This document shows positions 1-38,546 of a stretch of 38,546 nucleotides of DNA, in pieces (within the stretch, counting starts at the first letter, position 1; each line of letters begins with the position of its first letter). The position numbers and the translations under genes are program-made. The notes below the pieces were generated by a model. It did not search any database. It saw only the letters and a list, made by a program, of their open reading frames with translations, and was not told where the DNA came from. Origin of the DNA: an uncultured Verrucomicrobiota bacterium. Lineage in GTDB: Bacteria; Verrucomicrobiota; Verrucomicrobiia; Opitutales; Opitutaceae. The DNA lies in the NCBI GenBank assembly GCA_903904685.1, contig CAIVDS010000039.1, positions 1 to 38,546 of the forward strand. Reading direction: 5' to 3'.

Positions 1-139
1 CCGCCTGATTTCGCGAAAGAAAGTCACCCTGGATTTTGCCCCGCCCTACGATTTTACCTCTCAGTTCTTGGCCGCTGTGCGGCCCGACTCCGCCGAAAAC
101 CCGTTGCCTCACGGCGACGGACTCTCACGAAGTCCTAAA

Positions 140-224
140 TGGTGCCCGGGAGCGGACTCGAACCGCTACACCTTTCGGCACAGGCTTCTGAGTCCTGCGT
201 GTCTACCAATTCCACCACCCGGGC
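140..224 (-). tRNA. tRNA-Leu (anticodon CAG)
   Basis: Read on the minus strand, the 85-nt sequence folds as a class II tRNA. It has a 7-bp acceptor stem (GCCCGGG/CCCGGGC), a D-loop segment typical of tRNA-Leu, an anticodon loop CTCAGAA giving anticodon CAG, a long variable arm around TGCCGAAAGGTGT, a T arm containing GGTTCGAGTCC, and an encoded 3' CCA. The anticodon stem has four Watson-Crick pairs and one A/G mismatch next to the loop. The long variable arm and the anticodon support leucine. It lies just downstream of a decayed LysR gene on the same strand. Confidence 0.95.
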
Positions 225-351
225 GGGGATGAGTCGGTGAGAACACGCTTCCGTCCGATGTGAGGCAAGCCCGGAATTGGGGCCGCCAACGTGGAAAGCG
301 GCGACTGTTTTGACCAGCCACGCCGATTTTAAGTAGATTTTCGCGTGGTGG

Positions 352-627
352 CTACTTGCCGAAAGTCGCGAGACCGTTTCGGGCACTTTGCATCTCGGCG
401 ATGATTTTTTGGGCGTGCTCCAAAAGCTGTCTTCCCGCAGGCGTGAGTATCGCCCGGCGGCCGAGTCGGTCGAATAATCGGCATGCCAGCTCCTGCTCCA
501 GCGACTTGATGGCATGACTGACCGCCGATTGCGTGAGATGAAGCTCGTGGGCGGCGAGGGTGAAACTACCCAGACGGCTTAGCGTTGCGAACGCCAGGAG
601 CTTTCTGCTATCGAGGATGGGCGTCAT
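352..627 (-). pseudogene. LysR-family regulator, DNA-binding domain only (truncated)
   Basis: The 91-residue product starts at MTPILDSRKL and carries a full LysR-type winged helix-turn-helix: the LTQSAVSHAIKSLEQELACR recognition region, then LFDRLGRRAILTPAG. It stops with TAG immediately after the linker helix (GLATFGK). LysR regulators are normally about 300 residues with a C-terminal effector-binding domain, which is absent. Reading on in frame past the TAG gives LLKIGVAGQ, which resembles the first strand of that domain, and then unrelated sequence up to the tRNA gene. This suggests a decayed gene rather than a designed single-domain protein, although a DNA-binding-only protein could still be made. 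The start was chosen because the homology begins there; the upstream open frame has no LysR-like sequence. Confidence 0.7.
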
Positions 628-749
628 GGTGGATTGGCAGACGGAAGAGATTTCCTTCACATAGCACGTTCCAAGCCAGCCGCCTTGCCCAGGTCCTGTT
701 CCGCTAAAATCTTTGGCCGCCGGTTGGCCACCGAATTCCTGCGAAATAC

Positions 750-1391
750 TTAGGAATAACGCTCTTCTTTCCACGGGTCGGCGGTGTTGGAGTAGCCGCG
801 CATCTCCCAGAAACCCGGTTTGTCGTTGGCGAGAAAGGCGATCCCTTTGACGAACTTGGCGCCTTTCCATGCATAGAGCTTGGGGATGATGATGCGGGCT
901 GGTCCGCCGTGTTCGCGCGAGATCGGCGCGCCATCGAATGACGTGGCCACGAGCACATCGTCGTCGAGGCAGTTTTCGAGCGGCACGTTGGTCGAGTAGC
1001 CATCGTAGCCGGTGAAATAGACAAACTTCGCCTCGGATTCCGGCCGGACGAGTTCATAGAGCGTGGTGAAAGCCACGCCGCCCCAACGACAGTCGTAGCG
1101 GCTCCACGTGGTCACGCAGTGGAAATCGCTCGTGTCTGCGACTTGCGGCAGGGCGTTGAACTCGGCCCACGACAAGCGCGTGGGCTTTTCCACGAGGCCG
1201 TCGAGCGTGAGGCTCCAGTCTTGATGGGGCACGTCGGGTTGCACGCCGAGGTCGAGCACGGGGAAGCCGATGGTGAGTTTCTGGCCGGGCGGCAACCTGC
1301 CGGCGGACGCCACAGCGCGGGGACGCACGCCTTTGGCGGTTTGTTTCTCGGCCCACTTCTGCTTGGCGGCGATATAGCGCTCGTTGGACAT
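750..1391 (-). CDS. molybdopterin-dependent oxidoreductase (sulfite oxidase-like, YuiH type)
   Basis: The 213-residue protein belongs to the sulfite-oxidase-fold molybdopterin family (COG2041). It contains the segment DFHCVTTWSR, in which C92 is the expected molybdenum-ligating cysteine. Later come HGGPARIIIPKLYAWKGAKF and the tail KPGFWEMRGYSN, which are typical of the short YuiH-like branch. No signal peptide is visible, so it is probably cytoplasmic, unlike the Tat-exported MsrP/YedY. The physiological substrate is unknown. The start MSNERYIAAK was chosen because the open frame upstream is Arg/Pro-rich and antisense-like. It diverges from hrpA across 83 bases. The decayed LysR gene lies downstream on the same strand, and might once have been its regulator. 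Confidence 0.85.
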   Translation of the reverse strand: MSNERYIAAKQKWAEKQTAKGVRPRAVASAGRLPPGQKLTIGFPVLDLGVQPDVPHQDWSLTLDGLVEKPTRLSWAEFNALPQVADTSDFHCVTTWSRYDCRWGGVAFTTLYELVRPESEAKFVYFTGYDGYSTNVPLENCLDDDVLVATSFDGAPISREHGGPARIIIPKLYAWKGAKFVKGIAFLANDKPGFWEMRGYSNTADPWKEERYS

Positions 1392-1474
1392 GGCGGAAAC
1401 GTGCGTCGGGTCGGCGGTTTTGCAAGCGCGGTGACGGGGCTTTCTCCTCGCGGGCGGGTGGTTTCGTTGCCACG

Positions 1475-4400
1475 GTGCGGCCTTTCTTAACCGTGGCCCG
1501 CGCCGAACCACACTCCTTCCGCATCGATTTTCCTCCCGAGCTGCCCATCAGCAGTCGTGCGGGAGAGATCGTGGACCTGATCGGCGCGCAGCAAGTCATC
1601 GTGCTCGCCGGTGAAACCGGCTCTGGCAAGACCACGCAGATACCGAAAATGTGCCTTGCCGCCGGGCGCGGTCGCACCGGGAAAATCGCCTGCACGCAAC
1701 CGCGTCGCGTCGCCGCACTCTCGGTCTCGCGTCGCGTCGCCGAGGAACTGGGCGTCGAGTGGGGCGGGGCGGTGGGCTGCAAGATCCGATTCGATGACCG
1801 CACTTCGCGCGATACCGTCATCAAGTTCATGACCGACGGCATGCTCCTCGCCGAGGTGCAGGGCGATCCATTGCTGCGCGACTACGACACGATCATCCTG
1901 GATGAGGCGCACGAGCGCTCGCTCAATATCGACTTCCTGCTCGGGCATCTGCGGACGCTGCGCTACAAGCGTCCCGAGCTCAAAATCATCATCACCTCCG
2001 CGACCATCGACACGGAGGCGTTTTCCAAGGCCTTTGACGGCGCGCCCGTCGTCGAGGTGTCCGGCCGCACCTACGAGGTTGAGGTGATCTATGCGCCGCT
2101 AGACGCATTGGGCAGCGACGCCGCCGAAGGCGACGAACGTGAGTCGCGCTCCGAGGCGCTTCACTACATCGACGGCGCGGCGGAGGCGGTCGAGCGCATT
2201 GTGCGCGAAAGCGATTCCGGCGACGTGCTTGTTTTCATGCCGGCCGAGCGCGACATCCGCGAGTTGCGCGAACTCCTCGAAGGCCGCCGCCTGCCGAACT
2301 GCGAGGTCGTGCCGCTCTTCGGCCGCCTTTCCAACGCCGAGCAGCAGCGCGTCTTCGCAACTTCCCAGCGGCGAAAGCTCATCGTCGCGACCAACATCGC
2401 CGAGACGTCACTTACCATCCCCGGCATCCGCTTCGTTGTGGACACGGGGCTGGCGCGCATCAGCCGCTACTCGCCGCAGGCCCGCACGCGTCGCCTGCCC
2501 ATCGAACCGGTGGCCCAATCGAGCGCCGACCAGCGCAAAGGCCGCGCCGGCCGCGTCGCCGCGGGCGTGTGCATCCGTCTGTATTCAGAGCAGGATTTTA
2601 ACGAGCGTCCGCGCTTCGCCCAGCCTGAGATCCAGCGCGCCAATCTCGCCGACGTCATCCTGCGAATGAAGGCTTTCGGCCTCGGCGACATCGAGCGTTT
2701 CCCGTTCATTAACATGCCCGCGGCAAAGTCCATTCGCGCCGGCTACGCGTTGCTGGAGGAAATTGGGGCGCTCGACGCCAACACCAACGAAGCCGCCCGA
2801 CAGCTGACACCCGTCGGCCGCGAACTCGCCCGTCTGCCTGTCGATCCGACGGTGGGACGCATGATCTTGCAAGCTCGCGCGGAGAAGGCCGTGCGAGAGG
2901 TTCTCGTGATCGCCTCCGGCCTGAGCATCCAGGACCCGCGCGAGCGTCCGATGGAAAAACAGCAGCAGGCCGACGCCGCCCACCGGCGCTTCGCCCATGC
3001 CGACTCGGATTTTCTCACGCTGCTCAACATTTGGGACGCGTTTCATGACGAATTCGACCGCCTTTCGCAGGCCAAGCTGCGCCGGTTCTGCAAAGACCAT
3101 TTCTTGAGCTACACGCGGTTGCGCGAGTGGCGCGATGTTCATGCGCAACTCCTCGACGTGCTGGAGTCACGCGCCGACTTTAAATTCACCTCGGTGTTCG
3201 ACGGTCTGCAGCCCGACCAGACCACGCCGGACAAGGAAGCCTTCGGCACGCCCGCCTATCGTGCGATTCACCGCAGCATTCTCGCCGGCCTGCTCGGCAA
3301 TATCGCGCTGCGCGACGACGAAAACGGCGGCTACAAGGCCACGCACGACCGGCGCGTGGTGATTTTCCCCGGCTCGATGCTCGCCGTCCGTTCCGGCCGC
3401 GACCGGAAGCCAGAAAGAAACGCTCCGAAAAAAGAGTCAAAGTCGCCGCGCTGGCTGATGGCGGCGGAGATCATGGAAACCTCGCGCCTCTACGCCCGCA
3501 CTTGCGCGCGGCTCGATCCGCTCTGGGTGCTGGAGCTTGGCGCACACCTCGTGAAAGTCGCGCACAGCGAGCCGTTCTGGAATCAGGAGGCCGGCCGTGT
3601 GCAGGTGAAACAGCGCACGCGCCTCTACGGTCTCGAACTGGAATCGCGCGCCGTGAGCTACGGCAAGGTCGATCCGGGCCATGCAACTGAGATTTTTATC
3701 CGTGAGGCGCTGGTGAACGATCAGGTTACCTGGCCGCTGGACTTCATTGCGCACAATCGCGCCGTGCGCGAAGAGATCGAGAGTCTGCTGACGCGCACCC
3801 GTGACCGCAGTTACCTCAACCTCGACGAAGGCATCTACCGCTACTATGCCGCGCGGCTCAACGCCGACGGCGGCACCTGCGTCTCCAGTGTGGCCGAACT
3901 CGTCGACCTCGTGCGCGAGCGCAAGGAGGCCGAGCCGCGCTTCCTTATGATGGAGGCCGACGATCTGCGCGACCCCGAGGAATTGCAGGCCGACACCGAG
4001 GCTTATCCAGAGGCGCTGCCTTTGCAAAATACCGCGCTCCCGCTCGCCTACGCCTACAAGCCCGGTGAAGCCGACGACGGCGTGACGCTCGACGTGCCCG
4101 TGCGCGAGGCCGAGAAGCTCACGCCCGCCGCGCTCGATTGGGCGGTGCCTGGTCATCTCGCGGTGAAGGTTGAACATTACCTGCGTGCGCTGCCAAAGGA
4201 ACTGCGCCGCGATTTCGTGCCGCTGGCCGACGCCGCGCTCCCGCTCGCCAAAGCCGCCGCGCAACATTCACGACTGACCGCCCAGCGCCACACATTGCCC
4301 GAGACGCTGGCGATCCTCATTGGTGAACGCCTCAAACTGAAACTCGACGCGAGCATCTTCGCCGAGGACCGTCCGCTGCCCGATCACCTGCGTGTGCGGG

Positions 4401-5476
4401 TGCGCGTGGTCGATGACGAAGGCCGCGAGATTTGCGCGAGCCGCGAATTGTTCGCGATCACGACGGCACTCGCCGCGCATCAGCGCGAGGCGAGCGCGAG
4501 CGTCGCCAGGGACGATCCCGATGCCTGGCGGCGCGCCCGCGCCAAGCACGAGATGAACGGGCAGACTGCGTGGGAATTCGGCGACATTCCGGAGCGTTTT
4601 CACGTGTGCGACCAGGCGGGCGTGCCGGTGCATGCGTTTCCCGGATTGAAGAACGGGCCGGTGGGCGGCGTGCAACTGCGGCTTTTCAGGACCCCCGAAG
4701 AGGCCAAGGCATCCAGCGAGCCGGCGTTGGAGCGTTTGCTGGAGTGGCAGCTGACGTATCCTCTGGCCGGGTTGCACAAGGATTTGAAACAGCTGCGCGA
4801 ACTCGGCGCGCTCATTGCCACGCTCGGCACGGCTGACACATTCCGCGAACACGCCTACGAGTCGCTGCGCCGCTGGGCGTGCGCGGCGGGACGGGTGAAG
4901 CAGCTCAATGCCGTTGCTTTCTCGGATGCGGTGTCGAAGTCGAAGACCGACCTGCATGGACTCGCGCCCCGCCTGGTGGATTTGTTGCGCGAGATTTTGT
5001 CGCTAAGACAGGCCCTGCTGGTGCATCCGCAGCCGTATCGCGGGCAGGGGCCCGATCTTGCCGCGTTGGTGCCGGACGATTTCCTTCGCGTGACGCCGTA
5101 TGAACGGCTCGCGCACTTCCCGCGCTACCTGAAGGCGATGAAGCTGCGCGCCGACCGCTGGAAACAGAATCCGGCCAAGGATGCCGAGCGTGCGAAGCAA
5201 CTCGCCGCGTTTACCGGGGTGCCTGAGTTACGCTGGCAGGCGGAGGAACTGCGCGTGAGTTTGTTCGCGCAAGAACTGGGCATCGCCGAGCCGGTGTCGG
5301 TGCAAAAACTGGAACGCGCACTCGCCGAGCTGAAGCAAAACCGTCCGGCGCAATCCGCAGCCGACGTGTCAGGGTCGCCCAAGCCACGCGAGGCGACGCC
5401 TCTGCCGGTGACGACCACCAAGCCCAAGGCCCCGCTCAAGAGCTTCGGCTCGCTGGATGCGTTGTTTCGGAAATAG
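1475..5476 (+). CDS. hrpA: ATP-dependent RNA helicase HrpA
   Basis: The 1333-residue DEAH-box helicase matches the length of E. coli HrpA (about 1300). Motifs in order are motif I GETGSGKTT (46-54), Ia TQPRRVAA (74-81), II DEAH (143-146), III SAT (175-177) and VI QRKGRAGR (353-360). These are followed by the winged-helix/HA2 region, an OB-like segment and the long HrpA-specific C-terminal region (DUF3418 type). The family unwinds RNA and in E. coli acts on stalled or collided ribosomes and mRNA processing. The start is a GTG at 1475; a second in-frame GTG at 1493 is also possible, and no ATG precedes the conserved part. The C-terminal tail (about 1290-1333) is low-complexity and Pro/Lys-rich. 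A DLH-family gene follows 70 bases downstream on the same strand. Confidence 0.95.
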   Translation: MRPFLTVARAEPHSFRIDFPPELPISSRAGEIVDLIGAQQVIVLAGETGSGKTTQIPKMCLAAGRGRTGKIACTQPRRVAALSVSRRVAEELGVEWGGAVGCKIRFDDRTSRDTVIKFMTDGMLLAEVQGDPLLRDYDTIILDEAHERSLNIDFLLGHLRTLRYKRPELKIIITSATIDTEAFSKAFDGAPVVEVSGRTYEVEVIYAPLDALGSDAAEGDERESRSEALHYIDGAAEAVERIVRESDSGDVLVFMPAERDIRELRELLEGRRLPNCEVVPLFGRLSNAEQQRVFATSQRRKLIVATNIAETSLTIPGIRFVVDTGLARISRYSPQARTRRLPIEPVAQSSADQRKGRAGRVAAGVCIRLYSEQDFNERPRFAQPEIQRANLADVILRMKAFGLGDIERFPFINMPAAKSIRAGYALLEEIGALDANTNEAARQLTPVGRELARLPVDPTVGRMILQARAEKAVREVLVIASGLSIQDPRERPMEKQQQADAAHRRFAHADSDFLTLLNIWDAFHDEFDRLSQAKLRRFCKDHFLSYTRLREWRDVHAQLLDVLESRADFKFTSVFDGLQPDQTTPDKEAFGTPAYRAIHRSILAGLLGNIALRDDENGGYKATHDRRVVIFPGSMLAVRSGRDRKPERNAPKKESKSPRWLMAAEIMETSRLYARTCARLDPLWVLELGAHLVKVAHSEPFWNQEAGRVQVKQRTRLYGLELESRAVSYGKVDPGHATEIFIREALVNDQVTWPLDFIAHNRAVREEIESLLTRTRDRSYLNLDEGIYRYYAARLNADGGTCVSSVAELVDLVRERKEAEPRFLMMEADDLRDPEELQADTEAYPEALPLQNTALPLAYAYKPGEADDGVTLDVPVREAEKLTPAALDWAVPGHLAVKVEHYLRALPKELRRDFVPLADAALPLAKAAAQHSRLTAQRHTLPETLAILIGERLKLKLDASIFAEDRPLPDHLRVRVRVVDDEGREICASRELFAITTALAAHQREASASVARDDPDAWRRARAKHEMNGQTAWEFGDIPERFHVCDQAGVPVHAFPGLKNGPVGGVQLRLFRTPEEAKASSEPALERLLEWQLTYPLAGLHKDLKQLRELGALIATLGTADTFREHAYESLRRWACAAGRVKQLNAVAFSDAVSKSKTDLHGLAPRLVDLLREILSLRQALLVHPQPYRGQGPDLAALVPDDFLRVTPYERLAHFPRYLKAMKLRADRWKQNPAKDAERAKQLAAFTGVPELRWQAEELRVSLFAQELGIAEPVSVQKLERALAELKQNRPAQSAADVSGSPKPREATPLPVTTTKPKAPLKSFGSLDALFRK

Positions 5477-5546
5477 TCCGCCGGCGTCCCGGGGAAAACA
5501 TCCGGCGTCGTTTGACGGCGTGCGGGCGCTTGGCATCTTGGCGTGC

Positions 5547-6347
5547 ATGAAATACGCATCCCTTCTGTCGGTGTTTTGTTTTTCCGTGATTTCCGCCCAC
5601 GCCGCGCTGGTCACCAAGCCCATGGCCTACGAACACGCCGGCGTGAAGCTCGAAGGTTATCTCGCCTACGATGACGCCAGGGTGTCCGCCGCGCAACCCG
5701 CGCCCGGCGTGCTGGTGGTTCACGAGTGGTGGGGGCTTAACGCCTATGCGAAAAGCAAGGCCGATGCGCTCGCGAAGCTCGGCTACGTCGCCTTCGCGCT
5801 CGACATGTATGGCGCCGGCGTGAACACCGAGGACCCCAAGAAGGCGACGGAACTTTCCTCGCCATTCTACGGCAAGCCGCTCATGGCCGAGCGGGCGAAA
5901 GCCGGCCTCGACCAGTTGCTGGCGACGGGTCTGGTCGCGCCGGGCAAGGTCGCGGCCATCGGCTACTGTTTCGGCGGTTCGACGGTGCAGGCGCTCGCCT
6001 ACACGGGAGCGCCGCTCGCGGGCATCGTGAGTTTTCACGGCGGTCCGGTCGTGCCGACCGACGGGCAGGCGGCGGCGATCAAGGGCAAGGTGCTCATCTG
6101 CCACGGAGCCATCGATCCCTTTGTGAAGCCGGAGCAACTTCACGCGCTGCTGACGGCGCTGGACAAGGCGAAGGTTGACTACGAGTTCGTGAGCTACGCC
6201 GGAGCGGTGCATGCGTTCACCAATCCCAACGCGACGCGCCTCGCCCAGACGACCGGCCTCACTGGCATCGGCTACAACAAGGCGGCGGCCAACCGCTCGT
6301 GGCAGCACATGCAGGGTTTCTTCGGCGAGATTTTCGCCGGACGATAA
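5547..6347 (+). CDS. secreted dienelactone hydrolase-family protein
   Basis: The 266-residue alpha/beta hydrolase is of the dienelactone hydrolase type. The N-terminus (about 1-19, LLSVFCFSVISAHA) is a signal peptide, so the enzyme is probably periplasmic. The VVHEWWGLN segment, the nucleophile elbow GYCFGG with C141, GAIDPF with D190 and GAVHAF with H222 form the expected Cys-Asp-His triad. The substrate cannot be deduced; family members cleave lactone or ester bonds. The start codon is ATG, chosen because the signal peptide begins there and the upstream open frame overlaps the end of hrpA. No pathway partners are adjacent. Confidence 0.88.
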   Translation: MKYASLLSVFCFSVISAHAALVTKPMAYEHAGVKLEGYLAYDDARVSAAQPAPGVLVVHEWWGLNAYAKSKADALAKLGYVAFALDMYGAGVNTEDPKKATELSSPFYGKPLMAERAKAGLDQLLATGLVAPGKVAAIGYCFGGSTVQALAYTGAPLAGIVSFHGGPVVPTDGQAAAIKGKVLICHGAIDPFVKPEQLHALLTALDKAKVDYEFVSYAGAVHAFTNPNATRLAQTTGLTGIGYNKAAANRSWQHMQGFFGEIFAGR

Positions 6348-6355
6348 AGCCTTGG

Positions 6356-6407
6356 ATTGTCAGCGGACGTTTCCTTGCGACCGATGAAGCGGCGAACACC
6401 TGACAAT
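6356..6407. promoter_or_regulatory. 8-bp inverted repeat upstream of the Spx/ArsC-like gene
   Basis: ATTGTCAG at 6356-6363 is repeated as its exact reverse complement CTGACAAT at 6400-6407, separated by 36 bases. The repeat sits between the DLH stop and the Spx/ArsC-like start at 6427. There is no T-run after it, so a terminator is unlikely. Two half-sites of a regulator is one reading; chance is another. Confidence 0.25.
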
Positions 6408-6426
6408 TTGTCGTCGAGTCCATCGA

Positions 6427-6801
6427 ATGGGTAAAATTAGCGCGTTGACCGTCTATACTTACGCCAACTGCGACGCCTGCCGGCGCGCCGTGAAATGGCT
6501 GCGCGCCGAAGGCATCGCGTTCGGCGAAAAACCGATCCGCGAAACGCCGCCGTTGATCGCCGAGCTGCGTGCGATGCTCGCGCACCTCGGGGGCGCCGCG
6601 GCGCTGCGCAAACTCTTCAACACCTCGGGGCGCGACTACCGTGAGCTGAAGCTCGGCGAACGGCTGCCCGCGATGGGCGAGGCCGAGGCGCTGGTGTTGC
6701 TCGCGGCGAACGGGAATCTGGTGAAGAGGCCTTTCGTTATTGGAGAGAAGGTTGGGCTGGTGGGGTTTGATGACAAAACATGGACGGCGGCGTTGCAATG
6801 A
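6427..6801 (+). CDS. Spx/ArsC-family thioredoxin-fold protein (YffB-like)
   Basis: The 124-residue protein has the arsenate reductase-like thioredoxin fold. YTYANCDACRRA near the N-terminus gives a CxxC motif (C15, C18) followed by the family's basic helix. ALRKLFNTSGRDYRELKL matches the conserved LF(N)TSG-Y region, and LVKRPFVIG is the family hallmark near the C-terminus. True arsenate reductases and Spx regulators share this fold, and YffB-like proteins are thought to be thiol reductases; the sequence does not decide between them. No ars operon genes are nearby, so arsenic detoxification is not supported by context. A membrane protein gene follows 52 bases downstream. Confidence 0.85.
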   Translation: MGKISALTVYTYANCDACRRAVKWLRAEGIAFGEKPIRETPPLIAELRAMLAHLGGAAALRKLFNTSGRDYRELKLGERLPAMGEAEALVLLAANGNLVKRPFVIGEKVGLVGFDDKTWTAALQ

Positions 6802-6853
6802 TGGCCGGTGAGCTTCTGCTCGCGTGGCAGGTAATTGGGGTTATGCTGTGATC

Positions 6854-7396
6854 ATGTCCGATGCACTCCATGCCGCCCGCATCGAAGTCCGGTTGCGCGA
6901 GCTGTCGCAGCTTTTCAACTCGATGGATCCGTCGCCGTTTAACGAGCGCGATCTGGATGCCGACGCGGAGGAGTTTATCGTCTCATGGGCGCGCGAGCTG
7001 ACGCCGCACGGCGATATCAAGCTCGTGGTGCATCTCGCCACGCCGCCCCCGCCGGAACGCGCGGCGGCGGTGGAGCAGGCGGTGCGACACTTTTTCATGG
7101 AGCGCGCGGCGATCAAGCGGCTCGAATTCCGCCTGCTGATGAGGCGCGGACGGTTGAGTTTGATGATTGGGCTGATGTTTCTGGCGGTGTGCATGGTCGT
7201 CGGCCAGTTGGTGGCGACGCTTGACTACGGGACAGCGGCCTCGGTGGTGCGCGAAGGGCTCACGATCGGCGGTTGGGTCGCGATGTGGCGACCATTGCAG
7301 ATTTTCCTCTACGATTGGTGGCCAGTGCGGGACGAATGCCGCATTTTGGAGCGGTTGGCTCGCATGAAGGTCTCGCTGGTACTGCCCAAGGTTTGA
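6854..7396 (+). CDS. conserved membrane protein of unknown function
   Basis: The 180-residue product has a charged soluble N-terminal half (about 1-95) and two predicted membrane segments: about 101-122 (LSLMIGLMFLAVCMVVGQLV) and about 134-154. The latter ends in an aromatic stretch (FLYDWWP) followed by a basic C-terminal tail. I recognise no catalytic motif. The ATG at 6854 was chosen over a GTG at 6824 because the earlier codons add a short segment with no sign of coding. The small unknown gene that follows on the same strand may be co-transcribed. It is probably an inner-membrane protein; no function is proposed. Confidence 0.75.
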   Translation: MSDALHAARIEVRLRELSQLFNSMDPSPFNERDLDADAEEFIVSWARELTPHGDIKLVVHLATPPPPERAAAVEQAVRHFFMERAAIKRLEFRLLMRRGRLSLMIGLMFLAVCMVVGQLVATLDYGTAASVVREGLTIGGWVAMWRPLQIFLYDWWPVRDECRILERLARMKVSLVLPKV

Positions 7397-7453
7397 TCGT
7401 GCTGGTGCTCGCGCCCGTTGACTCTCGGGAAACTTTCACCCCAAGATGTCGGC

Positions 7454-7717
7454 GTGACCGATTCCGCCGCCACTCCGATGCAACAAACCCTCCGCTGGCT
7501 TGCCGCCAACACGGGATTTCCCGCCGCGCGCCTGCCTGCACGGGCGGAGATATTGCTGCTCATCTCCACTGCTGCGGAGGAAGAGCAGGTCGCGTTGCAA
7601 CGCTCGCCGCGTTTCCTGATCGAACGCAACGACAAGGCCAGCGACGCTTCCTTGAGGGCCTACGCGATGAATCGCTCGCTTGCCCACTACGTGTGCAATA
7701 ACGGGCAGAAAACCTAA
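7454..7717 (+). CDS. small hypothetical protein
   Basis: An open frame of 87 codons from a GTG at 7454 (alternatives TTG 7418 and ATG 7478) encodes a mostly helical, soluble-looking protein. It contains a hydrophobic run EILLLISTAAEEE and ends HYVCNNGQKT. No domain or motif is recognised. It is placed between two other plus-strand genes with no competing frame that looks better, which is the main support. No clear ribosome binding site is visible before any of the candidate starts. Confidence 0.45.
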   Translation: MTDSAATPMQQTLRWLAANTGFPAARLPARAEILLLISTAAEEEQVALQRSPRFLIERNDKASDASLRAYAMNRSLAHYVCNNGQKT

Positions 7718-7789
7718 GTCTGTTCGGATAAGACAACCGGCCCGATATGGGATGTTGAAACGCGGGTGGGATCACTCCATCTGTCGTGC

Positions 7790-8773
7790 ATGTTTTCACG
7801 TATCCTGTGTCTCGGCATCGTGGCGATATGGAGCGTCTCCGATGCGTTTGCGCTGATTGAGCGCAGGATCGAGCGGCGCTTTGAAATACCTGCGGTGGCG
7901 GCGTTGAAAATCGATACCTTCAGCGGTTCGGTGAACATTCAACGGGGGGATTCCAGCGCCATCGAAATCACCGCGATCGAGGAGTGTGATGTCGAAAAAG
8001 AGGTGACGATGGCGGAGCGCCTGCGGAATTTGGATCTGCGCATCGAGCAAAAAGCGTCCGAGGTCAGCGTCACGACCCGTTACCACCGTCATTTGGCGTG
8101 GATCTGGCAAGCTTGGCCTCCGGTGCTGCTGACTTACGAGATCAAGGTGCCTTCCCGATGTGATATCGAAGTGATCACGCGTGATGGCAGTATCGTGGTC
8201 GGGGCGTTGCAGGGCCGGGTTTCGCTCACCAATGAAACGGGGAAGATATTTACCGGTGAGATCGATGGTCAGGTGAAGGCGCGCAGTTATTCGGGCGAAA
8301 TCGCCATGACCGCATGCACCGGTTCCCTTGAGGTGCGCACCACCTCCGGCAATATCACTGTGGGGCGCGCCGGTGGCCGCACGGAACTGACGAGTGAGGG
8401 CGGTTACATTGAGCTGCAACAGGCCGGCGGCGAAGCCGTCATCCGTGGCACTGGCAGTGATATGAAGATTGGCTTCGCATCGCCGATCAAGGCGGGCGCG
8501 GACATCGTCACCTCCGGCGGAAGCATTGTGCTAGCCATGGAAACCACCAGCGCTTGCACGTTGGATTTGACCTCCTCTGTTTTTGGCCGAGTAACAGCCC
8601 GGAACATCGCCATCGCACCGACCAGCGGGGGTTTGAATCATTCGTCACTCGTCGGAACCGTCAACGGCGGCGGTCCCCGCATCAAGGCGAACGCCGGTGG
8701 TGGCAATGTCATGGTGCGTGGCATCGATCCGATTCCTGCGGTTGCGGATCCAAACGCTTTGCCAACCCGATAA
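7790..8773 (+). CDS. exported DUF4097-family beta-repeat protein
   Basis: The 327-residue protein begins with a signal peptide (MFSRILCLGIVAIWSVSDAFA). The body is built of short beta-strand repeats with the Gly/Ser/Thr-rich turn pattern of DUF4097 and head-like putative adhesins. Examples are LKIDTFSGSVNIQRGDSS, VITRDGSIVVGALQGRV and VRTTSGNITVGRAGG. Such proteins are predicted beta-helices in the envelope; their function is generally unknown. It lies 72 bases after the small hypothetical gene and before an M32 carboxypeptidase gene. The start was chosen at the signal peptide methionine. Confidence 0.8.
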   Translation: MFSRILCLGIVAIWSVSDAFALIERRIERRFEIPAVAALKIDTFSGSVNIQRGDSSAIEITAIEECDVEKEVTMAERLRNLDLRIEQKASEVSVTTRYHRHLAWIWQAWPPVLLTYEIKVPSRCDIEVITRDGSIVVGALQGRVSLTNETGKIFTGEIDGQVKARSYSGEIAMTACTGSLEVRTTSGNITVGRAGGRTELTSEGGYIELQQAGGEAVIRGTGSDMKIGFASPIKAGADIVTSGGSIVLAMETTSACTLDLTSSVFGRVTARNIAIAPTSGGLNHSSLVGTVNGGGPRIKANAGGGNVMVRGIDPIPAVADPNALPTR

Positions 8774-8844
8774 GGGTGGGGTTGGCGAAGCCATTCTTCG
8801 CTTTGTTCGCGCAGAGAGGTATGCTTGGCTGTCTCGAACCAGCC

Positions 8845-10338
8845 ATGTCCGATTCTTACGAGCGTCTCATCGCCAAACTCAAACGCGCCCACACCCTCGG
8901 TACCGTCGCCGGGCTTCTCGGCTGGGATGAACAGGTCAACCTCCCGGCTGACAGCGCCGATCAACGCGCGGAGCAATTGGCCCTGCTGTCCGAGCTCCAG
9001 CACGCCGCCGCCAGCGATGCCGAGATCGGCGAGTTGCTGGGCAAACTTGAGGGCGGGGCGAACTCCCGCACGGCGGATGAGGCGGTCGTCGTGCGCGCGG
9101 CGCGGCGCGACTACGATCGGGTGACAAAACTTCCGGCGGAGTTTGTCGCCGAAAAAGCCCGGCTTTCCAGCGTCGCCTACCATGCGTGGGCCGGAGCCAA
9201 GGCGAAGTCGGACTTCGCCGCCTATGCGCCTTATCTGGAAAAACACCTCGCGCTCGCCAAGCGCGAGGCGGCGTATCTCGGCTGGGGCGACCGGCCCTAC
9301 GACTACGCCATCGACAAGCACGATCCCGGCATGACGGCGCTAAAAATCACCGCGCTGTTCACCGAGTTGAAGGCCGGACTCGTTCCGCTCGTGCGTGCCG
9401 TCGCGGCGTCGCCGATCAAAGCACGCCCGGATATTTTCAAAGGCTTTCCGGTCGAGGCACAGCGTGAATTTCTGCGCGAGGCGACGGAGCGCCTCGGCTT
9501 CAACTATCGCCGCGGGCGCATCGACGTTTCCCTGCATCCGTTCTGCGAAGGCGCTGGTGCCGACATCCGCATGACCACGCGTTTCGATGCGAACAACCCG
9601 CTCGATTCGCTTTTCTCGTCGATTCACGAAACCGGCCACGGGCTTTACGAGCAGGGACTGCCGCTCGGGTTGCAAGGCACGCCGCTCGGGCAGAACGCCG
9701 GCATGGGCGTGCACGAGTCGCAGAGTCGCCTGTGGGAAAACCAAGTGTCGCGCAGCCGGGCGTTCTGGACGTTTTTCGAGCCGCGCTTCCGGGAGAAATT
9801 TCCTGCGCAACTCGCCGCCGTGTCGTCGGACGACCTCTACTTCGCGGTCAACGAAGTCGCGCCCACGCTCATTCGCGTCGATTCCGACGAGGTTCATTAC
9901 AACCTGCATATACTGCTGCGCTTCGAGCTGGAGCAGCGCCTGTTTCGCGGCGATCTCGCGGTGGCCGATCTTCCGGCGGCATGGAATGCGCTGTCGCAGG
10001 AACTGCTCGGCCTCACGCCGGTGAGCGACAAGACCGGCGTGTTGCAGGACGTGCATTGGAGCAGCGGCGCGTTCGGTTATTTTCCGAGTTACTGTTTGGG
10101 CAACATGATCGCGGCGCAGCTTTGGTTTACGGTGTTTAAAACACTGCCTGGGCTGGAAGCGGATTTTGCGAGGGGCGATTTCTCGCGACTGTTGAGCTGG
10201 CTGCGGAAAAATATCCACGAACAGGGCCGCCGTTACGATACGCTGGCGCTGGTGGAACACGTGACGGGCGAGGAGCTCATGCCGAAATACCTGCTCCGTT
10301 ATTTGCAGGAGCGATATGCACCGCTGTATTTGAAGTGA
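8845..10338 (+). CDS. M32 family metallocarboxypeptidase (thermostable carboxypeptidase 1 type)
   Basis: The 497-residue length equals the usual family length of about 500. Family hallmarks appear in order: HPFCEGAG, the DIRMTTRF segment, the zinc site HETGH (261-265), HESQSRLWEN (from residue 290, with the third metal ligand nearby) and DSDEVHYNLHILLRFELE near 350. M32 enzymes are cytoplasmic zinc carboxypeptidases that release C-terminal residues from peptides. No signal peptide is present. The ATG at 8845 (MSDSYERLIAK) fits the family N-terminus; an in-frame ATG at 8821 would add eight residues. TatD follows 10 bases downstream, suggesting co-transcription. Confidence 0.95.
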   Translation: MSDSYERLIAKLKRAHTLGTVAGLLGWDEQVNLPADSADQRAEQLALLSELQHAAASDAEIGELLGKLEGGANSRTADEAVVVRAARRDYDRVTKLPAEFVAEKARLSSVAYHAWAGAKAKSDFAAYAPYLEKHLALAKREAAYLGWGDRPYDYAIDKHDPGMTALKITALFTELKAGLVPLVRAVAASPIKARPDIFKGFPVEAQREFLREATERLGFNYRRGRIDVSLHPFCEGAGADIRMTTRFDANNPLDSLFSSIHETGHGLYEQGLPLGLQGTPLGQNAGMGVHESQSRLWENQVSRSRAFWTFFEPRFREKFPAQLAAVSSDDLYFAVNEVAPTLIRVDSDEVHYNLHILLRFELEQRLFRGDLAVADLPAAWNALSQELLGLTPVSDKTGVLQDVHWSSGAFGYFPSYCLGNMIAAQLWFTVFKTLPGLEADFARGDFSRLLSWLRKNIHEQGRRYDTLALVEHVTGEELMPKYLLRYLQERYAPLYLK

Positions 10339-10348
10339 ACTGTCCGCC

Positions 10349-11146
10349 ATGACGCTCATCGATACCCACACGCACCTGGATGGTTTTTCCCGCGCCGGCT
10401 CGCTGGATGCCGTGCTGGTTCGGGCTCGCGAGGCGGGCGTTACCGAGATGGTTTCCATCGGCACGGAGGGCGATGATTGGGCGCTGATCCGCGATTTGGC
10501 GACGACGCATCCGGGTGTCGTGCATTACTCGGTCGGCCTGCATCCATGCTGCGTTGGCGAGAACTGGGCGGCCGAAGTCGCTCAGATCGAGGCGTTTTGG
10601 AGCGACGGGGAAAAGCCCGTCGCCCTCGGCGAGTGCGGGCTGGACCGGTTTCACCTGCCGAAGGACGGCATGGCGAAGGCGGAGCGGGTTTTCACCTGGC
10701 AACGCGCGGCGTTCAAGGCGCAGCTTGTGATCGCTAAGCGGCTGGGGTGTCCGCTGGTGGTGCATTCGCGCGGGGCTTTTGTCGAGTCGGTGGCGATGAT
10801 CGACGCGAGCGGGATCGATTGGACTAAGGTCGTGTTTCACTGTTTCAGTGAAGGATCGGTGGAGATGGGCGAGCTGCTCAAGCGCGGCGCCCATGGATCA
10901 TTTACCGGCGTCTTGACCTATAAAAACGCCGAGAACGTGCGCGCAGCGATGAAGATTCAAGGGCTTGGGCGGCTCATGCTGGAGACCGATGCGCCTTATC
11001 TGACGCCGGTTCCGCATCGCGGGAAGCCGAATGAACCGGCGTTTATGCGCCACACCGCCGAGTATGCGGCGGACATGTTTGGGGTGGGTTTGGCCGAGCT
11101 GGCGGAGGTTACCACCAAAACGGCGCGGGCATTTTTCGGAATTTAA
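10349..11146 (+). CDS. tatD: TatD-family metal-dependent hydrolase (DNase)
   Basis: The 265-residue TIM-barrel amidohydrolase-like protein carries the complete TatD metal site: IDTHTHLD (H7, H9), GECGLD (E95), VVHSR (H139), FHCFS (H164) and ETDAPYLTP (D214). The family comprises Mg-dependent 3'-5' exonucleases/deoxyribonucleases implicated in DNA repair and quality control. The C-terminal half has the typical NEPAFMRHTAEYAADMFG segment. It is 10 bases downstream of the M32 peptidase gene and convergent with ptsH. The similar YcfH/YjjV subgroup names cannot be excluded. Confidence 0.9.
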   Translation: MTLIDTHTHLDGFSRAGSLDAVLVRAREAGVTEMVSIGTEGDDWALIRDLATTHPGVVHYSVGLHPCCVGENWAAEVAQIEAFWSDGEKPVALGECGLDRFHLPKDGMAKAERVFTWQRAAFKAQLVIAKRLGCPLVVHSRGAFVESVAMIDASGIDWTKVVFHCFSEGSVEMGELLKRGAHGSFTGVLTYKNAENVRAAMKIQGLGRLMLETDAPYLTPVPHRGKPNEPAFMRHTAEYAADMFGVGLAELAEVTTKTARAFFGI

Positions 11147-11226
11147 CCGCAAAAAGACAGAAAAGGCAAAAGGAGACCCGGATGGATCACCTTTTGAGGT
11201 CGCCGGAGGGTATTGTGCGGGCAGTT

Positions 11227-11526
11227 TTAGGCTTCGTCGAACTTGCGGGCGAAGAGTTGCTCCAACTCGCCGAGCATCTGCGGGGCGCCGTCACCGTTGG
11301 CGAGAAACTTGACCTTTGAGCCCTTACCGGCAGCGAGCATCATCAAGCCCATGATGGACTTGCCATTGACCTGCTCTTCGTCTTTTTCCACAAAAACATC
11401 GGCCTTAAACTTGTTGGTGATGCGCACGATCATGGCGGCCGGGCGGGCATGGATGCCCATTTTGTTCTGAACCACCAGCTCTTTTACGTGCTGCTGGTCG
11501 GTCGCGGTCGTTTCGTTCTTGTCCAT
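11227..11526 (-). CDS. ptsH: HPr family phosphocarrier protein
   Basis: The 99-residue protein contains the HPr active site [12 protein letters not shown], with H26 as the phosphoryl-accepting histidine. It also contains the regulatory-serine region [16 protein letters not shown], with S57 equivalent to Ser46 of Bacillus HPr. Keeping the serine motif in a Gram-negative suggests control by an HPr kinase/phosphorylase rather than, or besides, sugar transport. A 12-15-residue polar N-terminal extension ([13 protein letters not shown]) precedes the usual first strand. No enzyme I or EII genes are in the window. The start ATG at 11526 is 75 bases from the divergent kdsB start; the longer upstream frame overlaps kdsB and is not credible. 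Confidence 0.92.
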
Positions 11527-11601
11527 TCGATTTGGCTGACAACGTTCTTGAGTAGGGGGTGGCTTGCAACTCAAAAACCCTATGTCCATCTTGCGATAAC
11601 C

Positions 11602-12345
11602 ATGCCCAAGATCGCGATAATCGTTCCCTGCCGTCTCGAATCGACCCGGTTCCCCCGTAAATTGCTGCACAGCATCAAGGGTAAACCGTTGCTCCTGTGG
11701 GTGGCCGAGCGTATCGCCGCGGAGGCGCCGGAGATCCCTCTGTATTTTGCGGTTGATGACAAGTTGCTGGCCGCTCCACTCCGTGCGTCGGGGTTCAAGT
11801 CGATTTTGACCAGTGTGCAGCACCAGAGCGGCACGGATCGCATCGCCGAGGCCAACCGCATGGTGCAAGCCGACCACGTGATCAACGTGCAGGCGGATGA
11901 GCCCTTGGTGAGCGGCGCGCAGATTCGAATGCTGGCGCAACTCATCGCCGGACCCAGCGCGATGGCGACGCTCTGCACGCCATTCACACGGATTGTTGAT
12001 TTCTACAACCCCAACCAGGTTAAAGTCGTGCTGCGAGCCGACGGTCGCGCCCTTTATTTTTCCCGGTCACGCATGCCATTTTCACGCGACCTCGGTCTGA
12101 CCATTGACGATGCCTGGCTGCAGGCCAATCCATGCTTCCGGCATCTGGGCCTTTACGCTTACAAGGCGGGGCTGCTGGAGGCCTTCGCCACGCTGCCGCC
12201 GGGGAAACTGGAGCAGATCGAAAAACTGGAGCAACTCCGCGTGTTAGAAAACGGCCACGATATCGTCTGCGGCATCACGTCCGATCCGACCATTGGCGTG
12301 GACACGCCGGAGGATGCGGTGAAGTTTGAGCAGTGGCTCGGGTGA
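11602..12345 (+). CDS. kdsB: 3-deoxy-manno-octulosonate cytidylyltransferase (CMP-KDO synthetase)
   Basis: The 247-residue protein (E. coli KdsB has 248) activates KDO with CTP to CMP-KDO for the LPS inner core. Diagnostic segments are [17 protein letters not shown] at the N-terminus (nucleotide binding), [21 protein letters not shown] (metal and nucleotide site), the [12 protein letters not shown] region, [10 protein letters not shown], the [15 protein letters not shown] helix and GVDTPEDA near the end. Its presence shows an LPS-bearing cell. The ATG at 11602 is the family start; the longer frame upstream runs back through the divergent ptsH 5' end. It is followed by a hybrid kinase gene after 112 bases. 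Confidence 0.95.
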
Positions 12346-12457
12346 ACGGCGGGTGCGGGTTGTACCCGTGAAGATTAAACATTGGACGTTTTCGGGCGGT
12401 GAGTTTACTTAAGGAAAGTCTTACCCCGTTTTGTTTTAACGCCTTTGCACGACATTT

Positions 12458-15022
12458 ATGCGGTTCGCTTTTCATCCCTCTGACGGGTCTTGGGCATCGC
12501 CGATGTTCGGATGGCTGACAGGCGTGAGCTGGCCGGTGGTCGCTGTCGCCGCCGCGATGCTTGCGGCCGCGCTGGCCGTGCTGTGGTGGAGGGAGCGTTT
12601 GTGCCGACAGGCTCTCTTGCGCGCTTGCGGGGAGATACCGCGGGGCCGGCAGCGTTGGAGCACGCCAGCGGAGTTGCAGGTCGCAATCAACCAACTGCGG
12701 AAGGATGCGCAGTTGGCGCAGCGGGTTTTTGCATCCAGCCCCGATTCGATTTTAGTGCTGGATCCGAACAATGAGAAGGAGCCGATGGCCATCGTGCTTT
12801 GCAGCGACAACGTGTGCGCCTGGCATGGCTGGAAGCGCGATGAGTTGGTCGGTCGCAGCGTGAACCTGCTTGAGCGGTATCCGACGCGCTGGACGGCGGC
12901 GACCACGGCCGAGCATATCGTGCGGTTGAGGGAGGTCGGCTTGATGCGCGGAGAGGTCGAGCATCGCCGGCGAGACGGCTCGATCTTCCCATTGGAGTAT
13001 ACCAACAGTCTCCTCGTGCTCGGAGAACGGGAGTATGTGCTGGGTTTCGACCGCGATATCACCGAACGGCGCTTGGCCGAGGAGGCCTTGCGAGCGAGCG
13101 AGGAGCGATTTCGCACCATCATTGACGCTTGCCCCATGGCCATTTGGCTTGTGGATCTGAATGATTCCGTGGTGCCGCGGCGTATCGTGGCGGCCAACGA
13201 ACATGCGGCGCTTATGCACGGGGCGAAGCTTGCCGACATGGTCGGGCGCAGCCTCAACGATTTCGATATGAATTGCATGTCGTATGAGGAGGCGAAGGCC
13301 TCGCTCGGGGAGCTACGCGACCCTAAGGTCCTTGTTCACGGGCAGGGACTGCACAAGCGAAGCGATGGCACGACGTTCCCCATTCAATATGTCAAGACCC
13401 TGCTGGTGATCGGGGGGCGGGAGTTGGTCCTCGGAATCGACCAGGACATCACCGAGAGAAAACAGGCCGAGGCGGCATTGCGAGCGAGCGAGGAACGTTT
13501 TCGGGCCATGTTCAACGCGAGTCCGGCTGGCATGCTGTTGCAGGATCCGCATGATCGCGAGGTGCCCCTGCGGATCGTGGATGCCAATCAGCATGCCGCA
13601 AAGATACACGGTGTGCGGGTGGCCGATATGATTGGCCGAAGCATCGGTGATTTTCAAGCGACGCCGGTCACTTATGAGCTTGCGCAGACCAGGCTGGCCA
13701 AGATGCGCGTTTCCGGGTCTTCACATGGCGAGACCATGCACCGTCGCGCGGACGGCCAAGAGTTCCCCATCGAATATGTGGGAACGCTGCTCGTGCTTGA
13801 TGGCCGGGAGTTCGTTCTGGGAGTCGATCTCGACATCACCGAGCGCAAACGCATCGACACTGAGCTGAGCGAGAGCCGCCGCCTGCGCGCCGTCGGCGCG
13901 ATGGTCGGGGGAATTGCGCACGAGTTCAATAACCTGCTCACGCCGATGCTGCTGCATGCGGAGATGCTGGGCGGTGAGAACGACGCGAGGCTGGCCGCGC
14001 ACATCGGACCGATCCGTATCGGCATTGATCGCGCCCGCGAACTCACCCAGCGCATTCTCACTTTCGGGCGTCGGGAGGCGGAGTCGCGCGAGTTTATCAA
14101 CCTGGAGGCGGTGGTGCGCGACAACATCGATTTCTTCGCGCGAACGATCGACCGCCGCATCCAAGTCGCCATCCATCCGTCCGGCGGTCCCATGCTGGTT
14201 TGGGCCAACCGCTCCGATCTCAACCAACTCGTGGTCAATCTCGTCCTCAACGCGCGCGACACCCTGCTCGACAAGGCCGGTGCGATGCCGCCCGCCGACT
14301 GGGTGCCGCGGATCGACATTTTCATGGAGTCGGTCACCCGCGCCTCCGGCGCGCGAGATGCGGCGGACCGGCACACGCCGCAACGTTGGCGCCGGTTGAT
14401 CGTGCGAGACAATGGTCTCGGTATGAGCGACGCGGTGCGCGAACGCGTGTTCGAACCGTTTTTCACGACCAAGGGGGTCGGGCATGGCACCGGGCTCGGG
14501 TTGGCCACAGCCTGGCACGTGAGCACGACCTTGGGCGGCTGGATGGAAATCGAGTCCCGTCAGGGGGAAGGGACGGCTTTTAACGTTTTCCTTCCCGCCG
14601 CGGATGACAACGCGGTGGTTTCATCGGGTGCGGGGAGCGAGGTGGCGGCGCCGGAGATTGCGCCCGCGATGCGTTTGCGTGTGTTGCTGGTGGAGGACAG
14701 CGAGGACGTCGCTTTTGCGACGCAGCGGGTGATCGAGTCATGCGGCCATGAGGTGGAAGTGAAGGCCGACGGGCAGGCGGCGTGGGCGGAGCTATCCAAG
14801 CACCCCGGGCGCTACGACATCGTTTTTTCCGACTTGAATCTACCTGGCCTCTCCGGCGTGGAATTGGTGCGACGGTTGCGCGACATCGGCTACAAGGGTC
14901 GGGTGATCGTTTACAGCGGCTACTTTTCGAGCGAGCACACAGCCGAACTGGCGTCGCTGGGGGTAGATCACTTGCTCCCAAAGCCATTCAATCGCACGGA
15001 ACTTGTCCGCGTGTTGGCGTGA
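12458..15022 (+). CDS. hybrid histidine kinase with three PAS domains and a C-terminal receiver
   Basis: The 854-residue protein has one membrane segment (about 24-43). It then has three consecutive PAS/PAC modules at about 86-205, 213-335 and 343-465, each ending in a D-IT-ER motif. The kinase core has H-box GGIAHEFNN (H488), N-box VLNARD (N598), G1 DNGLGM (651-656), F-box EPFFTTK and G2 GHGTGLGLA (675-683). The receiver has an acidic pair (E746/D747), phosphoacceptor D792 in FSDLNLPG and K842 in PKPFN. PAS2 and PAS3 share nearly identical linkers (ALRASEERFR at 210-219 and 340-349), pointing to recent internal duplication. No response-regulator gene is adjacent, so output through another protein or phosphorelay is likely. 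The ligand is unknown. Confidence 0.93.
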   Translation: MRFAFHPSDGSWASPMFGWLTGVSWPVVAVAAAMLAAALAVLWWRERLCRQALLRACGEIPRGRQRWSTPAELQVAINQLRKDAQLAQRVFASSPDSILVLDPNNEKEPMAIVLCSDNVCAWHGWKRDELVGRSVNLLERYPTRWTAATTAEHIVRLREVGLMRGEVEHRRRDGSIFPLEYTNSLLVLGEREYVLGFDRDITERRLAEEALRASEERFRTIIDACPMAIWLVDLNDSVVPRRIVAANEHAALMHGAKLADMVGRSLNDFDMNCMSYEEAKASLGELRDPKVLVHGQGLHKRSDGTTFPIQYVKTLLVIGGRELVLGIDQDITERKQAEAALRASEERFRAMFNASPAGMLLQDPHDREVPLRIVDANQHAAKIHGVRVADMIGRSIGDFQATPVTYELAQTRLAKMRVSGSSHGETMHRRADGQEFPIEYVGTLLVLDGREFVLGVDLDITERKRIDTELSESRRLRAVGAMVGGIAHEFNNLLTPMLLHAEMLGGENDARLAAHIGPIRIGIDRARELTQRILTFGRREAESREFINLEAVVRDNIDFFARTIDRRIQVAIHPSGGPMLVWANRSDLNQLVVNLVLNARDTLLDKAGAMPPADWVPRIDIFMESVTRASGARDAADRHTPQRWRRLIVRDNGLGMSDAVRERVFEPFFTTKGVGHGTGLGLATAWHVSTTLGGWMEIESRQGEGTAFNVFLPAADDNAVVSSGAGSEVAAPEIAPAMRLRVLLVEDSEDVAFATQRVIESCGHEVEVKADGQAAWAELSKHPGRYDIVFSDLNLPGLSGVELVRRLRDIGYKGRVIVYSGYFSSEHTAELASLGVDHLLPKPFNRTELVRVLA

Positions 15023-15079
15023 TGGCGAGGGGTGGGCGGCCTATTTCGCGGGAGTCTTGTCGACGTCGATCTGCGTGAT

Positions 15080-15640
15080 TCACATCACTTCGCAGGAGCC
15101 GCTGCCGGTGTCTGTGCGGTTGAGCGACGAACGCCAGTGGTAGCCCCGAGGGCCGTTGACCTCAACAAGGTAACCTTTGAGCGTCACGATATCGTGTCGT
15201 TTCACATCGAGAAGCAGCCTGCGGATTTCAGGCGTGGCGGGCAGGCAGTGCGTGTTGGCCGAGTGCGTCGCGATGAGTTCCGGATCGAGCGGAGGGGCAC
15301 CGGACCATGTGTATTCATACCAACGGCCGGATTGGCTGAAGGAGAGAGCATTGATGACGACGGCGATGGACATTGGGCCCCAGCCGAGGGCGAGATCGAC
15401 GGGGGCGAGCGGGGCCTCAGGATCGTTACGGTAGCGTTCGCGGGACAACACCACGGCCTTGATTTTGTAACCCGCGAGCGGAGTGAGAGCGTAGTCGCCA
15501 TGCCGGAAAGGGGGCGGCAGGTCGCCGTTGGTCTGGAGCGGGTCGCGGGGTGCGGGCATTCCTTGCCAATCGGCGGCGGGTTCGTGCCACCAGAGCCACC
15601 CGCCTGCGGCGAGAACGAGCAACACGAGGAGCTTTTTCAC
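15080..15640 (-). CDS. small exported/membrane-anchored hypothetical protein, possibly shortened by a TGA
   Basis: The product begins VKKLLVLLVLAAGGWLWW, a signal anchor or signal peptide, and continues as a soluble domain containing YALTPLAGYKIKAVVLSRE, LALGWGPMSIAVVI and a terminal SLNRTDTGSGSCEVM. The family is not named here. A GTG at 15640 is preferred because the alternative GTG at 15664 directly abuts the T-run of the carA terminator. After the TGA at 15080-15082 the same frame stays open for 12 codons (ITQIDVDKTPAK) and ends at TAG, so the protein may originally have been longer. It lies downstream of carA on the same strand, separated by a terminator hairpin. Confidence 0.65.
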   Translation of the reverse strand: MKKLLVLLVLAAGGWLWWHEPAADWQGMPAPRDPLQTNGDLPPPFRHGDYALTPLAGYKIKAVVLSRERYRNDPEAPLAPVDLALGWGPMSIAVVINALSFSQSGRWYEYTWSGAPPLDPELIATHSANTHCLPATPEIRRLLLDVKRHDIVTLKGYLVEVNGPRGYHWRSSLNRTDTGSGSCEVM

Positions 15641-15664
15641 GGAAAGCGAAGGCGTGGATCCCAC

Positions 15665-15689
15665 AAAAAAACCACCCGCAGTGGAGTGG
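15665..15689 (-). terminator. rho-independent terminator after carA
   Basis: On the minus strand CCACTC, a six-base loop CACTGC and GGGTGG form a 6-bp stem (one G-U pair), followed directly by seven T residues. It lies 32 bases after the carA stop and just before the downstream small gene, which it would partly insulate from carA transcription. Confidence 0.6.
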
Positions 15690-15720
15690 CTTTGAAAAGA
15701 GTATTGATGGCGCGGGGTGC

Positions 15721-16893
15721 TCAGATTTTGCCGGCTTTGCGCTTGGCGACCATATTGTAGAAATCTTGGAAAAGCGGGTCGGCGTCGTTCGGGCCGGGGG
15801 CAGCCTCGGGATGATATTGCACCGAGAAGATGGGGAGCTTCTTGTGGCGCAGGCCTTCGACGGTGTTGTCGTTGAGGTTGATCTCGGTGACGATGGCACC
15901 GCCTTTTTCGAGGGACTTGGGATCTGTGGCGAAGCCGTGGTTTTGGGCGGTGATGGAAACCTTTCCGGTCTCCAGATTTTTCACGGGCTGGTTGCCACCG
16001 CGGTGGCCGAACTTGAGCTTGAAGGTTGTGCCGCCGAGAGCGTGGGTGAGCATCTGGTGGCCGAGGCAGATGCCGAAGATCGGGAAGTGCGGGACGAGGC
16101 CGGTCACTGTTTTATGGATATATGGCAGGGCAGCGGGATCGCCGGGGCCGTTGGAGAGGAACACGCCGTCGGGGGCGTGGGCCTTGATCTCCTCGGCGGT
16201 GGCGGTGGCGGGAAACACCTTCACGTCGAAGCCGTGGTTGATGAGCTTGCGGAAGATGCTGTGCTTGGCGCCGAAATCGAAGGCGGCGACGGTGAAGCGC
16301 TTCGCGGGAGTGTTGGGTAGGCCGAGGGTGGTGCCGGCGGGCACATAGACCTTGTTGTGATTGGCCGAGTCGGTTGCGCTCCAGATGTATGGTGCCTTGC
16401 AGGTGGTGTCTTTGACGTAGTCGCTGCCCGCCATGTCATGCCAGGCTTTGGCCTTGGCGACGGCTTCGGAGTCGGTGAGCGGCAGGGTGGAGAGGCAGCA
16501 TTTGAGCGAGCCTTCGACGCGGAGTTTTTTGGTGATGGCGCGGGTATCCACTTCGCTGATGCCGGGGATGCCGTATTTGGAAAGGTAGACCTCGAGGGAG
16601 GACTGGCTGCGCCAGTTGCTCACCATAGAGGAAAGCTCGCGGACGACGAAGCCACTGGCCTTGGGCGTGGTGGACTCGGTGTCCTCGTCGTTTATGCCGT
16701 AGTTGCCGATCATCGGTGCGGTCATTGTGACAATCTGACCGAAGTAGGAGGGGTCTGTGAGGATTTCCTGATAACCAGTCATCGACGTGTTGAAGACGCA
16801 TTCGCCGGCAATAGTGGCGGCGGCTCCAAAAGCACGGCCGTGGAACACGGAACCATCTTCGAGGGCGAGGACTGCGGGCTTGAACGAGGACAT
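15721..16893 (-). CDS. carA: carbamoyl-phosphate synthase small subunit (glutamine amidotransferase)
   Basis: The 390-residue protein has the usual CarA length. The N-terminal CPSase small-chain domain (LALEDGSVFHGRAFGA, FNTSMTGYQEILTDPSYFGQ) precedes a class I glutamine amidotransferase domain. The latter has LSNGPGDP (247-253), the nucleophile C276 in GICLGHQ and the H361/E363 pair in QYHPEA. It releases ammonia from glutamine for the CarB large subunit in arginine and pyrimidine synthesis. carB is not in this window. The gene diverges from the lysine aminomutase gene over 154 bases and ends just before a terminator hairpin. Confidence 0.96.
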   Translation of the reverse strand: MSSFKPAVLALEDGSVFHGRAFGAAATIAGECVFNTSMTGYQEILTDPSYFGQIVTMTAPMIGNYGINDEDTESTTPKASGFVVRELSSMVSNWRSQSSLEVYLSKYGIPGISEVDTRAITKKLRVEGSLKCCLSTLPLTDSEAVAKAKAWHDMAGSDYVKDTTCKAPYIWSATDSANHNKVYVPAGTTLGLPNTPAKRFTVAAFDFGAKHSIFRKLINHGFDVKVFPATATAEEIKAHAPDGVFLSNGPGDPAALPYIHKTVTGLVPHFPIFGICLGHQMLTHALGGTTFKLKFGHRGGNQPVKNLETGKVSITAQNHGFATDPKSLEKGGAIVTEINLNDNTVEGLRHKKLPIFSVQYHPEAAPGPNDADPLFQDFYNMVAKRKAGKI

Positions 16894-17001
16894 TAAAATG
16901 AAACGAAAAGGCGTCCCCCCGCGCCTGCCAAGGGTTTTGTGAAGTTAGTTCGCGGCACTTTGGCGCGTCCCCGGTGGTTATCCGCTATCTTGAGCCATCA
17001 T

Positions 17002-17030
17002 TTGACAGGGCTCTGCGCGTTCTTTAGTTC
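17002..17030 (+). promoter_or_regulatory. possible sigma70-type promoter for the lysine aminomutase gene
   Basis: TTGACA at 17002-17007 is a perfect -35 box. A 17-base spacer leads to TAGTTC at 17025-17030, a weak -10. Transcription would start about ten bases before the ATG at 17048, giving a very short leader. Only the -35 is convincing. Confidence 0.3.
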
Positions 17031-17047
17031 CTCTCAAACCCACAGAC

Positions 17048-18238
17048 ATGGCTTACTCCGAAGATCGCTCCGTTTGGTTTGAAGGCCAAGGCCATTGGCA
17101 ACATGTGCCGGAAAGCGACTGGCAGGACTGGGGTTGGCAGCTGAAAAACCGCCTGACGAAGCTGGAGGACCTCGAGCGGTACATGACGCTCACAGCCGAC
17201 GAACGCGTCGGTGTGCTTTTCGCCAGCCACAAGCTCGCGCTGGCGATCACTCCGTATTTTTTCAACCTGATTGACCGCGACGATCCCAATTGTCCGATCC
17301 GTTTGCAGATGATCCCGCGTTCGGGCGAGGCGCAGCTCCACTCCGAGGAGATACTGGATTCGCTCGGCGAGGATGAACACTCGCCGGTGCCGGGGTTGGT
17401 CCATCGTTATCCGGACCGCGTGCTGTTTCTCGTGACGGACCGTTGCGCGTCCTACTGCCGTTATTGCACCCGCAGCCGGCTCGTTTCCAACGCGCAGGAC
17501 TACAACTTCCATCCCGAATACGAGCAGGGGCTGCGCTACATCGAGGCGCATCCGGAGATTCGCGACGTGCTTCTGTCGGGCGGCGATCCGTTGCTGCTCT
17601 CCGACCGCAAGCTCGATCATCTGCTCGGACGGTTGCGCGCGATCAAGCACGTGGAGTTCATTCGCCTCGGTTCGCGCATCCCGGTATTCCTGCCCCAGCG
17701 CATCACGCCTGAGTTTTGTGGAATTTTGAAAAAACATGGGCCGATCTGGATGAGCATCCACACAAATCATCCGAAGGAGGCCACCGCCGAGCTGAAGGAG
17801 GCGTGCGAGCGGTTGAGCTTTGCCGGTGTACCGCTGGGCAATCAGAGCGTGCTGCTGAAAGGCGTCAACGATGACGCTGGGGTGATGCAGGCGCTTGTCC
17901 ACCGCCTGCTACGGATGCGTGTGCGGCCCTATTATCTCTACCAGATGGACCTCATCACCGGAGGCGCACACTTCAAGGTCGATGTGCGCAAGGGCATGGA
18001 GATCATCCAAGCGCTGCGCGGCCACACCACCGGCTATGCGGTGCCGCAATACGTGATCGATGCGCCCGGCGGTGGCGGCAAGGTGCCGATTAATCCGAAC
18101 TACATCGAGAAAATCACCGATACCGAGGTGGTCTTCAAAAACTACGAGGGGCGGACATTCCGTTATCCGCTGACCGCCACGCCGGTCGAGGCCGAGACAG
18201 CCATGCCGGTTAAGCTCCATGAGGAGCTGCACGGGTGA
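17048..18238 (+). CDS. kamA: radical SAM lysine 2,3-aminomutase family protein
   Basis: The 396-residue radical SAM enzyme has the CxxxCxxC cluster motif (C133, C137, C140 in DRCASYCRYCTR). It has the PLP-binding lysine K345 in DAPGGGGK and the two aspartates that in Clostridium LAM (D293, D330) bind the substrate lysine side groups, here D301 (YQMDL) and D338. This favours L-lysine to beta-lysine conversion over the glutamate 2,3-aminomutase branch and over EpmB. The GMEIIQALRGHTTGYAVPQYV stretch is also family-typical. No beta-lysine acetyltransferase (AblB) or EF-P modification gene is adjacent, so the downstream use is open. It diverges from carA and converges with the SIMPL gene, leaving 12 bases. 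Confidence 0.9.
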   Translation: MAYSEDRSVWFEGQGHWQHVPESDWQDWGWQLKNRLTKLEDLERYMTLTADERVGVLFASHKLALAITPYFFNLIDRDDPNCPIRLQMIPRSGEAQLHSEEILDSLGEDEHSPVPGLVHRYPDRVLFLVTDRCASYCRYCTRSRLVSNAQDYNFHPEYEQGLRYIEAHPEIRDVLLSGGDPLLLSDRKLDHLLGRLRAIKHVEFIRLGSRIPVFLPQRITPEFCGILKKHGPIWMSIHTNHPKEATAELKEACERLSFAGVPLGNQSVLLKGVNDDAGVMQALVHRLLRMRVRPYYLYQMDLITGGAHFKVDVRKGMEIIQALRGHTTGYAVPQYVIDAPGGGGKVPINPNYIEKITDTEVVFKNYEGRTFRYPLTATPVEAETAMPVKLHEELHG

Positions 18239-18250
18239 GGTGGGCGGCGG

Positions 18251-18985
18251 TCACTTGAGGGAAAACGTGGCGGTGACCGTGGTGGTGATGGTTTTTTCCA
18301 GCGAGGAAGTGTCACTGTTTCCCTCCCAGCTTGTGGCGCTGGAGTAGATAGGGTTGATTTGCACGACGCCCACCCGGGCAGCGCGCAGTTCCTTGATGGT
18401 GCGACCTCCTTGGGCGGCAATTTGCTCGGCGCGGTTGCGTGCGTCCTTGGTTGCCTCGGCCATCATCTCGATCTTGGCCTCGCCGGCCTTCGTGTAGATA
18501 AAATTGATGCCATCCGAGGAAAGGGTGACGCCCTGCTCGATAAGTTGTGCGGCATTGCCCGCCAGCTTGGGCAGCGTCTCCACATCGGACGAGCGCACCT
18601 CGATGCATTGAACGATGCGGTAGCCCACGCGTCGGGCGACTTCGCCGTTCTCGGTTTTGGTGCGCTCCACCACGGGTGAAACCTGCACGGGTTGAAGCAA
18701 GTAGTTGTTTTGGTTGGCGGCGTGAAGGAAACTTTCGACTTTGGCTGAATCGCTTTTCAACTGCTTGTGGGCATCGAGCAACGTGGTTGCTTCGGTGGAG
18801 AAACTCGCTCGCCAGACGGCAAGATCGGAGCGCACATCTTTGTGGGCCGAGCCGGTGACGTTGATGACCTGGGATTCGCTGATGCGGGTCCATGCACCGG
18901 CGACAATGATGGACGCAAAAGCCAAGGCTACGGCCATGAAAAGGCCGGCGATCATTCCAAAAAGATGGGGGCGAGAGGTGGGCAT
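18251..18985 (-). CDS. SIMPL domain (DUF541) exported protein
   Basis: The 244-residue protein has an N-terminal membrane segment (about 9-31, GMIAGLFMAVALAFASIIVAG) acting as signal or anchor, then a SIMPL/DUF541 domain. Features include VINVTGSAHKDVRSDLAVW, the YRIVQCIEVRSSDVETL segment, a long helix AKIEMMAEATKDARNRAEQI and the C-terminal TTTVTATFSLK. DUF541 proteins are periplasmic or outer-membrane associated and include oxidative-stress-linked E. coli YggE; the biochemical role is unknown. The gene faces the lysine aminomutase gene, and its 5' side borders the AT-rich gap that follows. Confidence 0.88.
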   Translation of the reverse strand: MPTSRPHLFGMIAGLFMAVALAFASIIVAGAWTRISESQVINVTGSAHKDVRSDLAVWRASFSTEATTLLDAHKQLKSDSAKVESFLHAANQNNYLLQPVQVSPVVERTKTENGEVARRVGYRIVQCIEVRSSDVETLPKLAGNAAQLIEQGVTLSSDGINFIYTKAGEAKIEMMAEATKDARNRAEQIAAQGGRTIKELRAARVGVVQINPIYSSATSWEGNSDTSSLEKTITTTVTATFSLK

Positions 18986-19201
18986 AAAAGTAAGGAATCA
19001 CTGACGACCGCTTTCATGGATTGGCACTCGGAAATAATTTACAGTTTTCTAACTGCTTATGATGATAATGTTATGATTATTATTACGAGGCTGAAAAAAC
19101 ACCGATATTTTTTTGAGCGTTTCATCAAGAGGCGCGTCTATCCCCGTGTAGTCAGTTCTGTTTTGTAGTTCACTAGGTTTGCTTGGTGTTAGGTCACAAA
19201 G

Positions 19202-19229
19202 GCCGCCTCTTATGGGGCGGCTTTTGTAT
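19202..19229 (+). terminator. orphan rho-independent terminator
   Basis: GCCGCCTC, loop TTAT and GGGGCGGC form an 8-bp stem (one G-U pair), followed by TTTTGTATTTT. The orientation with the T-run is plus. No annotated plus-strand gene precedes it after 18238, and the SIMPL gene lies antisense in between. Confidence 0.7.
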
Positions 19230-19241
19230 TTTAGGAGTAGA

Positions 19242-19260
19242 TTGTGAGAATATTACACAA
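19242..19260. promoter_or_regulatory. TTGTG-N9-CACAA dyad upstream of the glycine-zipper gene
   Basis: The perfect 5-bp inverted repeat with an AT-rich 9-base centre (AGAATATTA) lies 87 bases before the ATG at 19347, in promoter position. It could be an operator half-site pair. The arms are short, so chance is a real alternative in AT-rich DNA. Confidence 0.3.
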
Positions 19261-19346
19261 ATTAAAAATTTATTAGGCAGATGGTTGCGAAAGTTGTGAC
19301 GGTGAATGGACAACATTCATCCAAATTGGGCGTCTCAGGAAGTGTT

Positions 19347-19781
19347 ATGAAAAACACTCTTTTGGCTGTGATCGCGCTGATGGCGGGCTCTGTTTCCCTC
19401 CATGCGCAGAGCTTCGGCTCCTCAACGGTGGGAGGGGCTGTTTTGGGCGGGATCGCTGGGGCGGTCATCGGCAATAATTCGGGCGGACGTCATGCGGGGC
19501 AAGGTGCCGCCATCGGTGCGGTTGCCGGCGCACTTCTGGGAGCCGCTGCTGATAACAGCCAGACTCGCACGGTTTATGTGCAGTCGCCGCCGCCTGTGTG
19601 TCCACCGCCTCAAGTTGTCTATGTGCAGCCGGCGCCGCAGCAGTATGTCGTCTATGCCCAGCCGCAACAGGTCGTGGTCTATCAGCAACCGGTGCAGCCG
19701 GTGATTTATGTGGATGCTTGGGGACGTCCCCTGTCGTATGGTTATCCTTACGGATGGAGTTCGTATGGGCATCGGCGTTAA
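19347..19781 (+). CDS. exported glycine-zipper protein with Gln/Pro/Val-rich tail
   Basis: The 144-residue product has a signal peptide (MKNTLLAVIALMAGSVSLHAQ). A glycine-zipper segment follows (about 28-67: GGAVLGGIAGAVIGN, then HAGQGAAIGAVAGALLGAA), and then a low-complexity tail rich in VYVQP, QQVVVYQQPVQP and aromatic residues, ending YGYPYGWSSYGHRR. Glycine-zipper domains of this type insert in or line the outer membrane; the tail may bind envelope material. A purine-rich site (AGGAAG) 5 bases before the ATG fixes the start. A strong terminator follows the stop, so it is probably monocistronic. Confidence 0.85.
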   Translation: MKNTLLAVIALMAGSVSLHAQSFGSSTVGGAVLGGIAGAVIGNNSGGRHAGQGAAIGAVAGALLGAAADNSQTRTVYVQSPPPVCPPPQVVYVQPAPQQYVVYAQPQQVVVYQQPVQPVIYVDAWGRPLSYGYPYGWSSYGHRR

Positions 19782-19801
19782 CTGATCGGCTTTTGTTTTC
19801 A

Positions 19802-19834
19802 AAGCCGTGCCTCCTTTCGGGGCGCGGCTTTTTT
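19802..19834 (+). terminator. rho-independent terminator after the glycine-zipper gene
   Basis: A stem of about ten pairs, AGCCGTGCC against GGCGCGGCT with wobble pairs and a CCTTTCG-type loop, ends in six T residues. It lies 21 bases after the stop at 19781. Confidence 0.8.
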
Positions 19835-19898
19835 GCGGATGTTTGGAGAGCGTCGGTTCAAGGTTGAGCGGAGATGGGCCCGTCTGTTGCATGGCGGC

Positions 19899-20492
19899 AT
19901 GATTTCGCTTCACGAAGGCAAGGGCTCACGGGTCAAAAAGCCGGCGGCGCGGGCGATCGTGCTAGACCTGACGGTGGCGGGCTGCTCTCCGCGTATCTGG
20001 CGGCGGTTGCTCGTCAAGGAGTCGATGTGGCTCGCTCGGTTGCATGATTCGATTCAAGTCTCGTTCGACTGGTTTGATTATCAGACGCACAGTTTTACGC
20101 TGGAGGATTTGCGACTGGGCAACCCGGCGAAACGCGACGGCCACCTGGTCGAGGATGATCGTGACACCACGCTGGCCGACCTCGATCTCGTACGGCGTGG
20201 CGGGTTGGTTTACGATTATCATTTTGGCGAAGGTTGGCGGGTGGATATTCGCGTGGAGAAATTGGCGCCGCTGCAAAAGGGTATGATTTATCCGCACTGC
20301 GTTGCCGGTGAGCGGGCGGGTCCGCCTGAGGATTGCGGGGGTATTGAGGCATATCAGGACATGCTGTCTTCGATCAAGGAGCCGAACACCGAGCTTGGGC
20401 GCGAGTGGTTGGAGTGGCTCGGACCACTTTACGAATCCGAGCGCTGTGATCCTGCGGCGATCAACAAGGCCCTGCGGAAATTTGGGAAGTAG
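19899..20492 (+). CDS. plasmid pRiA4b ORF-3-like family protein
   Basis: The 198-residue protein carries the pRiA4b ORF-3/MM3350-like fold: AIVLDLTVAGCSPRIWRRLLV, then SMWLARLHDSIQVSFDWFDYQTHSF, LVYDYHFGEGWRVDIRVEK, and the cysteine-containing YPHCVAGERAGPPEDCGG. The family occurs on chromosomes, plasmids and as IS1096-type passengers; its function is unknown. The start is uncertain: ATG 19899 is used because an upstream in-frame ATG (19839) lies only five bases after the terminator T-run. No transposase or inverted repeats are adjacent, so there is no sign it is part of a mobile element here. Confidence 0.8.
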   Translation: MISLHEGKGSRVKKPAARAIVLDLTVAGCSPRIWRRLLVKESMWLARLHDSIQVSFDWFDYQTHSFTLEDLRLGNPAKRDGHLVEDDRDTTLADLDLVRRGGLVYDYHFGEGWRVDIRVEKLAPLQKGMIYPHCVAGERAGPPEDCGGIEAYQDMLSSIKEPNTELGREWLEWLGPLYESERCDPAAINKALRKFGK

Positions 20493-20609
20493 CGGGAAGA
20501 CGTCGCTTGTGGCGGTTAGATTGACGCGGGAAGAAAATGGCCTTTTTTGGCCTATTTTTTGCCATGTCTGTGGTCAGCAGGGAGGGGCGGCGTTGTTTAT
20601 TTTACAAAG

Positions 20610-20634
20610 AACGAGCCGGCGACGCCGGCTCGTT
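20610..20634. terminator. strong 11-bp hairpin between convergent genes
   Basis: AACGAGCCGGC, loop GAC and GCCGGCTCGTT form a perfect 11-bp stem. It sits between the pRiA4b-like gene (plus) and the barrel gene (minus), 11 bases from the latter's stop. T-runs on either side are short (GTTT on plus, CTTTG on minus), so it may act in both directions, most likely for the minus-strand operon. Confidence 0.6.
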
Positions 20635-20645
20635 TGGATCTCTAG

Positions 20646-21632
20646 CTAGAATCTGGCGCTTAAGGTCACGCCGACGCCGGCGTTGGCTGCATCGTAGGTG
20701 TAGAGCTGGCTGGTGGAGTTGCGCCAGTCGAAGCTGGTGAAGACGCGGGCGGAAGCCCACGGGGTGAAGTTGTAGCTCACGCTGGCACCGATCGAGCAGG
20801 TGGTGTCACGGCGGTCGACGCTGACAGGACCAAATTCTTCGTAATGGCGGTAGATGGAGCGGGTCACGCTGGCATAGGGCCCGAGAACCCATTTGCCGTG
20901 GAGGTAATAGTAGCCGACGTTGGCGAAGAAATCATACTTATCGTTGCGGTCCTCGCTGATGGTAGGGGTGCTGGCGGTGCCGGCCTTGGTGAAGGCATAG
21001 TCGACGCCGGCGGATACGCTCAGGATCTGATTGGAGGCCAGGCTCACGAGTTTCCGTAATGAGAGGCAGGGAGTATTGGATCGGAAAATGAGATGGTAGT
21101 CGGGCGTGCCGTTGAGCCGGTAGATGGAAGTGGTGGTGAACCCCAAGTTGGCCTCCCAATTGTCGCCAAAACGGAATCCGAGATTGAGCGGCAGGCCATA
21201 GGAATCGAAATCGAGATTTTTACGGACGGAGTCGTTGGTGCCGAGGCCGTGGTTGTAGCGCTGGTAGGTGAAGCCGAGAGACGGGGTGAGCAGGCCGTTG
21301 GCGACCGCCCAGGCAGGGGTTTCGGCGCGAGCGGAAAAAGTGTTGGCAAGAATCACGGTGGCGACCGGATCATGGGGCGTAAGGAAAACGTTGTTGGTGT
21401 AGTAAATCTGCGCGTCATAGGAGACGTATATCTTGATAGGCAGGCTGCGGCGCTGGGCGACCCGCTGGGTGCCGGCGTCCTGATCGCCGCCTTGCGCGGC
21501 GGTCGCAATGGATGCGGCGTTGGGTGCCGCCGGGGCCTTGGGCAACTGGGAGCGGTCGATGACGGATTCGATAGTCTGGGCTTGTGCGGTGCAGGCGACA
21601 AGCAGGAGGGCGGGCAGAAGGAGACGTTTCAT
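20646..21632 (-). CDS. outer-membrane beta-barrel protein downstream of the large FecR gene
   Basis: The 328-residue product has a signal peptide (MKRLLLPALLLVACTAQAQ), a Pro/Ala-rich linker, and then alternating beta-strands typical of a barrel (IYVSYDAQIYYTNNVFL, LGFTYQRYNHGL, ANVGYYYLHGKWVLGPYAS). It ends VGVTLSARF with the C-terminal phenylalanine recognised by the Bam machinery. No porin or transporter subclass is recognised. It starts 27 bases after the stop of the giant FecR protein gene on the same strand, so the two are probably co-expressed as an outer-membrane partner and periplasmic/surface protein. A possible signal-peptide lipobox (LVAC) is a weaker alternative reading. Confidence 0.85.
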   Translation of the reverse strand: MKRLLLPALLLVACTAQAQTIESVIDRSQLPKAPAAPNAASIATAAQGGDQDAGTQRVAQRRSLPIKIYVSYDAQIYYTNNVFLTPHDPVATVILANTFSARAETPAWAVANGLLTPSLGFTYQRYNHGLGTNDSVRKNLDFDSYGLPLNLGFRFGDNWEANLGFTTTSIYRLNGTPDYHLIFRSNTPCLSLRKLVSLASNQILSVSAGVDYAFTKAGTASTPTISEDRNDKYDFFANVGYYYLHGKWVLGPYASVTRSIYRHYEEFGPVSVDRRDTTCSIGASVSYNFTPWASARVFTSFDWRNSTSQLYTYDAANAGVGVTLSARF

Positions 21633-21659
21633 GCGGAGGCTGGACTGGGAAGAGGATGA

Positions 21660-24600
21660 TTAAGGGACGAGGGAAGGCTTTGGAGGGGCGATCACCGGAC
21701 TGGTGAGCGTGCCGAGGTGGATATTGCCACCGTAAGAATCAAAGGTCGCGGTGTTGTTGATGGAGTTGCCGTTATAGCTGACGCCGCTGATGAAATTGAC
21801 GCGGCCAACTGCCGAGGAACCGAAGTGGGGATAGGCACCGGTGCCGGTAGCGCCGTCACTGGTGCCGCCGAGCTTCGAGTTGAGGTAAACACCCGCGCCA
21901 CCGGGGAAATTGATGCTAGTGAGGTTGATGGTGGCGGCCTCCATCGTGATGGTGCGCACGCCGGCCGAGAAGGTGGTGGAGGTGAGGTCGATGAGATTGC
22001 TGGCGCGAAGGGCGAGGTCGCCGCCGCTAGCCACAGTGAAGCTCACGTTGGAATCATTGGTGTCGTCGATGACGAGATACTTGGTCGCGCCGACGTAGAG
22101 ATCACCGGCGGCCTCGAAGGAGACGTTCGTCATGCTTACCTCAGTCTCGCCGTAAGGGAAGAAGTAGCTGCGATCTGTGATGTTGATGGAATTACCGAAG
22201 TGGGAGCCGCTGGCCATGGTTTCGTCGAATCGTTCGGTGGCGGCGCGAAGGCTACCGGACAGTCCAGAGTAGGCGGTGAGCAGGCGGCTCAGGCCGGTGT
22301 GATCGGCGGGGTCGGCCCCGAGGAAGGCGATGTTGCCGTTACCCACGATACCGAGTTCGCGCAGGGTGGATTTTTGGATCGGCCCCAGATCGGTGCTGTA
22401 AAAATCGACGAAAGTTTTGAGATTGGCGAGAGCGGTGGTGATGCCAGTATCATTAGGGGTGTCACCCAAATGGCCTGTTTCGAAGATGGCCTTGGCTCCG
22501 TCGAGATCGAGCAAGGTGGCATACTCATCGGTGGTCAGGCTATTGAGCAGATCATCGATTTGTGCGAGCGAACGGAAGGAGGGTTGGACGGGGGTAATAG
22601 GAATGGTGGATGTGGATGACAGTGAGGTCATGACCGAGGGGCCGGAGGTCGTGGTGCCGAGATACAGCGAGAGGAAGGAATAATTCTTACCCTCGGAGGC
22701 GAGGTAATCGCGAGTGCGAGGCTGCAAGTCTTGATAGGTCGTGATCGTGCTTTGGAGGAGCGGCACATTGAGGGCGGTGCCGAGGATGAAGACGGAGCTG
22801 TCCATGCTATCGAACAATCGCATGTCGCGCACGGACTGCTGGTCGGAACCACTGAGGGAGATGTAGAAGTTGGCGAGTTCAGTGATTCGGTCGCTGATAT
22901 AAATGGGCACCTGACCTGACCCGTAGCCGATGATGTCGCTTGGGGAGTGATAAAGGAGGACGTCGCCGACGCCGAGTGCGCGGACGGCGACTTTTTGGGC
23001 GTCGGTGAGGCCATCATAGAAGGCAAGCGATGTGGATAAAAAGCTAACGAAAACCGCACCCGAGTTGCCATTATTAGAGTAGGCATTGAGCAGGTTGTTC
23101 CTGGCCCCGAGCTGACGCAGAGTGATGAGATCCGTCGCGCTGATGAGAGTGGTATTACCCAAGGCGATAAGGAGGTCTCCGACAGGGTGGCCGTTATTTT
23201 CGCTGGTCAGCAACTCTTGTGGCGCAATGCCGAACTCTTTCAGGAGAGAAATTTGATCTGGGGTATAGCCGCTGATGGTGATGACGGCGGATTGCAGGCT
23301 TAACTTAGTGGGGTTATTGGCGATATCGGCGAGATATTTGCCCCAGCCGGCCTGCACGAGTGCGTTTTGTTCTCCATAGGGCAGGGTGTTAAAGGCGTCG
23401 AGAAGCGCGGAAAGATAACTGGCGCTCCGGTCCATGACGATTTCACCGGCGCCGAGGGAAACAATCTGCTGTTTTTGCAGAAAGGTGAGAGCGTCGGAGG
23501 CGGTGCTGTTCCACATGGCCGAGGCGCGGGCAAAGGCGGACGCGCTCCATTGGGCCGGGTCGGGAGCGTTGTCGATATTGGGAAGACCGGTTCCTCCGCT
23601 GGTGGGGCCCGTGGTAATGGCGGCGGTGGTGATTGTGATGGCTCCGGCCAGTTCCTTAAAAAGGGCGTAACTGGCGGGGTCGTTGTTCTTGAGCGCGATG
23701 AGTGGTATGAGGTGGCGGATGATATCGGCGTTGGTAAGAGGCAGGCCGGTGTCGACAGACGGAGTCAAAGCGACGGTGGTGATATCGGGATCGTTGAGCT
23801 CATTGATCGCATCCTGAGCGTCGGCGGAGAGGCTTGTGAAAATTGCCAGTTGTTCGGCCGTGAGGTTGGGCGGGATGGTGACACCGGAGGCGGTGATGAT
23901 CTCCGTGGTGTCCTTATTGGTGGTTGTCGTGGTGTCTGTTCCTGTGCCGGTCTTGGTTTCGGGTTGTTGCGAAATCAAGTTCTCAACGCGTTGCTGCAGT
24001 TCAGCTGGGACGGAGATGCCGAGGCTTTTTGCAGTGTCGAGCGCGTTGGACAAGGCGGTAGACTGGAGTTTGATGCCGGATTCGACCGCCTCGGAGAGGG
24101 TTTCAAGAGTGGTTTTGACCCATTTTGCCGCAAGGGCCTGATCTGCGGGGGAGAGATCGCTGACCTTGCCGCCATGCTCGGTCGTGCCACCGGGTTGGGT
24201 GATGGATACCTGGCCGATGGTGAGGGAAACTTGGCGGCCATCGGCGAGGCTGAGCGTGATGGTGCCATGCGAGACGATGATGGTCTGGATGCCGGCCTCG
24301 TTGAGGCCGACGGTGAACGTGGTACCGCGTGCGCCGGCGAGGCCGCGAGGTGTGCGGATGCTGTAATCGTAGGTGACGCCTTCCTGTTTTTGGAGATCAG
24401 AGACGACGGCCCCGACCTTGAGGTTGAGGGTGGCCTGATGCGTGACTTCGGTGGGCGAGGGATGGGAATCGGAGGCGCTTTCCAGAACGATGGTGGTGTT
24501 GGGCGCAATCATGGACTTGACGCCGGGCATCGGGGTGAGGACGACGCGACCGTCTGGGCCGGTGGTAATGCGTGTGCCGATGATGACGGACTCGCCCTTC

Positions 24601-24743
24601 TGCGCGGGGTGGGCGGCGGCTTCGTCGGGGCGTTGTAATTCGGCGTGGCCGCTTACGAAAATAACGCGCACTGTTTGCGCGGACAGATCGAGGCTTAATA
24701 AAAAAGCGAGACCGATGATTGAAAAACAAGTATGAAGTCTCAT
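21660..24743 (-). CDS. giant exported FecR-domain protein with helical repeats and a beta-rich C-terminus
   Basis: The 1027-residue protein has a signal peptide (1-22) and a FecR domain (about 25-180: ESVIIGTRITTGPDGRVVL, IRTPRGLAGARGTTFTVG). A Thr-rich linker follows (about 262-282). The central region (about 290-845) contains degenerate helical repeats of the type F/Y-x-x-L-x-x-x-Q-x-x-x-L-R-x-L-G, for example near 449, 489, 536, 574, 780 and 822. The C-terminal 180 residues are Ser/Thr/Asn-rich beta-strands (ITMEAATINLTSINFPGG) resembling haemagglutinin-type passengers. Classic FecR proteins relay TonB-receptor signals to sigma factors, but no sigma factor is here. Instead the gene diverges from a CHASE2 cyclase gene with eight bases between the annotated starts, and the barrel gene follows it. 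Confidence 0.88.
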   Translation of the reverse strand: MRLHTCFSIIGLAFLLSLDLSAQTVRVIFVSGHAELQRPDEAAAHPAQKGESVIIGTRITTGPDGRVVLTPMPGVKSMIAPNTTIVLESASDSHPSPTEVTHQATLNLKVGAVVSDLQKQEGVTYDYSIRTPRGLAGARGTTFTVGLNEAGIQTIIVSHGTITLSLADGRQVSLTIGQVSITQPGGTTEHGGKVSDLSPADQALAAKWVKTTLETLSEAVESGIKLQSTALSNALDTAKSLGISVPAELQQRVENLISQQPETKTGTGTDTTTTTNKDTTEIITASGVTIPPNLTAEQLAIFTSLSADAQDAINELNDPDITTVALTPSVDTGLPLTNADIIRHLIPLIALKNNDPASYALFKELAGAITITTAAITTGPTSGGTGLPNIDNAPDPAQWSASAFARASAMWNSTASDALTFLQKQQIVSLGAGEIVMDRSASYLSALLDAFNTLPYGEQNALVQAGWGKYLADIANNPTKLSLQSAVITISGYTPDQISLLKEFGIAPQELLTSENNGHPVGDLLIALGNTTLISATDLITLRQLGARNNLLNAYSNNGNSGAVFVSFLSTSLAFYDGLTDAQKVAVRALGVGDVLLYHSPSDIIGYGSGQVPIYISDRITELANFYISLSGSDQQSVRDMRLFDSMDSSVFILGTALNVPLLQSTITTYQDLQPRTRDYLASEGKNYSFLSLYLGTTTSGPSVMTSLSSTSTIPITPVQPSFRSLAQIDDLLNSLTTDEYATLLDLDGAKAIFETGHLGDTPNDTGITTALANLKTFVDFYSTDLGPIQKSTLRELGIVGNGNIAFLGADPADHTGLSRLLTAYSGLSGSLRAATERFDETMASGSHFGNSINITDRSYFFPYGETEVSMTNVSFEAAGDLYVGATKYLVIDDTNDSNVSFTVASGGDLALRASNLIDLTSTTFSAGVRTITMEAATINLTSINFPGGAGVYLNSKLGGTSDGATGTGAYPHFGSSAVGRVNFISGVSYNGNSINNTATFDSYGGNIHLGTLTSPVIAPPKPSLVP

Positions 24744-24751
24744 AAATCCTA

Positions 24752-27058
24752 GTGGCCAACCGATTGATTTGGCGTTTTGACAGGAGAGCTCCTACTCCCT
24801 TGAGCCATCTATACGCAAAACATTTAAGAGACATTCCCCTTTCATGGCGCTGGCGGTTGGGGGTGACGCTTTTGCTCGGACTCGGTCTTGGTTTGGCGAG
24901 CAATTTCCCTCCCCTGCGGCGATTGGAGTGGTTGGCGGAAGATTTGCGTTTACGGCTGCGGGCGCGAGTGGACACGCCTCCGCCCACCGGGAAAATAGTC
25001 CTGCTGGCGATCGATGAGAAGTCGCTTGCAACTCAGGGGCAGTGGCCGTTTACGCGGTCGGTGCATGGTCAGATCATGGAGTGGCTGGGCAAGGCCCCGG
25101 AGGTGAGGCCGGCAGTGATAAGCTGGGACTTTGTTTTCACGGAGGAGACTTATAATCCCGAACTCGACCAGATGTTTTCCGAGCCGCTGGCCAAAGCGGG
25201 TTATCCCATCGTCATGGGGGCATTTTCAACGGTCGCCGCCAAGGGTATCTGGACTCAGGGAAGGCCGGCTCCGCGATTGGGGTTGACCAAGTCGCTTGTG
25301 CTGTCCCCAGCGATGCTCGCGGTGCTGCCGGACTATGGCATCCAGATTCCAATCGTGCCATTGCTGGATGTGACGCGTTTTGCGCTGCTTGACGCCGATG
25401 CCGACGAGGATGGCGTGGTGCGCAAAGTCCCGCTGATGGTGCGCACGGGTGATCGGGTTTTCCCGAGTTTGGTGCTGCAAACGTTGCTTGCCTACTGGAG
25501 GGTCGGGCCCGAGGCGGTGGAGGTGCAGTTGGGGGACGCGGTGATCGTGCGGACTGCGGAGGGGGAGCGACGCGTGCCTGTTGATGAACGGGGATGCTAT
25601 CGCGTAAACTACCGCTATGAGCTGCCCAGCAAGGCATTTCCCGTGGGAATCGAAGCGGTGTCCTATCAGGATACCTATGACGCGCTGGCGCCTTGGGCCT
25701 TGTTCGGCGACAAGAGGCCGGAAATGCCCGTGGCGGGGAAGATCGTGCTCGTGGGTGAAACCGCCGTGGGATTGACCGACATAGGGCCCAGTCCGCTGCG
25801 GGGCGAAAGCCCCAAGGTTCTCGTGCATCTCAACGCGCTCGAGAACATCCTGCGCGGCGATTATCTGCGCTCTGTTCCTTTATGGCCGGGACTGATGGTT
25901 CTGCTGCTGGCGGGCGTGGGAGCGTCGTGGGTGCTCGATCGTTATCAGTTTCGCGTCTATCTGGTGGTCGCGCCGGCTTTGCTCGTCGTGGCAATCACGG
26001 GAGCTTATTTCGCACTGCAACTGGGCAATTTCATGATTCCGCTGGCGACGCCTCTGGTGGCGTTCAATTTGCAGCAGGCGGTGGTGGCGGTCTTGAAAAT
26101 TCGTGAGGAGCAGGCCCAGCGGGAGCGCATCCGGCGGATGTTCGGCGCCTACGTGTCGCCAGAACTCGTGCGGCGCATGGTCGAGGCGCGGGCCGAGCCC
26201 CAGTTGGGCGGACACGAGGACGAGATCACGGCATTCTTCAGCGATATTCAGGGATTCTCGGCGTTTTCCGAGGTGCTGACGCCTGTCGATTTGGTCGAGT
26301 TGCTCAACGAATACCTGGGTGCGATGACCGACATCCTGCAGGAGCGGGGCGGAGCACTCGACAAATACATCGGCGACGCGATCGTCGCGATGTTCGGCGG
26401 GTTGGTGCCGTTGGCGGACCATGCGCGCAAGGCCTGCGAGACGGCGGCGCGCATGCAGTTGCGGCAGGCCGAGCTCCGGACGCAGTGGCAGGCCCAGGGC
26501 GACCGCTGGCCGCCACTCGTCCATGCGATGCGCATGCGCATCGGCCTCAACTCCGGCCGCGTGGTCGTCGGCAACATGGGTTCCAGGCACCGTTTCAACT
26601 ATACGATGATGGGCGATGTGGTGAACCTCGCGGCGCGTTGCGAGAGCGGGGCGAAGCCCTTCGGCGTCTACACGCTCGTGACCGAGGAAACGGTCAAGGC
26701 AGCGCAGGCGGCGGGCTGCGCCTGCGTGTTCCGTGCGCTGGACCGCATCGTGGTGAAAGGGCGAACTCTGCCGGTGGAGGTTTACGAGCTCACCGCGTTG
26801 TCGCCGGCGCATCTGCCGGAAGGCGGAGCACGGTGCCTTGAACTGTTTGCGGCGGGCCGTGCGCACTATCTCAGGCAGGAATGGGCTGAGGCGATGCGCT
26901 GCTTCGAGGAGGCCGCGCCGCTGGAACCGTTGCAACCGGAGCGGGACGCCGGCGTGGAGAAAAATCCGTCGCTGCTGATGCGGGACCGTTGCGAAAAACT
27001 GCAGGCGCATCCTCCGGGCGCGGATTGGGACGGCGTTTACCGGATGACTTCCAAATGA
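24752..27058 (+). CDS. CHASE2-domain class III adenylate/guanylate cyclase
   Basis: In 768-residue numbering the protein has membrane segment 36-50, a periplasmic CHASE2 domain (about 55-372), further membrane segments about 378-395, 400-423 and possibly 427-446, and a class III cyclase domain (about 488-670). Catalytic residues are intact: metal aspartates D498 (FSDIQGF) and D542 (YIGDAIVAMFGG), base-selecting K538 and D622 (MMGDVVN), and transition-state N625/R629. The Lys/Asp pair favours ATP, hence cAMP. A short TPR-like tail follows. The GTG at 24752 is the most upstream start. A TTG at 24800 preceded by AGGAG is also plausible and would leave more room for promoters of the divergent FecR gene. 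The stop overlaps the next gene's start (ATGA). Confidence 0.9.
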   Translation: MANRLIWRFDRRAPTPLSHLYAKHLRDIPLSWRWRLGVTLLLGLGLGLASNFPPLRRLEWLAEDLRLRLRARVDTPPPTGKIVLLAIDEKSLATQGQWPFTRSVHGQIMEWLGKAPEVRPAVISWDFVFTEETYNPELDQMFSEPLAKAGYPIVMGAFSTVAAKGIWTQGRPAPRLGLTKSLVLSPAMLAVLPDYGIQIPIVPLLDVTRFALLDADADEDGVVRKVPLMVRTGDRVFPSLVLQTLLAYWRVGPEAVEVQLGDAVIVRTAEGERRVPVDERGCYRVNYRYELPSKAFPVGIEAVSYQDTYDALAPWALFGDKRPEMPVAGKIVLVGETAVGLTDIGPSPLRGESPKVLVHLNALENILRGDYLRSVPLWPGLMVLLLAGVGASWVLDRYQFRVYLVVAPALLVVAITGAYFALQLGNFMIPLATPLVAFNLQQAVVAVLKIREEQAQRERIRRMFGAYVSPELVRRMVEARAEPQLGGHEDEITAFFSDIQGFSAFSEVLTPVDLVELLNEYLGAMTDILQERGGALDKYIGDAIVAMFGGLVPLADHARKACETAARMQLRQAELRTQWQAQGDRWPPLVHAMRMRIGLNSGRVVVGNMGSRHRFNYTMMGDVVNLAARCESGAKPFGVYTLVTEETVKAAQAAGCACVFRALDRIVVKGRTLPVEVYELTALSPAHLPEGGARCLELFAAGRAHYLRQEWAEAMRCFEEAAPLEPLQPERDAGVEKNPSLLMRDRCEKLQAHPPGADWDGVYRMTSK

Positions 27059-27822
27059 AGATGAGTGTTAAACGCGGGCTTGAAATTGCCGTGCTGGGGG
27101 TGATTTTTTTTGCAGGTGCTGAGGCGAGTTTTGCAGGGACGATGACAATCGGTTTTTCCCAGGGTCAGGTGCTGTTGCGCGAGGCGGACGGAGGGAAAAT
27201 CCAGTTCGCCCGCAAGGGCCGTTCGATTACCGAGGGCGAAACGGTGGTCACCGGCGAGAACGCATTGGCCGAGGTGCGGCCGTCGGCTGGCTTGTGGCGG
27301 CTGGGACGGCGTGCGGTGTTTGCTCCGGGTGCAGACGGCGGCGGGCGGTTGCTCGCGGGGACCGCGTTGGCGGTCGTTCCGACGGGATTGATCTGGCGCG
27401 TGGAAAGCAGTCGCGGCCTGGTGGCCTTGGGCGCGGGCACGTGGATTTTGCAGGCGGTGGACAACGAGGGGCTGAAGTTGATCTGCCTCGACGGACCAGC
27501 CGAGGCGGTTGCGCTTGGAGAGGTCAAGGCCCCCGCGTCCGCACCGATGCGCCGGGTGAAGTTGCGACCGGGCGAACTGGTGTTCCTGTTGCCGGAGGGA
27601 AAGGTGTTCGGTCCGGTGGTGACGATTTTCCTGCAGGAGCTGTTTGCGACCAGCCGGCTGGTGCTGGATTTTCCCGAAGAACTGCCGTCGGCGCGGCGTA
27701 TTAAAAATCTGGCGACCGCTCAGGCGGATCAACTCAAAGGGGTGACCAACGCGCTGGTGGGTGGAGCGGAGGACGCCAAGGGTTTCCAACTCGTGGTGCC
27801 CAAGGCCGACAAAAAGAAATAA
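27055..27822 (+). CDS. small exported FecR-like protein coupled to the cyclase
   Basis: The 255-residue protein has a signal peptide (about 1-27, LEIAVLGVIFFAGAEASFA) and a FecR-like beta domain: IGFSQGQVLLREADGGKIQ, RSITEGETVVTGENALAEV, then LIWRVESSRGLVALGAGTW. A final helical segment precedes a Lys-rich end (PKADKKK). It lacks the long repeats of the divergent FecR protein. Its ATG overlaps the cyclase stop as ATGA, indicating translational coupling, so it is very likely a periplasmic partner of the CHASE2 domain. An ATG six bases later is also possible. It converges with the M16 gene, leaving nine bases and no visible terminator. Confidence 0.75.
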   Translation: MKMSVKRGLEIAVLGVIFFAGAEASFAGTMTIGFSQGQVLLREADGGKIQFARKGRSITEGETVVTGENALAEVRPSAGLWRLGRRAVFAPGADGGGRLLAGTALAVVPTGLIWRVESSRGLVALGAGTWILQAVDNEGLKLICLDGPAEAVALGEVKAPASAPMRRVKLRPGELVFLLPEGKVFGPVVTIFLQELFATSRLVLDFPEELPSARRIKNLATAQADQLKGVTNALVGGAEDAKGFQLVVPKADKKK

Positions 27823-27831
27823 TGGCAGAGC

Positions 27832-29160
27832 TTACTTTGCCGACGTCGGCATGGTGCCGGCCTTGATGAGCACCATGTTTTCCGGATTGAGGCGCTTCTT
27901 GATGACGGCGTTGACCTCGGCGAGCGTCACGGCGTCGAGTTTTTGCGGATACTCGTCGAGCCAAGTGGGGTCATAGCCGCGGTGCACGGCGGCGAGAAGC
28001 GCGCTGGCGAGGCCGTCGGTGGTGGCGAGGCTCACCTTGAAGCTGCCGGAGAGATTCGTCTTGGTGCGCGCCAATTCGGCGGCGGTGACGCCCTGTTCAT
28101 ACCAGAGTTTCAACTCGCGCCGGGTGGACGCGAGGCCCTGTTCGAGCAGCGCGGGGGCGAAATTGGCGATGATGCGCCAGTCGCCGTCGGCGAAGGTGTC
28201 GTTGGCGAGCCTGGATCCGATGCCGTAGGTGAGACCTTCCTTGTCGCGTACGGTGGCCATGAGGCGGCCGGTGAAACCGCTGCCGAGGACGGTGGTGGCG
28301 ACTCGCAGCGGAATAGTGTCGGCATCCGTATACTTCAGGCCGGTGGTCTGGCCGATGATCACGCTGACGTTGGGCTTGTCGGGCATGAACACGCCTTGAT
28401 CGCGATCGGCGTCGGTGGGCGTAGCCTTGGAATAGACGGTCTTGGCAACACCGCCGGTCCAGCCGGCGAAGGTCTTGGCGATTTCGGTCTTAAGGCCGTC
28501 GATGTCGAGATCGCCCACGGCGACGACGGTGAAATCGGCGGGTCCGTAATACTTGGCGTGGAAGGCGCGCAGATCGGCGATGGTGGCGGTGTCGAGCGCG
28601 GCGAGGAACGCCTCGGTCGAGGGCGTGTAGTTGGGATGTCCGGGCGGATAGATCGCCTCGGAGAAGGTTTGGCTGGCGCGATAGCTGGTGCTTTCGAGGG
28701 CGCGCTTGAGTCCGCCCGCGATCTGCTTCTTGAGCTTGGCAAATTCCTCCTCGGAGAAGGCGGGCGAGCGGAGTTGCTCGGCGAGCAGTCCGATGACCAG
28801 CGGCACGTCTTTGCGCAGGCATTTGCCGCTGAACACGACCATCGTGCTGTCCACAGAGAAGGTGAGTTCGGCGCCGACGGCGTCGAGTTTTTGCGCGATG
28901 GCGAATTTGTCCTCGGTGGTCGTTCCCTTGTCCAGCATGCCGCCGACGAGGGTGGGGATGGCGAGGTTATTGGCGGGCGCGAAGCTGTCGCCGGCGGGGA
29001 GCGAACCGCGGAAGGTGACGACGTCGCGCACGCCGGTCTTGTAGGCGATGACGTCGATGCCTGCGATGCGGTTGCGGACGACGTTGGCGGCGATTTGGGC
29101 GTGGGCGATGGTCGCTGCCAAGCTCGCGGCAACGAAAAGGAGAACGCGGGGAAATTTCAT
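27832..29160 (-). CDS. M16 family peptidase-like subunit lacking the zinc motif
   Basis: The 442-residue exported protein (signal peptide about 1-21) has the two-lobed M16/insulinase fold. It has no HxxEH: the expected site reads LAIPTLVGGMLDKG (66-79). The second lobe keeps the conserved GSGFTGRLMATVRDKEGLTYG segment, including R299 and Y312, which in two-subunit M16B proteases are supplied by the non-catalytic subunit to help bind substrate. It starts 12 bases after the stop of the catalytic M16 gene, so the two probably form a heterodimeric periplasmic peptidase. Confidence 0.93.
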   Translation of the reverse strand: MKFPRVLLFVAASLAATIAHAQIAANVVRNRIAGIDVIAYKTGVRDVVTFRGSLPAGDSFAPANNLAIPTLVGGMLDKGTTTEDKFAIAQKLDAVGAELTFSVDSTMVVFSGKCLRKDVPLVIGLLAEQLRSPAFSEEEFAKLKKQIAGGLKRALESTSYRASQTFSEAIYPPGHPNYTPSTEAFLAALDTATIADLRAFHAKYYGPADFTVVAVGDLDIDGLKTEIAKTFAGWTGGVAKTVYSKATPTDADRDQGVFMPDKPNVSVIIGQTTGLKYTDADTIPLRVATTVLGSGFTGRLMATVRDKEGLTYGIGSRLANDTFADGDWRIIANFAPALLEQGLASTRRELKLWYEQGVTAAELARTKTNLSGSFKVSLATTDGLASALLAAVHRGYDPTWLDEYPQKLDAVTLAEVNAVIKKRLNPENMVLIKAGTMPTSAK

Positions 29161-29172
29161 GGCGAAAGCGGC

Positions 29173-30588
29173 TTATTTGGTGATGGGGCCGGGGGCGGTG
29201 ATCGGCATCGGGCGGGGAGCGGGCGAACCATCCGGTGGCAACACGGGGATGAACCATCCGGTGGTGCTTTGATCCTCGTCGAAATAGGTGTTGGCCACGC
29301 GCTTCACGTCATCGGCCGTGACCTTCTTGATGGCCTCGTCGATTGAGACGTAGAGCGTCCAATCGCCGACCGCGATGTATTCATTGAGGTTGCTGGCGAT
29401 TGCGAAAGCGCCGTCGCGGGCGTAGGCCGAGGCGGAAATCAACTGGTTGACGGCGGAGGAGATTTCCGTGGCGGTGACGCCGTCTTTTTTCAGGCTCTCG
29501 ACCTCGCTCATGATCGTCATTTCAACCGGCATGTGTTTCGCGCCGGGGGCGAGGCTCGCGTAGATGATGGCGAGCGAAGGATCGTGGAAGAAACCGACGT
29601 CGGCGCTCACGCTGGTGGTAAGGTTTTTGTCGGTGAGGGCGCGGTAGAGCCGGCTGTTTTTGCCAGAGGTGAGGACGGCTCCGAGAACCTGGAGGGCGGC
29701 GGTATCGGCATGGCGGCCGGAGGGGGTTTTGTAGGCGATGCCGACGACGCCGAGTTGGCCGGCGCGTTTCACGGTGACGCGGCGCGGGCCGCTTTGCGCC
29801 GGCTCCTCGGTGTAGACCTGCGGGATGGGGGCGGGAGCCTTGGGGATGGCGCCGTAGTATTTTTTGACGAGGGCGAGGGCGGCGGCGGGCTCGACGTCGC
29901 CGATGATGGTGACGGTGGCGTTGTCGGGCCAGTAGAAGGTGTCGTAGAACTGCTTCAGCTTTTCGATGGGCACGTTCTCGATGTCGCTGCGCCAGCCGAT
30001 GGTGGAGTGGTGGTAGGGATGGGCGACGTAGGCGGCGGCGGAGATTTCCTTGTCGAGCGCTTGGATGGGGTTGTTCTCGCCGATCTCGAATTCGTTGCGG
30101 ACGACGGTCATCTCGGGGCGGCGGTCGGACTCGCGCAGCCAGAGGTTGCGCATGCGGTCCGCCTCAATGGCGATGTAGTCCTCAAGGTGCTCCTTGCCGA
30201 GGTTGGCGAAGTAGTTGGTGCGGTCGAGCCAGGTGGTGGCGTTGTAAACCGCGCCGACGCGTTCAAGGAGTTGATCGACGCTGTTGCCCTTGGCGCGGTT
30301 GAACTCGGGAGTCCCCTTGAACATCAGGTGTTCGAGCAGGTGGGTCGCGCCGGTGACGCCGAGGCCTTCGTTGCGCGAGCCGACGCGGTAGGTGACCATA
30401 AAGGTGACCACGGGCGCGGAATGCTCGGGCAGGACGAGGACTTGGAGGCCGTTGGCATCGAGGGTGTATTCGGAGATGCCACCGAGGGTTTTGACGTAGG
30501 TGAAGCCGGCGGCTGGTACGGGCGTGTCGGCGGCGTAAAGCCCGAGGGCGGAGAGCAGCGCAAGACTGAACAAGAGGCGGAGTTTCAT
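29173..30588 (-). CDS. M16 family zinc peptidase, catalytic subunit
   Basis: The 471-residue exported protein (signal peptide about 1-20) has the inverted zinc motif HLLEH (83-87) in GATHLLEHLMFKGT, and a downstream IEADRMRNL segment that supplies the third ligand (about E142). Family enzymes degrade peptides and signal-peptide fragments inside a closed chamber. It is first in a two-gene minus-strand operon with the inactive M16 subunit 12 bases downstream. It diverges from the glucosidase gene over 127 bases, in which no clear promoter was found. Confidence 0.95.
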   Translation of the reverse strand: MKLRLLFSLALLSALGLYAADTPVPAAGFTYVKTLGGISEYTLDANGLQVLVLPEHSAPVVTFMVTYRVGSRNEGLGVTGATHLLEHLMFKGTPEFNRAKGNSVDQLLERVGAVYNATTWLDRTNYFANLGKEHLEDYIAIEADRMRNLWLRESDRRPEMTVVRNEFEIGENNPIQALDKEISAAAYVAHPYHHSTIGWRSDIENVPIEKLKQFYDTFYWPDNATVTIIGDVEPAAALALVKKYYGAIPKAPAPIPQVYTEEPAQSGPRRVTVKRAGQLGVVGIAYKTPSGRHADTAALQVLGAVLTSGKNSRLYRALTDKNLTTSVSADVGFFHDPSLAIIYASLAPGAKHMPVEMTIMSEVESLKKDGVTATEISSAVNQLISASAYARDGAFAIASNLNEYIAVGDWTLYVSIDEAIKKVTADDVKRVANTYFDEDQSTTGWFIPVLPPDGSPAPRPMPITAPGPITK

Positions 30589-30715
30589 GAGAGGGTGGAC
30601 GAAGTGTGACCGCAGAATCCGGGAAAGTGTCCATGATACCGCGGGTCAGGCAAGTGCCGTGATTTGCTTTCGGTGGCGTCTGTGATTTGCTGACGGCGGT
30701 TCGGTCTGACTCCCC

Positions 30716-33472
<2,757 letters not shown>

Positions 33473-33818
33473 GGTGACCGTGCCGGCGGCGGATCGCTGG
33501 TCGGTTGGACATGCCTGTAAGCCTTTCTGATAGTCGTTTTCCCCACGGTTCCTGCCGTTGCATCCCTTGTTGGTTTGTGGTCAAACTGGCGTCGCTGGGA
33601 AACGGTCGTTTTCGACTGCTTTCCGGCGTTATCGCCCAAGTCAAAAAAAATCAGCCGCCCGCCCGTTCCGGTTTCGAGAGACCAACCCTTGGCCGCCCGG
33701 TTCCGGATCGAAAGCACGGCTCTCAACCGCAACCACGAACCGTTCAGCGCAGCACCCTCCGGGGGCGACGGAACAGGCAAGCCCCGCCCGGGCGGTTCAC
33801 CTAAAAATGGAGTCTGTC
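33473..33818. other. 346-base leader before the YbaK-type gene, with potential RNA structure
   Basis: No credible coding frame is seen. Near its 3' end GAACCG (33737-33742) can pair with CGGTTC (33793-33798), enclosing smaller GC-rich hairpins such as CCC-TCCG-GGG. A 12-bp perfect palindrome, CCGCCCGGGCGG, lies at 33784-33795. The site is 20-80 bases before the start codon. Whether this is a cis-regulatory RNA or merely GC-rich DNA cannot be told from one sequence. Confidence 0.35.
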
Positions 33819-34292
33819 ATGTCACTCAAAAAAATCCGTGCTTTCCTCGATGCGGAGCACGTTTACTACACGGTGCGCGGCCATCCTCTGGCCTACACCT
33901 CTCCCCGGGTTGCCGCCGTGGCTCATGTTCCAGGACGCGAACTGGCCAAGGTGGTGATCGTCTGGATTGATGGCCGCATGGCCATGGCGGTGTTGCCGTC
34001 CACCCAGCATATCGATCTTGAACACCTGCGCGAGTTGGCCGGTGCCAAGGAGGTTCGTCTGGCGCATGAGGAGGAGTTTGCCACCCGCTTCCCTCGTTGC
34101 GAACTCGGCGCGATGCCGCCCTTCGGCAATCTTTACGGCATGAAAGTCTATGTCGCGGAGGCGCTCACCCATGATGAGGATATTTCCTTCAACGCCTGCA
34201 CCCACACGGAAATCATGACGCTGGCCTATTCCGATTTCGAGCGTCTGGTGCATCCCAAGGTGCTGGGCTTTGGCGAACCGACGCTGGTTTGA
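33819..34292 (+). CDS. YbaK/ProX-type aminoacyl-tRNA deacylase domain protein
   Basis: The 157-residue protein is a single YbaK/EbsC-like domain: FLDAEHVYYTVRGHPLAYTS at the N-terminus, the strand LAKVVIVWIDGRMAMAVLPS, ELAGAKEVRLAHEEEF and the substrate-site stretch CELGAMPPFGNLYGMKVYV. Family members hydrolyse mischarged tRNAs such as Ala- or Cys-tRNA-Pro. Specificity cannot be assigned. The ATG at 33819 (MSLKKIRAF) has a GGAG about 7 bases upstream; the ATG at 33807 would add four residues. It is separated from the glucosidase by a long leader, so it probably has its own promoter. Confidence 0.88.
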   Translation: MSLKKIRAFLDAEHVYYTVRGHPLAYTSPRVAAVAHVPGRELAKVVIVWIDGRMAMAVLPSTQHIDLEHLRELAGAKEVRLAHEEEFATRFPRCELGAMPPFGNLYGMKVYVAEALTHDEDISFNACTHTEIMTLAYSDFERLVHPKVLGFGEPTLV

Positions 34293-34409
34293 AAAACCTG
34301 CCATCGTGCCGTCCGCCGAAGACCGGCCGATGCGGACCGGCCCCTCGCTCCTTTATTTCCAAGGGCGGGGGCGCGGTTGGTTGCGTGCCTTTGCGGGACG
34401 ACCGGGGCG

Positions 34410-35045
34410 TTAGAAACGCAGGGCGGCGTAGATAACCGCCGAGGTGAGCGAGCCGTTTCGGGAGAGATTGTCCTCGTAGGACACGCGCAGGCCGACGCCG
34501 ACCAAGGTGAAATGCAGCGCGGTATCGAGCGTGTAAGTCATGGTATTCAGCCGGTCGGATGAGACGAAGCGGACGGACGGCGTGGTGTGGAGAAACCCGG
34601 GAACGACGGTGATGCCGACGCCCGCGCCGAGGGCATAGCCGGCGTCCCAGCCGTTCTCCGGATTGTAGGCGAGAGTGTTGCTGCGATCCAACGACCCGCC
34701 TGCGCTGACGTAGGGGGTGAGGATGCCGACGACGGATACGTCGAGACGGAGATCGGCGTCGATGTCGTCACGGCGGAATCCTTTTCCATCCGGCGAGGCG
34801 AGGTGGCGGTAGTCGGTGCGCAGGCTCAGGCCCGAGATCAGGAGTTTGCCGAGGTTGAACTTGAGGCTTCCGGCATAACCGGCGAGTTCGGCGTTGCCGC
34901 CGGGTTGTTGCAGCCAGCCGTAGGCGGCGCCGAGTTCGAGGGAGCGACTGGCGGCCGGGTCGTCGGCGCGGAGGGAGGATGCGGTGGCAAAGACCAACGC
35001 GCTGCTGACGAGCGCGGCGAGGCGACGGAGTGTTTTTGAGTTCAT
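34410..35045 (-). CDS. small outer-membrane beta-barrel protein
   Basis: The 211-residue product has a signal peptide (about 1-27, LAALVSSALVFATASSLRA). It then has alternating amphipathic strands (SLELGAAYGWLQQPGG, LLISGLSLRTDYRHL, GYALGAGVGITVVPG) and a C-terminal SAVIYAALRF ending in phenylalanine, the usual Bam signal. It resembles OmpW/OmpA-like 8-stranded barrels in size but no subfamily motif is recognised. The ATG at 35045 starts the signal peptide; the longer open frame upstream is not credible. It lies 132 bases after the aldo/keto reductase stop on the same strand. Confidence 0.8.
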   Translation of the reverse strand: MNSKTLRRLAALVSSALVFATASSLRADDPAASRSLELGAAYGWLQQPGGNAELAGYAGSLKFNLGKLLISGLSLRTDYRHLASPDGKGFRRDDIDADLRLDVSVVGILTPYVSAGGSLDRSNTLAYNPENGWDAGYALGAGVGITVVPGFLHTTPSVRFVSSDRLNTMTYTLDTALHFTLVGVGLRVSYEDNLSRNGSLTSAVIYAALRF

Positions 35046-35177
35046 GGCGGGCTTTGGGGTTAACAGTCGGAAAACTCCGGCCAGCGTGACGCCCCGGGAC
35101 GATGACTGCAAGCGGGACGAAGCGCCTCGTCCGAGGGCGTCCGTCATGGATGCGACCTTGCTCCCGGAAACTTCCGC

Positions 35178-36167
35178 TTACTTGCCGGCATACCAGAACG
35201 CCCGCCGCCAGTTGTGGTGGTGGAGTTTGGCCAGCAGTGCCGGCGGCATGGCGGGCAGGTCGCTCACGGCGCAGTTGGCCTCGGCCTGCGCGGGGTTGCG
35301 GATGCCGGGGATGACCGTGGTGACGGCGGGGTGCGAGAGCACGAACTTGAGCGCGGCCTGCGGCATCGTGTAGCCGGTGCCGACGAGATCCTTTTTGATT
35401 TTGTCGGCGCGCACGACGGCGCGGGCGAGGCGGTCGCCGGCGAAGTAATTGGCGCGGAAATCGTCGACGGGAAACTTCGTGTCGGCGGTGAACTTGCCGG
35501 TGAGCACGCCTTCGTCGAAGGCGACGCGCACGATCACGCCCACGCCGCATTCCTTGGCGACATCGAGCAACTCGGCGGCGGGTTCCTGCTCGAAGATATT
35601 GTAGATGACCTGGACGGAATCGACCCAGCCGCCGCGCATGAGGTCGATGACGCCGTTCTGGTCGTGCTCGGGGGTGGAAATGCCGACGAGGCCCACGAGG
35701 CCTTCCTTCTGGAGCCGGCGGAGAACCTTGAACGGGGTGGGGTTGCGGTTCCAGGCGCGCGTCCACGTGTGGAGCTGGAGCAGGTCGAGCTTGTCGGCGC
35801 CGAGATTGGCGAGACGGGTCGCGATGTTTTCGCGCAGATATTTTTCGGAGTAGCGTTCGTCGGCGATGCAGTAGGGGGAGGGCGGCCAGATGCCGGCGTC
35901 GGGCGGGGTCTTAGTGGCGACAAAAACCTTGCCAACCTTGCCGGCGGCGGCGCGGGCGCGGAGGGTTTCGGCGATGAGTTTCTCGCTGCGGCCATTGCCG
36001 TAGCCGGCGGCGGTGTCGATGAAGTTGCAGCCGAGGTCGAGGGCGCGGTGGAGCGCGGCGAGCGAGGTCGCGTCGTCCTGCGCGCCCCAGGAGCCGCCAA
36101 TGGCCCAGGCGCCGAAGCCGATTTCCGAGCAGTTGAAGGGATGTTTTCCGAAGGGGCGGGTTTTCAT
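35178..36167 (-). CDS. aldo/keto reductase
   Basis: The 329-residue TIM-barrel NADPH-dependent oxidoreductase shows the catalytic tetrad D51 (FIDTAAGYGNG), Y56, K86 (VATKTPP) and H133 (LQLHTW), and the C-terminal cofactor-binding stretch TVIPGIRNPAQAEANC. The family reduces aldehydes and ketones; the natural substrate is unknown. The GWVDSVQVIYNIFEQEPA segment is typical of the YajO/general-stress AKR branch. It diverges from the small helix-turn-helix-like gene over 217 bases. Confidence 0.93.
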   Translation of the reverse strand: MKTRPFGKHPFNCSEIGFGAWAIGGSWGAQDDATSLAALHRALDLGCNFIDTAAGYGNGRSEKLIAETLRARAAAGKVGKVFVATKTPPDAGIWPPSPYCIADERYSEKYLRENIATRLANLGADKLDLLQLHTWTRAWNRNPTPFKVLRRLQKEGLVGLVGISTPEHDQNGVIDLMRGGWVDSVQVIYNIFEQEPAAELLDVAKECGVGVIVRVAFDEGVLTGKFTADTKFPVDDFRANYFAGDRLARAVVRADKIKKDLVGTGYTMPQAALKFVLSHPAVTTVIPGIRNPAQAEANCAVSDLPAMPPALLAKLHHHNWRRAFWYAGK

Positions 36168-36384
36168 GGATGGGGAGGCGGGGGATTTTGCCGAGGCCGA
36201 GTCATTCGAGGGCGGCGGGTTCTGGCAAGTGCGGGTTTCGGGTTGACGCGAGCCGCGCCCGTGATCCTGCGGGACGCTACGAACGCGACAAAATCAACCA
36301 ACAACGGCTCACCTCCGGCCACCTAAACGAAGTACTGAACCATTTTAGCTCGTTATGGTTTCGCGAAATCGCAAAACATGAGGC

Positions 36385-36678
36385 ATGGCCAAACTCAAAA
36401 AAGGAACGATTCCCAGGCCGCGCAGCGACTCCAAGCTGGAGCGATTATCACCCGAGGTGCAGGCGGCGTTGCGCGCGCGACTGGGGAAGCTGGAGTCCTA
36501 CGCATCAATCCAGAAATGGTTAAAATCCAAATACGGGGAGAGCGTATCGGCTGGAACGCTGAGTAAATTCTACCAGAAAAGAAGCGCTCCCGTGGTGGAG
36601 GAGAAACCATTGCGTGATCTCTTGGCCCAAGTTGAGCGCCGTCTGGCCAAGATTGAAACGCACCTGGGTATTAGTTGA
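36385..36678 (+). CDS. small helix-turn-helix-like protein
   Basis: The 97-residue basic protein has SKLERLSPEVQAALRARLG, then ESYASIQKWLKSKYGESVSAGTLSKFYQKR (written here only to mark about 30-67), which reads as a winged or tri-helical DNA-binding module. A C-terminal helix (LRDLLAQVERRLAKIETH) may dimerise. The pattern is vaguely like the phage Mu gp27/DUF3486 small family, but no phage genes are nearby. It is followed after 10 bases by the coiled-coil envelope protein gene, so the two probably form an operon. A perfect 10-bp palindrome TTTCGCGAAA (36359-36368) lies just upstream and could be an operator. Local base composition is lower in G+C than the surrounding genes. Confidence 0.65.
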   Translation: MAKLKKGTIPRPRSDSKLERLSPEVQAALRARLGKLESYASIQKWLKSKYGESVSAGTLSKFYQKRSAPVVEEKPLRDLLAQVERRLAKIETHLGIS

Positions 36679-36688
36679 ACTCGCAATC

Positions 36689-37687
36689 ATGAAAACCATC
36701 CAAATCATCATCGCTGCTGTCTTCGTATTGGCTGCCTGTTTCACCAAGGCCTCGGCTGATCAATTATCGCCAGATCAACTTCGGATATGCGCCGAGATTA
36801 AAAAAGGGAACTCGGCTGATTATCCCGAGGTTCAAATCGATCAAACTCTGCGCTCAATAAAGTTGATCAATGGTGATGAAGTGCAGGGCAAAATAATAAA
36901 ATACGTAGGAATCACAGTTCATATCCAGAAGCCTGATGGTAGTATTCTTACGATGCCTGGGACCATATTGTCCAATGATGAGATTTTATCGGTCTTCCCA
37001 AACACCATGCTCGGTGGTGTGGTGAAGAATAGTAAGATAATTAACAATCTTCAGAGCCCAGGTAATGCTTTAGATAAACTTAAGGAAGCCGTATCCCAGG
37101 CTGAAGCTAAAGATCAGGTTATTGAATCAACCTTCGATCTGTTGAAATTAGAAAACGAAAAGTTAAAAGCAGAGAATGATGCCCTCTCTGCAAAAGTAGA
37201 AGCCGGCGGTGGCAAAGAGCTCGTGGATCTCCGCCGTGAAAATGCTAGGTTCGAGGTGCAGATTCGTGTTTTGAACAAGGAACTCGCGCGGCTCGGCCAA
37301 GAGGCGTCGGCTCAAAAAGCAACCACTACCGATCCCTTTGCTGTCGCGGCGCCGATTGGCCCTGATCCTTTTACCGCTACTGCCGCCGCACCGGATATAC
37401 CCAAGAAATGGGTCGAGATCGCGCGATTTTCTGGCAGCGGCGATACCAACACGGCTGCGTTCCCGCTTTCGGGAACAGGCGAGTGGAGAGTGCGCTGGAT
37501 CGCTGGCGACAGTCTCTATCTCACGATTCGCGATCCGCGCAACCGAAGCCTCGTGGAAAGTTTTTCCAGCAAAGGTGCCACGACAGTCGGACAGGGCATG
37601 GTATTCACCAAGCATCCCCGCTGCTACATCGAGGTGGGCGCAATTGGTAAGCAAGCATGGCAGGTGCTCGTGGAAGAACACCGATGA
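36689..37687 (+). CDS. exported coiled-coil protein with a C-terminal beta domain
   Basis: The 332-residue protein has an export signal (IIIAAVFVLAACFTKASA). LAAC could be a lipobox with C17, or cleavage may follow ASA. A small beta region (about 50-105, IKLINGDEVQGKIIKYVG) precedes a long coiled coil (about 126-212, LLKLENEKLKAENDALSAKV). A short Pro/Ala linker leads to a beta domain (about 238-330: WVEIARFSGSGDTNTAAF and GEWRVRWIAGDSLYLTIRD) similar in style to domains in secreted lipoproteins. The first two thirds use AT-rich codons unlike the neighbours; the last third looks like local DNA. It is co-transcribed with the small helix-turn-helix-like gene. Function unknown. Confidence 0.75.
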   Translation: MKTIQIIIAAVFVLAACFTKASADQLSPDQLRICAEIKKGNSADYPEVQIDQTLRSIKLINGDEVQGKIIKYVGITVHIQKPDGSILTMPGTILSNDEILSVFPNTMLGGVVKNSKIINNLQSPGNALDKLKEAVSQAEAKDQVIESTFDLLKLENEKLKAENDALSAKVEAGGGKELVDLRRENARFEVQIRVLNKELARLGQEASAQKATTTDPFAVAAPIGPDPFTATAAAPDIPKKWVEIARFSGSGDTNTAAFPLSGTGEWRVRWIAGDSLYLTIRDPRNRSLVESFSSKGATTVGQGMVFTKHPRCYIEVGAIGKQAWQVLVEEHR

Positions 37688-37760
37688 TGTCCGATCCAGA
37701 CGATAGCACTAGGATCACCGCAGTCGGCGCGACGAGTTCTGTAATTCAGACTGCACGCGG

Positions 37761-38081
37761 TCAGGTCGCCGGGCGGTCGAGGCGCACGCGGCAGTGACCG
37801 AGGTCGATCTCAAGCGCACCGGGGGCCGGACGGAAGGCGGGGGCCAGCGAATACAAACGGCCATACCCCACCGCCACCACGCCGAGGTCGAGCATCAGCG
37901 CCATCTGTTTGGAGGCCGCGCCCGGCGTCAGTCCCATCCGCCGAGCCAGTTCATTGACGGGCAGCGCCGGCCCCTTGCCCAGTTCACGCAGCGCGATCCA
38001 TCGCGCCGAGTTGCCCAAGAGATTGGCAATGTCTGTCAGGCTAAGGAGTGGCGCGGGGAGGGTCGGATTGGTTTCGCTCAT
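37761..38081 (-). CDS. winged-helix transcriptional regulator (ArsR/MarR-like)
   Basis: The 106-residue protein is essentially one winged helix: LSLTDIANLLGNSARWIALREL, then LPVNELARRMGLTPGAASKQMALMLDLGVV, a small wing (GYGRLYSLAPAF) and a short C-terminal strand pair. No metal- or ligand-binding cysteines stand out. The upstream DNA reads CCTTTT-type pyrimidines in place of a Shine-Dalgarno. It lies just beyond the 21-bp repeat array, which borders its promoter side, and converges with the coiled-coil gene. Confidence 0.75.
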   Translation of the reverse strand: MSETNPTLPAPLLSLTDIANLLGNSARWIALRELGKGPALPVNELARRMGLTPGAASKQMALMLDLGVVAVGYGRLYSLAPAFRPAPGALEIDLGHCRVRLDRPAT

Positions 38082-38204
38082 ATAAAAGGATGAAAAAAGG
38101 CCTTAACGGGGTGGTTTTTTGGATAAAATGGAGGTTTTGAGGCTTCCGGCCCTGATTTTCAGGGTATTTTCGATGGTTTCGAGACCTTGGATGGGAATCT
38201 TTCG

Positions 38205-38519
38205 GCTGTCCATCAGAGTTTTTCCGCCATCAATCAGAGGGATTGCGCGATTGATGCGAACGATTACTCCACTGATGAGAGGAATTACTCCACTGATGAG
38301 AGGAATTACGCTACTGATGAGAGAGATTACGCGATTGATGAGAGAGATTGCGCTATCAATGAGAGGGATTGCTCTATTGACGAGAGGGATTCCGCTATTG
38401 ATCAGAGTATTTCCGCTTCTGACAAGAGGTTTTCCTCCATTGATGAGCGGGATTCCTCTTCTGATGAGAGGAATTGCGCTACTGATGAGAGCCGTTCCGC
38501 TTTTGGCGGAAGCGTTTTA
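38205..38519. repeat. degenerate 21-bp tandem repeat array, open in three frames
   Basis: Fourteen clear units run from 38205 to 38498, plus one degenerate unit to 38519, each exactly 21 bases, with core ATTGATGAGAGGATT. Units at 38268 and 38289 are identical. The period is seven codons, and three frames are open through the array. Plus frame 38205 reads A-I-D-E-R-D-S-like heptads with no ATG. Plus frame from ATG 38128 reads hydrophobic L-M-R-G-I-T-P heptads to the window end. The minus frame reads L-I-S-S-V-I-P heptads and continues to a TAA at 38103-38105. Third-position differences in the first frame are mostly synonymous but not decisively so. There are no spacers, so it is not a CRISPR. 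Confidence 0.85.
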
Positions 38520-38546
38520 CGCTTGGGCGGCGAGTTTTTCGCGGAG
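38517..38546 (-). CDS. 3' end of a minus-strand gene running off the window
   Basis: Reading leftwards from the window edge, nine codons (LREKLAAQA) are followed by TAA at 38517-38519. The charged, alanine-rich ending looks like a normal protein C-terminus, but too little is present to identify it. The repeat array begins at its stop codon, and the same frame remains open for over 130 codons beyond it. Confidence 0.35.
   Translation of the reverse strand, partial: LREKLAAQA

Follow-up and report, generated by a model that had tools for sequence, protein, structure and literature searches.

FecR-domain proteins beside a CHASE2 cyclase suggest a split trans-envelope receptor in Verrucomicrobiota

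What CHASE2 senses is stated to be unknown in the accessible portions of two papers (PMC5192318, PMC10581220), the second of which also speaks of CHASE2 diguanylate cyclases in Verrucomicrobiota. The question bears on contig CAIVDS010000039.1 of an uncultured bacterium of the Opitutaceae (assembly GCA_903904685.1), analysed here over a stretch of 38,546 nucleotides that we call the window. In it, a gene for a CHASE2 cyclase is flanked by genes for an outer-membrane barrel and two FecR-like proteins, and we asked whether these could supply the cyclase with its signal. The features on which the argument draws are the following.

20646 to 21632, minus strand: outer-membrane beta-barrel protein of 328 aa, weak in Pfam, encoded at the second position of the leftward operon
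21660 to 24743, minus strand: FecR-domain protein of 1027 aa (the giant), PF04773 at 32.7 bits
21693 to 22166, minus strand: C-terminal beta-rich module of the giant, about residues 860-1017
22239 to 24149, minus strand: mostly helical middle of the giant, about residues 199-835, from an AF2 model (mean pLDDT 56) and alignment
24261 to 24572, minus strand: FecR domain of the 1027-aa protein, by Pfam
24744 to 24800, no strand: short spacer between the two divergent operons, assuming a cyclase start at TTG 24801
24752 to 27058, plus strand: membrane-bound class III nucleotide cyclase with CHASE2; the frame opens at GTG 24752, with TTG 24801 as the likelier start
24887 to 25918, plus strand: CHASE2 domain of the cyclase (2.4e-42)
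26216 to 26788, plus strand: catalytic domain of the cyclase, with conserved D, K, D, T, N and R
27055 to 27058, plus strand: ATGA stop/start overlap of the cyclase and the small FecR-like gene, read from the sequence
27055 to 27822, plus strand: small FecR-like protein of 255 aa with a signal-peptide-like N-end, assigned by phmmer kinship and a family alignment

Re-reading of the frames placed all four genes where the sequence-only reading had put them and found the ATGA coupling of the cyclase and small-protein genes at 27055-27058. The same reading had left almost no spacer between the two operons. That claim depends on a start at GTG 24752, which leaves 8 bases; relatives' cyclases begin closer to the first membrane segment, so TTG 24801 is the likelier start and the spacer is probably about 57 bases. 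After the small FecR-like gene come two adjacent M16 peptidase genes on the opposite strand (27832-30588(-)), and the window also holds a glycoside-hydrolase-like gene at 30716-33472.

The absence of a conserved neighbourhood had been named beforehand as the first half of the outcome that would overturn a functional link, and linkage across related genomes proved strong. The small protein has matches in 31 of 252 family genomes, 18 of them strong and 13 weak (44-52 bits), and orthologous cyclase matches of at least 670 bits occur in 17 of the same 18 genomes; G481, the one left over, has its cyclase in two pieces on separate contigs (55% and 75% identity). Outside these 18, no family genome has a cyclase that exceeds 603 bits (46% identity), in a match list that is complete for the genomes having a match. 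The barrel family is found in 19 of the 252 genomes and is strong in 14 of the 18 that carry the small protein and the orthologous cyclase; one barrel search over named genomes found two loci. In all 14 of the strong-barrel genomes the barrel and giant FecR genes share one strand and the cyclase is divergent, with the small gene following the cyclase in 13 (one copy is cut by the contig end) and the contig stopping before that point in the fourteenth. The contigs of the four set genomes without a barrel match end inside the cyclase (three) or inside the giant FecR gene (one), so there is no clear counter-example, but the family barrel search found no barrel elsewhere in these four. Two genomes of the same genus, G472 (77% complete) and G479, have no small-protein or barrel match and carry only the other cyclase type, at 42-43% identity. 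The complete genome of IMCC26134 holds the full four-gene set.

The coupling is kept as well. At all 13 loci whose contig includes the cyclase stop, that stop overlaps the small gene, as ATGA in 11 and GTGA in two. A FastTree phylogeny of 85 cyclases, in which some branches are long, puts the divergent four-gene layout in a single clade of 13 rows with support 100, and the layouts as a whole cluster on the tree, requiring 16 changes against 52.9 in label shuffles. In view of the expected counts, the shuffles and the co-occurrence in the same 18 genomes, we reject chance adjacency of the genes.

The association of FecR with CHASE2 extends across the phylum. In a sample of 288 genomes, CHASE2 occurs in 104, FecR in 109 and both in 77, a co-occurrence above independence with an odds ratio of 13.5, uncorrected for kinship; FecR at E<=0.001 is absent from 27 of the 104 CHASE2 genomes, by a match list complete for genomes having a match. 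A FecR gene lies within about 7 kb of CHASE2 at 50 of 82 loci, where FecR density predicts about 1.3. The model behind this count was seeded with Pfam hits of the same loci and the expectation derives from Pfam counts, so the count by the same standard is 46 of 82, the number of neighbouring FecR proteins that pass the Pfam FecR model at E<=0.001. The 82 loci comprise all 39 CHASE2 matches of the family together with 9 from the order, 16 from the class and 18 from the phylum taken from a longer list. A few class and phylum loci were chosen after FecR hits were known, so the 39 family loci are the fair sample, and for the family taken whole FecR lies near 28 of 39 CHASE2 loci against 0.9 expected. 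In a search with the window's cyclase at 1e-10, four of the 82 loci went unmatched. Where the cyclase was mapped (49 loci), the gap between it and FecR is at most 1215 bases, and within 500 in 44. Seven additional loci outside the 82 (L160-L166) gave FecR in three.

No FecR was found near CHASE2 at 32 of the 82 loci, a count that includes the second cyclase of the window's own genome. The FecR tally may be low: the genome of L076 has a FecR hit, and a 302-aa gene precedes its cyclase. Given these 32 loci and the 27 genomes without a detected FecR, CHASE2 is not always in need of FecR. The second cyclase of the window's genome (L006:8825-11056(-)) has no FecR found nearby, and members of the clade nearest to it mostly have FecR directly downstream. 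Contig C72, which is just 5.9 kb long, and contig C56 of this genome carry two further FecR genes, and no CHASE2 was found on either.

The position of FecR relative to the cyclase varies. It may be downstream, upstream (often with a Wzy_C-related gene), divergent (in some cases with a barrel) or part of a fused chain. In three Verrucomicrobiota loci (L096, L098 and L099) FecR, TPR and a match to a TonB-receptor-type barrel occur in one protein just before the cyclase. At L158:3161-10786(-), a 1434-aa FecR protein, a barrel and a CHASE2 cyclase are consecutive on one strand; the FecR domain at this locus is recognised by the model built on the window's small protein (41 bits) and missed by the giant's model. 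A relative of the Wzy_C (O-antigen-ligase-like) TPR gene of L066 is present at 18 of the 82 CHASE2 loci (L042, L044, L051, L053, L055, L061, L066, L068, L070, L072, L076-L082 and L084), 14 of them with FecR. Judging from gene content, with Pfam run on two of the 18, these loci may be another kind of FecR-CHASE2 arrangement, tied to surface polysaccharide.

What the individual proteins look like bears on how they might cooperate. The assignment of the first gene to an outer-membrane barrel holds insofar as it belongs to a conserved family whose window member ends in F, as read from the sequence; its Pfam matches stay under their cut-offs (20.9 bits against 28.7 for OMP_b-brl, PF13505, and 14.2 against 275 for EpsL), and Pfam gave no TonB-receptor match. 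The description of its neighbour as a 1027-residue FecR-domain protein is borne out by Pfam, at 32.7 bits over a cut-off of 24. This giant consists of a signal-peptide-like N-end, the FecR domain, a long middle predicted to be helical and a C-terminal beta module, and its one hydrophobic segment lies at the N-end. Its orthologues range from about 580 to 1569 aa. Both ends are conserved among them, the FecR domain at one and the C-terminal module at the other, while the middle varies in length. The beta-rich module is present in 14 of 14 orthologue frames, occurs in three copies in the giant of Verrucomicrobia bacterium IMCC26134 (L127:5180-9889(+)) and finds weak part matches (19-28 bits) near the C-ends of the FecR proteins of L052, L065 and L067, each of which is followed by a barrel match.

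The AF2 model of the giant, built on a 3-sequence alignment (mean pLDDT 56), is usable for the helical middle as secondary structure only, and a fold search with it returned no Foldseek match at E<=0.001. Polo-box matches of the model, up to Z 8.3, were discounted, since the stretch concerned (about 136-225) lies partly under pLDDT 50. Pfam found no TPR match in the giant. Short helical repeats, one to seven each, were detected in 13 of 14 giant frames and not in that of L040, a suggestive result from a model seeded by eye on the window's giant itself.

The 255-aa protein had been introduced as a small FecR. What survives of this is distant kinship: phmmer connects it with FecR proteins encoded next to other CHASE2 cyclases (E 1e-5 and 7e-5), and Pfam gave no match at all, FecR included, as it gave no FecR match in the homologues from L060 and L126. 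A type-B FecR model was built from proteins that it then found, and the phmmer result is the independent evidence of kinship. AF2 yielded a mean pLDDT of 46 from a 3-sequence alignment. Besides the hydrophobic segment at its N-end the protein has a second, weaker one at 175-194, so it may be anchored.

The cyclase is the best defined of the four proteins, and its description as a CHASE2 enzyme with intact catalytic residues is upheld. Both domains exceed their Pfam cut-offs (143 bits for CHASE2, cut-off 26.3; 86 bits for Guanylate_cyc), and an under-cut-off TPR_2 stretch lies at the C-end. D, K, D, T, N and R, to which we assign the metal, substrate and transition-state roles known from class III cyclases, are identical in 14 of 14 aligned Verrucomicrobiota cyclases (the window's, 12 of the same layout and that of L158); at one catalytic position the S. 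meliloti cyclase in the alignment has S in place of T. By sequence, the best solved relatives of the catalytic domain are adenylate cyclases, and the K and T residues would suggest ATP as substrate; the product is most likely cAMP. In the window's genome the search found two cyclic-nucleotide-binding proteins, neither CRP-like by Pfam, so that no CRP-like cAMP receptor was found among them. One (L172:440-2437(-)) has 665 aa and two such domains; the other (L173:5627-7558(+)) has 643 aa, three cyclic-nucleotide-binding stretches and ferredoxin (iron-sulphur) domains, and its gene adjoins one for an FAD/NAD oxidoreductase.

On balance we favour, with some confidence, the view that the four genes encode one trans-envelope receptor controlling the synthesis of a cyclic nucleotide, most likely cAMP. 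Gene content, the stop/start overlap, conserved linkage, co-occurrence and the catalytic residues are observed; from them we infer topology, contacts, the direction of signalling and cAMP as product. The barrel would sit in the outer membrane. The giant would be exported and couple to it, probably through the C-terminal beta module, while its helical middle would reach into the periplasm; in this arrangement the C-terminal module would face the barrel and the FecR end would face CHASE2. There both the giant, by way of its FecR domain, and the small FecR-like protein would meet the periplasmic CHASE2 domain, the small protein being the likeliest close partner, as its gene overlaps that of the cyclase. 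Barrel and giant would sense a signal or state at the outer membrane, and the contact between FecR and CHASE2 would change with it, and so would the activity of the cyclase in the cytoplasm. The sequence-only reading had FecR proteins hand the ligand or mechanical state on to CHASE2; such direct presentation may occur, but the CHASE2 loci and genomes in which no FecR was found, together with the poor structure models, call for caution. A giant of about 580-1569 aa is odd for a fixed bridge and speaks against the receptor; a length that varies so much is easier to reconcile with an arm that is exposed or flexible. Also against the receptor count the CHASE2 loci and genomes with no FecR found, the barrel's score below the Pfam cut-off, the small protein's lack of a Pfam match, the weak barrel score of the Sinorhizobium protein discussed next, the poor models and the failure to find a CRP-like cAMP receptor in the genome.

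For a path from the outer membrane to CHASE2 cyclases there is a published precedent. In S. meliloti the passage of outside signals to the CHASE2 cyclases CyaK and CyaD1/D2 depends on the outer-membrane barrel protein NsrA, whose barrel lies at residues 600-1200, according to the accessible parts of the reports (PMC7529298, PMC13001267, PMC10463352). On pSymB we found a 1219-aa protein in which FecR (57 bits) is followed by TPR and, in the last part, where the NsrA barrel would be expected, by a weak barrel match (12.3 bits, cut-off 27); the stop of its gene overlaps the start of a CHASE2 cyclase gene, and the FecR and CHASE2 matches are each the only one on the replicon. This protein is probably NsrA or a protein like it. 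Both systems place FecR and a barrel or barrel-like region next to a CHASE2 cyclase, pSymB in a single protein, the window in two genes, one for the FecR protein and one for the barrel, which both point away from the cyclase. A single chain of FecR, helical repeats and barrel is absent from the window and present in L096, L098 and L099; the window has an additional small FecR-like protein, no TPR match in its giant and no CRP-like receptor found in its genome. Its operon order, FecR protein then barrel, is the order within the fused FecR-TPR-barrel chain. The window's set looks like a split counterpart of the single FecR-TPR-barrel protein that Sinorhizobium seems to have, and we read the common order as a sign of shared function and not of direct descent. 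Three further plasmids with a cyclase match covering CHASE2 have FecR next to or near the cyclase in three of three; they were chosen among 40 of 606 records with a cyclase match, one of them because its FecR matched the giant.

Clustering of FecR with a CHASE2 cyclase is already known: in Campylobacterota a CHASE2 adenylate cyclase is clustered with a FecR-domain outer membrane protein (PMC9239204, in the part available). That cluster contains a phosphodiesterase and a TPR protein where the window has a gene for a barrel and another FecR-like protein; Pfam found no phosphodiesterase or TPR gene over cut-off among the four window proteins and six neighbours. In the Burkholderia BiofilmReg operon, as far as the accessible text goes, a LysM-FecR protein is paired with a CHASE2 histidine kinase (PMC5192318). 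Like the window, it sets FecR with a predicted signal peptide beside a CHASE2 sensor, there in one operon; unlike the window, it uses a kinase and response regulator in place of a cyclase, includes LysM, and no barrel is mentioned in that portion of the paper. Our literature search, with most subscription journals outside its reach, found no account of the four-gene set in Verrucomicrobiota. The kind of system is known, and its split form with two FecR-like proteins appears to be new.

Other explanations fit part of these data. The two operons might share only a regulatory region, with barrel and giant as targets of the cAMP pathway, such as a surface structure or adhesin, and not as its sensor. 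The divergent arrangement across some 57 bases would suit this, as would a giant that varies in length and has its end module triplicated in one relative, in the manner of surface proteins, and the accessible literature on S. meliloti treats the FecR-domain gene smc02177 as a target of Clr (cAMP). We nevertheless think it unlikely: against it stand the placement of FecR upstream of, downstream of or divergent to CHASE2 cyclases depending on the clade, the succession of FecR, barrel and cyclase on one strand at L158, and the small FecR-like gene, which overlaps the end of the cyclase gene at each of 13 loci. The trans-envelope receptor itself is compatible with a further proposal that differs in the signal, namely that FecR domains sense cell wall or surface polysaccharide, the module monitors the state of the envelope and the barrel takes part in a polysaccharide pathway. 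The Wzy_C-related gene at 18 of 82 CHASE2 loci (14 with FecR), glycosyltransferases beside L041, the weak EpsL match of the barrel with a BBP2_2 match in a relative, and the Burkholderia LysM-FecR protein paired with a CHASE2 kinase (PMC5192318, accessible part) all lean this way. The EpsL and BBP2_2 matches are, however, all under cut-off, and the scanned neighbours in the window include no polysaccharide gene except the glycoside-hydrolase-like one at 30716-33472; we consider this version rather improbable.

Least probable by a wide measure is that FecR acts here in the iron-citrate style, as the anti-sigma partner of a sigma factor encoded far away. Iron-citrate signalling through FecIRA combines a FecR domain with an outer-membrane partner. 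The window shares both with FecIRA, and the genome has seven Sigma70_r2 places with which an anti-sigma FecR might act; none of the seven is on the window's contig, and no ECF sigma gene adjoins FecR. The window further differs from FecIRA in lacking a TonB-receptor match on its barrel, and Pfam found neither an anti-sigma domain beside FecR nor the cytoplasmic anti-sigma part expected of an inner-membrane FecR; the sole hydrophobic segment of the giant is at its N-end. The earlier expectation that FecR works here in some way other than that of iron-citrate signalling is therefore supported, and with no sigma gene on the contig and no anti-sigma domain we reject the anti-sigma explanation.

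If the trans-envelope receptor is correct, its meaning may reach beyond this locus. FecR genes beside CHASE2 cyclases throughout the phylum, with barrels in several clades, make FecR a candidate CHASE2 partner. We put forward tentatively, and with less assurance than the receptor itself, that a large class of CHASE2 sensors has FecR-domain proteins as periplasmic partners and in effect as ligands, that outer-membrane barrels signal to CHASE2 through FecR, and that the Verrucomicrobiota family has a split receptor with two FecR modules, one a length-variable arm that may reach the surface and the other bound to the cyclase. The question of what CHASE2 senses thereby becomes testable with small soluble proteins, and the four-gene set may link a receptor of plant symbiosis to bacteria outside symbiosis.
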